A stretch of DNA of 64,000 nt, taken from contig JABSRB010000011.1 in the NCBI GenBank assembly GCA_013215375.1, positions 1 through 64,000 on the forward strand, given 5' to 3'. Shown here piece after piece: positions 1-64,000 of the stretch (the stretch's first letter is position 1; each line of letters starts with the position of its first letter). Source of the DNA: Oceanospirillaceae bacterium. GTDB taxonomy: Bacteria > Pseudomonadota > Gammaproteobacteria > Pseudomonadales > Balneatricaceae. The notes beneath the pieces were generated by a model. The model searched no databases. It saw nothing but the letters and a program-made list of their open reading frames with translations, and was not told the origin of the DNA. A program made the position numbers and the translations under genes.

Positions 1-2
1 TT

Positions 3-29
3 CTGCCGTCCTTGCGGCGGCAGCTTTTT
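3..29 (+). terminator. Rho-independent terminator, copy 1
   Basis: CTGCCG pairs with CGGCAG (3-8 with 18-23), a TC/GG extension continues the stem around a short loop, and a run of five T follows at 25-29. It would end a transcript that begins left of the window. A near-identical hairpin recurs at 116-142. Confidence 0.7.
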
Positions 30-115
30 AAAGATGAGAACTACTGCGTTCACTGCGCGAATAATGGTTCTGTCTGGGTTGAGTTTCAATAACATTGCAC
101 TGTTCAATCGACATT

Positions 116-142
116 CTGCCGTCCTAGTGGCGGCAGCTTTTT
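116..142 (+). terminator. Rho-independent terminator, copy 2
   Basis: The same CTGCCG/CGGCAG stem as at 3-23, with loop TCCTAGTGG changed at two positions, followed by five T. It ends 24 bp before the start codon at 167, so it separates that gene from whatever lies upstream. The 90-odd bases between the two hairpins hold no ORF I can support and might be a short RNA or the tail of a duplicated gene end. Confidence 0.65.
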
Positions 143-166
143 AATAAAAGGCTTAAGGGTTAAATT

Positions 167-1093
167 ATGAGCATAAAAATTAGCACAGCCCCCTGTTGTT
201 GGGGAGTCGATGATCCTAAAAATCCACACCTTCCACCTTGGGAGCGAGTTTTAGCTGAAGCCGCGAACGCTGGCTATAAAGGTATTGAGTTAGGGCCTTA
301 CGGCTATTTACCCCTTGATACATTAACCTTGAGTAAAGCCCTAAACAAACATGATATTCAAATTGTCGCAGGTACTATTTTCGACAACTTGGTTGATGCA
401 AAAAATCTTGATAACCTACTGCAGCAAGCGAGAGACATTTGCACTTTAATTACCCAGCTACCCGCGCTACCCGTGGATCCTAAAAAAACTCAGGCGCCAC
501 CCTATTTAGTGATCATCGATTGGGGACATTCTGAGCGCGACCAATGTTCTGGTCACCCAGATATTGCCCCTCGCCTGGCACCACAGCTGTGGCAGCAGAT
601 GATGGCGCATATACGTCAAATTGCCCAGGTAGCTTGGCAAGAGTTTGACATACGTACGGTCATTCACCCTCACGCAGGAGGCTATATAGAATACGCCGAC
701 GAAATTCGCCAGCTCGCTGTCGATATTCCCCACAGTATCGCCGGTCTCTGTTTAGATACTGGGCATCTATACTATTCAAAAATGGATCCAGTCACTTGGC
801 TAGAGGAGTTTTCAGCACGCTTGGATTACGTGCACTTCAAAGATATTGATCTGGATAAATACCAGCAGGCGATGGAGGCTAAATTGGCTTTTTTCGATGC
901 CGTTGCCACCGGTGTAATGTGTCCTATTGGCAAAGGGGTACTTAACTACCAGGCGATCCGCAGCGTCTTAGAAAAGATCAATTACCGGGGGTACATCACT
1001 ATTGAGCAAGAGCGCGATCCCCGCGATGTCGATACAAGCTTACAAGATGTCACAGACAGTCTTCATTTTCTGCACAGTGTCGGTTTTAACTGA
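167..1093 (+). CDS. Sugar phosphate isomerase/epimerase family protein (IolE-like TIM barrel)
   Basis: A 308-residue cytosolic protein of the xylose-isomerase-like TIM-barrel superfamily (AP endonuclease 2 fold), closest in feel to inosose dehydratase IolE. Family signatures appear in order: GIELGPYG near residue 39, HPHAGGYIEYADEI near 166, LCLDTGHLYYS near 193, HFKDID near 222, PIGKGVLNY near 252 and TIEQERDP near 277. The Asp, His and Glu in these blocks fit the metal ligands of the family. These enzymes isomerise, epimerise or dehydrate keto-sugars or inosose. No other inositol genes are nearby, so the substrate is open; a link to the uronate cluster at 39-48 kb is only a guess. The gene follows a terminator closely and converges on the next gene. 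Confidence 0.75.
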   Translation: MSIKISTAPCCWGVDDPKNPHLPPWERVLAEAANAGYKGIELGPYGYLPLDTLTLSKALNKHDIQIVAGTIFDNLVDAKNLDNLLQQARDICTLITQLPALPVDPKKTQAPPYLVIIDWGHSERDQCSGHPDIAPRLAPQLWQQMMAHIRQIAQVAWQEFDIRTVIHPHAGGYIEYADEIRQLAVDIPHSIAGLCLDTGHLYYSKMDPVTWLEEFSARLDYVHFKDIDLDKYQQAMEAKLAFFDAVATGVMCPIGKGVLNYQAIRSVLEKINYRGYITIEQERDPRDVDTSLQDVTDSLHFLHSVGFN

Positions 1094-1144
1094 ACCCATA
1101 CATGACTTTTATCACTGCACCGGCCAGTGATACAGAGCAGGCTA

Positions 1145-1891
1145 TTATTGATATTTTTGCTGAATTTTGAGTAATACTCCGTTTTTATTAATAACATCGA
1201 AAGCCTGCTGGAAACGTCTCAGCAGCTCTTTAGAGACTGTTTTTTTACTAAAACCTAAATGGACGAGGGTTTTATGAAAATAAAATGGATGCAGCTTAAA
1301 CTGCCCTTTCGCTAATACATTTTTTATACGATACACCGCGGCATAGTGGCTACTTATAATTCCCAGCACTCTGCCGGCGCTTAATTTTGCCATATTACTG
1401 CTGTTATCTGCATATTCAAATTTCTTTGTAAAAGAACTATCTGTTTTTATTTTTAGCGCGAATTCAGGCCCGTAGAAAACACCTCTATCTATGCCTATCC
1501 GCTTGTTTAACTGCTTAATATCATCCAAAGTATTAATCTTCAGATGACTATTTTTGGCGACTGTTAACACTTGAATTTCATCCATCATTGGGCCTATAAA
1601 ATGAGTAAACTGTTCACGCGGTGCAGTGATCGTCATATTCAATAGTAGGTCTAAACCACCTCTTTCTAATAAAAATATAGCCCGTTTCCAAGGGAGCTTA
1701 ACATAGGTAATATCGCACTTGGCCTGTTTGAATAAAGCCTCGGCTATCTCAACAGCCAACCCCTGCCACTGCGCATTGGAATCTTGATAATATTGCGGCT
1801 GATAATCGGTCACTCGCACAGATAAATTACAGGCGCCATAACTAAATTGGGAAGTAAAACAGAGGAAAACCCCCAATATAAGACGGTACAT
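1145..1891 (-). CDS. Periplasmic substrate-binding-like protein (SBP_bac_3 family)
   Basis: A 248-residue protein with a clear Sec signal peptide: a short hydrophobic stretch with cleavage likely after SYGA near residue 19. The mature part has the bilobal fold pattern of family 3 solute-binding proteins (the amino-acid ABC transporter binding type), including the TAPREQFTHFIGPM segment that usually carries the ligand-binding Arg. There is no permease or ATPase gene nearby. Such orphan proteins are common in marine gammaproteobacteria and may act as sensors or unlinked transport subunits. It is one of three orphan binding proteins in this window (see 20953-21875 and 51515-52609). The ligand cannot be inferred. 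Confidence 0.7.
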   Translation of the reverse strand: MYRLILGVFLCFTSQFSYGACNLSVRVTDYQPQYYQDSNAQWQGLAVEIAEALFKQAKCDITYVKLPWKRAIFLLERGGLDLLLNMTITAPREQFTHFIGPMMDEIQVLTVAKNSHLKINTLDDIKQLNKRIGIDRGVFYGPEFALKIKTDSSFTKKFEYADNSSNMAKLSAGRVLGIISSHYAAVYRIKNVLAKGQFKLHPFYFHKTLVHLGFSKKTVSKELLRRFQQAFDVINKNGVLLKIQQKYQ

Positions 1892-2448
1892 AACATCTCC
1901 TACAAACTATTAACGACTATAACATTGCCTTTCTGATACTTCTGAATAGCCTAGCGAACAATAAAAAGGCTGCAACAACGGTCCGGAAAATTTTAACTAT
2001 AAACAGACACCATAGCGAAGTCAGTGTGCCGCAACATTGACTATCCCTAGTTTAGATCAGTTTCGTGTCCATCCAGAAAGCTGTCTCCTGGATGATAAAG
2101 GCCCCGTCTAAGCCTTCTTTATTGAGCCTGTTTTATCGGGCGCAATCAATCTTTACCCCTAATAATGCATGCATTATAGCTACATTACGATTAATTGGTT
2201 ATATACATGCCTACAACACTTCCCCTGTCAGCTTAAATAAACCGACCCGTTAATTAATAGCTCTAGCGATAAGAAAGAATATGTCTATCAGTGTCGATAC
2301 TTTGTCTAAAATCCAAGGTTGCTTCTGGGATACAAGTGGTCTCAGTATTGCCCATATCCCCTAATACCAAGAGTTCAAACCTTGAGTACCTATTAATTGA
2401 AACACCTAGCGACAGGCAAGACAGCAATATGAAACAATTTGTTAATTT
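1892..2448. other. 557-bp intergenic stretch, no supported gene
   Basis: This AT-rich spacer lies between two minus-strand genes. The only structure I see is a 7-bp stem (CATCCAG/CTGGATG, 2070-2094). A 62-codon ORF across it has no recognisable sequence and begins at a non-ATG codon. The promoter of the binding-protein gene should lie just right of 1891, but I cannot pick a convincing -35/-10 pair. Confidence 0.4.
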
Positions 2449-3426
2449 TTATGTACCAAAAAATTGACGAATTTTACTTAAACTCCATTTAGGATTCAGC
2501 GTTAACATATTGTGCCCCATCTTCTCGGCCTTTAAATGCACTGTTTGGCGAGGCAATTTAGGCAGGTGATATTGCTCTTGATACTCAAAACCAAATTGGC
2601 TGCACTCACTGCTGATTAGCAGCAAATCGCCATTATATTGAGATATTCCCTTGGTTAGATCGTAGGTAAAGGTCGTCGCATCATCCATAACAGGCTTTAG
2701 CATATTGTTGAAGGCCTCATAACCTCCCCTACTAAACGAATTCGACGGCATAGACTCGCCCGCACATTGAAAAGGAGCGCCCGCTGTATTTCTGTTATAA
2801 AGTTTTGTCAGCACATAATCGAAACCCTCATGCCCATCGTTTTTACTGACAAAGGGGTAAACCAGCATATAGCTTACCAGCGCGAGCATACTGGAAATTG
2901 ATTGCGACGCTTTCATCTTTGCTACGAATGCTTGGGCAGACTCAGGATAAAGCATACCTGGCTCTACGATAACCGCCTGAGATACCTTCTCCGGGTGCGC
3001 AGACAAGTATCCCGTCACCAGCATTCCACCCCACGAATGGCCAATAAGCTTTACCTGTTTTTGATCGGAGAAGTGCTGAACAATAGCGTGCAAGTCATCT
3101 AAACTTTGCTCCAAGGTCAGTTTGCTTTTATCGACCCTTGGCGAATACCCAGTCCCTCTTTGGTCGTAAAAAATAACCCGATAGTCCTGAGATAATTCAT
3201 TTAATGACGTTAAATACCCATAGTCTCCGCCGGGGCCACCGTGAACAACAATAACCGTAGGAGCATCTGGGTTTCCAGCTATTTGCGTGTGAAATTTGTA
3301 ATCATTTATCTCGGTATAAGATAAAGACTTATCGAATTCAACAGTTTGGGGAATTTGAACGCAAGAGGTAACTCCCATAATGAAGGGCAAGCAGAATGCC
3401 ATTCGATTACCAGCTTTCACATTCAT
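2449..3426 (-). CDS. Alpha/beta hydrolase lipoprotein, proline iminopeptidase-like
   Basis: A serine hydrolase of the alpha/beta fold, nearest the S33 proline iminopeptidase group. HGGPGGDYG supplies the oxyanion-hole region, GHSWGGM carries the nucleophilic Ser, and the His of KMGHNML near the C-terminus should complete the triad. I start it at an internal Met (codon 39 of a longer ORF reaching 3540) because this gives a lipoprotein signal peptide ending in the lipobox-like GVTSC, which predicts a membrane-anchored periplasmic enzyme of about 325 residues. The upstream 38 codons match those of the next gene (3758-4894) and come from a duplicated 5' region. An AGGA-like ribosome site also precedes the longer start, so an extended form is not excluded. 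The substrate is unknown. Confidence 0.7.
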   Translation of the reverse strand: MNVKAGNRMAFCLPFIMGVTSCVQIPQTVEFDKSLSYTEINDYKFHTQIAGNPDAPTVIVVHGGPGGDYGYLTSLNELSQDYRVIFYDQRGTGYSPRVDKSKLTLEQSLDDLHAIVQHFSDQKQVKLIGHSWGGMLVTGYLSAHPEKVSQAVIVEPGMLYPESAQAFVAKMKASQSISSMLALVSYMLVYPFVSKNDGHEGFDYVLTKLYNRNTAGAPFQCAGESMPSNSFSRGGYEAFNNMLKPVMDDATTFTYDLTKGISQYNGDLLLISSECSQFGFEYQEQYHLPKLPRQTVHLKAEKMGHNMLTLNPKWSLSKIRQFFGT

Positions 3427-3657
3427 AGTGTTCCCGGTTTTCCGGCATCCTATGCGACTCACTACCCTCTTAGTGGCTCGCACCATTACTGACTGCATCT
3501 TCAACGCAAAAGAAGGTAAACTTTTCTCTGTATCGATCATCTGACTATTCCTTTATATATGGGGTTAGCTCGATATTTTCTATCGCAAACCCCATTGAGG
3601 CATTAACAAATGATAAGTAATCTTGGTAAATCGTCCACTGCATCAGTCATACAGTAA
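3427..3657. repeat. Duplicated 5' region, copy 1 (partner at 4895-5126)
   Basis: This block corresponds to 4895-5126 in the same orientation. In both, minus-strand codons read MI..EKSLPS.AL.MQ from the outer ATG, an internal Met falls exactly at codon 39, and a shared AGGAATA ribosome-site region precedes the outer ATG. Beyond that lies a shared spacer ending in GGCATTAACAAATGATAA. The copy therefore spans one divergent promoter region plus the first codons of a plus-strand regulator gene. Confidence 0.75.
3610..3657 (+). pseudogene. Remnant of the 5' end of a Crp/Fnr-type regulator gene
   Basis: Fifteen codons followed by TAA read MISNLGKSSTASVIQ. The intact regulator at 5079 begins MINILDEFTAASVLQL. 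The two align without a gap and share the same upstream spacer, so this is the leftover start of a second, lost regulator copy. Nothing further of that gene is recognisable before 3758. Confidence 0.7.
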
Positions 3658-3757
3658 AAACAGCTTTTATTAATATAGATGTAAAAGCCTTTACCTCTCC
3701 CCCCCCAAAAAAAACCACTAAAATAGTGGTTTTGTATCAAAAAGCCAACCATGAACT

Positions 3758-4894
3758 TTATTGATCCATAACCGCAAGATCAAGCTTATTTAATTGCCTT
3801 GATGTATTGAAAGAGGTGCTATTGACCATTAACACCGTCGCTAAATTCATCTCTGGATAAATTCTCATTTCAGAATGAAAGCCAGCTCCACCCCCTTCTT
3901 TAAAGTAATATTTTTTGTCATTTAATTCACCTATATGCCAACCTAGTGTCATGTTTATTGCATTGCCTGAGTTGTCTTTTTCTTGGACATAAAGATGTTG
4001 CTTCACACTAGTGCCAAGTAATACTGATTGCTCGGATAATAGACTTTGCAGAATACGACTGAAAGCGCTAGCAGAACCTATGGCACCACCAAATGCTGGG
4101 CCATTGAGATACAGGTTATTGATATGCAGCCAATTTTCTTCATATTCACCCCAGGTAGTATCCTCAATTAAAAAAGTCTTGAATAAGTTCATAAATGAGT
4201 ACTTTTTCAAATAACCTTTCGCGTGATTATCTGCCTGAATGATACTAAAACTGATTTCGTTTTCTGATAAATGAAGCGGCTCGAATATATTTTTTCTAAT
4301 ATACTCGCCATAACTTAAGCCACTGGCTGTCTCTATAACACCTCCGAGCAACCAAAAGCCAATGTTAGAATATTGGTATTTTTCACCCGGTTTAGATGCA
4401 GTTTTTGGGTGTTCTAATAATACTTTTGCAAGTGCCTTTTTCTCATCAAAGGTACTATCTTTGTTGGCTAAATGTACCCATTTAAGGGGGATAGGATCAG
4501 GCAGACCAGAAGTATGGTTTAAAAGCTGTCTAATGGTGATCTTTGCACTATAGGGGTGCTCAACATAGTGAGATATTTTGTCATGCAATTGTAATTTTTG
4601 CTGTTCTAATAATTGCAATACAGCAATGGCTGTTAGCGTCTTGGTCATAGAAAATGCAGCCATCGTATGACTAGAGCTTAATGCTACTTTATTTTTTATA
4701 TCCGCTTTGCCAGCACTATACTCCAAAAGCACTGAATCACTATTGACCACCACATATTGAAACCCTGGTGCGTTAGTTGACGATAATTCAGATAATAGCT
4801 GAGCGACCTTTGAGTTTTTCACGACATTTTCTCCAGCAGATAGTGTTGCGTTGTACATAATAAAAACTAAAAGCAATATAAAAAATTGAATCAT
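3758..4894 (-). CDS. Serine hydrolase, class C beta-lactamase / PBP4* fold
   Basis: An exported penicillin-recognising-fold hydrolase of about 378 residues. The SxxK nucleophile motif is in SMTKTLTAIA, the YxN motif in KYQYSNIGFW, and a Gly-rich third motif in KEGGGAGFHSEM. HTSGLPDP is typical of the family. Members include esterases, D-aminopeptidases and beta-lactamase-like proteins of unknown substrate; resistance should not be assumed. I start at the Met that begins a classical signal peptide (MIQFFILLLVFI, cleavage near LSAG), preceded by a good AGAGG ribosome site. The longer ORF to 5008 carries the duplicated 38-codon leader shared with 2449-3426. It is divergent from the Crp/Fnr gene at 5079, which may regulate it. 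Confidence 0.75.
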   Translation of the reverse strand: MIQFFILLLVFIMYNATLSAGENVVKNSKVAQLLSELSSTNAPGFQYVVVNSDSVLLEYSAGKADIKNKVALSSSHTMAAFSMTKTLTAIAVLQLLEQQKLQLHDKISHYVEHPYSAKITIRQLLNHTSGLPDPIPLKWVHLANKDSTFDEKKALAKVLLEHPKTASKPGEKYQYSNIGFWLLGGVIETASGLSYGEYIRKNIFEPLHLSENEISFSIIQADNHAKGYLKKYSFMNLFKTFLIEDTTWGEYEENWLHINNLYLNGPAFGGAIGSASAFSRILQSLLSEQSVLLGTSVKQHLYVQEKDNSGNAINMTLGWHIGELNDKKYYFKEGGGAGFHSEMRIYPEMNLATVLMVNSTSFNTSRQLNKLDLAVMDQ

Positions 4895-5078
4895 CAAACC
4901 TCTGGTTATCACGTATCGCCAGCGATATGCTATCCATTCAGTCGCCTGTCCCCTTACTGGTTGCATATAAAGAGCCAAAGAAGGCAAACTTTTCTCGAAA
5001 TGTATCATCTGCTATATTCCTGTATCTGCGGGATCAAATTGAGATTCTCTATCACAAACTCCACGATGGCATTAACAA

Positions 5079-5687
5079 ATGATAAACATACTTGATGAAT
5101 TTACCGCCGCTTCAGTGTTACAGCTAATTGATGTTATCGAACCTGGTTGTGGTCAGAGTTTCAAAACATTAATACCGATGATGAGCCGTCATGATGTTTG
5201 CCAAAATGAAATGCTTTTTCAAATGGGCCAGGAAAATCAATACGAATATATACTATTGAATGGATTGCTCAGATCATTCATCTTGGATGTAGATGGCAAT
5301 GAAGTGACTGTCGCGTTCTACACTGCCCCCTGTGTGATTACACCTTGTATAGCACGCAGCGATAATTCCAGATCTCTAGTATCTTGTGAGGCAATCCAAA
5401 GTAGTCGCTTGGTGCGTTTTTCAGAAAAGGAATTGGTGAACCTCATGGTCAAAGATGAGAGTGCTCGTCGCTGGGGAAATCAAGTTTTGCAGGCAGAACT
5501 CATTAGACGTGCACGTCGAGAATGGTCTCTCGCAGCCGAGTCCGGCGCGCAGCGATTAGCAAGGATTAGGATGGAACACCCAGATATAGAATCAGTGGTG
5601 ACCGCTAAAATCATAGCGACATATCTCGGCATCACTCCGGTCTCTCTGAGTCGTTTGCGATCCACTTCACCCACAATTAACCGTTAG
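5079..5687 (+). CDS. Crp/Fnr family transcriptional regulator
   Basis: A 202-residue protein with an N-terminal cyclic-nucleotide-binding-type beta barrel (residues about 30-120, including FQMGQENQYEYILLNG) and a C-terminal winged helix whose recognition segment is TAKIIATYLGITPVSLSRLR. It lacks the Cys cluster of Fnr, so oxygen sensing through an iron-sulfur cluster is unlikely. It diverges from the serine-hydrolase gene across about 180 bp and is its likeliest target. A truncated duplicate of its first codons lies at 3610-3657 beside the other hydrolase, so both hydrolases probably once had such a partner. The effector is unknown. Confidence 0.75.
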   Translation: MINILDEFTAASVLQLIDVIEPGCGQSFKTLIPMMSRHDVCQNEMLFQMGQENQYEYILLNGLLRSFILDVDGNEVTVAFYTAPCVITPCIARSDNSRSLVSCEAIQSSRLVRFSEKELVNLMVKDESARRWGNQVLQAELIRRARREWSLAAESGAQRLARIRMEHPDIESVVTAKIIATYLGITPVSLSRLRSTSPTINR

Positions 5688-5841
5688 AAGACCGCCCTGG
5701 AGCTTAGAAAAACAGATATGCATTGGCCTATGCAGCTTAGGTGTTAAATACTCTAGGCAGCAACAAGCATTATGGGAGCAAAGACAAGCCCCGCTGTCGT
5801 ATATAATCTTAATCATAAATTTTTCGAGCAGGTAACTAGCC

Positions 5842-7020
5842 ATGATCAAGACACTTGCCATTGGTAACTATAGATCTTTACTTAATTTAGTCATTCCCTT
5901 TGGCAGCTTAAACGTCATTACCGGCGATAATGCCAGTGGAAAATCAAATTTATACAAGGCACTTAGACTATTGTCGGAAACAGCCCAGGGGGGAGTAATC
6001 AATTCATTAGCCAGAGAAGGAGGGCTTAATTCAACCTTTTGGGCAGGGCCTGAGAACATTTCACATCGAATGCGCAACGGCGAAGTAGAGGTCCAGGGAA
6101 GCTCCAAACAAAAAGCGGTAAGATTGCGCTTAGGTTTCTGTGGCGATGATTTTGGTTATTCAATTTCACTCGGGCTACCGCCTCCCGGAAATTTGGGCCC
6201 CACTGCATTTGCACTGGACCCCGAAATAAAACGAGAGTGTATCTGGGCGGGGAATTCATATCGCCCTGCCAGCTTACTGGTCGATAGAACAGGCGCTTAT
6301 ATCAAAGTGCGGGCAAAACGTGATTGGGAAATTCTCTCTCAACACACCAACAACTTTGAAAGCATTTTTGGGCTAGTAGCTGACCCTGCCAAAGCGCCAG
6401 AAATAATAGCATTGAGGGAGCAAATAAAAGGTTGGAGATTCTATGATCACTTTAGATCTGACACGCAAGCGCCAGCACGTTTACCCCAACTGGGCACTCG
6501 TACTCCAGTGCTACACCAGGATGGAAGAGATTTAGCCGCGGCTCTGCAAACCATCATAGAGATAGGTGATGTAGACGCACTCAACGAAGCCATTTCAGAC
6601 GCATTTCCAGGCGCCAGTTTGAGCATTACCGTGCAAGGAGATGGCCGTTTCAATGTTAACTTGCGCCAAGAGGGATTGCTAAGGCCCCTATCGGCAGCCG
6701 AGCTGTCGGATGGCACCTTGCGCTACTTGCTCTGGGTCGCCGCCCTTCTCACACCTAGACCACCTACCCTGATGGTACTCAATGAGCCAGAGACCAGCTT
6801 ACATCCTGATTTGCTTCCTGCTTTAGGTAGACTAATAATACGCGCATCTACCAGCACTCAAGTTTGGGTGGTATCACACGCGAGTCGATTAATAGCCACG
6901 CTTGAAGCTTGTGACGAATGTAACTGCGTGCACTTGGGAAAAACGTTGGGTCAAACGCAAGTGATGGGACAGGGAATACTGGATCGACCTTCTTGGCAAT
7001 GGCCTGATAAAAATGCTTAA
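5842..7020 (+). CDS. AAA family ATPase (solitary, RecF/OLD-like ATPase head)
   Basis: A 392-residue ABC-type ATPase of the AAA_21 group. Walker A is GDNASGKS at residues about 28-35. The ABC signature region is LSAAELSDGTLRY near 285, Walker B is LMVLNEPETSLHPD near 311, and a switch His sits in WVVSHASRL. The helical part between the Walker motifs is short, with no long coiled coil, and there is no C-terminal TOPRIM domain, so this is not a full OLD nuclease. Such stand-alone ATPases are widespread and mostly uncharacterised; some pair with effectors, but no partner gene adjoins this one. It is transcribed away from the regulator, about 150 bp downstream of it, with its own ribosome site. 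Confidence 0.75.
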   Translation: MIKTLAIGNYRSLLNLVIPFGSLNVITGDNASGKSNLYKALRLLSETAQGGVINSLAREGGLNSTFWAGPENISHRMRNGEVEVQGSSKQKAVRLRLGFCGDDFGYSISLGLPPPGNLGPTAFALDPEIKRECIWAGNSYRPASLLVDRTGAYIKVRAKRDWEILSQHTNNFESIFGLVADPAKAPEIIALREQIKGWRFYDHFRSDTQAPARLPQLGTRTPVLHQDGRDLAAALQTIIEIGDVDALNEAISDAFPGASLSITVQGDGRFNVNLRQEGLLRPLSAAELSDGTLRYLLWVAALLTPRPPTLMVLNEPETSLHPDLLPALGRLIIRASTSTQVWVVSHASRLIATLEACDECNCVHLGKTLGQTQVMGQGILDRPSWQWPDKNA

Positions 7021-7273
7021 AAGGCTAAGGGTAAATTACTTTGCTGGACCTTCATATAACACAGCATATGGGGCACTCACTTTTTACAGTGTGATTTAAT
7101 AATCAACCTGCTACTTCTCGATGCTTTTAACTTAAATACTGTCAAAAAGTTTGTGAATACAGCTGCTTCTTGGCAGATGACTAGTGATAAAACCAGCCGG
7201 TCCTCTCTTTACTCTAATAAATAGAACCTATCCCATAACTTTTTAAATAATAAATTAACGATTAAATCAGGCT

Positions 7274-9271
7274 TCAAATTAGCTTAACATCAGTCATAAT
7301 TTCTACCACTGCACTTGCGGGATGTGAAAAAGCCTGCTTGAGCGCATCATCCAACTGATCTCTATGCTCTACACGTTTTGCCCAAGCGCCACAGCTAGCA
7401 GCAAAATCTGCAAAGTGTGGATTAAGTACGGCGGTAGACCAAACATCGAATTGCCCTGCTTTTTGCTCTTTAGAAATTTTCCCTATCTCATTGTTATTAA
7501 TTATAATTAATTTAATATTCAGTTTGTATTTGACGATGGTTGTGATTTCAGCCAAATATTGTCCAATTCCGCCATCACCTGCAACGGCAATCACGGGGCG
7601 TGAATCTTTCACCGCGGCTTTTGCCCCAATCGCAGCGGGTAAGGCGAAGCCTATAGAACCTAAATAGCCAGACATTAAGAAATCATGCTGATTAGACTCA
7701 AAATATCGCCCAAAAGAATAGGCATTATTCCCTACATCTACGCACATCACCGCGTTAGCTGGAGCTAGACGGGTTAAAGCGTCAAATACAGCAATAGAAC
7801 TTAAACCTGCCACCTCTGGGTCAGCTAAGCGACTTTGTTTTTCTGCTCGCCACAGCGACCAGCGATACGCGACCTCTGCTTGTAAACCCTGATCGGCAAC
7901 TTTGTCTAACTGTTCAGTTAATATTGCAGTACTAATCGCTAATTCTCCCCAAATAGGTACATCAACGGCATGGTGTTTACCTATTGCCAGCCGGTCAAAA
8001 TCGATTTGAATAATTGGCTTCATAGGGGTAATCCCGGTGTGCTTGGCGAACGATGCTCCTAGTACAATCAACAAGTCTGCACTGTTCATAAACCACGAGG
8101 CAATGGGTGTGCCGCTTCTGCCTAATACTCCACAAGCAAGTGGATGACTATCAGCGATAATACCTTTTCCTTTAAAGGTGGTGGCTATTGGTGCATTTAT
8201 TTTTTCTGCTAAAGCAATGATTTTATCGATACTAAATTTGGCCCCATGACCTACTATAATAACCGGTCGCTTGGCCTTTTTTATAAGGATAAGTGCTGCA
8301 TTGATGCTCGTTACACTGGGGCTTATCTCGACATCGGCGACACGACCTTGAGGTTGCTGCGGTTTTTCATTATGTGCAGGAAGAGTCTGAACCTCATCGG
8401 GAAGAGTAAGGTGGGATACTGTTCTGTTAATAATCGCTTGTTTTAATGCTCTACTCATCAGCTCGGCATGTTTACTATCGGCTAATACTCGGTGATTAAA
8501 TTCAGCAACACTTTGAAAAGCCGCGGTTAAATCTACTTCTTGAAAGTTACCCGTTCCCATCACTTGGGTATCAACTTGACCCGTAATAGCAAGTAGAGGT
8601 GATCTGTCAACTTTTGCATCCCACAAGCCTGTGTATAAGTTGGTGGCGCCAGGGCCTGCAATAGTAAAACAGACGGCAGGTTTACCAGTGAGTTTTCCGT
8701 AAGCACTCGCTGCAAATGAAGCGGCACCTTCATGGCGCACACCATAGAAAGTCAGATTGCCTTTAAGCTCTTGTCGGCGCAACGCATCTGCAAACCCCAA
8801 GTTAGAATGGCCGACCATACCAAATACAGAATCGACGCCCCAATTAATCATGGTTTTTACCATGATATCTGACACCGTTTCTTGGTGTTCTTGTTCGGCT
8901 TCCATCCCCACATACACACCATCATCCCTTATCTCTAAAGGATAAACGGCTAAACTGACTCTTAGATTTGGTGATTTCCCACTGTGGGCATCAAAGGCCC
9001 AGCCATGCCAAGGACAGCGAATCATCCCCTCTTCGATGCAACCTTCGCCAATAGGCCCTTTTTGATGTGGGCAATCATTATCCATTGCCGTTATTTTGTT
9101 TTTAAACTTGCTAAGAGCAATTGTTTTATGACCAGCACTGGCGGTAGTGACCCGACCTTCTGGCAATTGCTCGGCATCATCTAGCACTTTATGCCAAATT
9201 AAATCGGAGGCTAAATTTGAAGAGGCTGGACTGAGTGAAGTTGTCGATGGGTTGTTGTTTGAACTACTCAT
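7274..9271 (-). CDS. Rieske [2Fe-2S]-TPP-dependent enzyme fusion
   Basis: A 665-residue two-part protein. Residues about 25-105 form a Rieske ferredoxin-type domain with ligands C67/H69 (CPHQKG) and C86/H89 (CPWHGW). Residues about 110-665 form a thiamine-diphosphate enzyme of the acetolactate synthase/pyruvate oxidase class. The N-terminal part has the catalytic Glu in RHEGAASFAASAYG and the GPGATN loop, a central FAD/nucleotide-type domain spans about 325-460, and the cofactor site is GDGGIGQ with the paired Asn in IINNNEIGK. Plausible roles are decarboxylation or carboligation with electron transfer to or from the cluster. It stands alone, with no small ALS regulatory subunit. The substrate is unknown. 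Confidence 0.8.
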   Translation of the reverse strand: MSSSNNNPSTTSLSPASSNLASDLIWHKVLDDAEQLPEGRVTTASAGHKTIALSKFKNKITAMDNDCPHQKGPIGEGCIEEGMIRCPWHGWAFDAHSGKSPNLRVSLAVYPLEIRDDGVYVGMEAEQEHQETVSDIMVKTMINWGVDSVFGMVGHSNLGFADALRRQELKGNLTFYGVRHEGAASFAASAYGKLTGKPAVCFTIAGPGATNLYTGLWDAKVDRSPLLAITGQVDTQVMGTGNFQEVDLTAAFQSVAEFNHRVLADSKHAELMSRALKQAIINRTVSHLTLPDEVQTLPAHNEKPQQPQGRVADVEISPSVTSINAALILIKKAKRPVIIVGHGAKFSIDKIIALAEKINAPIATTFKGKGIIADSHPLACGVLGRSGTPIASWFMNSADLLIVLGASFAKHTGITPMKPIIQIDFDRLAIGKHHAVDVPIWGELAISTAILTEQLDKVADQGLQAEVAYRWSLWRAEKQSRLADPEVAGLSSIAVFDALTRLAPANAVMCVDVGNNAYSFGRYFESNQHDFLMSGYLGSIGFALPAAIGAKAAVKDSRPVIAVAGDGGIGQYLAEITTIVKYKLNIKLIIINNNEIGKISKEQKAGQFDVWSTAVLNPHFADFAASCGAWAKRVEHRDQLDDALKQAFSHPASAVVEIMTDVKLI

Positions 9272-9477
9272 ATATTCATCTCTGGTTCATAATTTGCGTT
9301 GCTTGAATATATCGCTGTTCAAAACTAAACACAACAACAGCTATAATCGAATACTTACCTAAATCAAAAAACTAACATGAGACAGGATATTTTTATCACT
9401 ACGATATAAGAATAAATTAGCTATTTTTACTACCACTGGACACTATTGCAGAAAAAGCTTATGCATCCCACAAACCT

Positions 9478-9753
9478 AGCTACGGAGCCACCAATCCCCT
9501 TGTATTGCCGCCGGAGCGATTTACCAAATTGGCGAGTAGAGCGACAGGACGTCGCGAAAAGCGAAGTTGAGCCATGGATGGCGAATCTGAGCGGCCGCCA
9601 ATTTTGTGAATCGTGGAGGAGCTTTGAGGCAATAGTAGGGCGAAATTTTTATGTACAGGATGTACGGTATTTGGCGGTGGCAAGGATGCCAAAGAGCCTC
9701 TTTGGTTCGGTTTCTTTTTTTCGCAAAAAGAAATGAACTCGACGCAGTCGAAA
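9478..9753. repeat. Hairpin-mosaic dispersed repeat, copy A
   Basis: About 275 bp that recur in inverted orientation at 59552-60030. The unit runs from CTACGGAGCCA to the GACGCAGTCGAAA end. It is built from short palindromes separated by spacers: GCGAC/GTCGC (9541-9555), GCCAT-GG-ATGGC (9571-9582), GTACA-GGA-TGTAC (9653-9665), GGCA-AGGA-TGCC (9679-9690) and TCGAC-GCA-GTCGA near 9738. A 96-codon ORF crosses it but has no independent support. Confidence 0.75.
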
Positions 9754-9909
9754 CCGCACTTAAATCCATTGAACTAAAACATCAAAAAAGAAATCAGTAA
9801 AAGTCTTTTAAATAATAGAAACGGCAAAAATCACAAGTTTTAAATAGATAAATTTATAGAGTAATAAAACAGAAGATACAACGAAGAAAATTATAACGGG
9901 GAGATTGGA

Positions 9910-10018
9910 AGCAACTCCGCCAGCCACATCCCGGCACACGAAGAGGTCGCTGTGGCTGCTCCCTTCCAGGCCTGACCAAGTTCACGACTTATCGTTGCGG
10001 GAGGACCGACAGAGCTAC
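9910..10018 (-). ncRNA. ffs: Signal recognition particle 4.5S RNA
   Basis: The minus strand carries the conserved apical domain of small bacterial SRP RNA: GGTCAGGCCTGGAAGGGAGC followed by AGCC, and on the other arm GTGTGCCGGGATGTGGCTGG, as in E. coli 4.5S RNA (GGTCAGGTCCGGAAGGAAGC). Flanking strands CTCTGTCGGTCCTCCCGCAA and GGCTGGCGGAGT pair to close the rod. It binds Ffh and targets nascent membrane proteins. Exact mature ends are estimated; a 5' precursor extension of about 30 nt is expected from the promoter position. Confidence 0.93.
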
Positions 10019-10059
10019 CATAGCTCGGCGAGACCGCCTGTTCTCAATTGAGAGCGCGA

Positions 10060-10087
10060 AGTATACCAAGGTGAATCTAGATTGCAA
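10060..10087 (-). promoter_or_regulatory. Promoter of the SRP RNA gene
   Basis: On the minus strand there is TTGCAA at 10087-10082 and TATACT at 10065-10060, separated by 16 bp. This is a good sigma-70 promoter that would start transcription near 10053, about 35 nt upstream of the mature RNA. Confidence 0.7.
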
Positions 10088-10162
10088 AAAGTTTTAGGAT
10101 TTATATACCAGTTTTTTCAACTAGCCCGAATATTGCATAAAATACCGTGATGATAACGCTGC

Positions 10163-10258
10163 TAGTTGCTTTTACAGGCTTTTTTTCGATTGAGCGCCGT
10201 ACTGGTCTGTACGGTTGATTGAGAAAGAAAAGTCTGTAAAAACAAGGGGCAAGTTAGG
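10163..10258. repeat. Long imperfect hairpin
   Basis: The arms CTAGTTGCTTTTACAGGCTT and the complement of AAGTCTGTAAAAACAAGGGG with CAAGTTAG fold back on each other, and the centre CCGTAC-TGGTCT-GTACGG makes its own stem. It lies between the LysR stop codon and the SRP RNA promoter and could terminate lysR transcription. A nearby CCCGAATATTGCAT string (10124-10137) recurs at 41739-41752. Confidence 0.5.
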
Positions 10259-10307
10259 ACACGTGTTATTGGGTGCAGTATTTTGGCTAAAATAAAAGAT
10301 AGGCAAT

Positions 10308-11246
10308 TCAATCCGATAACCGCCTCGTTGAGAGTAGCTTTTGCTTGATCCAGAGGTGCAGTGGATCTTGATGAAAGCGCGAGTGCCAGTACAGATAAAA
10401 GTTAACTTTCGGCATTTTAATCTCTTCGGGTAAAGGCTTTAGCACCACCTTGCGCCCCTTGATTAGGGGCAATATTAATGCGCGCGGCAACATAAATAAA
10501 ATATCGCTTTTCTCTACATAATCAATCACGGATCTAAAATCCGAAATTTTCAGTGCTACATTACGTTTCATGCCAATGGAGGAGAGATAGTTATCTAGAT
10601 AAGTCGGCCCCTTGCCAGTGATAGTTACAAAGCCGTGTACTGCCGCTAGATATTTTTCAAGATCTAAGCTCTGCGATGCCAGGGGGTTGTTTTCTCCCAT
10701 CAGCACGATTAAGTCTGACTCGCCTAGTTGAATACGGTGAATATCCCCCAGATGTTTGCTCGGCCCTATTCCGGTAACCACATAATCGACATCGCCTTTT
10801 GCCAACATTTCAAAGTAATCGGCAGGCATAGAGGATACATCAATATTTAATTTAGGCGCCTGGCTAAGAAACTGCGCCATTAATGCTGGCATATCGATCC
10901 AACTATCTAAATCGATACCGGAAAACCTAATCGTCGCTTCGACACTTAAAGGGTCAAACTCTGGCTCTTGGATTAACCTAGTTACTGACTTCAAGGCCAT
11001 ATCCAACTCAGCTGCCAGCTTATCGGCTCTACTAGAAAGGCTATAACCTTGGGCTGATTTGACTAACAGTGGATCATGAAACAGCACCCGCAGCCTTTGT
11101 AGCGCTCTGCTGACCGCCGACTGACTCATGTGTAATCTCTCTGCGGCGCGTGTTACATGGCGCTCTTCTAACAATACTTGCAACACTGTCAACAAGTTTA
11201 AATCGACCGATCTTAAATTCACTTCGCGCATGGCAATTATCATCAT
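10308..11246 (-). CDS. LysR family transcriptional regulator
   Basis: A 312-residue LysR-type regulator. The N-terminal helix-turn-helix is at residues about 10-65 (RHVTRAAERLHMSQSAVSRA), followed by the linker helix and a periplasmic-binding-like effector domain. The more probable start may be the ATG at 11231 (MREVNLRSVDLN), as neither start has a strong ribosome site. It diverges from the cytochrome b561-yceI operon across about 200 bp, a typical LysR arrangement, so that operon is its likely target. The effector is not evident from sequence. Confidence 0.85.
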   Translation of the reverse strand: MMIIAMREVNLRSVDLNLLTVLQVLLEERHVTRAAERLHMSQSAVSRALQRLRVLFHDPLLVKSAQGYSLSSRADKLAAELDMALKSVTRLIQEPEFDPLSVEATIRFSGIDLDSWIDMPALMAQFLSQAPKLNIDVSSMPADYFEMLAKGDVDYVVTGIGPSKHLGDIHRIQLGESDLIVLMGENNPLASQSLDLEKYLAAVHGFVTITGKGPTYLDNYLSSIGMKRNVALKISDFRSVIDYVEKSDILFMLPRALILPLIKGRKVVLKPLPEEIKMPKVNFYLYWHSRFHQDPLHLWIKQKLLSTRRLSD

Positions 11247-11442
11247 TATGCATTAGACGCCTCAATGATATATCGATAAAGTACGCTTTCCCAGCTAATA
11301 TTTATCAAGTTCAGTTAACTTTACATAACTTAACGTGACTTAAATAAATATGCAGTGAAGCTTTGGAACTTATCGTCTAATGTAAAATCCTAACGAGACT
11401 TGGAAAAAGCATTTCCTGTTTAATTTATCAATTTGGTTATTT

Positions 11443-12009
11443 ATGAATTTAGTAAAGCACTACAAGAACACTGACACTCAATGGGGCTGGGTTATTATCG
11501 TCCTACACTGGCTATTAGTACTACCAATCATCGGCCTCTTTGCCCTCGGCTTGTATATGATGGATTTGGGTTATTACGACGATATGTATATATTAGCCCC
11601 CCAAATACACGAGGCGATCGGGATTATCATTCTGGCGCTGATGCTGTTTCGCCTATGCTGGCGATTATTTAGCACGACACCTAAGCCTCCAGCCACCAAT
11701 AGTAAACTGATCAACTTAGCCAGCCACCTCGCGCATAATGCAATCTACCTTGTGCTGTTCGCTATACTCATAACGGGCTTAATGATTAGCTTTGCGGGGG
11801 GCCAAGGACTACAGATATTTGACTGGTTTATCATTCCAGGACCCGCTGAATTTTTTGACAACCAGGCGACTTTCGCCGGAGATATTCACGAACTAGCTGC
11901 CTTTGGATTAATCGCTCTGGTGATTCTTCATGCCGTAGCAGCTCTAAAACACCACTATATTGATAAAGACACTACCCTGACAAATATGTTGGGGATCAAG
12001 GAGAAATAA
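11443..12009 (+). CDS. Cytochrome b561 family di-heme membrane protein
   Basis: A 188-residue protein with four membrane helices and the bacterial cytochrome b561 pattern. Candidate heme-ligand His residues sit in the first helix (VLHWLLVLP), at QIHEAIG at the end of the second, and at DIHELAAFG and LHAVAALKHH in the third and fourth helices. It should shuttle electrons between the quinone pool and periplasmic acceptors. Its TAA stop overlaps the ATG of yceI by one base, so the two are translationally coupled. b561 next to YceI is a recurrent pairing, consistent with the YceI lipocalin carrying a quinone-like isoprenoid. Confidence 0.85.
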   Translation: MNLVKHYKNTDTQWGWVIIVLHWLLVLPIIGLFALGLYMMDLGYYDDMYILAPQIHEAIGIIILALMLFRLCWRLFSTTPKPPATNSKLINLASHLAHNAIYLVLFAILITGLMISFAGGQGLQIFDWFIIPGPAEFFDNQATFAGDIHELAAFGLIALVILHAVAALKHHYIDKDTTLTNMLGIKEK

Positions 12010-12590
12010 TGAACACATTAATTAAAAGTACTTTACTAGCAGCGGCTATTGCCACTAGCTCTTTCGCCACAGCCGCGACTTATGTTATCGATGATGCTAA
12101 AGCTGGCGCCCATTCGCAAATTGACGTCAAAGTAAAACACATTGGCATCAGCTGGGTAAAAGGACGCTTTAATAGCTTTGCTGGTACTTTTGAATACGAT
12201 AAAGCCAAGCCAAACGATTCTAGCGTTGAGGTCTCTATCGACACTAGTAGTTTTGATTCAAACCACGCTAAACGCAACAAGCACATTATGAGCCCTGACT
12301 TTTTAGACGCTGATAAATATCCTACTGCTACCTTTAAAAGCTCTAAAATTGAAGACATGGGCAACGGTAAAGTAAAAGTCTCTGGTGATTTAAACTTGCA
12401 CGGCGTGTCTAAAGCAATCTCTTTTGATGCAGTATTAATCGGTGAAGGCGATTCTCCATGGGGCGACTACCGTGCGGGCTTTGAAGCTACAGTTGACCTA
12501 AGTTTTGCAGATTTCAAAATCGATACCGCTAAATATGGCGTGTCAGATTTTACCATCAATATGTTTTTTGAAGGCAAGACCGCTAAGTAA
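12009..12590 (+). CDS. YceI family periplasmic lipocalin-like protein
   Basis: A 193-residue exported protein with a signal peptide cleaved near TAAA (residue 22). The mature domain starts TYVIDDAKAGAHSQIDVKVKH, with KH and SWVKGRF following as usual for YceI, and continues to DFTINM near the end. YceI proteins form a beta barrel that binds polyisoprenoid or ubiquinone-like lipids. It is the second gene of the b561-yceI operon, and a strong hairpin at 12599-12623 follows. Confidence 0.9.
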   Translation: MNTLIKSTLLAAAIATSSFATAATYVIDDAKAGAHSQIDVKVKHIGISWVKGRFNSFAGTFEYDKAKPNDSSVEVSIDTSSFDSNHAKRNKHIMSPDFLDADKYPTATFKSSKIEDMGNGKVKVSGDLNLHGVSKAISFDAVLIGEGDSPWGDYRAGFEATVDLSFADFKIDTAKYGVSDFTINMFFEGKTAK

Positions 12591-12598
12591 TACTCCCC

Positions 12599-12630
12599 AC
12601 CTCTCGTTTTCAGAACGAGAGGTATCTTTA
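12599..12630 (+). terminator. Terminator after yceI
   Basis: ACCTCTCGTT pairs with AACGAGAGGT in a perfect 10-bp stem with loop TTCAG (12599-12623), followed by the T-rich ATCTTTA. Confidence 0.8.
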
Positions 12631-12723
12631 TCCCCTCTAAATAGAAAAGCCTCATCCTTATCTTGTTAAACTCAGCTAACCGCTTATAATTGCGCCTCTC
12701 CTTTGTTTACTCATTTGGTCTCT

Positions 12724-13083
12724 ATGTTATACGTACTCCCAGACTCCGCCGGCGACATGTTAATGCTTCAAGGCAATGGCAATCTCAGCCAAAAAGATTA
12801 CACAGATGTTTTTCTAGCACAGATAGAAAAGCAGTTAAAACCTGGATCTACGCTGCGGGTTTTGTTGTATCTAGATCACGATTTTAGCCACTTTGATGAA
12901 GATTCCAACTGGAATGCGCAGCTGTTATTTAAGGCGTCCGGTACCGATATAGCCAGAATGGCGATTATCAGCGATGGCAGTGGTAATGATTTATGCAGCA
13001 GCTTTAACACTGCAGAGGTACAACACTTTGCCACTGCTGAGTTTTTAAAAGCCATGCACTGGTGTGATGAGCCGCTAAATTAA
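12724..13083 (+). CDS. SpoIIAA-like (STAS-related) protein
   Basis: A protein of about 119 residues from the ATG at 12724; an in-frame TTG at 12703 adds seven residues with little support. The sequence (DYTDVFLAQIEKQLKPGSTLRVLLYLD, then ARMAIISD near the end) fits the SpoIIAA-like family, an alpha/beta fold related to STAS domains. Function is poorly known in this family; lipid or nucleotide binding has been suggested. It converges on a SulP transporter that ends in a STAS domain, with a gap of only 8 bp between stop codons. Confidence 0.65.
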   Translation: MLYVLPDSAGDMLMLQGNGNLSQKDYTDVFLAQIEKQLKPGSTLRVLLYLDHDFSHFDEDSNWNAQLLFKASGTDIARMAIISDGSGNDLCSSFNTAEVQHFATAEFLKAMHWCDEPLN

Positions 13084-13091
13084 GGGCGTTA

Positions 13092-14846
13092 TTAGTCTCT
13101 TTGAATTACATCAATGACGGTGGGTTGCTCGAACTTTTCACACTCTTTAAAGACATGCTGTGAACATGTGGCACATATATTTTGATCTAAGGTGGGAAAA
13201 ATTGCTTCTATCGCCTCTTTCTTACTTTCAAAAAATTGTGATTCAGATAACACATTTTTAAATCCCAACTTAAAAGCCCGTTGTTTTACTGCGGGTTTCA
13301 TTGCAAAAAAGTACAATGCACCGCCTTTAGCCTTTAATTTTTTATCCAAATTAATCAACAGGTCAGTACCGCTCAAGTCGATAAAATTAATGCCGCCGCA
13401 AATAATTAAAATCCGACTCACATCTGGCTGTACTAAAATACTTTCTACTCTATTTTGAATATGGTTTACCGAGCCAAAATAGATCGACATATCCACTCTT
13501 AATACTCTAAGTTGCGGACAGTACAAACCATTGTGCGTGTGTGTTTCAACAAAGCGACGCTGACTGACATTGAGTGACATCTCAGTAATTTCAGGGGTGG
13601 AGGTCTTGGCGAGGAATAAAATGATCGACATCATCACCCCTAAATAAATCGCAAACTCTAACTCCAAAAACAAGGTCGAGAAGAATGTAATCAGTAACAC
13701 CGATGATTCAGCCTTACTGGTGGTTAATATTTTTTTAATGTGATGAGTGTCTATTAAATTATAGGCCACCAGCATAATCACCCCAGCCATTGCCGCCACC
13801 GGTAAATAGGCGGTTAGTGGGGCGATGAGCAATACAATTAATACTAAAATCAGCGCTGCAAAAATTGCCGAAAGACCCGATTTAGCCCCCGCGGCATAGT
13901 TAACACCTGAGCGTGTAAATGAGCCCGACCCCGCATAACAAGAAAAGAAACTCCCGGTAATATTCGACAAGCCCTGCCCTATAAACTCTTGGTTAGGATA
14001 GATACGTTGACCGGATTTAATTGCGATGGAGCGACTAATAGACACCGCTTCAATCAAACCTAACAAAGCGATGGCAAAGGCTTCAGGGGCTAACATCTGT
14101 AATGTAGCCAATGATAAATCCGGCATAGAGAAAGGCGGTAATCCCGCGGGAATTTGCCCTACAAATACCACGCCTGACTCCTCACCTAAAAAGAGCGCAA
14201 TAAGCCCACCTATCACTAACGCCAATAATAAATTGGGTAGTTTAGGAATATATAACCTCACCAATACAGCCACTAGAAAGGTGCTTAAACCCACCGTAAA
14301 TACAGCAATGTTTAGCAGCTCTAAATGACTGACAATACCGAACCAAGTTTCAATAAACGAAGAGCCTTTCTCACTCGGTATCCCGGTAAAATGTTTGATT
14401 TGACTAGTAGCAATGAGTATTGCTGCCCCTGCAGTAAAACCGATCACAACAGTGTGAGAGACAAAATCGACTAATTTACCTAGGCGTGCTAAACCAAACG
14501 CGAGCTGATATATCCCCGCCATCAGCGTCAATGTTAACGCCATAGAAATGAATTCAGGGCTGCCTGGGGTGGCATAACCGCTAATAGAAGAGAAAACCAC
14601 GATAGAAATTGCCGTGGTTGGCCCTGATATAAGATGTTTAGAGGAGCCAAAAAGCGCGGCAACAATGGGCGTCACCATGGCGGTGTACAGCCCGTATTGC
14701 GGCGGTAATCCTGCAATGGTGGCAAAGGCAACACCTTGCGGCAATACAATTACAGCACCAGTAAGTCCCGCTAAGAAATCGGCTTTTACATCCGCAAAGG
14801 TTAAATATTTAAACCATACTAAAAAAGGGAAACAACGATTATTCAT
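13092..14846 (-). CDS. SulP family inorganic anion transporter with STAS domain
   Basis: A 584-residue inner-membrane protein. Residues about 10-420 form the multi-helix SulP core, with family blocks VLPQGVAFATIAGLPPQYGLYTAM and FGSSKHLISGPTTA, and the GLSNITGSFFSCYAGSGSFTRSG stretch. A cytoplasmic STAS domain follows at about 440-550. SulP proteins move sulfate, bicarbonate or dicarboxylates by cation symport or anion exchange; specificity cannot be read here. An unusual Cys cluster near the C-terminus (ICATCSQHVFKECEKF) could bind metal or form disulfides. No carbonic anhydrase is adjacent. Confidence 0.85.
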   Translation of the reverse strand: MNNRCFPFLVWFKYLTFADVKADFLAGLTGAVIVLPQGVAFATIAGLPPQYGLYTAMVTPIVAALFGSSKHLISGPTTAISIVVFSSISGYATPGSPEFISMALTLTLMAGIYQLAFGLARLGKLVDFVSHTVVIGFTAGAAILIATSQIKHFTGIPSEKGSSFIETWFGIVSHLELLNIAVFTVGLSTFLVAVLVRLYIPKLPNLLLALVIGGLIALFLGEESGVVFVGQIPAGLPPFSMPDLSLATLQMLAPEAFAIALLGLIEAVSISRSIAIKSGQRIYPNQEFIGQGLSNITGSFFSCYAGSGSFTRSGVNYAAGAKSGLSAIFAALILVLIVLLIAPLTAYLPVAAMAGVIMLVAYNLIDTHHIKKILTTSKAESSVLLITFFSTLFLELEFAIYLGVMMSIILFLAKTSTPEITEMSLNVSQRRFVETHTHNGLYCPQLRVLRVDMSIYFGSVNHIQNRVESILVQPDVSRILIICGGINFIDLSGTDLLINLDKKLKAKGGALYFFAMKPAVKQRAFKLGFKNVLSESQFFESKKEAIEAIFPTLDQNICATCSQHVFKECEKFEQPTVIDVIQRD

Positions 14847-14918
14847 TACTTTACCTGTTGAGAACAGTCATATAAATCCATTTAAATAGGACGGTTAGGA
14901 AGGTAGCGAATATGTCTA

Positions 14919-15389
14919 TTATTTCATCCCTAACTTAAAGTGGCCGTTGTCAGTAAATTGAATCACTTCTTTTCTGCGTTTAGCGATAAGAATAGGACCA
15001 TTATCCAAGAACAGGAAATTTTTCCAATGCTGGCGAAAAACATCCCAAGTAGTTTCAATAATATTGTCTGCGCAATAGCAGAAATAGACGACAGTATTGC
15101 CCTCCCATTCAATAAACTCTTCGATTGCCTGAGGAAATTCTATGCCCGGCGCTTCCCAGTTAGCTTGCCACTGTCCTTCTTGCGTCCAAGTGTGCTGTTT
15201 ACGCGGCCAATCTTCTTTGTGGAACAAATCGGGGTGATTGGCATTGTTACTGACTAATTGATGCCAGATCTGGTTGGATAACGTTTCGGTCAAAGGCTTG
15301 ATAAATGCAAGTCCCTGTTCATTAATAGGTAACTCTTTGTGCTTAAAAAACCAAGCATAACGATATTCTTCTAAAGGTATATACTGCAT
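14919..15389 (-). CDS. DUF2947 family protein
   Basis: A 156-residue soluble protein matching the DUF2947 family as I know it from vibrios and relatives: YRYAWFFKHKELPI near the start, HKEDWPR in the middle, and W/F-rich motifs such as VYFCYCADNIIETTW and WKNFLF. No signal peptide or membrane segment. The function is unknown. It is transcribed alone between the SulP gene and a divergent hypothetical gene. Confidence 0.6.
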   Translation of the reverse strand: MQYIPLEEYRYAWFFKHKELPINEQGLAFIKPLTETLSNQIWHQLVSNNANHPDLFHKEDWPRKQHTWTQEGQWQANWEAPGIEFPQAIEEFIEWEGNTVVYFCYCADNIIETTWDVFRQHWKNFLFLDNGPILIAKRRKEVIQFTDNGHFKLGMK

Positions 15390-15523
15390 TGTTTGTGCGC
15401 CACAATTTTTTTCTAGTATATATTATATTAACCGCCGAGAATTTTAATTCTTTAATAAAATTAGGCTATTTACGATGCTATGGAACATGTTCCTTTAAGT
15501 TAAATTAGGGCATAATATAAACC

Positions 15524-15841
15524 ATGATAAAAAGACCCTCAAAATCTGAAATAAGAGCAACCCTTGATGATCAAATTCACGCTTTCCTAAATGATGGCGG
15601 AAAGATCCAAGAGTACGATCAAGGAGATAGCTCTCTTGTCGATGGCAGATATGATCGCAACCAATTCGTGCATGGGTTACCTAAGCAATTGCGCACGCCC
15701 ATACCCAACACCTTAAAAGTCATTGATCATCGCCGATCAAACCACAACGTCACACCTATCAAACGCAAACTCACGCGTGTTAAAAAAATTATCTACGACG
15801 ATTTCGGCGAACCCCTTAGAGAGGTTTGGGTAGAACAATAG
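15524..15841 (+). CDS. Hypothetical basic protein
   Basis: A 105-residue, charge-rich, probably partly disordered protein. The segment IHAFLNDGGKIQEYDQG recalls the FLxxGGKIQE motif of SutA-like RNA-polymerase-associated proteins and of several small gammaproteobacterial hypotheticals, but the rest does not match SutA. The C-terminal half is rich in Arg and Lys (RRSNHNVTPIKRKLTRVKK). I cannot assign a function. It sits alone with AT-rich spacers on both sides. Confidence 0.55.
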   Translation: MIKRPSKSEIRATLDDQIHAFLNDGGKIQEYDQGDSSLVDGRYDRNQFVHGLPKQLRTPIPNTLKVIDHRRSNHNVTPIKRKLTRVKKIIYDDFGEPLREVWVEQ

Positions 15842-16292
15842 CCTTGGTATTCTTACAACAGCCCGCCTGCTGCCTATTTTAAAAACTATTTATTGCTCAA
15901 TCCACCAGACGCACCCTGTAAGGTGCTCAACCGCTGCCCCTTTAAAAAACTAACTTCGCGATCAACACTCTAGATATTGTAGCTAAGTTTTACTCATCTT
16001 TCGGCTAGTGCTAGCGGAGCGAGATAAAAGTTCATAATTGTCATTTTAGTGCGCCCTCATGTTATCCGCTAAGCGTTTTTTAATATTTATCTGCATCTAC
16101 ACTTCCCTTTTAGTCAAAAATAAAGCTATAGTGAAATCACCAACAAATTTGGTAATTACAAATACATTCAATTTTCATTCAGCTAAAAGAGAGGCCCCCT
16201 GCACCTTACCAGCCGATTAATAATCAGGCTCACTTGAGAGCATTTGATTCAATCAAGTGTTCAGAATCATCCAGAACAGTAAGGATACACAA
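15842..16292. other. 451-bp intergenic stretch with one hairpin
   Basis: An imperfect hairpin lies at 15987-16033 (AGTTTTACTC ... GAGATAAAAGTT with central GCTAG-TG-CTAGC). The right end should hold the hpf promoter. Nothing else is recognisable. Confidence 0.4.
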
Positions 16293-16652
16293 ATGATTAT
16301 AAACATTACCCACCGTAGCGAAAAAGTATCACCAGCAGTAAGAGAAAAAATTGAAAACTGGTTAAATCACGCCCAAGAGCGATGCGAAATCATCACCAGC
16401 GCCCAAGTAACCATAGATAGTTCAGAACGTGGCGACGAAATAGAAGCGACACTGCATACCAGCGGCAAAGAAATATACGCGAAGACCCAAGCGCCTAACC
16501 TGTTTGCAGCAATAGACTCCCTCACCGATAAAATTGACCGACAACTCACCAAAGCCAAAGAGAAGATGACCTCCAAAAAAGGCGGCCCTCGACATATGGA
16601 ACCGATACCTGAGTCAATTTCCGAAGAAGATATAGAGGCATTTGAAGCTTAG
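16293..16652 (+). CDS. hpf: Ribosome hibernation promoting factor (HPF/RaiA family)
   Basis: A 119-residue short-type HPF starting at the ATG preceded by AAGGA (a GTG at 16257 is in frame but lacks a good site). It begins IINITHRSEKVSPAVREKIENW and ends its conserved part with YAKTQAPNLFAAIDSLTDKIDRQLTKAKEK, the typical HPF helices that dock at the 30S decoding centre. It stabilises inactive ribosomes in stationary phase or stress. The acidic tail (ESISEEDIEAFEA) is extra to the core. It is not in the usual rpoN-ptsN context, so it is probably an additional paralogue. Confidence 0.85.
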   Translation: MIINITHRSEKVSPAVREKIENWLNHAQERCEIITSAQVTIDSSERGDEIEATLHTSGKEIYAKTQAPNLFAAIDSLTDKIDRQLTKAKEKMTSKKGGPRHMEPIPESISEEDIEAFEA

Positions 16653-16675
16653 CAGTCATCATTGTTATGCAAACT

Positions 16676-16707
16676 ACTCCTGAGACTATAAGTTTCGGGA
16701 GTTTAAA
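16676..16707 (+). terminator. Weak terminator after hpf
   Basis: ACTCCTGA pairs with TTCGGGAGT (16676-16702), one G-T pair, followed by TTAAAAATT. The T tract is poor. Confidence 0.45.
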
Positions 16708-16863
16708 AATTCATCCCTCCTCAGCTCTTCACTACTCACCCAGTTTTTTTACTATAGCTAAACGCTATAAGCTAGTTACTTAGTAAACTGAAAAAACATA
16801 AAATTTATACAAAAACCAGTCAAAATTCTTCAAGAAAAATGCTACATTACCCCGCATCAATTT

Positions 16864-16877
16864 AATGATTAATCATT
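16864..16877. promoter_or_regulatory. Perfect 14-bp palindrome upstream of the flavodoxin
   Basis: AATGATTAATCATT is a perfect inverted repeat 38 bp left of the Fur box. It could be a weaker second Fur site or the site of another regulator; this is only inference. Confidence 0.35.
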
Positions 16878-16914
16878 GACAATTAAAAGCGATTTACCTA
16901 TCCTTTTACAGAAA

Positions 16915-16929
16915 TGATAATGATTATCG
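16915..16929. promoter_or_regulatory. Fur box
   Basis: TGATAATGATTATCG matches the 7-1-7 Fur consensus TGATAATnATTATCA at every half-site position but the last. It lies 33 bp upstream of the flavodoxin start codon, so the gene should be repressed when iron is plentiful. Confidence 0.8.
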
Positions 16930-16962
16930 TTTAAAAACCACCACATACATTTGGAATAACCA

Positions 16963-17466
16963 GTGAGCATAGCACTTTTCTACGGCACTACGACCGGAAA
17001 CACAGGGGATGTAGCTGAAAAAGTACAGCAGCATCTAGACGATATTGAACTTTTTGACGTAGCGGACTCTCCTCTTGAGATTGTTAACAACTATCAGCAG
17101 ATCATCTTTGCTATCCCCACTTGGGATTATGGCGAAGTACAAGAAGATTGGCAGGAAGTTTGGGACAGTGTTGATGAATTGGACTTTTCCGGTAAAACTG
17201 TCGCATTCATTGGCTTAGGCGACCAATACGGTTACGCGGAATGGTTTTTAGATGCCATGGGCATGTTGCATGATAAAGTCGTCGCGAAAGGCGCTACCAT
17301 CGTTGGTCACTGGCCTGTCGGCGGCTACGAATTTGATGAGTCGAAAGCACTGACCCCCGATAAGAAATTCTTTATCGGCCTCGGTATCGATGACGACTGC
17401 CAAAATGAACTCAGCGAAGAGAGAATCGAGCAGTGGTGTCAGCAAGTAAGCCTTGAGTTCGAATAA
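16963..17466 (+). CDS. fldA: Flavodoxin, iron-regulated
   Basis: A 167-residue long-chain-type flavodoxin starting at GTG with GGAATAACCA upstream. FMN phosphate loop GTTTGNTGDVAE is at residues about 8-19. IPTWDYGEVQEDW at about 47-59 and GLGDQYGYAEWF at about 87-98 form the flavin-contacting loops. It replaces ferredoxin as a low-potential electron carrier under iron limitation, which fits the Fur box just upstream. It is monocistronic. The assignment as fldA rather than another flavodoxin paralogue is inferred. Confidence 0.88.
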   Translation: MSIALFYGTTTGNTGDVAEKVQQHLDDIELFDVADSPLEIVNNYQQIIFAIPTWDYGEVQEDWQEVWDSVDELDFSGKTVAFIGLGDQYGYAEWFLDAMGMLHDKVVAKGATIVGHWPVGGYEFDESKALTPDKKFFIGLGIDDDCQNELSEERIEQWCQQVSLEFE

Positions 17467-17725
17467 ACAAACGCTTATTTAGCAACTCTAAATAGCACTC
17501 ATATTCTAAGAATAGGGTGCTAGCTTTCCCCCGCCAACGATTACTTACTTTTACCTCTTTTTAAATCTTTCCCTCTATAATCTACCACTTAGTTTCCTTT
17601 CAATATTGTTTTCAAAAAAATCAGCTATATTATTGAATCTATTTTATTTTCTTAAAAAAAAGCGCTTTCAAAAAAACCAAAAACAACATACTCTCTTAAA
17701 CACATAAAAATTATCTGGAGCGTAC

Positions 17726-19126
17726 ATGTTAAGATTGATTGGTCTTTTTTTAGTTGTCGCTATCGCTGCAGCTGCCTATTTTTTAACAACTGAAGATTCA
17801 ATGTTTGCACCAAAACAACAGCCAAAAGTGCTACAAAAGCCCGCTGTGGAGCCACCTGTTGCGTCAAAAGTCACCCCTGTAAAGCAAAGTGTGGTGAAAA
17901 AAGTGACACAACCGGTAGTGACGAAGGCAGAAAAGCAGCAAGCACAAGCCCACGTCGATAGCATAACCACACAAGCCGCTATTCCTCTTGAAATAACCAG
18001 CGCCGACCATTTCGTCACCGCAGACCAAATACTGCTACTCCCTGCTTTAAACGCACCAGAAGTAGCGGAAATCATCAGCACTGAAAACTCACCCGCCCTG
18101 CTGGTATCCGCTCCCGCAAAGCAGACAGCGAAGCTAAACGATATTGATAAAAACGCCGAAAATGCAGCGGCAGCACAAAGCTTTGCCATCAAAATACCCA
18201 CCTTCAAGAAGCCGCAGCAAAACAACGATGCCAGCAGCCAACTACTGCTAGCTGCTAATACTGTAACGGTTATTAAAGCTGAAGCTTCAATAACAGCCAG
18301 CCCTGCCACGGTAGCGCAGAATAGTAGCGATGTTGATAACATCAAAATATTAGGGACTGTTACCGGTACTGTAGAAAAGAAAGCCGTTACAGCCACCAGT
18401 TCGCCTAAACTACAAATAACCGACAATCTACAGAAAACCAATCATTCAATAATCGATGTTATTAAGAAGAATCTAGAACAGCTATCCGATATTAAGGTCA
18501 GTGAGTTAACGGAGCTAGTCACTGCTAAAATAACGGGTGAAAGTAGTACTGTAGCGGCCGACGCTGTGACTGTTGAGAAAACAGCTGCAACCAACGTTTC
18601 TGCAACAGCCCCTAGCACTCTCCCCGCCACTAACAAAAACACCACTGCTGCAGTTAGTTCAGAGGTGATTGTTGTTAAAGCAAAAAATATTGTTCAGAGT
18701 AAAAAAATTACTTTATCGGATAAAAACCGAATTCAGTTACGTGAATTATTGACCGAAACACAATCCGATAAAAAAAGGATTTTCTACCTCCACGCGGTCA
18801 ATGTAAAAGACGATCAGGGAATTTGGGGGATTATCCAACACGGATTAATGGGGACTTTTTCTAAAGGCATAGCGCTCTCTCAAGCGGAAGGTGAAGTTAC
18901 CGCGCTTATCCCGCAAGATGCCGATGAAATGCTGCTCTCAAAAAGAAGTTCTTTTTTAGGTAAGTTACTCAACAACAAAGTACTGACCACTTACGTATAC
19001 AATTTTGAACAGGGCAATATAGGCAAAAACCCTGACGTGATTAGACCAGGCCAACAGCTAATCATTGTGACTTTTACTGAAGAAGAGCTAATGAGTGTCT
19101 ATCTACACTTTAAAAATCACGATTAA
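17726..19126 (+). CDS. Membrane-anchored Ala/Thr/Val-rich protein with LysM-like C-terminus
   Basis: A 466-residue protein with one N-terminal membrane helix (LIGLFLVVAIAAAAYFL), a low-complexity Ala/Thr/Val/Lys/Gln-rich region (residues about 30-330, probably disordered and periplasmic), and a compact C-terminal domain (about 340-466). The end, GNIGKNPDVIRPGQQLIIVTF, resembles the second half of a LysM repeat. It may span the periplasm and contact peptidoglycan, but I do not recognise a named family. A 221-codon antisense ORF is an artefact of the biased composition. It has its own ribosome site (TGGAG) and a shared terminator follows. Confidence 0.6.
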   Translation: MLRLIGLFLVVAIAAAAYFLTTEDSMFAPKQQPKVLQKPAVEPPVASKVTPVKQSVVKKVTQPVVTKAEKQQAQAHVDSITTQAAIPLEITSADHFVTADQILLLPALNAPEVAEIISTENSPALLVSAPAKQTAKLNDIDKNAENAAAAQSFAIKIPTFKKPQQNNDASSQLLLAANTVTVIKAEASITASPATVAQNSSDVDNIKILGTVTGTVEKKAVTATSSPKLQITDNLQKTNHSIIDVIKKNLEQLSDIKVSELTELVTAKITGESSTVAADAVTVEKTAATNVSATAPSTLPATNKNTTAAVSSEVIVVKAKNIVQSKKITLSDKNRIQLRELLTETQSDKKRIFYLHAVNVKDDQGIWGIIQHGLMGTFSKGIALSQAEGEVTALIPQDADEMLLSKRSSFLGKLLNNKVLTTYVYNFEQGNIGKNPDVIRPGQQLIIVTFTEEELMSVYLHFKNHD

Positions 19127-19134
19127 CCCACAAC

Positions 19135-19165
19135 GAGAGGGATCATAAGCCCTCTCTATTTGTTT
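19135..19165. terminator. Bidirectional terminator between convergent genes
   Basis: GAGAGGG pairs with CCCTCTC (19135-19156) around ATCATAAG, followed by TATTTGTTT on the plus strand. It separates the converging genes at 19126 and 19164. Confidence 0.65.
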
Positions 19166-19712
19166 AATAACTCCCTAAAAAATATTTTTTACCGCCACTT
19201 TGCAGATAAATTTTCTGCTCTTGTTCATCGTCTATCGCCAATTCAACTAACTGATAATACAAACTGCGGCACAACTTCCCTTCCATATTGCCTCTGACAC
19301 TAATGTAAGGTGTTGGCTCTTCTGTGAGTTTGTTTATTTCAATACGCAGTGAATGGGTATCGTCTAACACCACGACATCCTGGGTTAAACTGACGAAGCT
19401 GAGCTGGGGACCAAACTGACTAGCGGTTTGCTGATAGTGAACAAAATAAAAAGGCACATCAGCCACTTTTATTCGCCACTTTTCAACCGGCGTTTTTAAA
19501 AAATACTCCCCCTGCTCCTTCACTAATATTCTAGCGAACATTTTAGGGATTTCAGTACGGGTAAAAATATCCCCACAGTGGCGCCACACCCCTTGGGCAT
19601 CTATGCTTATATCTATATCGCCCGACAACTCAGGCTGCCATAAATGCAATGGCGGTAGTGAGTTCTGATCGACACTGGTTAATATTTTTTCGAAATCAAA
19701 GGTATTTGGCAT
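19164..19712 (-). CDS. DUF1285 family protein
   Basis: A 182-residue cytosolic protein with the DUF1285 pattern: PPLHLWQPELSGDIDISIDA near residue 20, then WRHCGDIFTRTEIPKMFARIL, YFLKTPVEKWRI and VPFYFV. The family is widespread in proteobacteria and has structures of unknown function; close relatives are predicted to bind small ligands in a two-domain fold. Its length fits the family. A short tandem repeat precedes it. Confidence 0.75.
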   Translation of the reverse strand: MPNTFDFEKILTSVDQNSLPPLHLWQPELSGDIDISIDAQGVWRHCGDIFTRTEIPKMFARILVKEQGEYFLKTPVEKWRIKVADVPFYFVHYQQTASQFGPQLSFVSLTQDVVVLDDTHSLRIEINKLTEEPTPYISVRGNMEGKLCRSLYYQLVELAIDDEQEQKIYLQSGGKKYFLGSY

Positions 19713-19715
19713 AAG

Positions 19716-19738
19716 GTCGTTAGTCGTTAGTCGTTAGT
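19716..19738. repeat. 7-bp tandem repeat
   Basis: Three copies of GTCGTTA in tandem (GTCGTTAGTCGTTAGTCGTT) just upstream of the DUF1285 gene. Simple slippage repeat. Confidence 0.7.
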
Positions 19739-19937
19739 TATCTAATCACAAATTTAATGAAATATTAAAGCTGCACTATTAAAAATAGCGCTACATTAAG
19801 ATTATTCATATTAACGTTAATTTATATCATATGCAGAACTATTAACATGAATATAATTCACTGATACACTGGCTGCATAATCCTAGATTCGATAATCGAA
19901 ATAAGGATAACTCACTTAATCATAATGGAAACACAGC

Positions 19938-20888
19938 ATGCGTGCCAATCTAGCAACTCGACTCTCAGACCCAAACCGTGGGGTATATTTTGTGGGAACG
20001 ACCCCACCAAGAGCAGAAGTGGCAGAAATGGACATGCACATCATTGCCGACAAACTCCTACAACGCCTCACCTCAATCGATTACGATGGTTTGGTCGTCT
20101 ATGATATTCAAGATGAGAGTAGCCGTACTTCAACACCCAGGCCGTTTCCCTTTAAGGCAACTTACGACAGCAGAATATACTCAAGTGTATTAACGCAGAA
20201 GTCTAATCATCCGACTATTACTTATAAAAGTGTTTCTGCGAGATCAGAGCAAGAATTCAACCAGTGGTTAGAGCAAGCTTGGACAGAGTACGGCATTCGC
20301 AATGTTGTATTAGTGGGCAGCCCCTCATCATCCGGCACTATTAAGCTCCCCCTTAAAGATGCTTACAAGGCCCTTGAAAGCCATGAGCGCAGCTTTAACT
20401 TAGGCGGTGTTGCCATTGCAGAACGTCATGCAAAAAAAGGCGATGAGCATCTGCGCATGCAACAAAAAAGCATCGATGGCTGCAATTTCTTTATCACCCA
20501 AGCAGTCTATGATGCCGATGCCACTATCGATTTACTGCAGCAGTACGCTGCACTTTGTAAAGAGCAAGGTGTTAAGGCTAACCGCGTGATCTTGACCTTC
20601 ACCCCTTGTGGTAGCCAAAAAACCTTAGATTTCATGCAGTGGTTAGGTATAGCAACTCCGAGTGCTATCTCGACACGCATTTTAGATGCAGAAGATTCAC
20701 TGGCTGAATCTATTCATATTTGCGAAGAGAATTTACAGAAGATCTTAAACTACTGTTTATCGCTAGAGATACCGCTGGGCTTGAACATTGAGAGTTTAAC
20801 CAATCGCAAAGAGGAAATTGACGCTTCAATCAAGCTCTTTAAATTACTCAAAGCAACCTTGGATTTAAATTTAGCGAAACGCACTTAA
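19938..20888 (+). CDS. Methylenetetrahydrofolate reductase-like flavoprotein
   Basis: A 316-residue TIM-barrel protein related to MetF. The family block LGGVAIAERHAKKGDEHLRMQQKSIDGCNFFITQAVYD (spanning residues about 155-195) closely follows the MetF pattern of a conserved Gly-Gly-Val, a catalytic-loop Lys/Arg-rich segment and FITQ. YDIQDESSR near residue 57 matches the D-x-x-D/E folate region. It differs enough from enterobacterial MetF that it is likely a paralogue, as in organisms that carry a second MetF-like protein, so I give no symbol. It stands alone and a strong hairpin follows at 20914-20938. Confidence 0.7.
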   Translation: MRANLATRLSDPNRGVYFVGTTPPRAEVAEMDMHIIADKLLQRLTSIDYDGLVVYDIQDESSRTSTPRPFPFKATYDSRIYSSVLTQKSNHPTITYKSVSARSEQEFNQWLEQAWTEYGIRNVVLVGSPSSSGTIKLPLKDAYKALESHERSFNLGGVAIAERHAKKGDEHLRMQQKSIDGCNFFITQAVYDADATIDLLQQYAALCKEQGVKANRVILTFTPCGSQKTLDFMQWLGIATPSAISTRILDAEDSLAESIHICEENLQKILNYCLSLEIPLGLNIESLTNRKEEIDASIKLFKLLKATLDLNLAKRT

Positions 20889-20913
20889 CCCAAAGAAAAT
20901 CGGAAAACCAAGT

Positions 20914-20938
20914 AATCCATTAGCGACGCTAATGGGTT
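20914..20938 (+). terminator. Hairpin after the MetF-like gene
   Basis: AATCCATTAGCG pairs with CGCTAATGGGTT, a 12-bp stem with one G-T pair and a minimal loop. It lacks a T tract, so it may act with Rho or only protect the 3' end. Confidence 0.5.
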
Positions 20939-20952
20939 ATAGGACGGCTTGT

Positions 20953-21875
20953 CTATTTGTAGTTCTCTATAATGCGGGCTAACTCACCATTTTCTTTCAT
21001 AACAGCAAGCTCGAGATTAAACATTTTCACAAATGGCTGCCATTTTTTAGTAAACATGAATCGGTAATCAAAACTGCTGATCGCCTTATCTGATATGTAG
21101 AATTTGTCCTGCATCGTCGGATTGTTTTTTATAATCCACCTACCCACTAAGTCCGATACTATGGTGGCTTGACTGCGATGACTCAAAGTCTTTTTTAACA
21201 TCAGCAACTCTCCAATAGCCTCTGTTGTTTGTATTTCATTGCGATCAAAATACTGTTGCAAATTTGGATAGCTACAACCTAAATGAATACCTTGGAGGCT
21301 GTCCAAGAACTGCGATCGTAGCGAGAGCAAGATTATTTGAGGAGAATAGCGTGCTATTTAACGATAATTAGCGGTAATTTTAACCAAATAGGCTTGGTCG
21401 CAGTAGATTAGTCTGTTCTCGGACAGCCTCCTAACCTCTTGCCAAACAGATCACTGGCTTGGGTATAGTCAACGGGTTTGTTGATAGGAGAGAATAGTAC
21501 GTCTTTAACCACCAACACCACATCGCTAAAGATATATTTATCTGCTGCAGTCACCCACTCTTTAGCGCTCGCTGATGCATCAATACTGCCTCTGTCTAGC
21601 CTCTTCTCTACTCGTTTTTTAGGCACTTGCACGAACTTGACGATATAATTATGTTTACGCGCGACATGTTCCAGCACATCCACCATAATTCCAGAGCTAT
21701 CTCCCTGCGAACTATTAATTAGATAGGGCGGGTAGCCTGTTGAAGAGGTGTTAAATACCAGTATTTCCGCTGTCAACTCAACGCTAAATACAACAAAAAT
21801 AGTGACTAGTAAATAAGTCCAGTTGTTCACATAACATCCTTGGATTGATTGTTTTAAGTATAAAAAGTGAAACAT
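20953..21875 (-). pseudogene. Periplasmic binding-protein gene interrupted by a MITE
   Basis: Two ORF halves encode one family 3 solute-binding-like protein. The 5' half (21408-21875) has a signal anchor, STGYPPYLIN and GIMVDVLEHVARKHNY, and ends in LFGKRLG. The 3' half (20953-21330) resumes at IHLGCSYPNLQQYF and runs to ELARIIENYK. Removing the 136-bp element at 21295-21430 and one 4-bp target copy joins them in frame as KRLGIHLG, giving an intact 260-residue protein. The gene is therefore a recent insertional mutant. The ligand is unknown and no transporter genes are adjacent. Confidence 0.85.
21295..21430. mobile_element. IS5-like MITE, copy 1 (136 bp)
   Basis: Terminal inverted repeats GAGGCTGTCC(A/G)AGAAC lie at both ends, flanked by CTTG and CTAA, which fit a 4-bp YTAR-type target (one copy mutated). 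It carries no ORF. It is a shorter, inverted relative of 23156-23379; the interior from TAATCTACTGCGACCAAGCC to the TAGCACGCTATT segment is shared, and about 90 bp are missing here. Confidence 0.85.
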
Positions 21876-21947
21876 TACTGCTATTTGTTATGAATATAAA
21901 TCAGACAAACCCTTAAGCTCAATAAGCCACCTGTAAGGTAAAAAACG

Positions 21948-22442
21948 ATGATTAGAGAAGCACATTCAAAAGACGCTATTAATTTAGCTGCTTTATCTAT
22001 CCAGGTCTGGCTTGAAACTTATGCGCTAGAAGGTATACGTGCTGAATATGCCAATTATGTGTTAACGACTTTTACCAAAGACTACTTCGAAGATTTAATC
22101 CAACAGCCGCAATATCGATTATTTATCAGTGAAGAAGATCAGGTTTTACAAGGATATGCTCTGGTTAACTTGGACTCTCATTTTAAAACCAAGAAAAATG
22201 GCTTTGAAATTGACAAGTTATACGTGCACTCAAAATTTAAGGGACAAGGGTTAGCGCGTCAGCTGTTGTCTGAGGTAGCCACAAACTGTGGTGAGAGGTT
22301 TTGGTTATATACATGGGTTGAAAATGAATCCAATGCCTTTTATCAACATCTAGGCTTTACCCAGATAGGGCAACTTAGCTTTGAATTTTCGCACTGGCTG
22401 ATTGAAAATAACGTCTATGCATTTAACTACAAGCAGCAATAA
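21948..22442 (+). CDS. GNAT family N-acetyltransferase
   Basis: A 164-residue GNAT protein. Acetyl-CoA-binding motif A is at residues about 82-100 (FEIDKLYVHSKFKGQGLARQ), where the KGQGLA segment is the pyrophosphate loop (Q/RxxGxG/A). ENESNAFYQHLGF near 128 is the typical fourth segment. The acceptor is unknown; RimI-like or small-molecule acetylation are both possible. It is transcribed alone and faces the thioesterase gene. Confidence 0.8.
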   Translation: MIREAHSKDAINLAALSIQVWLETYALEGIRAEYANYVLTTFTKDYFEDLIQQPQYRLFISEEDQVLQGYALVNLDSHFKTKKNGFEIDKLYVHSKFKGQGLARQLLSEVATNCGERFWLYTWVENESNAFYQHLGFTQIGQLSFEFSHWLIENNVYAFNYKQQ

Positions 22443-22491
22443 AGTTGTGCCGGGGAGCTGAGTTCAGCGCCCCCCATCACGATAAATATTA

Positions 22492-23058
22492 TTACCTGCT
22501 GCCCATCTCAGCATTTAACGCCTCTTCAATTTCTTCCTCTGAGAGCGTATCTAATTGTTCTGTCCATTTAAGATCGATAGCCTGCATCGTAGAGTCGTGC
22601 TCTATGCGCAACTGACGTCGTAGCTTAGCGGCCACAAAACGCGCTTTATCTTTCGCCGAATTAAGCAACAACTGTGGAATTTGTACTGGCCGACCATCAT
22701 CGCCTACCGCCACCATCGTAAAATAACAGCTATTGGTATGTCGGCTCTCTTTGGAGAGTATATTTTCAGCGACCACTTTAATACCCACTTCCATGGTCGA
22801 GCGCCCCACGTAGTTAACTTGCGCATAAAAGGTCAGTAGCTCCCCCACTTTTACCGGCTTTTTAAATTTCACCTGATCCACAGATAATGTCACGGCATAG
22901 TGATGAGCGTAATGCGCCGCACAAGAGTAAGCGACTTGATCCAACATTTTCAAGATGGAGCCGCCGTGAATATTACCGCTGAAATTGGCCATTTCAGGAG
23001 TCATCAACATCGTCATTATTAAAGGTTCTGCTAATTGTTGCTCTCTTGGCTCTTGCAT
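22492..23058 (-). CDS. Acyl-CoA thioesterase (YciA-type hotdog)
   Basis: A 188-residue single-hotdog thioesterase. The signature MANFSGNIHGGSILKMLDQVAYSC carries the conserved Asn-His-Gly-Gly and the catalytic Asp; VDQVKFKKPVKVGELL and YVGRSTMEVGIKV follow, as in YciA and BFIT-type enzymes. It hydrolyses short- to medium-chain acyl-CoA. The C-terminal 35 residues (after LRRQLRIEHD) extend past the usual YciA end. It is transcribed alone with a dispersed repeat in its promoter-side spacer. Confidence 0.85.
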   Translation of the reverse strand: MQEPREQQLAEPLIMTMLMTPEMANFSGNIHGGSILKMLDQVAYSCAAHYAHHYAVTLSVDQVKFKKPVKVGELLTFYAQVNYVGRSTMEVGIKVVAENILSKESRHTNSCYFTMVAVGDDGRPVQIPQLLLNSAKDKARFVAAKLRRQLRIEHDSTMQAIDLKWTEQLDTLSEEEIEEALNAEMGSR

Positions 23059-23091
23059 ATTCGTCTCACTTTGTAATTATTATCGAATAAT

Positions 23092-23400
23092 AAAGACCCC
23101 CAGGGAAAACCTTTTCGATAAGGCCTACCTTCACTTGGTGAAAGGGGTTTGCTAAGAGCCTGTCCGAGAACAGACTAATCTACTGTGACCAAGCCTATTT
23201 GGTTAAAATTAACGCTCATTATCGTTAAATAGCACGCTATTATTCGGCATGTCCCTATGCCTCACCCCTTCGGGGCTGGCATGATAAATTGTTCCAGACA
23301 ATTTATTCGCCTCAAATGATCGCTGATTTTTCCTCAAATAGCCTTGCTCTCGCTACGATCGCAGTTCTCGGACAGGCTCCTAGTCACTTTGGCGGAATAA
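23092..23400. repeat. Dispersed intergenic repeat (head part), split by a MITE
   Basis: The sequence AAAGACCCCCAGGG at 23092 and CCTAGTCACTTTGGC at 23380 matches, with divergence, the head of the repeat seen intact at 39778-39877 and 51294-51345 (AAAGATCCCCGGGGC ... CCTAGTGACTATTGGC). The MITE at 23156-23379 sits in its CTAG. Confidence 0.55.
23156..23379. mobile_element. IS5-like MITE, copy 2 (224 bp)
   Basis: Terminal inverted repeats GAGCCTGTCCGAGAAC / GTTCTCGGACAGGCTC, flanked by CTAA and CTAG, a YTAR-type 4-bp target. It holds no ORF, so it must be moved in trans. Relative to copy 1 it has an extra internal block (about 23255-23335) with its own small stem (CACCCCTTCGGGG). It lies in a copy of the dispersed repeat. 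Confidence 0.85.
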
Positions 23401-23689
23401 ACTATTCAGGTCTGAAGGTTTAAATTCACCCACTATAATTTGGACAGCGCCTAATTAACCGCTATCGGATAGCTGGAAACACTGTTAATTATTAACTTAT
23501 GCGATCCAATATATTTTAGCACTGATCAGCAGCCTTGCTAGCTCGGCGTTGTTTAAAAATCATACTGAATCTCAAACATACAACAAAAGACTTCTATTTC
23601 ATAAGGTTATTTATAGCTAGCGATGTCAGTCACCTTTTACTCCCGCTTGAAATAAAGGTCTAAAAACGTAACAAACTTATCCAATTTAT

Positions 23690-23789
23690 ATATGCATTTA
23701 TTTTCATATTTGCTGAAGTTCCCAACAGTGTTAACGTCTTATATAGAATCAGCTTAACCAAATATCAAATATGCATTCTATTTCATATT
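23690..23789. promoter_or_regulatory. Paired 21-bp boxes upstream of the formate dehydrogenase operon
   Basis: ATATGCATTTATTTTCATAT followed by T (23690-23710) and ATATGCATTCTATTTCATAT followed by T (23769-23789) agree at 18 of 21 positions. Each has the inverted half-sites ATATG and CATAT. They are 79 bp apart start to start, and the second ends 18 bp before the fdsG start codon. This looks like a pair of operators for a dimeric regulator; the rest of 23400-23807 shows nothing else. Confidence 0.5.
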
Positions 23790-23807
23790 ATAAAAATAGG
23801 TGAGTGT

Positions 23808-24299
23808 ATGAACACCCCAACCGTGGCAACAGCGCAGCAAATACAGGTCATTGTCGATCTGTTAGAGCACAAACCCGGCGCTCTTTTGCCGATTTTACAT
23901 GAGTTACAAAATACCTTTGATTACATCCCTCCCATCGCTATTGCGATAATCGCCAAATCTCTACGACAAACCAGTGCCGAGATTCATGGTGTTATTAGCT
24001 TTTATCGTCATTTTCACACTGAAAAAAACGCCCGTCACAGACTGGAAATTTGCCGTGCTGAAGCTTGCCAAGCGCGAGGTGCTCGCACACTAGAGCGCCA
24101 CGCAAAAAAAACTTTAGCCGTGGATTATCACCAGAGCACCGCAGACAGAAACATTACTTTAGATCCTGTTTACTGTCTGGGAAATTGCAGCTGTGGCCCT
24201 AACATACGTGTCGGAAATGACATTATCGGCAGGGTCGATAATGATAAATTTGATCGTATCGTGGAAAACTTAGCCACTCAAGGCGTTCAAATTCAATAG
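23808..24299 (+). CDS. fdsG: NAD-dependent formate dehydrogenase gamma subunit (NuoE-like)
   Basis: A 163-residue NuoE/FdsG-type protein with a thioredoxin-like [2Fe-2S] fold. Cluster ligands are the two Cys in CRAEACQARGA (residues about 83-88) and the two in CLGNCSCGPN near 126. It passes electrons within the soluble cytosolic Fds complex between the NADH site on FdsB and the rest of the chain. It is the first gene of fdsGBA-fdhD-fdsD, with AGGTGAG as ribosome site, and the candidate operator boxes lie just upstream. Confidence 0.92.
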   Translation: MNTPTVATAQQIQVIVDLLEHKPGALLPILHELQNTFDYIPPIAIAIIAKSLRQTSAEIHGVISFYRHFHTEKNARHRLEICRAEACQARGARTLERHAKKTLAVDYHQSTADRNITLDPVYCLGNCSCGPNIRVGNDIIGRVDNDKFDRIVENLATQGVQIQ

Positions 24300-24308
24300 G
24301 TTTACTCA

Positions 24309-25898
24309 ATGACAACTATCTACCTGCCACGAGACACCACTACTTTATCGCTAGATGGCGAAGAAGTGGCACTACAGCTACAAACGCAAGCCGCTAACAC
24401 TAATACCCCTATAAACTTAGTGCGCAATGGCTCGCGGGGCATGTTTTTCTTAGAGCCACTGGTTGAAGTGCAAACGGATCGCGGGCGTATTGCCTTTGGC
24501 CCTGTCACACCCGCTGATGTAGCGAGCTTGTTCGCCGCTGACTTTACCAATCCAGTGTTTGGCAGTGAATCTGCCAGTAATCATCCGCTGTATCTGGGTC
24601 TCACTGAAGAGATTCCCTATCTTAAACAACAGCAGCGCTTGAGCTTTGCCCGTGCCGGTGTCATTGACCCCACCGATATTGACGATTACATGGCACACGA
24701 CGGTTTTGTCGGTCTGGCTAAATCACTGCAAATAACTGATCAGCAAATTGTCGATGAAATAAAAGCCTCGGGATTACGTGGTCGTGGTGGTGCAGCATTC
24801 CCCACCGGCATCAAATGGCAAACGGTTTTAGACTGCGACAGTGAGCAGAAATATATTGTCTGCAACGCCGATGAAGGAGATTCAGGTACCTTTGCTGACC
24901 GGTTATTAATGGAGGCCGATCCCTTTGCCCTAATCGAAGGCATCACTATCGCCGCTCTCGCAGTTGGCGCCAACCAAGGCTATATTTATCTGCGCTCTGA
25001 ATACCCACAGGCACTGATTATTCTCAATGAGGCCATTGCCACCGCCTACAGTAGAAACTTCTTAGGCGACAATCTCTGCGGTTCACCTCATCACTTTCAC
25101 TTAGAAGTACGCTTGGGGGCGGGGGCCTATATCTGCGGCGAGGAGACCTCACTGCTAGAAAGTTTAGAGGGAAAACGCGGCCTAGTCCGCTCAAAACCGC
25201 CACTACCTGCCATTGAAGGTTTATTTGGCCAACCTACTGTGGTCAATAACGTACTATCCTTTGCTGCTGTCCCGCATATATTGGCCGATGGCGCACAAAA
25301 ATATGCCGACTATGGTCAGGGGCGTTCCAAAGGCACCCTCCCCTTTCAAATAGCGGGCAATATTAAGCAAGGCGGTTTAGTTGAACTGGCTTTTGGCACT
25401 ACTTTAAAAGATTTACTGGACGAATTTGGTGCGGGCACTGCCAGCAACAGACCTATGCACAGCATCCAAGTGGGCGGGCCTTTAGGAGCCTATTTAACCC
25501 CTGAGCAATGGGACACTCCCTTAGATTATGAAGCGTTTTCTGCCATGGGCGCAGTGTTGGGCCACGGTGGCATTGTGGTGTTTGACGACAGTGTTGATCT
25601 AGCGGAGCAAGCGCAGTTCTCGATGGAGTTTTGTGTGGAAGAGTCCTGCGGTAAATGCACTCCTTGTCGCATTGGCTCAGTGCGCGGCACTGAAGTGATC
25701 GAGAAGATCCGCAATCAGCAAAATATCGAGGCCAATTATGAATTACTCGATGATTTGTGTGAAACCATGATAGATATGTCGCTCTGTGCGATGGGTGGCA
25801 TGACGCCATTCCCAGTGCAAAGCGCGATGCGCAGCTATAAAAAGCAGCAACTAAACCAACAACCTAAAACGTCAGCCGTGAATAGGGAGGTTTGCTAA
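24309..25898 (+). CDS. fdsB: NAD-dependent formate dehydrogenase beta subunit (NuoF-like)
   Basis: A 529-residue NuoF/FdsB protein that carries the NAD+ and FMN sites. GLRGRGGAAFPTGIKW (residues about 155-170) is the flavin/NAD Gly-rich loop, NADEGDSGTF and EETSLLESLEG follow, and the [4Fe-4S] ligands are in ESCGKCTPCRIG near 449, with the last Cys in SLCAMGG. The N-terminal 110 residues are a divergent thioredoxin-like extension, as usual for FdsB. It starts 9 bp after fdsG. Confidence 0.93.
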   Translation: MTTIYLPRDTTTLSLDGEEVALQLQTQAANTNTPINLVRNGSRGMFFLEPLVEVQTDRGRIAFGPVTPADVASLFAADFTNPVFGSESASNHPLYLGLTEEIPYLKQQQRLSFARAGVIDPTDIDDYMAHDGFVGLAKSLQITDQQIVDEIKASGLRGRGGAAFPTGIKWQTVLDCDSEQKYIVCNADEGDSGTFADRLLMEADPFALIEGITIAALAVGANQGYIYLRSEYPQALIILNEAIATAYSRNFLGDNLCGSPHHFHLEVRLGAGAYICGEETSLLESLEGKRGLVRSKPPLPAIEGLFGQPTVVNNVLSFAAVPHILADGAQKYADYGQGRSKGTLPFQIAGNIKQGGLVELAFGTTLKDLLDEFGAGTASNRPMHSIQVGGPLGAYLTPEQWDTPLDYEAFSAMGAVLGHGGIVVFDDSVDLAEQAQFSMEFCVEESCGKCTPCRIGSVRGTEVIEKIRNQQNIEANYELLDDLCETMIDMSLCAMGGMTPFPVQSAMRSYKKQQLNQQPKTSAVNREVC

Positions 25899-25899
25899 A

Positions 25900-28761
25900 A
25901 TGTTAGAGTACTTCGACCCCAGTAAAGACTTAGGTACGCCGGCAATATTCAGCGCGACCTCCATTACACTTGATATTGATGGCAACAGCATTAGCGTCCC
26001 CGAGGGCACTTCTGTGTTGCGCGCAGCCGCCCTTTACAACATTAATATCCCCAAGTTGTGTGCGACCGATAGTTTAGAGCCCTTTGGTTCCTGTCGTTTG
26101 TGTGCAGTGCAAATTGAAGGGCGTCGCGGCTATCCTGCGGCCTGCACCACACCGGTGAGCGAAGGCATGCAAGTGGTCACACAAAACACTAAGCTGGCTA
26201 AACTACGGCGCAATGTGATGGAGTTATATATCTCCGATCACCCACTAGATTGCCTAACTTGTCCCGCTAATGGTGATTGCGAACTACAAGACATGGCCGG
26301 TGCTGTAGGCCTGCGCGAAGTACGTTACGGCTTTAATGGCAGTAATCATTTAGATGCCCCCACCGATGACTCCAATCCCTATTTTAGTTTTGATGCTAGC
26401 AAGTGCATTGTCTGTTCACGCTGTGTACGCGCCTGTGAAGAAGTACAAGGCACTTTTGCACTGACCATTGACGGTCGCGGCTTTGATTCCAAAGTCAGCG
26501 CGGGGGTCAACCAAGATTTTATAGATTCAGATTGTGTCTCCTGTGGTGCCTGCGTGCAAGCTTGCCCCACCTCAACCTTAATGGAAAAGAGCGTCATCGA
26601 ACAAGGTCAACCCGAGCACTCTATTGTCACTACTTGTGCTTACTGTGGTGTTGGCTGTTCGTTCGAAGCGCAGATGCAAGGCGATCAAGTGATTCGCATG
26701 GTCCCCTACAAAGGCGGCGAGGCCAATCAGGGGCATTCCTGTGTAAAAGGCCGTTTTGCCTTTGGCTATGCCACCCATAAAGACCGCATCAAAGCGCCGA
26801 TGATTCGCGACCATATCGACCAGCCTTGGCGCGAGGTAAGTTGGGATGAAGCGTTCAGCTTTGCCGCTGCCAAAATCAAGGGAATTCAGAAAAAATACGG
26901 GCGCGAGAGCGTTGGTGGTATCACCTCTTCGCGCTGTACCAACGAAGAAACCTACCTAGTACAGAAGCTGATTCGCACCGCCTTTGGCAACAACAATACC
27001 GATACTTGCGCCAGAGTTTGTCACAGCCCCACCGGTTTTGGTTTAAAAACTACCTTGGGAGAGTCCGCCGGCACCCAGACCTTTGACTCAGTCAGAGAAG
27101 CCGATTGCATTATGGTAATAGGTGCTAACCCCACCGATGCTCACCCAGTATTTGGCTCGTTAATGCGCCGCCGCTTGCGCGAGGGTGCCAGTTTAATTGT
27201 GGTGGACCCCAGAGATATTGACTTATTAGCCACCCCTCACCTCAATCAGGCGATACATTTGCAACTGCGCCCGGGCACCAATGTGGCTCTGATTAATGCG
27301 CTGGCGCATGTTATCGCCACGCAAGAGTTGCTAGACAAAGATTTTATTGCCAAGCGATGTGCTAGCGATGCCTTTGAGCAATGGCTGGCCTTTATCAGCG
27401 AAAGCCGTAACTCCCCTGAAGAGACAGAAGCAATCACCGGAGTAGCCCCCGATAAAGTCAGAAGTGCTGCAAGGCTTTATGCCACCGTTGGCAATGGTGC
27501 CATTTTCTATGGCTTAGGGGTTACCGAACATTCACAGGGCTCCACCATGGTGATGGGTATCGCCAATTTGGCGCTGGCCACTGGTAACTTGGGCCGCCTA
27601 GGAGTAGGTGTTAACCCACTGCGTGGGCAAAATAACGTGCAGGGCTCCTGCGATATGGGTTCATTCCCTCACGAGTTACCTGGCTATCAACATGTGGGAG
27701 AGCAACAAGTACGGGATAAATTTGAAGCCGCCTGGAAGGTTAAAATTGATCCAGAGCCGGGTCTGCGAATTCCCAATATGTTTGACGCTGCCCTCAACGG
27801 CACTTTCAAAGGTTTGTACGTACAGGGCGAAGATATCGCTCAATCCGACCCCAATACTCAGCACGTAGAAAAGGCGCTGTGCTCACTGGAATGTTTGATC
27901 GTACAAGATATCTTCCTCAACGAAACCGCCAAATTTGCCCACGTATTGCTGCCAGGTGCCACCTTCCTTGAAAAAGACGGTACTTTCACCAACGCCGAGC
28001 GTCGCATTAACCGCGTGCGCAAGGTAATGCCACCCTTGGCAGGGCTCGCAGACTGGGAGGTGACCTTAGGTCTCTCTAAGGCACTGGGTTATGAAATGCA
28101 CTACGATCACCCCAGCGAGATAATGGATGAGATTGCGCAGCTAACGCCAACCTTCAGCGGAGTTAGTTACCAGAAACTTGAAGAGCTCGGCAGCATTCAG
28201 TGGCCCTGTAATGAGCAGCACCCACTGGGCACTCCAACCATGCACGTCGAAGACTTCCCGATTGGTAAAGGCAATTTCGCCATCACTGAGTTTATCCCGA
28301 CCCAAGAGCGCAGCACACGCCGTCTGCCACTACTGTTGACCACTGGCCGTATTTTGTCTCAGTACAACGTTGGCGCGCAGACACGCCGCACACAGAATAT
28401 GACCTGGCACAGCGAAGACGTACTTGAAGTGCATCCACACGATGCCTTGGAGCGTGGTATTAATGATGGCGATTGGCTAGGCATCACCAGCCGTGCTGGC
28501 AACACGGTACTTCGTGCTAAAATTAGTGAGCGCATGCAACCGGGGATTGTCTACACGACATTCCACCATCCCGGCAGTGGCGCCAATGTTATCACCACTG
28601 ACAATTCTGACTGGGCCACTAACTGCCCAGAGTATAAAGTGACGGCCGTGCAAGTTGAAAAAGTATCGCAGCCTTCGCGCTGGCAAAAAGCCTTCCAAGA
28701 CAGTGATAAAAAACAGCAGCAACTGTTAAAAGGCAAGCAAACGACGTCAGTTGATGTTTAA
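25900..28761 (+). CDS. fdsA: NAD-dependent formate dehydrogenase alpha subunit (molybdenum/tungsten)
   Basis: A 953-residue catalytic subunit that oxidises formate to CO2. From the N-terminus: a [2Fe-2S] domain (CATDSLEPFGSCRLC), a His-Cys-type cluster block (HPLDCLTCPANGDC), two [4Fe-4S] motifs (CIVCSRCVRAC and CVSCGACVQAC), the formate-dehydrogenase [4Fe-4S] site CAYCGVGC, then the bis-MGD domain. The metal ligand is Cys (ARVCHSPTGFG), not selenocysteine, and His follows directly as in active formate dehydrogenases. It begins only one base after the fdsB stop. Length and order match FdsA of Cupriavidus and Rhodobacter. Confidence 0.95.
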   Translation: MLEYFDPSKDLGTPAIFSATSITLDIDGNSISVPEGTSVLRAAALYNINIPKLCATDSLEPFGSCRLCAVQIEGRRGYPAACTTPVSEGMQVVTQNTKLAKLRRNVMELYISDHPLDCLTCPANGDCELQDMAGAVGLREVRYGFNGSNHLDAPTDDSNPYFSFDASKCIVCSRCVRACEEVQGTFALTIDGRGFDSKVSAGVNQDFIDSDCVSCGACVQACPTSTLMEKSVIEQGQPEHSIVTTCAYCGVGCSFEAQMQGDQVIRMVPYKGGEANQGHSCVKGRFAFGYATHKDRIKAPMIRDHIDQPWREVSWDEAFSFAAAKIKGIQKKYGRESVGGITSSRCTNEETYLVQKLIRTAFGNNNTDTCARVCHSPTGFGLKTTLGESAGTQTFDSVREADCIMVIGANPTDAHPVFGSLMRRRLREGASLIVVDPRDIDLLATPHLNQAIHLQLRPGTNVALINALAHVIATQELLDKDFIAKRCASDAFEQWLAFISESRNSPEETEAITGVAPDKVRSAARLYATVGNGAIFYGLGVTEHSQGSTMVMGIANLALATGNLGRLGVGVNPLRGQNNVQGSCDMGSFPHELPGYQHVGEQQVRDKFEAAWKVKIDPEPGLRIPNMFDAALNGTFKGLYVQGEDIAQSDPNTQHVEKALCSLECLIVQDIFLNETAKFAHVLLPGATFLEKDGTFTNAERRINRVRKVMPPLAGLADWEVTLGLSKALGYEMHYDHPSEIMDEIAQLTPTFSGVSYQKLEELGSIQWPCNEQHPLGTPTMHVEDFPIGKGNFAITEFIPTQERSTRRLPLLLTTGRILSQYNVGAQTRRTQNMTWHSEDVLEVHPHDALERGINDGDWLGITSRAGNTVLRAKISERMQPGIVYTTFHHPGSGANVITTDNSDWATNCPEYKVTAVQVEKVSQPSRWQKAFQDSDKKQQQLLKGKQTTSVDV

Positions 28762-28764
28762 GTT

Positions 28765-28814
28765 GGAAATAAATCTTGGATGAATTAGGCGAAACCTAAT
28801 TCATCTCTACTAAT
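28765..28814. repeat. Dispersed repeat tail with 11-bp stem between fdsA and fdhD
   Basis: GATGAATTAGG and CCTAATTCATC form a perfect 11-bp stem around CGAAA (28779-28805). The unit GGAAATAAATC ... CTAATTCATCTCTA matches the tails at 40025, 40120 and 51390. Here it lies inside the operon, so it may tune the fdsA/fdhD mRNA ratio. Confidence 0.65.
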
Positions 28815-28826
28815 GGACCATATGTT

Positions 28827-29639
28827 ATGGGCGAATATAAATTGATCGACGCCACTAGCCCCGGCTACATTCAAGTTGAAACGCAAAAATGGCATGACCA
28901 TCAGCTCCACTCTTTTACTGATCAAGTCATTGAAGAAGTGCCTATCGCCCTTGTCTATAACGGTATTACACAAGCGGTGATGATGGCAACACCCTGTGAT
29001 TTAGAAGATTTTGCGCTGGGTTTTAGTTTATCTGAATCGATAATTGACACTGTTGAGCAAGTGTATGAGATCAATATAACGAAGCACGATAGCGGCTTTG
29101 CTGCAGAGCTAAAAATATCCAGCGAAAAATTCCTGGCACTTAAATCCTATCGTCGCAATATGACCGGCAACACTGGCTGTGGATTGTGCGGGGTAGATTC
29201 ACTCGCAGGCGCATTGCGCACGGCGCGCCAGTTGCAAAAGACCGCACTACCCGCCTCAAGCGCCATTCAACAAGCCATCAATTCACTCACCTCTTGGCAA
29301 CTACTGCAGCAACATACCGGTGCTTGTCACGCGGCTGTGTGGTGCAATATGCAGGGCGAAAAACAGTTACTACGCGAGGATGTAGGGCGTCACAATGCAC
29401 TGGATAAATTAATTGGCGCCGTCCACCGCAGCAGACTTAGCGCCAAAGATGGTTTTGTTTTAATTTCTAGCCGGGCAAGTTATGAGATGATCCACAAAAC
29501 CAGTTTTTTAGACTGTGCGAACTTAGTCGCTGTATCGGCACCAACATCGCTCGCCATCACTCAAGCGAAACAGATCAACTTGAATTTAATTGGCTTCGCC
29601 CGCAACGGTAAAAATAACGTTTATCACTGCGGCCTTTAA
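28827..29639 (+). CDS. fdhD: Formate dehydrogenase accessory sulfurtransferase FdhD
   Basis: A 270-residue FdhD (FdsC in Fds systems). It transfers sulfur to the molybdenum cofactor, giving the terminal sulfido ligand needed for formate oxidation. The sulfur-carrying Cys pair is in TGCGLCGVDSL (residues about 113-123). REDVGRHNALDKLIGA near 185 and FVLISSRASYEMIHK near 210 are family hallmarks. It lies 65 bp after fdsA, across the repeat hairpin, in the usual position for Fds operons. Confidence 0.93.
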   Translation: MGEYKLIDATSPGYIQVETQKWHDHQLHSFTDQVIEEVPIALVYNGITQAVMMATPCDLEDFALGFSLSESIIDTVEQVYEINITKHDSGFAAELKISSEKFLALKSYRRNMTGNTGCGLCGVDSLAGALRTARQLQKTALPASSAIQQAINSLTSWQLLQQHTGACHAAVWCNMQGEKQLLREDVGRHNALDKLIGAVHRSRLSAKDGFVLISSRASYEMIHKTSFLDCANLVAVSAPTSLAITQAKQINLNLIGFARNGKNNVYHCGL

Positions 29640-29667
29640 CAATAATCGCACATACAGAGAGACAATT

Positions 29668-29877
29668 ATGAGATCCGCACAGCAGCAACTCATCCATATG
29701 GTGAATCAGATTGGCGAAAACAATCAACACAGCGGCGTCGAAAGTGCAGCCGCTTTTACTAGCACGCACATCCAAAAATTTTGGGCACGCTCTATGAAGC
29801 AAGATATTATTCAACACTTAAACAATGGTGGTCAGGGTTTATCAGAAATTTCTATTGCCGCTATTAAAAAATTATAA
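29668..29877 (+). CDS. fdsD: NAD-dependent formate dehydrogenase delta subunit
   Basis: A 69-residue protein starting at the ATG at 29668 (an in-frame start at 29590 would overlap fdhD and lacks support). LIHMVNQIGENN near the start and FWARSMKQDIIQHLNNGG are the FdsD signature. FdsD is a small subunit of the soluble Fds complex and completes fdsGBA-fdhD-fdsD here. No hairpin terminator is obvious after it. Confidence 0.88.
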   Translation: MRSAQQQLIHMVNQIGENNQHSGVESAAAFTSTHIQKFWARSMKQDIIQHLNNGGQGLSEISIAAIKKL

Positions 29878-30119
29878 GCCCTCGATGAGAGTAAATGCTG
29901 ACTTTGCTGGTTGCCATTTACTTATTTTTTAGTGAATGCTCGATAATTGTTATATTTTCCCCCTTTTATCCGCTGTTTTTAGAATCCGTTATATATACTA
30001 TAGTTAAGCGTAATTATTGATCGGCGCATGAGTTTTGAGTGAAAATATTTTGTCCTCAAATAAATAATAAAATATTGACTGTAGCGATCAAAACACGGAA
30101 CAACTTTAGAGGTTACAAG

Positions 30120-32810
30120 TTGAAAATATTGGATAATTCCAGCGCAGGGCTAAATAAACAAATATTGCTTGTTACATTGTCACCGCTGATTTTACTGTCA
30201 GTAATATTAAGCGCTTATGTATTTTGGAATAAAAGCGTTGATAGTAACGACATGCTGATGCAGCAAGGCAATACCATCGCCAAAATCATGTCAGTCGACG
30301 CAGAATCGGCCATCGCTAACACCGACATCCTAAAGATGATTAAACTCTCCCAAGCCCCTATCAAGCTGCCCGATGTAGCCGATATCGTGTTCTTAGATAT
30401 TCGCTATAAAGTGTTACACCGCAACGCTAGCTTTACCCTAGATTTAAAAGCGTCTGCCCCCTCTGTCTACGGCAACGATCAGCACTGTTATTTTATTCAA
30501 GCAGTCGGCATCAATAGCCAGGGGGTTACCTTGTTTAGCCACGGTAACCAAGTGATTAAATCCAGTAAAATTATCGGCTGGGTGGTGGTGGTGTTAGACA
30601 CCAAATCAGTGAGTGAGCGCAACTTTAACGTTATGCTTAAAATAGGTTTATCAATCGCTTTGCTGTTAATGATATCGCTGTGGTTTGCCACCCGTTTTGC
30701 CCGCCAAATTATGCAGCCTATTTCAGAGATAACTTCGGTAGTTGATGCCTTTCAAAAAGGTAATTTTGATGCACGGGCGCGCAAGTCTCACGTGGGAAAG
30801 CTCAATGTACTGGCCAATGGTATTAACCGGATGGCGATGCGCATTAAAGTATCAACGACGGACATGGAGACTAGAGTTGATAGCGCCACACGGCGGTTAC
30901 AGTCTGCGATGCATCACCTTGAGCAACAAAATGAGACTTTACAGCAGACCAAGGAAAAAGAAGTGGAGGCCAACCAGGCAAAAGATCAATTTTTAGCCCG
31001 CATGAGCCACGAATTAAGAACGCCACTTACCTCAGTGTTGGGCTTTTCTAAAATACTGCAAGAAACTAAAATTACCGACGAGCAAGTAGAGCCGATAAGA
31101 ATTATCAACCATACCTCACAGCTACTGCTCTCCATCGTCGATGACATTTTGGATTATTCTAAACTGCAAAAAAACGCCATCACCTTAGAGCGGATTGACT
31201 TTGATTTAGAAACCGCCATTTTAGATATCTTAGAGATGCAGGCGCCTATGGCGCACTCCAAAGGTCTTGAATTATCGCTAGTGAGCAGCAACGGACGCTC
31301 TTTTAAAATCAAAGGCGACCCTACTCGGTTTAAACAAATCATCTCCAATCTAGTGTCCAACGCCATAAAATTTACCGACTCTGGATCAGTGGCTATCAGC
31401 GCCGACATTCAACACATCAGCTCGCATCAATCGTTAATTATTATCAGCGTCACCGACACTGGCATCGGCATCTCTAATCAGCAGCTCAATAAGTTATTTA
31501 AAGCCTTTGTCCAGGCAGACACATCCATAACAAGGCGTTTTGGAGGCTCTGGTTTAGGGCTCGTTATCGCAAAAACGCTCACTAAATTGATGGGTGGCAA
31601 GCTTGAAATCTATTCAAAACAAGGCCGTGGCACCAATGTCACTTTACAGATCCCGACACTCAGTGATACCCGCAAAGAGCAGGAGAAAAACATTCCACTG
31701 CACCACGAAACAGTGCTCCTGTACGATGAGAACCAACACACTAGGCGCGCTATCGCGCTGATGTTATCACGTAAAAATTATGATTATAAATCAGCCTCTA
31801 GTCAAAGCAATTTACTAGAACTAATCCCCAATTACCGACATTTAGTGATCGGGATAAAATCTACTGACTTACAAAATAATTTGATAGACCTTATCTTACC
31901 GCTGCTCAATGACAATCATAAAACCATCACTTTAGCCGTGCCTAACAGCCATCCTCTGCCAGTATTACCCAATACTATTCACATTATTAACAAACCGATA
32001 CGACCCGAAGCCTTATTCGCAAAAGAATGTGCGGATCAGATCGCGCCAATTGCTGCGCTGCCAAATTTACCGGCACATGCTGAGATTTGTGCGGTAGTGG
32101 CAGAGGATAATACCTTTAACCAAATCTTAATTTCCAAGATATTAGAAAAGCACCAAATAAAATCTTACATAGCCTCTAATGGTAGAGAAGCAATTGATTT
32201 AATTGAAAAACATCAGCCAGATATCGCCATTATCGATATACATATGCCGGTAATGGACGGTTTTGAAGCGACCAAAATCATTCGCCAAGACAGTGATATT
32301 CCAATCATTTCACTGACCGCTAATATTATTGAACAAGATCACTTAAAGATAACCAAAGCCGGTAGCAACTGTATAATTTTAAAGCCAATCAATGATATAG
32401 AACTCGTCTCAACCATCAGAAAACTCACCGCAGCCGCAATGCAGAAAAAACAGCAACAGATAACAACGGAGCAAGAAGAGATAGGGCTAAACGAAACTCC
32501 TGAGACCAGCACCGGCACCGGCACCAACATTGCTGATTACAACTTAGATCAATCGGTATTGAATGATGAGTTACTACGGCTATTAGGACTATTACAAGAA
32601 GCTTTTCGACAAGCCGATGTCACACAAATGCGCGAGTTCGCCCACCAGCTGGTGGGATTGGCAGGCCTCTATGAATTACCGGAAGTTGAATTGACCACTA
32701 TGGAGCTACAGACCATGCTCAAAGAGAACAATACTCGCCAAGTTTGGACTTGCCTCTCGCGGCTCATTCGTATTGTAGAAAGCGCTGATGCCGTACCTGT
32801 TATGGAATAA
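30120..32810 (+). CDS. barA: BarA/GacS-type hybrid sensor histidine kinase
   Basis: An inner-membrane hybrid kinase of 896 residues. Two membrane helices flank a periplasmic loop (about residues 12-33 and 175-197). A HAMP domain, a coiled coil and the HisKA domain (MSHELRTP, His near 297) follow, then the ATPase with N, G1 and G2 boxes (SNAIKFTDSG, DTGIGIS, GSGLGL), a degenerate receiver, a true receiver (Asp in AIIDIHMPVMDG) and an HPt domain (His in FAHQLVG near 842). I choose a TTG start because AGAGG sits 7 bp upstream and the protein then starts like GacS; an ATG at 30039 would add 27 unsupported residues. It should phosphorylate a GacA/UvrY-type regulator, which is not in this window. 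Confidence 0.85.
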   Translation: MKILDNSSAGLNKQILLVTLSPLILLSVILSAYVFWNKSVDSNDMLMQQGNTIAKIMSVDAESAIANTDILKMIKLSQAPIKLPDVADIVFLDIRYKVLHRNASFTLDLKASAPSVYGNDQHCYFIQAVGINSQGVTLFSHGNQVIKSSKIIGWVVVVLDTKSVSERNFNVMLKIGLSIALLLMISLWFATRFARQIMQPISEITSVVDAFQKGNFDARARKSHVGKLNVLANGINRMAMRIKVSTTDMETRVDSATRRLQSAMHHLEQQNETLQQTKEKEVEANQAKDQFLARMSHELRTPLTSVLGFSKILQETKITDEQVEPIRIINHTSQLLLSIVDDILDYSKLQKNAITLERIDFDLETAILDILEMQAPMAHSKGLELSLVSSNGRSFKIKGDPTRFKQIISNLVSNAIKFTDSGSVAISADIQHISSHQSLIIISVTDTGIGISNQQLNKLFKAFVQADTSITRRFGGSGLGLVIAKTLTKLMGGKLEIYSKQGRGTNVTLQIPTLSDTRKEQEKNIPLHHETVLLYDENQHTRRAIALMLSRKNYDYKSASSQSNLLELIPNYRHLVIGIKSTDLQNNLIDLILPLLNDNHKTITLAVPNSHPLPVLPNTIHIINKPIRPEALFAKECADQIAPIAALPNLPAHAEICAVVAEDNTFNQILISKILEKHQIKSYIASNGREAIDLIEKHQPDIAIIDIHMPVMDGFEATKIIRQDSDIPIISLTANIIEQDHLKITKAGSNCIILKPINDIELVSTIRKLTAAAMQKKQQQITTEQEEIGLNETPETSTGTGTNIADYNLDQSVLNDELLRLLGLLQEAFRQADVTQMREFAHQLVGLAGLYELPEVELTTMELQTMLKENNTRQVWTCLSRLIRIVESADAVPVME

Positions 32811-32811
32811 T

Positions 32812-33192
32812 TTAGAATTCGCGATAAGTGGGAGCTTCACCGATGAGCTTTTCTAGCTTGAGCACCACATATCTCAACTGAATTTGCCCCGCTTCATCGT
32901 AACGTTTAGCGCTGATGCTAAAAGCTACTTTTTGCCCTTGCTCTGCCGCTAACTCAATTTGGTTACACTGGGAGCGAATTTCATCTAGCTCGGGGTCGCT
33001 CGGTATGGCATGGCCAATAAACACTAACCATTTAAGCTCAGTCAGTCTTCCCGCCATTAAATCGTTGAGCAGCGCCAGTGCCTCTAACCTAGAAATTCGA
33101 TAGACTGGCGGGCGGCCAAAATACATCGCCAAAGCCAGCAGACAAAGCACCACACAAGTGACACCAAAAATAACTAGAAACTCAGCCATCAT
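32812..33192 (-). CDS. Hypothetical single-span membrane protein
   Basis: A 126-residue protein with one N-terminal membrane helix (VIFGVTCVVLCLLALAMYFG) and a soluble tail without motifs I can name; a second start codon three bases on is equally possible. Its start overlaps the stop of the upstream DUF2489 gene by four bases (ATGA), so the two are coupled and probably work together. It converges with the hybrid-kinase gene, the stop codons being one base apart. Confidence 0.6.
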   Translation of the reverse strand: MMAEFLVIFGVTCVVLCLLALAMYFGRPPVYRISRLEALALLNDLMAGRLTELKWLVFIGHAIPSDPELDEIRSQCNQIELAAEQGQKVAFSISAKRYDEAGQIQLRYVVLKLEKLIGEAPTYREF

Positions 33193-33647
33193 CGTTGCGA
33201 CATCATCTGTGCTAACTCTTTCACTTCTGCTTTTACCGCCTCAAAGTGCTTGGTTTCTAGTGACATAAGATCTTTAGAAAATTGCTTTCGCTGTTTCTTC
33301 TCTAACGCTTTCCAATCTTTAAGCTTAGGAATATGTTTTGTTTTTTCAAACACTTGCTCCATTACTGGAAAACTGTTTTCCGGTAAATTAGGCCGTAGCT
33401 GATCGACTAATACCTTCAGGCGAATGCTTGCCTCAACCACTTCAATCTGCGCTGTATCAACCGCTTTAACAATAATATTGATACTACTCGATACATATTC
33501 TTGACGCTCGTTATGCTCTTTTAAATGTTGCTCAACAATTTTCTGTTGCGCAATTTTCTTATCACTGGCTGTTTTTAAATGACGATAAATAAAGACACTT
33601 AAAGCGATGATAAAAAGAGTGCCGGTGACAATTGCGAAATAAATCAT
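33189..33647 (-). CDS. DUF2489 family membrane-anchored protein
   Basis: A 152-residue protein with an N-terminal membrane helix (FAIVTGTLFIIALSVFIYRHL) and a long helical soluble region. SSINIIVKAVDTAQIEVVEA followed by SIRLKVLVDQL matches the DUF2489 pattern of a conserved helix pair. The function is unknown. It is the first gene of a two-gene unit with 32812-33192. Confidence 0.6.
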   Translation of the reverse strand: MIYFAIVTGTLFIIALSVFIYRHLKTASDKKIAQQKIVEQHLKEHNERQEYVSSSINIIVKAVDTAQIEVVEASIRLKVLVDQLRPNLPENSFPVMEQVFEKTKHIPKLKDWKALEKKQRKQFSKDLMSLETKHFEAVKAEVKELAQMMSQR

Positions 33648-33944
33648 GGAGTAAATAGACCTTAAATTTAAAAAACGAATTATACCTAATCTATGTAATA
33701 TTTCTCTATCAAATTTAAAACAAGCAATGGCGCATAAATTAATTTAACAACAAGAAAACTCCTTTTGTTTTATGTATTTTGTAGAAAAAGGTTTCAAAAT
33801 TCAAACATAGTTCATCCCAAACAGATTGATTTAGCATATACTGCTTTTTACTGATAATGAATACAGAATTAACTCTAAAATAATTCACATTAGATAAAGA
33901 ACAAAAATACACTAACCTTAAGGTAATAATATAGGAGGGTAATC
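33648..33944. other. 297-bp divergent spacer, no clear site
   Basis: AT-rich spacer between the DUF2489 gene and the TonB receptor. I looked for a Fur box or other palindrome and found only a weak TGATAATGAATA (33850-33861). A good ribosome site (GGAGGG) precedes the receptor. Confidence 0.4.
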
Positions 33945-35945
33945 ATGCGTGTTGTCGTTTATATGTTATATACAGCATTCTTTATCTCAACCAATACACT
34001 TATAGCTGCTAGTGAGCAATTTAGTGAAAAAGAGTTGAGTACGCTTTCCCTTAACAACCTGATGTCACTTGATGCACAGACTACTTCCGTGATGAAAAGA
34101 GCGGTATCTGCGAAAGAGACACCAGGTTCTATTTATTTATTATCAGCAAAAAAAATCAAACTTGCGGGGGCCACCAGCCTCATTGACGCCTTAACTCTTT
34201 TGCCTGGGGTGTCGGTACGCAATACCTCCAATACATGGCCGATAGTCTCTATTCGCTCAGCCCCAGTATCTATCATCAACAATCTTTTATTAATGGTAGA
34301 TGGACGCTTTATCTATAACATCGGTTTTCCCGGCATCGCCTGGAACCACTTAGACATTGATATTGATAATATCGAGAGGATTGAATTAATTAGGGGGTCA
34401 TCTGGCACCTTATGGAGCAGCCAAGCTGCCAATGGTGTTATCAATATAATCACTAAACACAGCTTAGATACTCAAAAGCAAAGCATAACCTTTGCTGCTG
34501 GCTCAAAATACCGCCACTATACCAACGCACGGGTAGCAGGCCAGTTTTTACAATCAGGCAGCTATCGCTTAAACATAAAGCACCACAACATAGGTAAATC
34601 ATCTACATTAGAGGCGGCACTAAGTGATGCACAGCAACTTTCTAGTCTCGATTTCAGGTTAGATTATAGCGTTGACGATGACTTATCTTTCATCATTTCT
34701 GCATCACACTTAAACGCTGCTACTAATAAAACCTACTCTCTTACCACCCCACCTACCTACACCAACCAGATTATTTCAAATCAGAGTGCGGATACAAATA
34801 CCGAGCTAATGCTAAGAATTGACAGCAGGTTAACGGATAGCCGCTCTCAACAAATTCAAATTTCTTATTTTGACAGCAGCAGTGAATCTGATGTGATTTC
34901 TGCGCAAATGCAACGTTTCAACTTAACCTATGCGATGAATCTTGAATGGCATAATAGAAAACTAGATTGGGGCATTGAATACCAAAACAACTCTACGAAC
35001 TTAAAGCAAAATAATTACATTAAATCTCTAATATCTAATGACTATTCAATTCACAGCTATGGGGCTTTTATTCAAAGTGAATGGCAATTCAATCAAGGTC
35101 GCAGCAAAATCATTGGTGCTCTACGAGTAGATAAATCATCCGCTGATTTACAAAATCAGCCATCCCTTAAATTCCTGCATTTACTGACCTCAGATGAAGT
35201 TATTTGGATGAACATCTCTCAGTCCGCCATGCAACAGACCTATGCGGAAAAACATATTATAGTTGCCCAACAATCTGGCGTTGAAAACCCATTTATCCCT
35301 GGTACTTATGTTCCTGGTTATACGATCGGTAATCCAGAAATAGAGACTATTAAGATGGCTAACATTGAGCTGGGCTACAGAAATAAAATTGGTGCTAGCA
35401 ATATCGACTTGAGTATTTTTCATAGCCAATCGAATAATTATTATGGGACCAGGGTTGATGTTATAGGTACTCCCCCTACCCAGTTAAATTTTGTCCCCGT
35501 TAACGCCTCAAAACTCACTTTAACCGGCTTTGACTTAGTTCTCTCAAGCGCACCAAGTGAGAATTGGGAATTGCAATTTGAAGCTAGCTATTTGCGCCAA
35601 GCATCTAGCTTGAACATTAAGAAGGATTCATTCATTGCCTACCCTGGTGGTACCGTTAAACAATACGCTATTCGCAGTGACTACCAACTATCACCCCAGA
35701 TCAATTCCTATTTAAAACTGCGCTACAAGAATCGTTTAAAAGGGGAAAATAACAGCACGGTCCCCTCTTATTATACGTTAGATGCCGGTTTTTCTTGGCA
35801 GGCCAACAAACAATTAAACATAGGATTATACGGTCACAATTTGCTCCACAGCAATCAACAGGAATATTTCTCCTACTCTCAACTTTTCTATCAGAGTTCA
35901 AAAATTGATAGAGACTGGTTATTAAAAGCGGAATATAAATTTTAA
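33945..35945 (+). CDS. TonB-dependent outer-membrane receptor
   Basis: A 666-residue protein with a signal peptide (cleavage near LIAAS, residue 23), a plug domain (ETPGSIYLLSAKKI, LTLLPGVSVRN, IERIELIRGSSGTLWSSQAANGVINIITK) and a 22-strand-type barrel that ends YKF. The early stretch LNNLMSLDAQTTSVMKR is typical of receptors that sit beside YfiR-like and GGDEF genes. It lies four bases upstream of yfiR-like 35950, in one operon. The ligand is unknown; there is no Fur box, so iron is not obviously the cargo. Confidence 0.88.
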   Translation: MRVVVYMLYTAFFISTNTLIAASEQFSEKELSTLSLNNLMSLDAQTTSVMKRAVSAKETPGSIYLLSAKKIKLAGATSLIDALTLLPGVSVRNTSNTWPIVSIRSAPVSIINNLLLMVDGRFIYNIGFPGIAWNHLDIDIDNIERIELIRGSSGTLWSSQAANGVINIITKHSLDTQKQSITFAAGSKYRHYTNARVAGQFLQSGSYRLNIKHHNIGKSSTLEAALSDAQQLSSLDFRLDYSVDDDLSFIISASHLNAATNKTYSLTTPPTYTNQIISNQSADTNTELMLRIDSRLTDSRSQQIQISYFDSSSESDVISAQMQRFNLTYAMNLEWHNRKLDWGIEYQNNSTNLKQNNYIKSLISNDYSIHSYGAFIQSEWQFNQGRSKIIGALRVDKSSADLQNQPSLKFLHLLTSDEVIWMNISQSAMQQTYAEKHIIVAQQSGVENPFIPGTYVPGYTIGNPEIETIKMANIELGYRNKIGASNIDLSIFHSQSNNYYGTRVDVIGTPPTQLNFVPVNASKLTLTGFDLVLSSAPSENWELQFEASYLRQASSLNIKKDSFIAYPGGTVKQYAIRSDYQLSPQINSYLKLRYKNRLKGENNSTVPSYYTLDAGFSWQANKQLNIGLYGHNLLHSNQQEYFSYSQLFYQSSKIDRDWLLKAEYKF

Positions 35946-35949
35946 CTTT

Positions 35950-36507
35950 ATGTTTACAATCCTATTTAAGCCCGTTTTTCATCTAGCCATAACGACACTT
36001 CTTATTTTCAGCTGCACCAGTTTGGTCGCCGCCACGCCAGGAAAACGTGAGTACAACATTAAAATTGCCTTCATTTACAATTTCATCAAATACACTCAAT
36101 GGCCAAAACACGATCAATTCGAGGACAGGTTTTACTTTTGCAGTAGCAATGCTCAAGTCGCCAAGCTAGCCAGTGCATTTTTCAAAGGCAAACATATGAA
36201 CAACCGTGTTATTGAAGTAAAAAACATAACCATAGAAAAGCTACAAGGTTGCCATTTATTGTTCGTCAGTAAAACAGAAAGTAATTTGTGGGAGGCATAT
36301 TTAACCAATAAGCATTTACCGGGAATATTAATCATCGGCGAAACACCCGGCTTTGCCCACAGTAGTAGTCAGATAAACTTTTTCCTCGCCGCGAATAAAA
36401 TACGCTTTGAAATCAATTTAAAACTCCTTCAAAAATCATCATTAACAATGCACTCGCAACTGCTTAGATTAGCCAAAATAATTAAAATTAGCGGGGCATC
36501 TAAATGA
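35950..36507 (+). CDS. YfiR family periplasmic protein (DUF4154)
   Basis: A 185-residue exported protein of the YfiR family, with a signal peptide cleaved near LVAA and the usual start KREYNIKIAFIYNFIKYTQWP. CHLLFVSK and INFFLAANKIRFEINLKLLQKSSLTMHSQLLRLAKI are further family blocks. In Pseudomonas YfiR binds and represses the diguanylate cyclase YfiN from the periplasm. Here the next gene encodes such a cyclase and overlaps it by four bases (ATGA), which supports the same role. Confidence 0.88.
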   Translation: MFTILFKPVFHLAITTLLIFSCTSLVAATPGKREYNIKIAFIYNFIKYTQWPKHDQFEDRFYFCSSNAQVAKLASAFFKGKHMNNRVIEVKNITIEKLQGCHLLFVSKTESNLWEAYLTNKHLPGILIIGETPGFAHSSSQINFFLAANKIRFEINLKLLQKSSLTMHSQLLRLAKIIKISGASK

Positions 36508-37766
36508 TAAAGCCCTTATTTAATCGTATGAAAATTGCCAGTAAAATTGTTTTTTTATTGGTGGCTATTAGTTCAATCTCCGTTCTTTTCGCCACGCTTT
36601 CATTCATAACCTATGAATTTTATTCAGCGAGAGAACAAGCTCAAAAAAATGTGGAATTAATCTCTAACATTGTTTCCCAGAACATGGTTGCCGCGGTTGC
36701 GTTTGATGATCGCGAGTCAGTGATGCAGCTATTGAATATGCTCAAGGCTGATAAAAGCATTGTCTATGCCCAAGTAAGAAATTCACATAACGAAATAATC
36801 GCCAGTTATAAAGACGCTGATTTCTCTACCGAATTAACCGCCATGATGAATTCAGATTATTTAATATTCAACAAACCGCTCTATTTAGATGCTGACTTGC
36901 ACGGAAACTTACTGATCATTAGCGATAATGTAAATTTTCGCAGTCAGATTAAGGCCTATTTGTTAGTCGCTTTTTTGGTATTATGCAGTTCTATCTTTGT
37001 CTCGTTGATACTGTCATTTAGACTGCAAAAAAGCTTATCAAATCCGATCTTGACCCTCTCTGAGTTTTCTAAAGAGATTCGCGATAGTGGTAATTACAAA
37101 CTTCGAGTCAATATCGATAGCAAAGATGAAATAGGCGAATTGGCTAAAATTTTCAACCAAATGTTAGTACACATACAGAGTCGGGATTTAAAGCTTGAAG
37201 AGGATGTTGCCAAGCGCACCATAGAGCTTAGTAGTGCCAATAAAAAACTGGCGCACTTAGCCTTTCACGATAACCTAACAGGCTTGCCAAATCGAATTTT
37301 ACTCGAAGATAGAATGCAGCAAGCGATCAAAAAACTCACCCGCAATCCAAATAAAATAGTGTTGCTCTTCATTGATATGGATGGCTTCAAGCAAGTTAAC
37401 GATCTACTCGGCCACGCCGCAGGAGACGAGTTATTAAAAGACACTGCTAAGCAGCTAAGTGTCCACTGTCGAGCCGAAGACACTATTGCACGTTTTGGTG
37501 GAGATGAATTTATCATGCTGATCACGCAACATAAAAACCAAGATATCGCCGGCCTTTGCCAGCGGATCATAAATAGCTTCAATCGCTTTATACAGCAGCG
37601 AGAAATTTCTTTAGACGTTACTTTGAGTATTGGCGTTGCTTATTATGGGCAGCATGGCAAAGATTTTGACACTTTAAAAAACTATGCAGACGCCGCAATG
37701 TATCAGGTAAAACACAACGGAAAAAATGGCTTTATGATCAGTAAAGAACAACATCACGAATCGTAA
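36504..37766 (+). CDS. YfiN-like diguanylate cyclase (CHASE8-HAMP-GGDEF)
   Basis: A 420-residue inner-membrane enzyme that makes c-di-GMP. Two membrane helices (about 14-34 and 150-172) enclose a periplasmic CHASE8-type sensor. A HAMP domain (about 175-235) and a GGDEF domain (about 255-420) follow; the active loop is RFGGDEF near 330, with an RxxD inhibitory site (RAED) five residues before it, so product inhibition is expected. Its partner YfiR-like protein is encoded just upstream. There is no YfiB gene; the TonB receptor takes that place as a possible outer-membrane input. Confidence 0.9.
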   Translation: MIKPLFNRMKIASKIVFLLVAISSISVLFATLSFITYEFYSAREQAQKNVELISNIVSQNMVAAVAFDDRESVMQLLNMLKADKSIVYAQVRNSHNEIIASYKDADFSTELTAMMNSDYLIFNKPLYLDADLHGNLLIISDNVNFRSQIKAYLLVAFLVLCSSIFVSLILSFRLQKSLSNPILTLSEFSKEIRDSGNYKLRVNIDSKDEIGELAKIFNQMLVHIQSRDLKLEEDVAKRTIELSSANKKLAHLAFHDNLTGLPNRILLEDRMQQAIKKLTRNPNKIVLLFIDMDGFKQVNDLLGHAAGDELLKDTAKQLSVHCRAEDTIARFGGDEFIMLITQHKNQDIAGLCQRIINSFNRFIQQREISLDVTLSIGVAYYGQHGKDFDTLKNYADAAMYQVKHNGKNGFMISKEQHHES

Positions 37767-37783
37767 AAAGCTCGTACCCGAGC

Positions 37784-37814
37784 ATCCTTCATTTTCGATA
37801 CCAAGATGAAGGAT
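37784..37814 (+). terminator. Hairpin after the diguanylate cyclase operon
   Basis: ATCCTTCAT pairs with ATGAAGGAT (9 bp, loop 13), just after a smaller GCTCG/CGAGC stem (37770-37783). The T tract is weak. Confidence 0.5.
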
Positions 37815-37937
37815 ATATGTCTAATTAATAAAATTACAGGTTAAAACATATTATTGAGTTGAGTAAAAGCGACTACCAATGATAGATTATCGCTACTCAA
37901 TATTTGTTAATATACGCCGATCACAGCGGGGAGCAGC

Positions 37938-38597
37938 ATGTTAGATAAAGCCAAATTAAAGCAGCTACAAGGGACCTTTTTAATTCAGTACCCTCAAGGC
38001 TTTGATGATCCTCAAATGCAGGTGATTACCAAGAAACATCCCATTGCAAAAATGACCGATTTCGCTCATCAACACTTCAGTCCCAGCGCCTCGGGCAATG
38101 TGCATTTATGTGCACAAAACATGCAGAAGATCATTTCTCGATCCTCGATGATTTCCATGTTCGAAAAGCCAAAATTTAAAAGTCTTATCAACGTATTAAA
38201 CGAATACGACAAAGCTTATTTGGTGGACTCGCTACTTGAGTACCTACACGGCAATCAGCAGCGCGGCTTTGAGGGCATGATGCAAATATTGGCGATGGAG
38301 AATCTCGCTAAATGGAGTTTACTAACGATAATCCCCGCCTATTTCTCGCCCCAAGACGAAGTGTTTATTAAACCTACGACGGTTAAAAATATATTAAAAC
38401 ACTTTGAAATCACTGACATCACCTATAAACCAACACCGAGCTGGGAATTTTACACCCGCTATCGCGACCTGATCAATGAAGCCAAGGCGCAAGTTCACCC
38501 CTCTTTATCCCCTAACAACCCGGCCTTTTGTGGTTTTTTGATGATGACGACTAAGGAAACAGCGAATAAGTCCCAAATGTTCCCTGTGGATAACTAA
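37938..38597 (+). CDS. Hypothetical protein
   Basis: A 219-residue soluble protein that I do not recognise. It has no signal peptide or membrane segment. Noticeable features are a well-conserved-looking helical middle (KFKSLINVLNEYDKAYLVDSLLEYL) and HPSLSPNNPAFCGFLMMTT near the end. It has its own start (GGGGAGCAGC before ATG). The last 15 codons lie inside the left arm of a 26-bp inverted repeat (38551-38576), so its C-terminus may be supplied by a mobile or structural element. Confidence 0.55.
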   Translation: MLDKAKLKQLQGTFLIQYPQGFDDPQMQVITKKHPIAKMTDFAHQHFSPSASGNVHLCAQNMQKIISRSSMISMFEKPKFKSLINVLNEYDKAYLVDSLLEYLHGNQQRGFEGMMQILAMENLAKWSLLTIIPAYFSPQDEVFIKPTTVKNILKHFEITDITYKPTPSWEFYTRYRDLINEAKAQVHPSLSPNNPAFCGFLMMTTKETANKSQMFPVDN

Positions 38598-38820
38598 GCG
38601 GTTAGACCCGCGGAAGAACGCGAAGTGAATGGCTAGTCCTTTACAAGCGTTCTGACAATGGAGCTGACCGCTTAGGTGTCCACCCTACGGGGCGTACAGG
38701 ATAGTTCGTGCTCTTTGTTAATGATTTTCGCTGGACAACCAGCCCGCCTGTAACCATTGCCTCAATCACAAACAATCCTGTACGCCAGGGGCGCTTGGGA
38801 CTTGTTCGCTGTTTCCCTAA
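38551..38820. repeat. Nested inverted-repeat element
   Basis: Outer arms 38551-38576 and 38795-38820 (GGAAACAGCGAATAAGTCCC and its complement) pair with three mismatches over 26 bp. Inside are CTAAGCGGT/ACCGCTTAG (38594-38602 with 38667-38675), AGAACGC/GCGTTCT between those, and GGCGTACAGGAT/ATCCTGTACGCC (38691-38702 with 38775-38786), a perfect 12-bp pair. The left arm overlaps the 3' end of the hypothetical gene. No ORF lies inside. It could be a MITE or a structured RNA. Confidence 0.65.
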
Positions 38821-38887
38821 GCCTTAAGAACCGTCAGAACAACTCACACCCAACAAATAACTTGGGCGTAAGCAGCTCACAGGGCCT

Positions 38888-39742
38888 TTAATCGAACCCG
38901 TATAACAAAGCGGGATTCTCAACAAATAGTCTCTGCCTGTTTTTCTCTGTGCCCGCCCAATCATTTACCAAGTCTAATAAATGCACATCACAGGGATAAG
39001 TATCTGCCGTTTTAGACATTAAGTGCGGCCAATTAGTCCCCCAAATCACCCGTTCAGGCGCGTATTCAATAAGCTTTTTTGCTAGGCAAGCCACATCGGA
39101 ATAATGTGGGTAACCTTCTTTAGAAGTCTCGTAACAGGCCGCTATTTTCACATAGCAATTACCTTTGTCAATAAGGCGAAGTAATGCTTGGAACTGCTCA
39201 CTTTGCACCGCTACCGGCTCTAAAAACTTGCCGATATGATCGATAACATAGTTACCTTGAATATTATTGAGCAACGCCTGGTGCTCCAATATCTCTCGTC
39301 CGTCAAGCTGTACGATTAAACTCCAGCCAAAATTCGACACCCTTTGGTTTACACGCAACATCTGATCTAAACCCACAGCGCCTTGCATAATATCCATGAT
39401 CCGCGCGCCACGCACGCCTAGATCTGTCATCCACTGCAGTTCAGAATCAGTGATAGATCCATCTACAGCGACAATAGCCCGCGCTTTATTTCCATAGTGC
39501 TCAAGGACTTCCAGTGTACAGCGATTATCGCGCTGATAACTGTTGCCCTGAGTAACGACCAATCTCTCGATGCCCAACCACTGTCGAACTTGGTCGTAGT
39601 GTGAGATCAATGCATCTTCTGGAGCGGGGGGGCCCCCGGGCTGAGCACTGTACTTGCTCTTATCAAAAAAGTGCATGTGGCAATCTATAGCGCCCGCTGG
39701 GAGTGTTATTTTGGGAGCATCTCCGCTCAATTTTCTAAACAT
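38888..39742 (-). CDS. Amidohydrolase, D-galactarolactone isomerase / PDC hydrolase-like
   Basis: A 284-residue metal-dependent TIM-barrel hydrolase of the amidohydrolase superfamily (cog3618 type, with 2-pyrone-4,6-dicarboxylate hydrolase and D-galactarolactone isomerase). It has DCHMHFFDKSKY near the start, TQGNSYQRDN, YVIDHIGKF, YVKIAACYE and VIWGTNWPH. In a cluster with uronate dehydrogenase, the best guess is an aldarolactone isomerase or lactonase acting on the product of that enzyme. I start at the Met preceded by GAAGAGAG (residue 19 of a longer ORF). It is the last gene of the minus-strand uronate unit, but a repeat-filled spacer of 420 bp separates it from the redoxin gene. Confidence 0.75.
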   Translation of the reverse strand: MFRKLSGDAPKITLPAGAIDCHMHFFDKSKYSAQPGGPPAPEDALISHYDQVRQWLGIERLVVTQGNSYQRDNRCTLEVLEHYGNKARAIVAVDGSITDSELQWMTDLGVRGARIMDIMQGAVGLDQMLRVNQRVSNFGWSLIVQLDGREILEHQALLNNIQGNYVIDHIGKFLEPVAVQSEQFQALLRLIDKGNCYVKIAACYETSKEGYPHYSDVACLAKKLIEYAPERVIWGTNWPHLMSKTADTYPCDVHLLDLVNDWAGTEKNRQRLFVENPALLYGFD

Positions 39743-39777
39743 ATTACTCTCTTCTATTGTGCTGTAAGTGTTATTCA

Positions 39778-40075
39778 ATAAAGATCCCCGGGGCAAGCCC
39801 TCTCGCTTAGCGAGCCTTCACTGACGGATGCGGGGTATTCCTAGTGACTATTGGCCTTACAAATTCACATCCCAAGGAGGCTGTCGCAAAAGGTAGCGAA
39901 CGATGATATGGCAAGGCAAAAACTGGCGAAATAGCGGAATTTATAGTTATAAATGAGCATTTTGAGCCAGTATTTAACGCCGAATTATCGAGTGCAGTAC
40001 TTTTGCGACACCCTCCAAGGGTCGGGGAAATAAATCCTTGATGATTTAGGCTCCGCCTAATTCATCTCTATTAAT
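39778..40075. repeat. Dispersed intergenic repeat, copy with MITE inserted
   Basis: The composite unit runs AAAGATCCCCGGGGC, a CTCGC/GCGAG stem, CCTAGTGACTATTGGCCTTA, CAAATTCAC..CCCAAGG, GGAAATAAATCCTTGATGAT and GGCTCCGCCTAATTCATCTC. The TTAGGC..GCCTAA part is a short hairpin. The MITE at 39878-40014 splits this copy. Related copies lie at 40076-40170, 51294-51430, 28765-28814 and 23092-23400. Confidence 0.75.
39878..40014. mobile_element. MITE with AGGSTGTCGCAAAAG ends (137 bp)
   Basis: The ends AGGCTGTCGCAAAAG and CTTTTGCGACACCCT are inverted repeats with one mismatch. They are flanked by the 6-bp direct repeat CCAAGG (39872-39877 and 40015-40020). No ORF. The adjacent repeat copy at 40076-40170 shows the same site without the insertion (CCCCAAGGGACTGGGAAATA), which confirms the boundaries. 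It is unrelated to the IS5-like MITE. Confidence 0.85.
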
Positions 40076-40170
40076 TCCTAGTGACTATTAGCCTTACAAA
40101 TTCACGCCCCAAGGGACTGGGAAATAAATCCTTGATGATTTAGGCTCCGCCTAATTCATCTCTATTAAAG
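40076..40170. repeat. Dispersed intergenic repeat, uninterrupted copy
   Basis: It repeats CCTAGTGACTATTAGCCTTA, CAAATTCACGCCCCAAGGGA, GGAAATAAATCCTTGATGAT and GGCTCCGCCTAATTCATCTC from the copy beside it. Its right end (CTATTAAAG) supplies the stop codon of the redoxin gene. Confidence 0.75.
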
Positions 40171-40674
40171 CGTTATGTTGCCCATTATTGGCAAGCCTCT
40201 TGTCTGTATGCCTTTAATGCCATCGAGCAATACTTCTAAATCAGGACGACACGAGGCGGTATTGCCAAGACCGATTATTTGGATTTTCCGCTCGGGATTA
40301 ATCACAAACAAACCCGGCTCTGCATACACACTGCCATCACTATGAGAGGAAGCCCACAACCCAAGGGATTTTATATTTGCCTCTGTCAATTGATAAGCTA
40401 ATGGAAAATCCCATTGATACTCCTCTAGATCCGCCTGCGCTTTATCCAAGGGATCGGCACTGGCCACAATGACACTGACATTCACCTCTGAAAATGCGGC
40501 TAGCAAACCCTGCAACTTATTTAAATAGGTTTTGCAGCGAGGGCAGTGCTTTCCGCGATAAATAAGAAACAGTTCCCAAGCACCCTTTTTTTGCCCTACC
40601 CTATAAGTACCACCGGTTAATAGTGGTAACTCTATAGAGGGCAATGCAGACCCAGGCATTAATTTTGTAGACAT
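40165..40674 (-). CDS. Redoxin / peroxiredoxin-like thiol protein
   Basis: A 169-residue thioredoxin-fold protein of the AhpC/TSA-Redoxin group. PSIELPLLTGGTY at the N-terminus and ELFLIYRGKHCPRCKTYLNKL carry a CPRC thiol pair near residue 44, where typical peroxiredoxins have TxxC. FVINPERKIQIIGLG follows. It probably reduces peroxides or thiols. It starts 9 bp after kdgK and is co-transcribed with it. A role in uronate breakdown is not obvious. The stop codon lies in the adjacent dispersed repeat, so its native end may have been replaced. Confidence 0.7.
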   Translation of the reverse strand: MSTKLMPGSALPSIELPLLTGGTYRVGQKKGAWELFLIYRGKHCPRCKTYLNKLQGLLAAFSEVNVSVIVASADPLDKAQADLEEYQWDFPLAYQLTEANIKSLGLWASSHSDGSVYAEPGLFVINPERKIQIIGLGNTASCRPDLEVLLDGIKGIQTRGLPIMGNITL

Positions 40675-40683
40675 TAGAATTCC

Positions 40684-41634
40684 TTATATATGACTATTAA
40701 TTTCTTCAACCGTACGCCAGTTTTCAGCAGCGATAACTCCACCAGCATGCGCTATCACTTGCCCGGCAATCTGATGCGCAACCAAAGCAGCCTGTTTTTC
40801 TCCTGAACCAAGTAATCTTGCCCCCAAGTAACCCGCGGCAAAAGAATCCCCAGCACCGGTCGTATCCACCGCTATGATTTTTCGCGGTGTAGGTACTTTC
40901 CATTGGTCTTTTTCGTTAAAGACCGTACAGCCTTCGGCGCCATCTTTAACCACAACTTCACTGGCTCCCCAGTTCATCCAACGCTGTGCAGCTTTATCAA
41001 TACTAGCGTCACCCCAAATAGCCAGGTCATCGTCAAACGTGGCTAATACCACGGATGTCACAGCGGCTATTTGGCGAAAAGCGTCGGCACAAACCTCTAC
41101 GTTATCCCATAGAGCTGCACGATAATTGGGATCAAAGGCAATGGTTTTTTTCTCTTTCAACTTACCCAACGCCAATAGCAGGCATCGGCGCTGCTCTTGA
41201 TCTAAGATGGCCAGCGTGATCCCCGATAAATAGATCAAATCAAACGCGGCTAATCGCTGGTAAATTTGATGTTCATCCATGCCCTTAAACATCGAGCGTG
41301 CGGCGGACGTTGAACGCCAGTAACTGAAAAACCGCTCTCCGTCAGCATCGTTTTCTATCATATACAAACCGGGCTGGCCGCCCTCAACTCGTTCTACCAA
41401 CTGGCTGTCAACGCCCTCCGCTTCCATCTGCGTGACAATCGCGGAACTGGCTGTATCACAACCTAGAGCACTGACATAAGAAACGGCTAAACGATCGCCA
41501 AATTGACGTTTGAAATAGACTGCAGTGTTATAAGTATCCCCTGCAAAAGCACGCTGATAGTGACCATTTTTTGTCGGCGCTAGCTCAATCATACACTCGC
41601 CTATACAAGCTATTCTTAGATTTTTGTTGGCCAT
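40684..41634 (-). CDS. kdgK: 2-dehydro-3-deoxygluconokinase (PfkB family)
   Basis: A 316-residue PfkB/ribokinase-type sugar kinase. IACIGECMIELAP is at the start, GDTYNTAVYFKR is the first substrate loop, and AVDTTGAGDSFAAGYLGARL near 255 holds the catalytic Asp and anion hole. The GECMIEL and YWRSTSAAR motifs are those of KDG kinases, which make KDPG for the Entner-Doudoroff lower pathway. I start at the Met after GAGGGACGG (residue 15 of the longer ORF). Context with uronate dehydrogenase and a TRAP transporter supports the assignment. A terminator hairpin directly precedes it. Confidence 0.85.
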   Translation of the reverse strand: MANKNLRIACIGECMIELAPTKNGHYQRAFAGDTYNTAVYFKRQFGDRLAVSYVSALGCDTASSAIVTQMEAEGVDSQLVERVEGGQPGLYMIENDADGERFFSYWRSTSAARSMFKGMDEHQIYQRLAAFDLIYLSGITLAILDQEQRRCLLLALGKLKEKKTIAFDPNYRAALWDNVEVCADAFRQIAAVTSVVLATFDDDLAIWGDASIDKAAQRWMNWGASEVVVKDGAEGCTVFNEKDQWKVPTPRKIIAVDTTGAGDSFAAGYLGARLLGSGEKQAALVAHQIAGQVIAHAGGVIAAENWRTVEEINSHI

Positions 41635-41650
41635 TGACCGTCCCTCTTTA

Positions 41651-41718
41651 TAAAAAAAAGCCCGCTGATAAAGCATGAGAACTCTATACAGCGGGAAAAA
41701 TGCACTATCTGCAGTGCA
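41651..41718 (-). terminator. Two tandem terminator hairpins upstream of kdgK
   Basis: On the minus strand TGCACTGCAGATAGTGCA is followed by TTTTT (41718-41696). Immediately after it, CCCGCTG ... CAGCGGG (41695-41661) is followed by eight T (41659-41652). The second T tract ends 17 bases before the kdgK ATG. They end the SDR-remnant transcript or act as a leader control for kdgK. Confidence 0.65.
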
Positions 41719-41780
41719 ACTCCACTGCTCTTTACTTGCCCGAATATTGCATGCAATACCCGAGCAGATGGTATTAAGCC

Positions 41781-42179
41781 TTAAGGCATTAATTGACCAC
41801 CATTCACCTCAACCGCTTGCCCAGTAACATAACCGGACATCTGATCTGAGGCTAAATACAAATAACTTCCCACACAGTCTTCAGGAGCACCTAAACACTG
41901 AAGTGGGATAGTCGCTTTAATCGATTCTAATACTGCGGGTGCAGTGTGTACTTGATGAAATAGCGTATAAATAGTACCCGGGGAAACCAAGTTAAAACGT
42001 ACTCCATCTGCCGCGAACTCTTTAGCGTAAGCACGAACCATATTGTGTACCGCCGCTTTTGCCCCTACGTAAATACTCGCTCCAGCACCGCCACCTACAT
42101 GCGTAGCAAGGGAACCGGTAATCTGCACTTTGCCATTAAAATCGTCTAATATTTGATCATCTTCCCTTATTTTAACCAA
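41781..42179 (-). pseudogene. Truncated short-chain dehydrogenase/reductase
   Basis: Only the C-terminal half of an SDR remains: about 130 residues from GKVQITGSLATH through the active-site YVGAKAAVHNMVRAYAKE (Tyr-x-x-x-Lys), RFNLVSPGTIYT and GYVTGQAVEVNGG to the usual SDR end. The N-terminal Rossmann part with the GxxxGxG cofactor loop (about 110 residues) is missing, and upstream sequence holds an in-frame stop before the GntR gene. It is a decayed gene in the uronate unit, once perhaps an oxidoreductase for a uronate or KDG-type sugar acid. Confidence 0.8.
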
Positions 42180-42265
42180 ACGAATTCAGCACTTTGATAT
42201 AGCCATCAAAGCCGGATAAAATTTAATCAATTTAGTTGTAAGGTAGAACAGCTCTAAATTTTCAG

Positions 42266-42985
42266 TTATTGATCGCGCAAATGATTTGTCACCCGCGATC
42301 TAGCACTGTGAATGTGATAGCGCATTGCCAAATCTGCCCCTTCTGCATCACCTGTGGCTATTGCTTCATAAATCGCCCGGTGCTCTTTACAAACTTGCTC
42401 CATACGCTCTTTTGAACCTATTTTGGTGATTTTTAATGCCACCCTGATACCTGACACCATCGATGTATTTAACAGCGATAGCACGTTGACATAAAAGTCA
42501 TTGGCCGTTGCCTTGGCGATCGCCATATGAAAATTATAGTCGGCGCTGGCAGGTGTTCCCTCACCATTAATGAGCGCATCTTCAAAAACTTTGAAAGCCT
42601 CCCCTATTCTTTTTATATCCTCGGCTGTGGCACGCCTTGCAGCTAAGCCCGCTGCCGCTCCCTCAAAGGGCAGTCGCGCCTCAAAACAGCGCAACAAACT
42701 AGGCACATCCGAGGCCTCGACAAACTTGGTCAATCCTTCTGGGGGGCGCGCCTTAACAAAAGAGCCCGCCCCTTGCCTCGAGTAAACTAAACCATCCGCT
42801 TGCAAACGTGTTAATGCCTCGCGAATTACCGGTCGCGACACACTAAAAGACTGTGCTATTTGATTCTCAGAAGGTAATTTATCGCCCTCTTTTAGAACAC
42901 CTGAGACAATTTTTTCCAATATTTGCCCGTATAGCTGATCAGCCAATTTTTCACGTTTACGAATTTTTAGCTTAAGCTCGACCAT
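42266..42985 (-). CDS. GntR family regulator with FCD domain
   Basis: A 239-residue FadR-subfamily regulator starting at ATG 42985 (a TTG lies one codon before it). The N-terminal winged helix contains LPSENQIAQSFSVSRPVIREALTRLQADGLV (residues about 38-68). The C-terminal FCD domain has the metal-ligand pattern D/N..H...H (ADYNFHMAIAKA, CKEHRAIYEAI, MRYHIHSAR). It lies five bases after dctM in the same operon and probably responds to a uronate-derived acid. The two ACTYGTAATACAAGW boxes at 46059 and 46210 match the GTnnnAC core that FadR-type proteins prefer. Confidence 0.88.
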   Translation of the reverse strand: MVELKLKIRKREKLADQLYGQILEKIVSGVLKEGDKLPSENQIAQSFSVSRPVIREALTRLQADGLVYSRQGAGSFVKARPPEGLTKFVEASDVPSLLRCFEARLPFEGAAAGLAARRATAEDIKRIGEAFKVFEDALINGEGTPASADYNFHMAIAKATANDFYVNVLSLLNTSMVSGIRVALKITKIGSKERMEQVCKEHRAIYEAIATGDAEGADLAMRYHIHSARSRVTNHLRDQ

Positions 42986-42989
42986 CAAT

Positions 42990-44273
42990 TTAGTCCATCA
43001 GTAGGTTAGGTAGTGTCAGTGATACTGCGGGAATAAATGTCGTTAACATCAATGCAAACAGCATAGCCAAGTAAAATGGCCAGATTGTTTTTATGACGTC
43101 CTCCATTTTAACCTTACCGACCACACAGCCAACGAAAAGACAAGATCCCACCGGCGGAGTACAGAGCCCCAATCCCAAGTTCATCATCATTATCATCGCG
43201 AACTGAGTCGGTTCCATGCCTATCGTTACCGCTACCGGTAAAAATATTGGGGTACAAATCAAGATAAGCGCCGCCATATCCATCAACATACCGAGCAATA
43301 ACAGCATCAAGTTGATCATTAAAATGATCACTATCGGATTGTCGGAAACCGCATACATCATTTCAATCATACGCGTTGGCACGTCGTAGAACGTCAGCAT
43401 GTAAGCAAAGGCTGCCGCACAGGCTATCAGTATCATCACCATCGCAGTGGTACGCACTGAGTTGTTGACTGACAATTTAAAATTAGCCCAGTTTAACGAA
43501 CGATATACAACAATACAAACCACGAAAGCGTAAATTGCACCAAAGGCTCCGGATTCCGTGACGGTAAAGACACCACTGAGCACACCACCCACGATAATAA
43601 CGGCAGTTAACAAACCGGGTAAAGCCGTCGCAAAATGGATTAATAACACCATAAATCCAGGGAACTTCTCTGCTTTATAACCGCGTTTCACCGCAATTAT
43701 ATAGGCAGTAGCTGCCAAACAGACACACATCAACACTCCAGGCACCACACCTGCCAGAAATAGCTGAGTGATAGAGACAGAACCACCGGTGGCCACTGCA
43801 AACAAGATCATGTTATGACTAGGAGGTATTAAAATACCCGCTACCGAAGAGGTCACAGTGACATTGACTGCGTAATCCGCATCGTAACCCTTCTCTTTCA
43901 TCACGGGGATTAAGATAGATCCCAGTGCTGAAATATCGGCGATGGCAGATCCGGAGATACCACCAAACAGCATTGAAGAAAATACATTTACAATCCCTAG
44001 GCCACCGCGAACGGCACCCACTGCGGAGGAGGCAAATCTAACCAAGCGCATCGCGATGCCGCCGTGAAACATCAGTTCACCGGCAAAGATGAAAAATGGA
44101 ATTGCCATTAGTGAAAATACATTAATGCCTGAGACGATCCGCTGAAAGGCCACCAGCATCGGCAAACCTTCATAAAAAAAGCAAGCGAGTGCTGAAACGC
44201 CCAGCGCAAACGCAACGGGGACACCTACCACCACACAGATGGCGAAGACCGAGAGTAATATGAACAAACCCAT
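42990..44273 (-). CDS. dctM: TRAP transporter large permease (DctM)
   Basis: A 427-residue inner-membrane protein with about 11-12 helices and the DctM pattern: GVPVAFALGVSAL, IPFFIFAGELM, MLFGGISGSAIADISALGSILIPVM, GILIPPSHNMILFAVATGG and LGLCTPPVGSCLFVG. It is the transport channel of a tripartite sodium-driven uptake system. It is preceded by DctQ at 9 bp and followed by the regulator. Context predicts hexuronate as the cargo. Confidence 0.93.
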   Translation of the reverse strand: MGLFILLSVFAICVVVGVPVAFALGVSALACFFYEGLPMLVAFQRIVSGINVFSLMAIPFFIFAGELMFHGGIAMRLVRFASSAVGAVRGGLGIVNVFSSMLFGGISGSAIADISALGSILIPVMKEKGYDADYAVNVTVTSSVAGILIPPSHNMILFAVATGGSVSITQLFLAGVVPGVLMCVCLAATAYIIAVKRGYKAEKFPGFMVLLIHFATALPGLLTAVIIVGGVLSGVFTVTESGAFGAIYAFVVCIVVYRSLNWANFKLSVNNSVRTTAMVMILIACAAAFAYMLTFYDVPTRMIEMMYAVSDNPIVIILMINLMLLLLGMLMDMAALILICTPIFLPVAVTIGMEPTQFAMIMMMNLGLGLCTPPVGSCLFVGCVVGKVKMEDVIKTIWPFYLAMLFALMLTTFIPAVSLTLPNLLMD

Positions 44274-44282
44274 GATTTAAAC

Positions 44283-44810
44283 CTATTTTTCGACTGTAGA
44301 AGATGCGTTTTTTGCATCTGTAAAGAAATGTATTAGATGTCCGATAGAGAACAGAAAAATCAAACCGCCGCAGATAGTAATCGGGATCGCTCTCACTCCC
44401 TCTGGAATGCCTATCAAAGGGATTTCGTTACCCCATTTAAACAAAACCAGCTCGTAGCTGTTAATCGCCATTAGCCAGCCAAAAACTAACATAGTGACAT
44501 ATGAAATCAGTTCAAAAGACCTTCTTATGGGCGTCGGGCTGATATCCCTGAAAAAAGTAACACCAAGATGGGTATGCTGATGCACTCCCACTGCTGCACC
44601 GAGAAACCCTATGCACATAATCAGTAGCAATGAGACTTGCTCGACCCAAGTTGGAGTAGAGTTTAAAATGTAACGACCGTAGACCAGCCAGCCGAAGATA
44701 ACCGTTAAAGTCACCATAGATACGCCTGTTGCCAAGGTACAAAGATCACAAAGTTTATCTAATAGTTGGTCATACCGGGATTTAGAGGAGGAGATGTTTT
44801 CGCTAGACAT
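44283..44810 (-). CDS. dctQ: TRAP transporter small permease (DctQ)
   Basis: A 175-residue protein with four membrane helices. NSTPTWVEQVSLLLIMCIGFLGAAVGVHQHTHLGV in the middle is the DctQ hallmark (W-x-E followed by a G-rich helix and H..H.GV). It links the binding protein to the DctM channel. It is co-transcribed with dctM, and a 176-bp spacer separates it from dctP. Confidence 0.9.
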   Translation of the reverse strand: MSSENISSSKSRYDQLLDKLCDLCTLATGVSMVTLTVIFGWLVYGRYILNSTPTWVEQVSLLLIMCIGFLGAAVGVHQHTHLGVTFFRDISPTPIRRSFELISYVTMLVFGWLMAINSYELVLFKWGNEIPLIGIPEGVRAIPITICGGLIFLFSIGHLIHFFTDAKNASSTVEK

Positions 44811-44986
44811 AAATTAATACCAGTCATTTTCACACTAAACAGTCACTGATTCTGCCCAGTGACTGTTGCTGTAATCCTAGATTCAACGATCAAATCTAGG
44901 ATAATACTTACCGCTGAGACCTTTGTATAACGTAGCGAGCATAGTATTCATGCACTTAAGCCTAGTTATACTCTAGTCTCAAATGA

Positions 44987-45979
44987 TTACTTAGTGCTTT
45001 TAATTAGCGCTACTAGAGACTTAAGCTCTGGGTTTTTAGCTAAAAATCCTTCGTGAACAGGTACCATTGCCGCTTGGAAAGCCAGCTTTTGCTCAGCGCT
45101 AATCTCGTTGATCTTCACTCCAGATGCTTCAACTTTATTACGACTAGCAACTTTACGCTCAGACCATAGCTTACGTTGTAACAACGCAGATTCCTGTGCA
45201 GCTTCACGTACAGCCTTCTGATCTACATCAGAAAGATCATTGAAGATTTTCGCGTTGATACAAACACATTCAGGAATGATCAAGTGCTGTGAAAGAGAGT
45301 AGAAACCTGCTACTTCATGATGGCCAGTTGACTCATATGAAGGGAAGTTGTTTTCAGCACCTTCAACAACGTTAGTTTTCAACGCTTGATAAACTTCAGA
45401 GAAAGCCATTGGTGATGGGTTACCACCTAGAGCAGAAATCATACCCGAGTATAAATCGTTGTTCATCACACGAATTTTCATACCCTTCAAATCATCCGGC
45501 TGGGTGATTGGCTTTTGAGTATTGTAAAAAGAACGCGAACCAGAATCGTGATAAGCCAGTGCGATTAAACCTTTCTTTTCTAAACCGGCACTAATTAACT
45601 TACCAACTTCACCATCCATTGCTCTAAATGCTTGCTCAACAGAATTAAACACGAAAGGTAGGGAGACAACGTTTGCCTCAGGCGCGATTGGACCAATAGG
45701 ACCTAAGCTGAAGTTACCGATAGCCAATGCACCTAAACGCACTTGCTCAATAGCATCGCTCTGATTACCTAAAGTACCAGCATGGTACATTTTTAAATTT
45801 ATACGACCTTCAGTCTTCTCTGTTAGTAAACGAGAGAAATCATCCATAGCGACAGTATTTGGGTAACCTGTTACATGTATGTTCCATCCTTTCCAATCAG
45901 CGGCCATCACCGAAGTTGACATGGATACTGCTGCAGTTACTAAACCAAAAGCCACTGCTATTTTCTTTAATCTCAACAT
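44987..45979 (-). CDS. dctP: TRAP transporter substrate-binding protein (DctP)
   Basis: A 330-residue exported DctP protein with a signal peptide cleaved near SVMA|ADW. I use the ATG at 45979 (LRLKKIAVAFG follows) with GTGGGG upstream; an outer ATG at 46012 would add 11 residues. LKGMKIRVMNN carries the conserved Arg that clamps the substrate carboxylate, and NVVEGAENNFPSY is the second substrate segment. It delivers an organic acid, most likely galacturonate or glucuronate, to DctQM. It begins the minus-strand uronate operon and has a GntR-type box in front. Confidence 0.92.
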   Translation of the reverse strand: MLRLKKIAVAFGLVTAAVSMSTSVMAADWKGWNIHVTGYPNTVAMDDFSRLLTEKTEGRINLKMYHAGTLGNQSDAIEQVRLGALAIGNFSLGPIGPIAPEANVVSLPFVFNSVEQAFRAMDGEVGKLISAGLEKKGLIALAYHDSGSRSFYNTQKPITQPDDLKGMKIRVMNNDLYSGMISALGGNPSPMAFSEVYQALKTNVVEGAENNFPSYESTGHHEVAGFYSLSQHLIIPECVCINAKIFNDLSDVDQKAVREAAQESALLQRKLWSERKVASRNKVEASGVKINEISAEQKLAFQAAMVPVHEGFLAKNPELKSLVALIKSTK

Positions 45980-46058
45980 TTTAAAACCCCACTTCGCATA
46001 TCTTGCATGCATTAATTTTTATTTTTTACCAAGTTCTTAAAGTTTTAACAACCTCCAA

Positions 46059-46073
46059 ACTCGTAATACAAGA
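46059..46073. promoter_or_regulatory. GntR-type operator, dctP side
   Basis: ACTCGTAATACAAGA, an imperfect copy (two changes) of the palindrome at 46210. It lies 80 bp upstream of the dctP start codon. Confidence 0.6.
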
Positions 46074-46209
46074 TGATCAATTAACCACAACTTGTCAATT
46101 AATAATTACAACTAAATAATTAATGAGACATAAACATGCACCAACAAACAAATTATATCTTTATAAAACAAAATGATAACCGATTAGCGACAAATAAAAC
46201 AACCTTGCG

Positions 46210-46224
46210 ACTTGTAATACAAGT
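46210..46224. promoter_or_regulatory. GntR-type operator, perfect palindrome
   Basis: ACTTGTA-A-TACAAGT, a perfect 7-1-7 inverted repeat with the GTnnnAC core of FadR-subfamily sites. It lies between the two divergent units. Confidence 0.65.
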
Positions 46225-46285
46225 TGTAAATTGATTACACTGTGAACGCGATAATCATTCAAAGGTATTTTTAGGAGTTTCATTC

Positions 46286-46375
46286 ATGATTACGACTGTC
46301 GTTAGCATTAGTAACTTACAGCGCTCAGTTGTGTCTGTACCAGACTTATGCCGCAACGCTGATCTATCCTTTTAG
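46286..46375 (+). CDS. Small ORF / possible leader peptide or VOC remnant
   Basis: 29 codons starting at ATG with TTAGGAG placed nine bases upstream, one of the better ribosome sites in the region. The product begins MITTVVSISNLQRSV, which resembles the start of glyoxalase/VOC proteins (VxxxDLxRSxxFY), then diverges and stops. It is either a decayed VOC gene or a leader peptide for the rraA-like gene 160 bp downstream. Translation is not proven. Confidence 0.35.
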   Translation: MITTVVSISNLQRSVVSVPDLCRNADLSF

Positions 46376-46532
46376 TGGCGACTACTTATTATATTTTCGA
46401 AAGGTGTGACGACTATTTGATATCAATCGCCACAGACAGAAAAGGAAGTTGGAACACGGTGAGTTAATCATCGCTACTTTTTCTAGCAGCAAGCAAATAT
46501 TTTTTATTAAGTGAAATAATCAGGACGTAACA

Positions 46533-47243
46533 ATGAACCCAGAAACACGAAAAAAACTAGAAGTTGTCTCAGTTGCAACTTTATGTACCGCTTTATACAA
46601 ACGCGGTCTCCGCAATCAAACAATACAAGATGTGCGCCCAATTTCAGCCAAAAAAGTTAACATGGTCGGACCTGCTTACACTTTACGCTACATCCCTGCC
46701 CGTGAGGATTTGAACACTTTAGCCGAATTCAGGAACCCTTTGCACCCGCAGCGTGTTGCTGTGGAAGAATGCCCTAAAGGCGCTGTATTAGTGATGGATA
46801 GTCGCAGAGATGCACGTGCAGCTAGTGCGGGTGACATTCTTATTACTCGCCTACAAGTTCGCGGTGTTAAAGGTGTTGTCACTGATGGCGGTTATAGAGA
46901 TTCAGCGGTTATAGGTGAACTAGACATCCCCGCTTACCACCATCGCCCCTCTTCACCGACAAACCTAACATTACATCAAGCATTGGATCTAAACGTGCCA
47001 ATCGGCTGTGGCGAAGTTGCCGTTTTCCCTGGCGACATCATGGTCGGTGATGCGGATAGTGTTATCTGTATCCCCGCAAATATTGCGGATGAAGTTGCTA
47101 TTGAGGCAACGAAAATGACAGAGTTTGAAGATTTTGTTATCGAGCAAGTTAAAGCAGGGAAAGCGATTATTGGCCTATACCCAGCAACTAAAGACGAAAC
47201 GCTGGCAGATTTTGAACAGTGGAAGAAAAACAGAGCAAAGTAA
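46533..47243 (+). CDS. RraA-like / 4-hydroxy-4-methyl-2-oxoglutarate aldolase family protein
   Basis: A 236-residue RraA-fold protein. The ligand-binding block is GDILITRLQVRGVKGVVTDGGYRDS (residues about 90-116): the Gly-Asp and the final Arg-Asp match the metal and oxaloacetate-binding site of HMG/CHA aldolases. Members of this group either inhibit RNase E or cleave 4-hydroxy-2-oxo acids. In a uronate cluster the second role is more likely, for example cleavage of a keto-deoxy-hexarate. It is longer than RraA of E. coli (161 residues), which also favours the aldolase group. It is divergent from dctP and upstream of uronate dehydrogenase. Confidence 0.75.
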   Translation: MNPETRKKLEVVSVATLCTALYKRGLRNQTIQDVRPISAKKVNMVGPAYTLRYIPAREDLNTLAEFRNPLHPQRVAVEECPKGAVLVMDSRRDARAASAGDILITRLQVRGVKGVVTDGGYRDSAVIGELDIPAYHHRPSSPTNLTLHQALDLNVPIGCGEVAVFPGDIMVGDADSVICIPANIADEVAIEATKMTEFEDFVIEQVKAGKAIIGLYPATKDETLADFEQWKKNRAK

Positions 47244-47477
47244 TTAGCATCAGGGCGAGACCATTAAAATAGTGACTACTGCTATTTATTGACTCTAGCT
47301 GAAAGCATCCACTGGGAATACTTGCAAGGTAAATAGCTTTATAAAAACAGCAAGGTTTTACTTTCTTGCTACCAGAGTTTGGAACATGAATACTTTCACG
47401 AAAATCTGCTGTTATAAAGGTTCCGCTTACACCCGCAAAAACATATGAGCACAACTGTCAATTAGGAGAGAATAAAG

Positions 47478-48272
47478 ATGTCAAAGATACTACTAACCGG
47501 TGCTGCCGGTGGTCTTGGTAAAGAGCTGAGAAAGCGATTAAATAATTTCAGAGACACTATACGTTTATCGGATATCAGTGATTTAGGCCAAGCGCAAGCT
47601 AACGAAGAGATTGTCTATTGTGACTTATCTGATTTTGACAGTGTTTTAGCGCTTTTAGACGGTGTTGACGAGATAATTCACTTAGGTGGTGTGTCTATCG
47701 AAGACACTTTCGCCAATATATTAAGCGCTAATTTAATCGGCACTTACAACATATACGAAGCAGCCAGACAAAAGGGTATTACACGTATCCTCTTTGCCAG
47801 TACCAACCATACCATTGGCTTTCACGACAGAGAGACCTTATTAGATGCTAGCTCTGAATTACGCCCTGATAGCATCTACGGAGTATCCAAAGGTTATGGT
47901 GAATTAATGGCTAGATACTATTATGATAAATTCAACATTGAATCTGCCTGCGTTCGCATCGGCTCAAGCTTTGAAAAGCCCCTCGATCGACGCATGATGG
48001 ATACATGGTTGAGCTTCGAAGACCTTACGTCCTTAGTTAAACGTATCTTTGAAGTAGACCGTTTAGGTTATGCTATTATTTACGGCGTCTCCAACAACCG
48101 CTGTGTGTGGTGGGACAACAAGAAAGTCTCCTACCTTGGCTGGCACCCCAAAGACAGCTCCGAGATTTTTGCAGATGAACCTTACATTCGCGACGAAGTA
48201 GTCGATCCCAACGAAGCCAGAACCCAATATCAGGGTGGGCGCTTTGCCGCTGCTGGTCACTTTGAAGACTAG
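47478..48272 (+). CDS. udh: Uronate dehydrogenase (NAD-dependent, SDR)
   Basis: A 264-residue extended-type SDR. GAAGGLGKELRKRL (residues 8-21) is the NAD loop, DEIIHLGGVSIED near 66 and FASTNHTIGFHD near 108 carry the Ser/Thr and NHT region, and YGVSKGYGE near 134 holds the catalytic Tyr and Lys. IGSSFEKP and MMDTWLSFED are typical of uronate dehydrogenases. It oxidises galacturonate or glucuronate to the aldarolactone, the first step of the oxidative route. An amidohydrolase that could act on the lactone is at 38888. Confidence 0.88.
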   Translation: MSKILLTGAAGGLGKELRKRLNNFRDTIRLSDISDLGQAQANEEIVYCDLSDFDSVLALLDGVDEIIHLGGVSIEDTFANILSANLIGTYNIYEAARQKGITRILFASTNHTIGFHDRETLLDASSELRPDSIYGVSKGYGELMARYYYDKFNIESACVRIGSSFEKPLDRRMMDTWLSFEDLTSLVKRIFEVDRLGYAIIYGVSNNRCVWWDNKKVSYLGWHPKDSSEIFADEPYIRDEVVDPNEARTQYQGGRFAAAGHFED

Positions 48273-48284
48273 TCTTAATACCGC

Positions 48285-48305
48285 AGCCCGGTGAAATACT
48301 GGGCT
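48285..48305 (+). terminator. Hairpin between udh and the NIPSNAP gene
   Basis: AGCCCGG pairs with CTGGGCT (7 bp, one G-T pair), followed by ATTTAAAGG. It may reduce read-through, but the T tract is weak. Confidence 0.4.
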
Positions 48306-48321
48306 ATTTAAAGGAATTATT

Positions 48322-48639
48322 ATGCTCTACGATGTGCGCATTTATACCACCCATCCTGGTATGCTGAAAAAGCAATTAGACCTGTATAAAGAACATGGCT
48401 TTGCCACGCAAACCAAACACCTTGGCAAGCCCTTTGCCTTTCTATTGCCTGAAACAGGGGATATCAATTCATTTACCCATATCTGGTGTTATGAAAACGC
48501 GGCTGATCGCGAGCAAAAACGCGCGGCAATGCAGGCGGATCCCGCTTGGCACCATTATCTAAAAATCACAGCCGATGCTGGTTTGTATCTTAGTCAGAGC
48601 AATCATTTAATGAAAGACTCTCCTTTGATGCATGGATAA
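48322..48639 (+). CDS. NIPSNAP family protein
   Basis: A 105-residue dimeric ferredoxin-like (alpha/beta barrel) protein. MLYDVRIYTTHPGMLKKQLDLY and ADREQKRAAMQADPAWHHYL are the NIPSNAP family pattern. Members are often beside catabolic genes and their biochemical role is not settled. It is probably co-transcribed with udh and could handle a lactone or sugar-acid intermediate, but this is inference. Confidence 0.75.
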   Translation: MLYDVRIYTTHPGMLKKQLDLYKEHGFATQTKHLGKPFAFLLPETGDINSFTHIWCYENAADREQKRAAMQADPAWHHYLKITADAGLYLSQSNHLMKDSPLMHG

Positions 48640-48652
48640 TAGAACTGAAATA

Positions 48653-48674
48653 GCTATATTTATTTTAATATAGC
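48653..48674 (+). terminator. Hairpin after the NIPSNAP gene
   Basis: GCTATATT pairs with AATATAGC (8 bp, loop TATTTT). It is the likely end of the plus-strand uronate unit, though AT-rich and without a clear T tract. The rest of the spacer to 48929 shows nothing else. Confidence 0.45.
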
Positions 48675-48929
48675 GTGAGTCTGTTAGAGACTGATTGCGA
48701 CCTAAGAATAGCCACCTCTAAAAGACTCATTGTTTAATAACAAGCTGTTTATTATTCAAATCAAGCCTAAATAACCTCAGAAAACTCTAACACCCTGCTT
48801 GTTAATTTTTGATCAATCTCGCGCAAAATCTCATCATAAACACGTAATAGAATGCATTAACGACTGTATATTGCGCTTAAAAACTGTTAAAAACAGCCTT
48901 CACTATTAACCACATTCAGATACCTGCCC

Positions 48930-49655
48930 ATGCAAGAAAAAATATTATTAATAGAAGATGATAAAAAGCTCACGCAATTATTGAGTTTATACCTTAATCG
49001 CAATGGTTTTGAAGTCGCTGTGGGTCACTCAGGTTTAGACACAGAACAACTATTAAAAGAGCACTCACCCACCTTGTTGATCTTAGACCTGATGTTACCA
49101 GGCATGGATGGACTGAGCGTCTGCCGGGAAATTCGCGGCAGCTTCAACGGAAAAATTTTAATTTTAACCGCCAGTGATGATGACATGGACCAAGTGGCCG
49201 CACTGGAAATGGGTGCGGATGACTACGTCTGTAAACCTATTCAACCACGGGTATTGCTCGCGCGGATTCGCATGTTGTTACGCCGCAAAGATTTAACCGG
49301 TACTGATGATGTGCAGATCAACACCGCAATCAATCCCGTAGACAGTAATTTGGCCCAGCTCGGCGGCCTTTCTTTAAACAAGCTCACGCAACGCATCTTG
49401 CTCAACGATCAATTAATGAACTTAACCCCGAGCGAGTTCGACCTGCTGTGGATTCTAGTTGAGCACGCCGATCAAGTACTCACTCGTGAGCGATTGGTAA
49501 AACTAACCCGGGGCATTGATTACGATGGTATCGACAGGACTATCGATAACAAGATTGTATTGCTGCGTAAAAAACTCAACGACGATCCCGCCCTACCAAA
49601 ACGCATCATCACCTTAAGAGGCAAAGGCTATTTATTAGTGTCCAGTGAATGGTAG
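48930..49655 (+). CDS. rstA: OmpR-family response regulator, RstA-like
   Basis: A 241-residue regulator. The receiver domain (residues 1-118) has the acidic pair EDD at 9-11, phospho-acceptor Asp in LLILDLMLPGMDG near 55, Thr in ILTASDDDMDQ and Lys in VCKPIQP. The C-terminal winged helix (about 140-240) contains LTPSEFDLLWILVEH and RTIDNKIVLLRKKL. The order and short linker match RstA. The cognate kinase gene follows after 84 bp. Confidence 0.82.
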   Translation: MQEKILLIEDDKKLTQLLSLYLNRNGFEVAVGHSGLDTEQLLKEHSPTLLILDLMLPGMDGLSVCREIRGSFNGKILILTASDDDMDQVAALEMGADDYVCKPIQPRVLLARIRMLLRRKDLTGTDDVQINTAINPVDSNLAQLGGLSLNKLTQRILLNDQLMNLTPSEFDLLWILVEHADQVLTRERLVKLTRGIDYDGIDRTIDNKIVLLRKKLNDDPALPKRIITLRGKGYLLVSSEW

Positions 49656-49739
49656 CGCATACAAACCAGTACAATAGCAGACAGATTGCCTAGTCTTGTT
49701 ATGAGAGTATAAGAGTAATATTTCAGGGTATTTAACGAT

Positions 49740-51023
49740 ATGGCACGTTTATTCTTTAGCTTGTACATCACTATCATTGGCGCAGTATTTGCCATATTTT
49801 TTGCCATTGACTACGTCAGTAGTAAACACTACTACAACGTAGAAATTGAACAAATCAGTAAGTCTGTAGAGGCATACTCAGTTTTATTTGATCAAATTCA
49901 TACCCTTGGAGGCGAGCAAACCATGTTTGAGGCGATGCACAAAGCACTCAAGGCTGAAGACTTACTGCTCGAAAAAGTGTCGAAACCCGATACGCTTGGC
50001 CTCACAGAAATAAAGGCCAATGACATATTTGTTAAAACGGGGTTCGCCGGCAATGCGACAGTCTATATGCGCATGCAAGACAATCAATTTTATCGAGTAT
50101 TCCCCGATAAGAACTCGCGGCGCTGGCAGGCTGAAAAAACCTTAGGCAACATATATATGTTTGGTTTTTTCTTAACTATCGCGCTGATACTAGGACCTTG
50201 GGTATATTTTCTGCACCGTAAGTTAAAAATTTTAGAGCTATCCGCCATTAAAATTGCCAATGGTGATTTCAGCACTAGAGTACCTGAGAAATTCAAACAT
50301 AGAGTCGGAGGGTTAAACTCTGCTTTTAATAAAATGGCAGAACGTCTTGAGCAACTCATTGCCAGTCACCAACGTTTAACAAATGCTGTCGCTCATGAAT
50401 TACGCACGCCTATTTTTCGTCTTCGCTGCCAGGCGGAATTACTCGAGTACGGCACTAGCGAGATCGATCACAAACACTATATTGAAGGCATTGAGGAAGA
50501 TTTAACCGAACTGGATCAGCTCGTTAATGAGATGCTAAGTTTTGCTAAAATGGAATTAAATGAAGAACTATTTTCACTAGAACCCCATGAATTACAAAGT
50601 TGGCTGAGCGACCACCGATCTATTTTACAACGCAGCTGTAAAAAGAGTTTAGCCATCGAAATAGGCCCACAATTAGCACTGCGCTTTGACTCTCGATTAA
50701 TTATGCGATCATTAAGCAATTTAGTGCGCAATGCCGACACTCACTCCCAAGAGCAGATTAAGATCAGCTATTTGGTACGAGAGCAATACTGCATCATTAG
50801 TGTTGAGGACGACGGTTTAGGTATTCCTGAAGATGAGAGAAACCGAGTATTAGACCCTTTTGAGCGTTTAGATGATGCACGTACCCGTGAATCAGGGGGC
50901 CATGGATTAGGGCTTTCGATAGTGCGCGCTATTGTCCAGCAGCACGGTGGAAAATTGCTGATCTCGCAATCGTCACTAGGCGGTGCTTGTGTCAGTATTT
51001 ATATCCCCTTGATAATCAAATAA
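49740..51023 (+). CDS. rstB: Sensor histidine kinase, RstB-like
   Basis: A 427-residue inner-membrane kinase. Helices at about 5-25 and 133-155 enclose a periplasmic sensor domain, followed by HAMP (about 157-210), HisKA with the phospho-His in VAHELRTPIFRLR near 220, and an ATPase domain with SNLVRNADTHS, EDDGLGIPED and GGHGLGLSIV. The layout is that of RstB. It works with the regulator just upstream. The signal is unknown. Confidence 0.82.
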   Translation: MARLFFSLYITIIGAVFAIFFAIDYVSSKHYYNVEIEQISKSVEAYSVLFDQIHTLGGEQTMFEAMHKALKAEDLLLEKVSKPDTLGLTEIKANDIFVKTGFAGNATVYMRMQDNQFYRVFPDKNSRRWQAEKTLGNIYMFGFFLTIALILGPWVYFLHRKLKILELSAIKIANGDFSTRVPEKFKHRVGGLNSAFNKMAERLEQLIASHQRLTNAVAHELRTPIFRLRCQAELLEYGTSEIDHKHYIEGIEEDLTELDQLVNEMLSFAKMELNEELFSLEPHELQSWLSDHRSILQRSCKKSLAIEIGPQLALRFDSRLIMRSLSNLVRNADTHSQEQIKISYLVREQYCIISVEDDGLGIPEDERNRVLDPFERLDDARTRESGGHGLGLSIVRAIVQQHGGKLLISQSSLGGACVSIYIPLIIK

Positions 51024-51293
51024 TATCGCTGCTTCCTTAAACTAAAAGGCATGATAATCCAACTTAATCAGCGTATATTCTCTCAGAAAACAGCGCAGTA
51101 GCTTTACCTTGATCGACTAATATCAACACAAAACATGTCAGACATATAGAGAGTTTTCAACAATAGATAGACCTCTGAGTTCTCAATTATAGTGCGAACA
51201 AATACGCTGCAGCTCGCTGTGATACAAGCTTTCAGATTAAGAAATCCTGTCATTTACCTCAACGATCAATAAAGCTATAGTTAAACTCTAATT

Positions 51294-51430
51294 AAAGATC
51301 CTCGGGGCAGCCCTCTCGCTTCGTGAAGCGAGGTATCCATAGTTACTTTGGTTCTTACAAGCTGACGCCCCAGGAGCGGAGCATTAAACCCTTGAAGAAA
51401 TAGGCTCCGCCTAATTCATCTCTATTAAAG
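51294..51430. repeat. Dispersed intergenic repeat, copy C
   Basis: AAAGATCCTCGGGGCAGCCC, a CTCGCTTCGTGAAGCGAG stem, AGTTACTTTGGTTCTTACAA, GACGCCCCAGGAG, CCCTTGAAGAAATAGGCTCC and CTAATTCATCTCTATTAAAG match the unit at 39778-40075 in order. This is the longest stretch of interest in the 490-bp spacer before the binding protein. Confidence 0.7.
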
Positions 51431-51514
51431 CAGCTAGTTATAAATATTTTTGCTTAGTAAACCAAACTTAAATATTAAGATCAATATGCTGTATCTATGC
51501 AGTGAGTACGATAT

Positions 51515-52609
51515 ATGCGACTAACTCTCAAAAAGCTCATCCTAGTCCTCTTTTTAATTAGCATCACTGGTTTTAGCCAAGCTCAATCCCCCATTAAAGT
51601 GGCCTTTATTAATCCAGCTCCTCAAGGCAACGACTTTTGGGATTTAGTGGTGTCTTTTATGCAGGCCAGTGCTGATGACTTAAATATTGATTTAACAGTA
51701 CTTTACACTCCTTCTCACCATCGTAACGAGAGTTTTAAAAATGCGATTAAACTCATAAGATCAGCCGACAAACCTGATTTTTTAATCGGTGTTTTTCAAA
51801 AAAAGACGGCTTTGCAAGTACTCGAATTCACCCAGAAATACAATGTTCCTTTTTACGCTATCAATACCGATGTCCCCGAAGAGCGAAGGCATTTAATAGC
51901 GACGCCCAGAAACAAATTTACACACTGGCTGGGACATTCATTGCCCAATGATGTACAAGCGGGTTATTTAATGGCGAAAGAGCTGATTGAGAAGGTTGGC
52001 AATAATGGCACAGCCAAAAAGCAAACTACTTTATTGGCCATCAGTGGCAGCATGGATTCATCCGCTAGTTACGATAGAAACGCAGGTCTCTATAAAGCTT
52101 TAGAAGAACATCCTGAAGTCAAATTAAACCAGCTGGTATTCACTGACTGGAGTAAAGAAAACGCTTATAAAAAAACCTTAGGATTACTCAACAGATACCC
52201 AAACACTAATATCATCTGGGCAGCCAATGACAGCATTGCACTGGGTGCAGTGCAGGCGATTGGCGAGAAAAAAATAATGATTTCCGGTACAGATTGGTCC
52301 AGTGACGGTCTAAAGGCAGTACTCAATAATAAACTAATCAGTAGCTATGGCGGTCATTTTGTAGAAGGCGGTTTCGCACTAGTCTTACTCTACGACTACT
52401 TTCACGGCATCGACTTTATCGAAGACCCTGGACTAAAAATTAATACCGAGTTTGCTAAAATAGATTTAACCAATATCGAGGATTTCAATAAAGTCTTTGC
52501 CGAGCAAAACTGGGGACAGATTAACTTCCAGCACTTCTCAAAACATCTAACTCCCAACGTTAAAAAATACGATTTTAGCTGGGACAACATTTATAAAAAT
52601 ATCGATTAG
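51515..52609 (+). CDS. Orphan periplasmic sugar-binding-like protein (Peripla_BP_4)
   Basis: A 364-residue exported protein with a signal peptide cleaved near SQAQ (residue 24). The fold is that of ribose/galactose-type binding proteins: IKVAFINPAPQGNDFWDLV near residue 28, an INTDVPEERRH hinge, and IIWAANDSIALGAVQAIG near 235. No ABC permease or ATPase is adjacent, so it may feed a sensor (compare LuxP-type receptors) rather than an importer. The RstB-like kinase is the nearest upstream signalling gene, which may be coincidence. The ligand is unknown. Confidence 0.75.
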   Translation: MRLTLKKLILVLFLISITGFSQAQSPIKVAFINPAPQGNDFWDLVVSFMQASADDLNIDLTVLYTPSHHRNESFKNAIKLIRSADKPDFLIGVFQKKTALQVLEFTQKYNVPFYAINTDVPEERRHLIATPRNKFTHWLGHSLPNDVQAGYLMAKELIEKVGNNGTAKKQTTLLAISGSMDSSASYDRNAGLYKALEEHPEVKLNQLVFTDWSKENAYKKTLGLLNRYPNTNIIWAANDSIALGAVQAIGEKKIMISGTDWSSDGLKAVLNNKLISSYGGHFVEGGFALVLLYDYFHGIDFIEDPGLKINTEFAKIDLTNIEDFNKVFAEQNWGQINFQHFSKHLTPNVKKYDFSWDNIYKNID

Positions 52610-52666
52610 ATACCACGTTAACTGAACCGAAATTTAACTAAAAAATACCGGAGCAGTAATTTTCCA

Positions 52667-53557
52667 TTAATCCTCTTTATGCTCAGTAATTTCTCGCAGA
52701 AAATCTATCAGTACTTTTACCTTGCTCGGCGTATATTTACGGGAGGGGCGAAGAGCGAACAGCCCCAGTGGCTCTGGTTTATGCGCCACTAAGATCTCTT
52801 GTAATACACCTTGGGTTAAAGCTTGCTCGACAATAAATTTGGGCAGCAGGGTAATCCCTAAACCGCGTATCATGGCATCTTTTAAAACATCGCCATTATT
52901 GCTCACCAGTGATCCCGACAAATTAAGCGGTTTACCATCAACAATACGCCACGCCTCTTTAGTATTTACCAAAGAGTATTGCAACCAATTGTGCCCAGCT
53001 AATGCAGACAAGGTCATAGGCTCCCCAAAACGTTGAATATAATCAGCGCTGGCACAAAATACCCGTTCAATATCGCAAATATGACTGGCCACTAAACTAG
53101 AGTCTTGCAATTTACCAATGCGAATAGCCACATCAATACCATCGGCCACTAGATCTGTCATACCATCGCTTAATTGTAACTGCACATCGATTTGCGGATA
53201 GCGCAGCATAAACTCGGGCAGTGCTGGGGACAGTTTCGAAATACCAAAGCTCAAAGGCGCCGCAATACGCAAGGTGCCTTTGATAGTTTGCGTGCCCAAC
53301 TGCACTTTTTCACAGGCCTGCTCAAGGGAGATAAAGATCTCAATCACATCTTGATAGAACTGCCTGCCCGCTTGGGTTAAATCTATCTGACGGGTGGTTC
53401 TATTGAGTAGCTTCACCCCCATATCAGCCTCTAACCCTGAGACTCTGCGGCTAATGGCGGCGGTACTTACCTGTAAAAATTCAGCGGCGCCTTTAAAGCT
53501 ACCGACCTCTACCACTGCGACAAAGCTGCGCAGTGCGATAAAATCATATTGTTGCAT
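52667..53557 (-). CDS. LysR family transcriptional regulator
   Basis: A 296-residue LysR regulator of the AaeR/DsdC-like general group. The N-terminal helix-turn-helix (SFKGAAEFLQVSTAAISRRV) is at residues about 20-40, followed by LLNRTTRQIDLTQAG, and the effector domain starts at about 90. It diverges from the yqjG-like/pirin unit across about 140 bp and probably controls it, a common arrangement for quinone-stress genes. Confidence 0.87.
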   Translation of the reverse strand: MQQYDFIALRSFVAVVEVGSFKGAAEFLQVSTAAISRRVSGLEADMGVKLLNRTTRQIDLTQAGRQFYQDVIEIFISLEQACEKVQLGTQTIKGTLRIAAPLSFGISKLSPALPEFMLRYPQIDVQLQLSDGMTDLVADGIDVAIRIGKLQDSSLVASHICDIERVFCASADYIQRFGEPMTLSALAGHNWLQYSLVNTKEAWRIVDGKPLNLSGSLVSNNGDVLKDAMIRGLGITLLPKFIVEQALTQGVLQEILVAHKPEPLGLFALRPSRKYTPSKVKVLIDFLREITEHKED

Positions 53558-53698
53558 ATAGCGTAACTATCTTTTAACTAAACGGGTATTTATTGCAAAA
53601 TACTAAAGAACTATACTGATCAGGTCAAGTAACAGCGCAGCCAATCAACACAGCTAAACACTTTCAAGGCGAAGCGCTACAGATTGAGGATGAGCAAA

Positions 53699-54661
53699 AT
53701 GGGACTAATCGTTGCCGGTAAATGGGTCGATCAATGGTACGACACCAAAAAAAGTGATGGCAAATTTGTGCGCCAAGACAGCATGTTTAGACACTCTATT
53801 TCAGATGAAGCCGACAGCTTATTTCCTATCGAAGCAGGTCGCTATCACCTTTACGTATCCCTAGCCTGCCCATGGGCACACCGCACTTTGATCTTTCGTC
53901 AATTAAAGCAGTTAGAGTCTATTATTTCAGTGAGCATAGTCAGACCTGAAATGCTGGAAAATGGCTGGGAATTTGATACCAAAGATAGCAGTCCTTATAC
54001 TGATCCTCTGTATCAATTTAACTATGCCTACCAGCTGTATCTGAAATCAAATCCTGAATATGAGGGACGTGTTACTGTGCCTATTCTTTGGGATAAAAAA
54101 ACGGCGCGCATCGTTAATAATGAGTCGGTTGATATCATCCGTATTTTCAACTCAGCCTTTAACTCGCTAACCGGTAATACTGATGATTACTTTCCAGTCG
54201 CACTGCGCGATGATATTGAACAGGTCAACCAACGCATTTATGACACCGTTAATAACGGCGTCTACAAAGCGGGTTTTGCCACCACTCAAGAGGCCTATAA
54301 CGGCGCTTATACGAAGTTATTTGATACCTTAGATTGGTTGGAAGAACGCTTGAGCAAACAACGTTATTTGGTAGCAGATCAATTAACCGAAGCCGACTGG
54401 CGCCTGTTCACCACCCTGATTCGCTTTGATGCCATCTACCACGGTCACTTTAAATGCAACAAAGCCAAGCTGAGTGAATATCACCATATCAGCCACTATT
54501 TGCGCGAGCTCTACCAAGTGCCGGGTGTGAGTGACACTGTTGATATTGAATATAGCAAAATTCACTATTACGCTAGTCATGACACGATTAACCCGACACT
54601 AATCGTACCACTTGGTCCTGAGCAAAACTTTGCTGCGAGCCATGATAGAGCTAAGTTTTAA
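53699..54661 (+). CDS. yqjG: Glutathionyl-hydroquinone reductase (YqjG type)
   Basis: A 320-residue Xi-class glutathione transferase. It removes glutathione from glutathionyl-hydroquinones. GKWVDQWYDTKKSDGKFVRQ at the N-terminus and VSLACPWAHRTLIFR near 58 carry the catalytic Cys; TVPILWDKKTARIVNNES is the glutathione-binding segment. I use the ATG at 53699, with GAGG nine bases upstream, because the product then begins like YqjG; earlier in-frame starts add only a few residues. It forms a unit with the pirin gene 24 bp downstream. Confidence 0.87.
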   Translation: MGLIVAGKWVDQWYDTKKSDGKFVRQDSMFRHSISDEADSLFPIEAGRYHLYVSLACPWAHRTLIFRQLKQLESIISVSIVRPEMLENGWEFDTKDSSPYTDPLYQFNYAYQLYLKSNPEYEGRVTVPILWDKKTARIVNNESVDIIRIFNSAFNSLTGNTDDYFPVALRDDIEQVNQRIYDTVNNGVYKAGFATTQEAYNGAYTKLFDTLDWLEERLSKQRYLVADQLTEADWRLFTTLIRFDAIYHGHFKCNKAKLSEYHHISHYLRELYQVPGVSDTVDIEYSKIHYYASHDTINPTLIVPLGPEQNFAASHDRAKF

Positions 54662-54685
54662 CGCTTATAAAAGGAGCAAAGATAC

Positions 54686-55396
54686 ATGTTAATACATATT
54701 CCCTATTCATCTTTAGGTGGCGCCGACCACGGTTGGCTCAAAGCGAAACACCACTTTAGCTTCGCCAACTATTACAATCCGCAACGCATGGGTTTTGGCT
54801 GTGTGCGCGTCATTAATGACGATTGGATACAAGCGGGTAAGGGTTTCCCACCGCACCCGCATAACAACATGGAAATTATCACTTACGTGCGTAGCGGTGC
54901 CATTACGCATCAAGACAGTGAAGGCAATAAAGGCGTGACTAACTCCGGTGTGATTCAAGTGATGAGCGCAGGATCTGGCATCGTTCACTCTGAGTACAAT
55001 CTGGAAGCCGAAGACCTGACTTTGTATCAAATCTGGATAGAGACCAATCAGCAAGACGTTGAGCCACGCTGGCAAAGCCGAGAATTCCCCAATCAGGCCG
55101 CTGTGGATCAACTGCCACTTTTGGTTTCAGGTTATGAAGAGGATCGAGAGCAGGCCCTATTTATCCATCAGCAGGCAAGAATATTTGGTGGATTCATGCG
55201 TGCTGGTGACACCTTAACCCAGCCAATTACTCATCAAGCTTATGTACTAGCATCGAAGGGCCAGTTTGAAATCGATGATCAGAGCACGCAGTTAACGCTC
55301 AATAAAGGCGACGGCGCGCAAGTGACTAACAGCGCCTCGATCACTATTAAGGCGTTAAGCGATTGTGAAATCGTGCTGATTGATGCCCCTGCTTAG
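54686..55396 (+). CDS. Pirin family protein (quercetin dioxygenase-like)
   Basis: A 236-residue bicupin. The N-terminal cupin holds the metal ligands: HPHNNMEII supplies two His, and GIVHSEYN supplies a third His and a Glu. This is the pirin/YhhW pattern; YhhW has quercetin 2,3-dioxygenase activity in vitro. It follows the glutathionyl-hydroquinone reductase with 24 bp between, suggesting a shared role in quinone or flavonoid detoxification under the divergent LysR. Confidence 0.87.
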   Translation: MLIHIPYSSLGGADHGWLKAKHHFSFANYYNPQRMGFGCVRVINDDWIQAGKGFPPHPHNNMEIITYVRSGAITHQDSEGNKGVTNSGVIQVMSAGSGIVHSEYNLEAEDLTLYQIWIETNQQDVEPRWQSREFPNQAAVDQLPLLVSGYEEDREQALFIHQQARIFGGFMRAGDTLTQPITHQAYVLASKGQFEIDDQSTQLTLNKGDGAQVTNSASITIKALSDCEIVLIDAPA

Positions 55397-55466
55397 AAAA
55401 CATAGCTGATCTATTTTTAGATAGATCAGCGGATTACCTCTATTTCACCTCAAGCACTCCATGGAT

Positions 55467-56078
55467 TTACAGAACACTATTCAACAAGAACCCCGCAATC
55501 ACCCACATAGTGCAGCCCACTAATACATCTAGTTTTTGCCAGCTCTTATCATTCTTAAACCAAGGCGCTAACGCTTTGCCGCCAACCACTAAAGTTGCGA
55601 ACCAAAGCACCGAAGCAATACTGGCACCTAAGGCAAACCACAATGGTTCAGATCCTGGTAATTGCCCACCGATACTGCCAAGTAAAACAACCGTATCTAA
55701 ATACACATGCGGGTTTAATAAACTCAATGCCGCTGTCGTGGTTATCGCCGCTAGTACCGTCATTTTTTTTACATTATTGGTCGCTAATCCCTGAGGCTTA
55801 AAAGCTCTACGAAAAGCTAAAGACCCATAAGTGAATAAAAATAGCGCCCCAAAATAGCTAGCGAGATCGATCAAAATCGGCATCTCTTTGATTAGCGCAC
55901 CTAAACCTAAGACACCACAATAGATTAAAAAAATATCGATACAGACACAGACCAAGCCAATCACCAAGGCGTGCTGGCCACGTAATGCACTGCTTAAAAC
56001 AAACACATTTTGCGAGCCAATTGCCATAATTAAACTCGCCCCAATACCCATACCTTTCACCAAAGGGAAAAACCACAT
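55467..56078 (-). CDS. argO: LysE/ArgO family amino-acid exporter
   Basis: A 203-residue inner-membrane protein with five to six helices. ASLIMAIGSQNVFVLSSALRG near the start and LLNPHVYLDTVVLLGSIGGQL near 115 match ArgO. I start at the ATG at 56078, preceded by GAGGAGG; the longer ORF to 56093 adds five residues. It exports Arg (and possibly Lys or analogues). The divergent ArgP-like regulator is the expected activator. Confidence 0.88.
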   Translation of the reverse strand: MWFFPLVKGMGIGASLIMAIGSQNVFVLSSALRGQHALVIGLVCVCIDIFLIYCGVLGLGALIKEMPILIDLASYFGALFLFTYGSLAFRRAFKPQGLATNNVKKMTVLAAITTTAALSLLNPHVYLDTVVLLGSIGGQLPGSEPLWFALGASIASVLWFATLVVGGKALAPWFKNDKSWQKLDVLVGCTMWVIAGFLLNSVL

Positions 56079-56190
56079 GACCAACCTCCTCACCGCACGT
56101 TTAAAGAAGTTGCACTATGCTGATAGATTCAGTATAAGTAAAATTAAAGATTTTTGTATATCATTAGAATTTCTAATAGAGAGCTAATAC

Positions 56191-57084
56191 TTGATTGATT
56201 CAAAAGGACTCGCTGCATTTTCAGCGATTGTTAAAAATGCCAGCTTTGAGAGGGCAGCTGCTGAGCTTTTCATCACGCAGTCTGCGGTTTCTCAGCGTTT
56301 GAAGCAGCTTGAGCAAAATGTCGGGCACAGCCTAGTGGTGCGTTCCCCACAGATAAAAGCCACCATTGCCGGTCAAGCACTGCTTAAATACGCGCATAAT
56401 TTATCGCAAATAGAGCGTGATTTAATTGGCGAGCTAGCACCTAAAAAACAGCTCGACTGGCTAAAAATATCAATCGCCACCAATGCGGATACTCTCGCCA
56501 CTTGGTTATTGGGTGCGCTTGCACCTTGGTGCAGCGAACATAAAATACTATTAGACCTGAAAGTAGACGATCAAGATGAAACTCACCAACTACTCAAAAC
56601 AGGCGAGGTACTTGGCTGCATTAGCTCTCTGGAAAAAGCCGCTCCAGGCTGTAGCAGTGATCCACTGGGCATCATTCACTATCACTGCGTGGTGAGCCCC
56701 TGCTTCAAACAAAAATATTTTGCCAAAGGCATTGGTAAAGCGCAGTTTACAAAAGCCCCGGCTGTAGTGTTTAATCACAAAGATCAACTACAACATCAGT
56801 ACCTTAAACGCTATTTTGACATCGATGCCAGCACGCATATACAACACTCTATTCCCTCACTAGAAGCTTACAATGAATGGATAAAGCTGGGCATGGGCTT
56901 TGGCATGGCACCAAAATTGCAAATTCAGCCACTACTAGATACCGGAGAACTGGTGCTACTCACACCCAATAAACAGATCGAAGTGCCGCTGTTTTGGCAC
57001 CAATGGGGACTAAAAACCCCACTGGGTCATTCCTTGAGTCGTCAAATTGCCAACGCCGCCGCTATTGCTCATAGGTTACCCTAA
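56191..57084 (+). CDS. argP: ArgP-type LysR regulator
   Basis: A 297-residue LysR protein that starts at TTG (AGAGAGC upstream). SFERAAAELFITQSAVSQRLKQLEQ (residues about 18-42) is the helix-turn-helix, and the effector domain follows at about 90. The sequence and the divergent ArgO gene 110 bp away identify it as ArgP (IciA), which activates argO with Arg and is antagonised by Lys. Confidence 0.87.
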   Translation: MIDSKGLAAFSAIVKNASFERAAAELFITQSAVSQRLKQLEQNVGHSLVVRSPQIKATIAGQALLKYAHNLSQIERDLIGELAPKKQLDWLKISIATNADTLATWLLGALAPWCSEHKILLDLKVDDQDETHQLLKTGEVLGCISSLEKAAPGCSSDPLGIIHYHCVVSPCFKQKYFAKGIGKAQFTKAPAVVFNHKDQLQHQYLKRYFDIDASTHIQHSIPSLEAYNEWIKLGMGFGMAPKLQIQPLLDTGELVLLTPNKQIEVPLFWHQWGLKTPLGHSLSRQIANAAAIAHRLP

Positions 57085-57319
57085 TAGATTGGTGTAGTTT
57101 AAGGGGATGGAGACAACTCCCCACAGCGAAGTCAGCCAAATAACCGGCACACTAATACTTTCAGTTTCGAATCCCACAAACTCTCCCACCTTAAAAAACA
57201 TCCATAATTTAAAATTTATTATCAAATAGTTGAGATGTATTTAAAAAGGATAAGTTTGAGAAAAACGGGAGAAAGGTGCGATTATATATGAGGAATGAAA
57301 TAATACTAAAGGGGGATAT

Positions 57320-57346
57320 TTCGAGAAAACGACAAGCTTTCTCGAA
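57320..57346 (-). terminator. Hairpin after the DUF3581 gene
   Basis: TTCGAGAAA pairs with TTTCTCGAA in a perfect 9-bp stem (loop 9) between the converging argP and DUF3581 genes. Neither strand has a proper T tract. The remaining spacer (57085-57319) shows nothing. Confidence 0.45.
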
Positions 57347-57365
57347 TCAAAATGAGCGCTACGAG

Positions 57366-58076
57366 CTAGCATATATAAGCTTGTTTCCAAACATCATACT
57401 CAGCGACTAAGTTATCTATGACCTGCTGATCAAATTCACGCAAACCGCTTAATACCATCACTTTCTCGCCGTGCCCTACGATTTCGTCACCCTCTTTAAA
57501 ACAAAATTGCAGGACTGCCTTGCCGCGCTTACCATCAACTTGCAGTTGCGTATTGGTAATTTCCAGTGAGACCGACTTAAAATCTAAGCGCTGTAGATCA
57601 ATAGACATATTCTGGTAGATAACCAACGGTCTAGCAGGGTTAATCATCACGTTTTTCTCAGCCATTAACGGCACTAATACATGGGGAAAAGTATGACCGG
57701 AGAAAGCCACGTAGCTTTGCGCTAAAAGACTGGCAAAGTCGCTATTTTGCACGGCATCACCACTGCGCTCGATGGTCATATACTCTTTACCCGCAGTATC
57801 TAACACTTTAACTAGCGCTGAATCAGCTTCGCTAAAATGTAAATCAACCCCTTCAGTCACCATACCGTTAAAGGTGAATTGCATATTTTTACTCACCCCT
57901 AACTTAGCCAGTGACAAACTAAAAAGTAAGTCTCCAGGAATACAAAACTTTTTTGCCTGCTCATCGTGAAGCGGATTAAAATCTCCAGCGATATCTTTGG
58001 CAAAATGGCTGCCATGCTCACGGGAAAAGCTAAATTGATCGTTGCTGCTATCGATATAAAAGTCAGACAAATTCAT
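57366..58076 (-). CDS. DUF3581 family protein
   Basis: A 236-residue cytosolic protein of DUF3581, a hotdog-like family of unknown function. It begins MNLSDFYIDSSNDQFSFSRE; SHFAKDIAGDFNPLHDEQAKKFCIPGDLLFSLSLAKLG is the family block. I use the ATG at 58076, with GAAGAAAAG upstream, rather than the outer start at 58151. The dehydratase-like GDFNPLHD segment suggests acyl-thioester binding. It is transcribed alone, divergent from the AEC transporter. Confidence 0.75.
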   Translation of the reverse strand: MNLSDFYIDSSNDQFSFSREHGSHFAKDIAGDFNPLHDEQAKKFCIPGDLLFSLSLAKLGVSKNMQFTFNGMVTEGVDLHFSEADSALVKVLDTAGKEYMTIERSGDAVQNSDFASLLAQSYVAFSGHTFPHVLVPLMAEKNVMINPARPLVIYQNMSIDLQRLDFKSVSLEITNTQLQVDGKRGKAVLQFCFKEGDEIVGHGEKVMVLSGLREFDQQVIDNLVAEYDVWKQAYIC

Positions 58077-58346
58077 AGAGTACTTTTCTTCATTTGTTAG
58101 GTGATAACCAAATCTAGACTTATTAAAGCCAGTCGGTTTTAAAGGTTGCACATTTTAACCTGAAAACGGTGCTAGGGTTGAAATACTTACAAATAATTAC
58201 TTAGGATTTAGCGCAGGCCACTAAAACCACCACTTTTATGCTACAATTCATCGCGTTAAACTTGAGTTCAGGCGTGATGAATTCCATAAAACCACCCTCC
58301 TGAACACTTTCAGCAGCCCTTTTAAGTTGGCTAATCCGTACCTTTT

Positions 58347-59297
58347 ATGACTATATTGACCTCGACATTTCTGTTTTCGCTATCGATTACAGGCCCCATA
58401 TTTATCGTCATTTTCCTGGGTATATACTTAGGTAAACGCCAGAGCATAGACCAGCCATTTATCGAGACTAGCTCAAAGTTAGTGTTTAATATCACGTTAC
58501 CGACACTGCTATTTCTCAACATTTCCCAGGCAAATTTCCAGCAATCCGCGAATTTCTCACTGATTGCCACCGGCGTAGTCGTTACTATTGTCTGCTGGTT
58601 ATTGATAGAACTAGCCGCCGCTTTTTGGGTGAAAAGCGACAGTGATAGAGGGGTGGTAGTACAGGGCAGCTTTCGCTCCAATATGGGGATTTTTGGTTTA
58701 GCTTACTGCTACAACACTTATGGCGATCAAGGTTTAACCACCGCTGCACTCTATTTAGCGGTGCTCACTATTGTCTATAATATTTTATCGATCATCACTC
58801 TAAACCGCGCCCTCAATAAAAATTTATCGCTGGCTGATACCTTATCCGGCATTGTCAAAAACCCGCTCATTATCGCGATTGTACTGGCACTGCCCTTTTC
58901 CTATTTTAATATCTCACTGCCAGAATTTGCCATGAAAGCCGGTCAATACTTTGCCAACATGACATTACCTCTCGCCCTGTTATGCATCGGTGCATCGCTA
59001 GACCTTAAGTCACTGAGAAACAACTCTACTGAGGCGCTACTGACCTGCGCCGCTAAGTTAATATTAATGCCGACTGTCATAGTCCTTATCGCTCTTGCTA
59101 TGGGCTTTAAAGGCATTGAACTTGGTGTATTGTTGTTCATCGCTTGCGCCCCCACCGCCAGTGCCAGCTACGTGATGGTACGTGCCTTAGGCGGTAACTC
59201 GACCTTAGCTGCAAACATCATAGCGCTGACTAGCCTAGGTTCTCTATTCACTACCACTATCGCTATCGTTTTGTTGAGTTCTCTAAAGCTGCTATAG
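58347..59297 (+). CDS. AEC family transporter
   Basis: A 316-residue inner-membrane protein with ten helices. The auxin efflux carrier family features are N(I/V)TLPTLLFLNIS in the first half, PLALLCIGASLDL before the sixth helix, and IACAPTASASYVMVRALGGN near the end. AEC proteins export or import organic acids such as malate or malonate; the substrate here is unknown. It is transcribed alone. Confidence 0.85.
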   Translation: MTILTSTFLFSLSITGPIFIVIFLGIYLGKRQSIDQPFIETSSKLVFNITLPTLLFLNISQANFQQSANFSLIATGVVVTIVCWLLIELAAAFWVKSDSDRGVVVQGSFRSNMGIFGLAYCYNTYGDQGLTTAALYLAVLTIVYNILSIITLNRALNKNLSLADTLSGIVKNPLIIAIVLALPFSYFNISLPEFAMKAGQYFANMTLPLALLCIGASLDLKSLRNNSTEALLTCAAKLILMPTVIVLIALAMGFKGIELGVLLFIACAPTASASYVMVRALGGNSTLAANIIALTSLGSLFTTTIAIVLLSSLKLL

Positions 59298-59463
59298 TTT
59301 TTGGCTCGTTATTTATGACTAATTTAACTTTTACGCACTTTAGTTACTTTGCGTAAAGTAGGGCCACGTTAGGCGATTAATAATGGCACGCTCTTATCGA
59401 TATTTGAATGTAAGCCTGTGTAATAAATTTGTGGTTTAAAAATGCAAGAATACTTTAAATGAT

Positions 59464-60030
59464 TTCTTTTATGTACAGGAAGTACGGTATAGCGCGGTGG
59501 CATGGATGCCAAAGAGCGTATAATGGTTTAAGATCAATATATTGAAAGATTTTTCGACTGCGTCGAGTTCATTTCTTTTTACGAAAAAAAGAAACGGAAC
59601 CAAAGAGGCTCTTTGCCATCCTTGGCACCGCCAAATTACTTACATGGATGTAAGTACTTAGTTTTTGTCGGGAACAAAAAAACTGACCGTACATCCTGTA
59701 CAAATACGCTCTATGACATCCATGTCACCGCGTTATACCGTACATCCTGTACAAATACGCTCTATGACATCCATGTCACCGCGTTATACCGTACATCCTG
59801 TACATAAAATTTCGACCTGCTATTGCCTCCGCCGTTCATTCACATCCATGTGATCACGGCATTTGTAATTCCTTTTACATCAGACTCTTCCTCAATTCAC
59901 AAAATTGATGACCGCTCAGATTCGCCATCCATGGCTCAACTTCGCTTTTCGCGACGTCCTGTCGCTCCACCCATCAATTTAGCAAATTGCTCCGGCGGCA
60001 ATACAAGGGATTTTATGGCTCCGTAGTGTA
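59464..60030. repeat. Hairpin-mosaic dispersed repeat, copy B (rearranged, inverted)
   Basis: This region holds the unit of 9478-9753 in inverted orientation (59552-60030), plus a second partial copy to its left (59464-59570) and extra palindromes in between. The hairpins, stem-loop-stem, are GGCAT-GG-ATGCC (59499-59510), TACTTACAT-GG-ATGTAAGTA (59637-59656), GTACA-TCC-TGTAC (59689), GACAT-CC-ATGTC (59715), TCACAT-CC-ATGTGA (59840-59853), GCCAT-CC-ATGGC (59934-59945) and GCGAC-GTCCT-GTCGC (59961-59975). Small ORFs crossing it are artefacts. Confidence 0.8.
59686..59804. repeat. 51-bp tandem repeat inside the hairpin mosaic
   Basis: Period 51 bp, 2.3 copies: each unit starts ACCGTACATCCTGTAC, continues AAATACGCTCTATGACATCC and ends CATGTCACCGCGTTAT. 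Both palindromes (GTACATCCTGTAC, GACATCCATGTC) are in every full unit. Confidence 0.85.
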
Positions 60031-60334
60031 GTTTGAGGTGTTACTAAGTTTATATAAGAGATTAAACCTACCTTATTTAAGTCAGTTTTTAGAAGTCCGT
60101 TAACGGCTAAAGCGGTCGTTTTGGATAACACACATGAACCGCAAGCACCAATACCACAGATTCAGCATACTACATTTTTATAAACCACCTGCCATTGCCC
60201 TTAGATCCCTAAACTGTCAGATAATCTTTGGAAGTGAGCTGTTTGAGAAGAGCGTCTATGTTTAGTGTAAGGTATTAATATATTGAGTAGTTTATCGAGA
60301 TTTTTACTTAATACTTAAGTTCAAGGAGGAATAA

Positions 60335-61093
60335 ATGAGGCACTTTGAGAAAAAAAGTATATCCGAGAGGTATGATCAGTTTCGTCCCCAAGTACACAAG
60401 AGCGTGATAAAAAAAATGCTGGAGCTGGCTTCGTGCGAAAAAAAATTTCAACACGTTGCTGATATCGCTTGCGGTACTGGACATTCCACCATCCCATTAC
60501 TAGATTATTCTGAGAATGTTTATGGAACCGATATCTCCAAAGAAATGTTAAATATAGCTAAAGAAAAGAACCCTAGAGTCACTTACTATTTAACGCCTGC
60601 CGAAGATCTTCCTTTTGATGATGGTTTTCTTGATGCAATATTTGTATGTATGGCCTTACATTGGTTCGATCAGAAAAAATTCCTAGCCGAAGCACGTAGA
60701 ACATTGAAAAGCGGAGGTTTACTATTTGTTTACAACATGAGTTTTCCTGGAACAATGGTACAAAATCCAAGATATAATGATTGGCACACTAAGGAATATT
60801 GGAGCAAATATCCTAATCCTAAAAGACACAATACTGCGCTAAACAAGCTACTTGAAAACAATGAGCAAATTCAGCTTATCGAAAATCATTCAATGGATCT
60901 GTCGATCGATCTAGATTGCCTTGAGTTACGTAATTATTTGTTGACGCAATCGAATATTGACGCGGCAATCGACAATGGCGATTCATTAGAGAGTGTGGAA
61001 CGTTGGATTGAAGAAGGAATCAAGCCTTTTTTTAAATCAGATAAAGAGCAATTTATTTATTCATGTGAGCTATCACATGCCAAATGTATCTAA
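60335..61093 (+). CDS. Class I SAM-dependent methyltransferase
   Basis: A 252-residue Rossmann-fold methyltransferase. Motif I VADIACGTGHST (residues about 42-53), DISKEML for the ribose-binding Asp, EDLPFDDGFLDAIFVCMALHWFD near 90 and RRTLKSGGLLFVYN near 125 are typical of the UbiE/TAM-like group. AAGGAGG lies just before the ATG. The substrate is unknown. It stands alone after 300 bp of unremarkable sequence that follows the hairpin mosaic. Confidence 0.82.
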   Translation: MRHFEKKSISERYDQFRPQVHKSVIKKMLELASCEKKFQHVADIACGTGHSTIPLLDYSENVYGTDISKEMLNIAKEKNPRVTYYLTPAEDLPFDDGFLDAIFVCMALHWFDQKKFLAEARRTLKSGGLLFVYNMSFPGTMVQNPRYNDWHTKEYWSKYPNPKRHNTALNKLLENNEQIQLIENHSMDLSIDLDCLELRNYLLTQSNIDAAIDNGDSLESVERWIEEGIKPFFKSDKEQFIYSCELSHAKCI

Positions 61094-61350
61094 CAAATTG
61101 ATGAAGGAGGTCTCAGTATGAGGCTTCCTTTGTGGAAGGCTATGGAGCATCTTTCGGTTCTTTCTATTAGCTTTCCGTCATATTTAACGGCTGCTTTGTG
61201 TCAGTTTCAGTGAGATATCTAGGACAGTCATAAACTATAAGCCTAGAGAATCCCCCTACCAACCAACAAACTCTGGTGATTAATTCTTTTTTACTCTCAT
61301 GATCTAAATATTATGAACGCGCATGTGCAGTATTAAGCTGTTGTATTTAT

Positions 61351-61620
61351 CTAATGCTGGTCGTAGTGCCCGCCAATAGCAAAAATATAAACATTATCTT
61401 CATCAAATTTATAAACCAGTCTGTCTTTTTGAGAAATACGTTTTGACCACAAGCCTGATAATTTATGTTTTAAAGGTTCTGGCTTACCTAGACCACTTGT
61501 AGGATCTGAACGTAGCATTTCTTTTAATATTTTACATAGCGCCTTGTGAAGTTTTTTATCATTTTCTCTTAATTGCTCATAAACCAGCCAAGTCTTACCC
61601 TCAAAAACTAGTGATCTCAT
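61351..61620 (-). CDS. yoeB: YoeB/Txe type II toxin (ribosome-dependent mRNase)
   Basis: An 89-residue RelE-fold toxin. KPEPLKHKLSGLWSKRISQKDRLVYKF and GGHYDQH hold the expected catalytic Glu, Arg, His and Tyr near the C-terminus. YoeB cleaves mRNA at the ribosomal A site. It overlaps the antitoxin gene by 20 bp, as is common for this pair. All key residues are present, so the toxin is probably active. Confidence 0.9.
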   Translation of the reverse strand: MRSLVFEGKTWLVYEQLRENDKKLHKALCKILKEMLRSDPTSGLGKPEPLKHKLSGLWSKRISQKDRLVYKFDEDNVYIFAIGGHYDQH

Positions 61621-61873
61621 CTAATTGCTCTTGTGTTGGTTTATATCCTTTGCTGTCTTGATGTGTCGACATAGATTCTGCGATTTGCTGCATTAAGGTG
61701 CTACTTTGTAATATGTGCAATGTTTCCTGTTCTCTTTCCCAGTCGTCGGCGCTCATCACTATGAAATCGTCACCTGCACGCCTAGTTACTTTTATAGGTT
61801 CATGCTCACTTACAGCTTTTTCAACATATGTTTTTAGGTTCTCCCTAAACTGATTTACGCTTATGCTGTTCAT
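61601..61873 (-). CDS. yefM: YefM/Phd antitoxin
   Basis: A 90-residue Phd/YefM antitoxin. The N-terminal DNA-binding dimer part is MNSISVNQFRENLKTYVEKA, followed by RAGDDFIVMSADDWEREQETL; the C-terminal region (SKGYKPTQEQLDEI) wraps the toxin. It neutralises YoeB and represses the operon. It is the upstream gene of the pair. Confidence 0.9.
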   Translation of the reverse strand: MNSISVNQFRENLKTYVEKAVSEHEPIKVTRRAGDDFIVMSADDWEREQETLHILQSSTLMQQIAESMSTHQDSKGYKPTQEQLDEITSF

Positions 61874-62379
61874 AATTCACTCGCTTCTTATGTACTGAAT
61901 AGTCGTACGATTGTAGTATTGAAAATATAACAAGTCAATTTATTACACGCTTTCAGCGGCAGACAGCCTTAACGTGGCTTCGCCACTGGCTACAGATTAT
62001 TGAGGCGTTAAAATGTCAGTTTCAGACTTTTGAGTTCTAATCAATTATGAGGCTGATATCAGCTATTTCTTGCAACTAAGCATGAAGCGATTCTTTTTAA
62101 CTTCAATTTCAATATAAATGAAACAGCACACCCTTCTATGCAAAAGCCGGTGCTTTTAACACCTAATTCGAAACCCGTAGCGCCTAGCTCATAGCTTTCG
62201 ATTGCCTTATTTTATCTTTTCCTCCGTGCTCTCTGTGGTAAATATTTTTTTAAGATTTTGCACCACAGAGGTCACAGAGGCGCTTCGCTACACGGAGAAA
62301 AAAAGATAAAGAGCAGAGACTTATGTTCATCTTATTAGCTCATAGCTTTTAGCTCAAAACCCGTAACCCGTAACCGCCC
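61874..62379. other. 506-bp intergenic stretch with a palindromic repeat
   Basis: At 62213-62308 TATCTTTTCCTCCGTG..CTCTGTGGT faces ACCACAGAG..CACAGAGG..CACGGAGAAAAAAAGATA, an inverted repeat of a type seen widely in gammaproteobacterial spacers. AGCTCATAGCTTT occurs twice (62187 and 62338) and AACCCGTA several times. No gene is supported. Confidence 0.55.
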
Positions 62380-64000
62380 CTAATACACATCCCGCTGATA
62401 ACGATGTTCAGTCACTAATTTATCCATATAGTCATTAACGCCCTCTTCATCCAAGTCACCAAACTGTCCGATAACTTCGCGAATCGCCGTATCAACATCA
62501 GCTGCCATGCGCGAGGCATCGCCACAAATATAGATGCTGGCACCACGCTCTAGCCAATTGAAAAAGGTTTCGCCCTGCTGACGAATTAGGGTTTGTACAT
62601 AGACTTTTTTATCCGTATCGCGGGACCAAGCCAAGCTTAAATTATTCAGCACTCCGCTGGCTTGCCACGCGCCTAACTGCTCGCGATATAAATAATCGTG
62701 GGCCTGGTGTTGATCGCCGTAAAACAGCCAGTTATCTCCGGCGGCTTCGCGTACTTCACGCTCTTCTAAAAAGGCTCTAAAAGGCGCGATACCTGTACCT
62801 GGGCCAATCATAATAAGCGGTGTTTCATCGTTACTAGGTAGATGAAAGTGCGCCGATTTTTGCACATAAACGCCGATATTTGAACCTAGCGCTAAGCGCT
62901 CACCCAACCAAGTAGATGCCACGCCTTTGCGTTTTTTATCCAGTAAATCATAATGCACTTCACCCACCGTTAAGTGCACTTCTCCTGGGTGTGCTGCAAT
63001 ACTCGAGGCTATTGAATACAACCTTGGCTGCAGCGGCCTGAGACCATCGACAAAGGTCTGCGCATCTAGTTCGGGCTTGATTTCATTTAATACATCAAAT
63101 ACTTGATAGTTTTCAGCCCCTGCCACTATGCCCCAAGTTTCCAGCGCTTTGGCGTTGACGGTCATGATGTCTAGTTCAGTGGTCAAAAGTACTCGCAAGG
63201 TAGCGCTACCCTTTTTTTGTGCCACTAACTCACGTCCACTAAAACCACCAGCAGCGAGTATTTCACTGACCTGCTCAGGGCAATTGATCGGCCATACTCC
63301 CAACGCATCTCCCACATCGTAGTGCATGTCTTCACCACCACCAGCGAGGGATATTTCAACGTGGTTGACCACTTTGGCCGAACCATCACTACTGAGTTTT
63401 TCAGTGTGAATCAAATTGGCTATAAAAGGATGATTTTTGCTATAAACCGGCGCTGACTCCTCTTCACCACCAGTAACCGCTGTGCCAGCAGCGCCCGCCG
63501 CTGAGGAAAATGCCTCTGCTGCAAACACCGCATTTTTCCATTGCTCATAATCATCCTCAAAGGCGACATCGCACAGCAAGCATTCACTGACTGGGGTGGC
63601 ACCTAATTGACTCAGGCGCTCATGAATATCTTCGGCGCATTTATTGAAAAATTGATAGCTGGAATCTCCGAGACCGCAGACACTAAAATTAAGGGATGCC
63701 GGTAATGAGGGTGCGTCTTCTGCGAGAATGCTGTGATAGAATTTTTTAGCATTGTCTGGCGGTTCGCCCTCGCCAAAGGTAGAGCAAATAATTAATACAT
63801 GTTGTCGTTGCGCCATGTCAGCAACTGTAGTGTTGTCCAACTCTTCAATGACGGCATCAAAGCCTTGTGTCGCTGCGTATTTTTTTAAATTTTTCGCTAG
63901 TACTTCACAGTTGCCCGATTGTGAACCGTACAGTATGGCCAACGCGGTCCCTGGAACATCTGCTGCTGATCCTGCATTAACGGCGGCGGCAATGGTACTA
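62380..64000 (-). CDS. cysJ: CysJ-like diflavin reductase (NADPH-sulfite reductase alpha), partial
   Basis: The coding frame is open to the right edge of the window, so the 5' end is missing. About 540 residues are seen. Flavodoxin domain: ILYGSQSGNCEVLAK, CSTFGEGEPPDNAKKF and GLGDSSYQFFNK. FAD domain: RLYSIASS. NADPH domain: MIGPGTGIAPFRAFLEER, YGDQHQAHDYLY and the C-terminal RYQRDVY, as in E. coli CysJ. It should pass NADPH electrons to the heme subunit CysI, which is not in the window. An Ala/Gly-rich linker (FSSAAGAAGTAVTGGEEES) joins the flavodoxin and FAD domains. The start cannot be placed. Confidence 0.88.
   Translation of the reverse strand, partial: STIAAAVNAGSAADVPGTALAILYGSQSGNCEVLAKNLKKYAATQGFDAVIEELDNTTVADMAQRQHVLIICSTFGEGEPPDNAKKFYHSILAEDAPSLPASLNFSVCGLGDSSYQFFNKCAEDIHERLSQLGATPVSECLLCDVAFEDDYEQWKNAVFAAEAFSSAAGAAGTAVTGGEEESAPVYSKNHPFIANLIHTEKLSSDGSAKVVNHVEISLAGGGEDMHYDVGDALGVWPINCPEQVSEILAAGGFSGRELVAQKKGSATLRVLLTTELDIMTVNAKALETWGIVAGAENYQVFDVLNEIKPELDAQTFVDGLRPLQPRLYSIASSIAAHPGEVHLTVGEVHYDLLDKKRKGVASTWLGERLALGSNIGVYVQKSAHFHLPSNDETPLIMIGPGTGIAPFRAFLEEREVREAAGDNWLFYGDQHQAHDYLYREQLGAWQASGVLNNLSLAWSRDTDKKVYVQTLIRQQGETFFNWLERGASIYICGDASRMAADVDTAIREVIGQFGDLDEEGVNDYMDKLVTEHRYQRDVY

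Follow-up and report, generated by a model that had tools for sequence, protein, structure and literature searches.

Dispersed repeats with CsrA-type hairpins in an Oceanospirillaceae genome, many of them directly behind intrinsic terminators

Here we analyzed a 64,000-nucleotide stretch of DNA (the window) from an Oceanospirillaceae bacterium, whose genome assembly holds 5.0 Mb in 96 contigs, and found in it two copies of a repeat whose hairpins are, by sequence and fold, CsrA-type sites. The CD half of the repeat is the Rfam TwoAYGGAY RNA (RF01731), present here as a high-copy dispersed repeat. The other component, BA, is a 49-nt unit of two hairpins that occurs singly or in tandem with a 51-bp period, and most stand-alone BA arrays are in sense orientation and begin where an intrinsic terminator has its T-run. 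The anchoring of BA arrays at intrinsic terminators was unexpected. BA has no Rfam match at threshold in the loci scanned. On balance, we favor the reading that these are RNA arrays dispersed in the genome that titrate CsrA, owe their transcription to read-through and have spread by a terminator-directed process, with transcription, CsrA binding, titration and the insertion mechanism being what we infer.

Results

Hairpins and anatomy of the repeat

A preliminary description of the window had reported hairpins with a common GGA core and differing stems at 9478-9753 and 59464-60030, and both groups are present (Table 1). On the strand that carries GGA the constant part is CA(N)GGAYG, and the stems vary with compensation. 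The match of copy 1 extends slightly further, over 9470-9760. The palindromes listed in that description exist, but the one near 9680 in copy 1 has the loop AGGA and the stem TGGCA/TGCCA, and the GGCAT/ATGCC stem belongs to copy 2. Also missed were the restriction of GGA to one strand within a module, the composite nature of copy 2 with units in both orientations, the likeness of the constant loop to a CsrA/RsmA-type site, and the identity of one half with the known TwoAYGGAY RNA.

Table 1 Features of the two repeat copies in the window.
Feature	Position	Strand	Evidence or remark
Long element of repeat copy 1, with CD half, BA module and tail hairpins	9470..9760	+	CA(N)GGAYG-type hairpins all with GGA on +; 28-copy alignment
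TwoAYGGAY RNA (RF01731) match	9500..9627	+	42.3 bits, gathering score 43, E 1.3e-5
Hairpin C, GCGAC-AGGAC-GUCGC, CsrB-like CAGGACG	9541..9555	+	3/5 pairs change on both sides among copies
Hairpin D, GCC-AUGGAU-GGC	9571..9582	+	Outward stem with two tandem G.A mismatches
BA module, hairpins GUACAGGAUGUAC and GGCAAGGAUGCC	9652..9700	+	Model R1 72.9 bits; TTTTTA in front; covariation
Hairpin GTACA-GGA-TGTAC, copy 1	9653-9665		
Hairpin TGGCA-AGGA-TGCCA, copy 1	9678-9691		
Tail hairpin TTTCTTTTT...AAAAAGAAA	9711-9733 (tail 9711..9751)	+	Among own-genome copies stem mostly constant, loop variable
Tail hairpin TCGAC-GCA-GTCGA	9739-9751	+	Copy alignment; similar tails in other gammaproteobacteria
BA unit, orientation opposite to remainder of copy 2	59472..59520	+	R1 70.9 bits
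Hairpin TGGCAT-GG-ATGCCA, copy 2	59498-59511		
Tail and adjoining element part, copy 2	59552..59645	-	93% to copy 1
BA unit interrupted by additional hairpins, including TACTTACAT-GG-ATGTAAGTA	59605..59702	-	R1 41.8 bits
Hairpin TGCCA-TCCT-TGGCA, copy 2	59614-59627		
Hairpin TACTTACAT-GG-ATGTAAGTA, copy 2	59637-59656		GGA on + strand
Hairpin GTACA-TCC-TGTAC, copy 2, three times	59689, 59740, 59791		
BA unit, 51-bp tandem period	59705..59753	-	R1 74.3 bits
Hairpin TGACAT-CC-ATGTCA, copy 2, twice	59714-59727, 59765-59778		
BA unit, 51-bp tandem period	59756..59804	-	R1 74.3 bits
Degenerate BA-like unit with TCACAT/ATGTGA hairpin	59831..59879	-	R1 28.9 bits
Hairpin TCACAT-CC-ATGTGA, copy 2	59840-59853		
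CD half of copy 2	59885..60026	-	88% to copy 1
TwoAYGGAY match, copy 2	59897..59985	-	39.4 bits, below gathering, E 1e-4
Hairpin GCCAT-CC-ATGGC, copy 2	59924-59935		
Hairpin GCGAC-GTCCT-GTCGC, copy 2	59951-59965		

Using an alignment of 28 copies, we determined the order of the long element: a start near TACGGAGCC, hairpin C (consensus GCGAC-AGGAY-GTCGC), hairpin D (GCC-ANGGAY-GGC) and a tail with the consensus TTTCTTTT...AAAAGAAA...CTCGAC..GTCGAAA. A BA unit of about 50 nt lies between a T-run and the tail in 11 of the 28 (one truncated), and two carry a 47-nt hairpin module as an insertion at D. The BA consensus is TGNNCA(N)GGAYGNNC-linker-stem-GG-NNNCANGGAYGNNN-ARGA-stem'; the second BA-module hairpin of copy 1 (GGCAAGGAUGCC) is enclosed by an outer stem with a GG/ARGA internal loop. 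Copy 2 is made up of a CD half, two BA units in 51-bp tandem, an interrupted BA, a degenerate BA and one BA in the opposite orientation. Inspection of the 28-copy alignment by eye, with element ends unmapped to the base, revealed no apparent terminal inverted repeats or target-site duplication of the kind found in MITEs, and no MITE-type terminal inverted repeats were apparent among 25 listed of the 52 inverted repeats in the window. In single folds, two window stretches showed no clear gain in stability over their shuffles (z -1.29 and -0.82), and the tandem BA stretch alone folds more stably (z -3.85).

Hairpins exceed chance expectation

Such hairpins are commoner in the genome than in controls, and their stems differ among copies; the preliminary description had named counts no higher than in shuffled sequence, or identical stems everywhere, as the outcomes that would speak against a repeat family. 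Copy 1 (9470-9760) has 69 matches in its own genome. Throughout the genome, CATCCATG occurs 247 times and its reversed word 76 times. Within 447 kb of this genome, 38 of 67 occurrences of CATCCATG are flanked beyond the core by two or more additional complementary pairs, as are 0 of 9 of the reversed word, a small control; the repeat copies are also related to one another. This sample comprises the window and 20 stretches, and its absolute hairpin density is biased because some of these were picked where copies had already been located. Loop GGA/TCC was found 31 times versus 10.7 in Markov shuffles and loop CC/GG 76 times versus 42, which places them second and third in enrichment after CGAA (10 versus 0.7). 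Raw counts of CATCCATG exceed those of the reversed word in most relatives, with the reverse in genome G033 (53 versus 130); since the two words are not a clean control pair and G033 is an exception, we relied on the hairpins instead.

The pattern TTTTATGNNCAN{0,1}GGAYG matched in 45 of 369 genomes. We inspected one locus from each of 30 of these 45, and 8 of the 30 have a paired stem, 7 a paired stem together with a terminator; single matches are mostly chance. Genomes with multiple matches stood out, with counts against the reversed control of 38 versus 0 in the own genome, 19 versus 0 in G327, 13 versus 1 in G136 and 7 versus 0 in G176.

Stems covary around constant loops

The earlier proposal that stem changes are compensated on both sides, and so point to selection or copying of the folded structure, is supported by strong covariation in the copy alignments. 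For the BA module, 44 sequences from the own genome and other genera (alignment A1) have 90% of their cells paired. In A1, which includes loci picked by a pattern fixing the B hairpin and parts of A, 60 cells had changed on both sides versus 27.2 after shuffling, with none of 500 shuffles reaching this number and slid controls giving 2-14. For the CD module (alignment A2, 24 rows from the own genome, 20 of them distinct), 16 cells had changed on both sides versus 2.6, again with 0 of 500 reaching it, and slid controls gave 0-2. A BA subset with more divergent genera (A3, 30 modules), chosen as 24 of the 44 A1 rows plus 6 of 9 further loci and thus including some picked by the same pattern, had a covariation score of 0.413 versus 0.109 (0 of 500; slid at most 0.047). 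BA modules from further genomes (A4, 23 modules, 21 distinct), which were found with and fitted to the model and so lean to it, scored 0.586 versus 0.228 (0 of 500; slid at most 0.158), with 57 cells changed on both sides versus 16.6. A measure of further pair types was not significant for CD (67 of 500) or for the further-genome BA modules (59 of 500). A1 holds 44 of 47 extracted modules, leaving aside two 50-mers and one with an indel, and A2 holds 24 of 28 elements, leaving aside two that have no CD half and two into which a module has been inserted.

The D helix contains two tandem G.A mismatches, and about half of the distinct copies have Watson-Crick pairs in place of the inner one. The G.A columns in A2 are 25-26/51-52, joined by 31-32/45-46 in about half of the distinct copies. 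In some BA-like units (L265, L107, L128) the sides of the internal loop are swapped (5' AAGGA, 3' GGT), with the outer stem still paired.

The CD half is TwoAYGGAY and the loops resemble CsrA sites

The TwoAYGGAY model has 24 matches in the own genome, 14 of them over the gathering score of 43 bits and the window copies just below it, and all 24 coincide with places matched by the copy 1 repeat. In the class sample it was found in 18 of 274 genomes, several of which reach the 9 candidates scored and so hold at least 9. Two BA stretches of copy 2 scored 19.8 and 18.9 bits against this model (E 3 and 4.7). TwoAYGGAY is included in a 2010 screen (PMC2864571), and a 2014 paper proposed it as a CsrA-binding sRNA and stated two tandem GAs (PMC4333381); its CsrA binding, a prediction, is thus already in print. 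Tandem G.A pairs in one stem, a TwoAYGGAY trait according to PMC4333381, are present in the CD half. When compared with the AYGGAY of the family, the D loop is AUGGAY or AGGGAU and the C loop is the five-letter AGGAY, so that the form overall is ANGGAY, not strictly AYGGAY. Rfam clan CL00106 holds both TwoAYGGAY and CsrB. In several other gammaproteobacteria (L079-L106), downstream of TwoAYGGAY come a tail hairpin and an ACTCGC...GCGAAA stem, variable in sequence yet paired; there the Rfam match stops short of the tail hairpin.

A site of the RsmE form reads A/UCANGGANGU/A. The SELEX consensus for CsrA is RUACARGGAUGU; 51 of 55 ligands carry GGA in the loop of a hairpin, loops are mostly of 6 nt, contiguous pairs mostly number at most 4, and the CsrB repeat is CAGGA(U/A/C)G (PMC7652899). 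The repeat cores CANGGAYG and CAGGAYG agree with both. Several GGA hairpins that fit the CsrA consensus lie near one another on one strand, a trait of CsrA-titrating RNAs that makes these elements candidates for that class. The own genome has one csrA-family match. No CsrB gene was found over the threshold of RF00018 (gathering score 71 bits) in the genome, where the best match, at 17.3 bits, lies at a BA array (L052).

Spread of the BA unit

With model R1 at E<=0.01 we found 72 BA units in the own genome, where 150 of 1571 candidates were scored; searches over 40 genomes scored 9-16 candidates each, and copy numbers are lower bounds because of these limited candidates. Model R2 placed BA in 49 of 369 genomes of the class and 39 of 272 genera, own included. 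In a phylum sample, BA was found in 26 of 398 genomes, 14 of which belong to one family of the same phylum but another class. The exact BA pattern was matched in 26 stretches, including Bermanella, Oceanospirillaceae, Colwellia, Osedax symbiont Rs1 and Alteromonadaceae Bs31. No Rfam family matched BA at gathering score in the window or 11 further loci. A search of eight loci at E<=1 gave two matches on or near arrays, CsrB at 17.3 bits (L052) and TwoAYGGAY at 38.4 bits (L112), both below threshold.

In one BA unit of the own genome, an IS110/IS1111-family transposase gene (PF01548, PF02371) lies inside the A hairpin (contig C52 near 11677; L214:2342-3358, minus strand). The insertion splits the CATGGAT core and has apparent subterminal inverted repeats.

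Most BA-only arrays lie behind terminators in sense orientation

Position at gene ends had been proposed as a check, and of 37 BA-only arrays in the own genome, 32 follow a gene on the same strand. Between codirectional genes of the own genome, 19 BA-only arrays are in sense orientation and 2 against, and convergent contexts outnumber divergent ones by 11 to 2; genes here were called as simple ORFs with a minimum of 90 aa, a context needs genes called on both sides, and two BA clusters that have no locus are unscored. There was no orientation bias in BA units beside a CD element (same/same 5, opposite/opposite 4) or in all hairpin clusters of the own genome pooled (11 versus 11). Hairpin clusters elsewhere lean to sense, with 10 versus 4 in other genomes and 6 versus 3 in named contigs.

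A T-run (at least 5 T among the last 9 bases before the array) marks the array start in 22 of 29 junctions picked among arrays with a same-strand upstream gene, for example ...GCCAGCGTTTGCTGGCTTTTTTA|TGTACAGG... A simple detector found a hairpin with T-run upstream of the first BA unit in 24 of 47 cases in the own genome, thereby missing about half, and in 17 of 26 on other contigs. The controls gave 0 of 23 for internal units and 16 of 3000 for random positions, which were drawn from all DNA, genes included. We also examined a wider set of 29 other genomes, with one locus each; these loci were found with the model and lean to it, and four (L286, L290, L291, L292) had already been inspected and used in A3. 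Here 11 of 29 are preceded by a hairpin with T-run, and a same-strand upstream gene is seen in 19 versus 9. Among the 18 loci at which no terminator was detected, 12 have other linkers (GAATG, CTTATG).

Two sites show presence and absence of arrays among congeners. At the dnaJ terminator (gene identity confirmed) the own genome bears a three-unit array, 5 of 6 congeners have the hairpin and T-run with no array behind, and G004 has one degenerate unit starting at the same base. The eno-ftsB interval (genes confirmed) holds an array in the own genome and G004 and none in the other five congeners; two other genomes of the family also have no array at the eno site. At both loci, model R2 found units in the own genome and G004 alone. 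In L232 (G029, from another family within the order), the eno terminator is immediately followed by an array of other CATGGACG hairpins.

Regarding the transcribed strand, a comparison of G.U with A.C pairs weakly favors RNA on the GGA strand (19 versus 8 and 25 versus 9, with a shuffled-arm ratio of 1.24). We discarded a test based on folding energy, in which 68 of 76 representative modules folded more stably on the GGA strand and the shuffles were equally biased (86%); it is uninformative because base composition explains the bias.

Discussion

A proposed role as dispersed CsrA decoys

In the reading that we favor, the GGA strand of each unit would fold into short hairpins with ANGGAY or AGGAY loops closed by C-G. 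Stems would be free to vary provided that pairing is kept, with the loops carrying the CsrA recognition sequence. The GGA strand would be transcribed, for BA chiefly through terminator read-through, and the read-through transcripts would bear the array and titrate CsrA, which would tie the availability of CsrA to how much many ordinary genes are transcribed. The arrays may have reached terminators by terminator-directed insertion or copying. Since they lie behind terminators, they could soak up CsrA when transcription runs on. In E. coli, the RNAs RrA, RrB and RrF are made by read-through of the first terminator and bind CsrA in vitro; rrn T1 terminates 87%, and deletion or overexpression of these RNAs is described as having modest effects only (PMC8144298). 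A site behind a strong terminator is a poor one for an abundant decoy, which speaks against titration, as does the unbiased orientation of the long elements in the own genome.

Alternative explanations

The sense anchoring of arrays behind terminators also looks like an insertion preference, and the way in which arrays insert, rather than any use of the RNA, could account for the sense bias. A terminator-targeted non-autonomous mobile element, whose hairpins serve mobility as folded single-stranded DNA or an RNA intermediate and whose CsrA likeness is incidental or self-regulatory, would account for the constant position and orientation behind many unrelated terminators, the tandem units, the presence and absence between congeners at two sites and the patchy distribution across families. 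Group IIC introns likewise insert at intrinsic terminators (PMC4424553). We nevertheless consider it fairly unlikely: the loops fit the CsrA consensus down to its free N and Y position, the CD half belongs to the CsrB clan, a unit of 49-51 nt is too small for a reverse transcriptase or transposase, no group II intron family reached gathering score in the window and 11 other loci, and no target duplication was noticed by eye. A repeat may both act as RNA and be mobile, and its orientation does not by itself tell the two apart. One combination, which we regard as speculative and rather doubtful, is a tiny mobile RNA-encoding element that homes sense-wise to the base just after an intrinsic terminator. 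It would thereby place CsrA decoys after dozens of ordinary genes, and terminator leakage across the whole transcriptome would determine the level of free CsrA.

For the long elements, the proposal of TwoAYGGAY as a CsrA-binding sRNA (PMC4333381) could suggest stand-alone CsrB/RsmZ-type sRNA genes with their own promoters. This seems distinctly unlikely given their many copies, the absence by eye of a terminator-like T-run at the 3' end in the 28-copy alignment, and their upstream regions. GacA-box-like sequence was not enriched upstream of 26 long elements, where the best box has 3 mismatches (in 4 of 26 regions) and random intervals reach 2 (in 4 of 300); in this the long elements are unlike CsrB-type genes. 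Template switching in replication repairs imperfect palindromes (quasi-palindrome correction), and in a neutral repeat with many copies in non-coding DNA it would yield compensated stems around constant cores, with no selection on the fold. This is very unlikely here, as covariation extends to nested stems on either side of an asymmetric internal loop whose unpaired letters are conserved, and disappears on sliding. G.A-type mismatches also persist, at two adjacent positions where 10 and 11 of 20 distinct D helices are unpaired; the constant part is a CsrA-type loop, and BA-only arrays are sense-biased. Classical REP/BIME DNA palindromes, mobilized by RAYT and serving as gyrase, IHF or Pol I sites, share with this repeat an intergenic and often gene-end location, a palindromic form and multiple copies. 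REP families retain their stem sequence. We rejected this most improbable of readings because here the stems vary while the loops stay constant, in agreement with the earlier judgment that the pattern is not a standard REP/BIME.

Comparison with known systems

The repeat resembles TwoAYGGAY, a predicted CsrA binder, in the match of its CD half, the two GGA-loop hairpins and the tandem G.A in one stem. It differs in that it is a dispersed repeat (24 matches), has pentaloop and N-variable loops and carries tail hairpins, to which 11 of the 28 aligned copies add a BA unit. With CsrB, CsrC, RsmY and RsmZ it shares arrays of CAGGAYG or CANGGAYG hairpins and AGGAG-type linkers, but here many small arrays are scattered in place of one regulated gene, the CsrB model gives 17.3 bits, and a GacA box was not found. 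RrA, RrB and RrF offer a CsrA-binding RNA behind the first terminator via read-through, which is shown there and would apply by analogy here; they are three copies behind rRNA operons, between dual terminators, whereas the present arrays follow many different genes. Group IIC introns are similar in their sense placement directly behind intrinsic terminators, as in most BA-only arrays, yet the units here are only about 50 nt (49-51) and have no Rfam intron match in the window and 11 loci. REP/BIME palindromes and RAYT-mobilized REPINs are likewise short, intergenic, high-copy and located at gene ends, with the difference that here the loop is constant and the stem variable. Among the open-licence PMC papers listed by our searches, we found no description of a dispersed, terminator-anchored repeat of CsrA sites.

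In many gammaproteobacteria, CsrA/RsmA governs motility, biofilm and central metabolism, and the decoys known for it come from a small number of dedicated sRNA genes. If tens of read-through decoy arrays do exist in many carriers, Csr regulation would be wired differently there, with a distributed, expression-weighted sponge in place of one CsrB gene, and part of it would be invisible to sRNA gene annotation. TwoAYGGAY, an Rfam family whose role is unassigned, and BA would then become testable CsrA ligands. The anchoring at terminators also raises the question of how a 50-nt unit gets to the base behind the U-tract.

Other features of the window

Near copy 1, a bacterial small SRP RNA gene lies at 9915-10011 on the minus strand. 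Long inverted repeats with 89-94% complementarity (21291-21433 and 23153-23383) flank a small gene cluster. A second interspersed repeat is found at 28748-28813, 40009-40074, 40103-40168 and 51363-51428, with a TAGGC-TCC-GCCTA hairpin and the tail TAATTCATCTCTATTAA in three of its four copies. A hairpin like this one stands immediately 5' of one BA array (L033).
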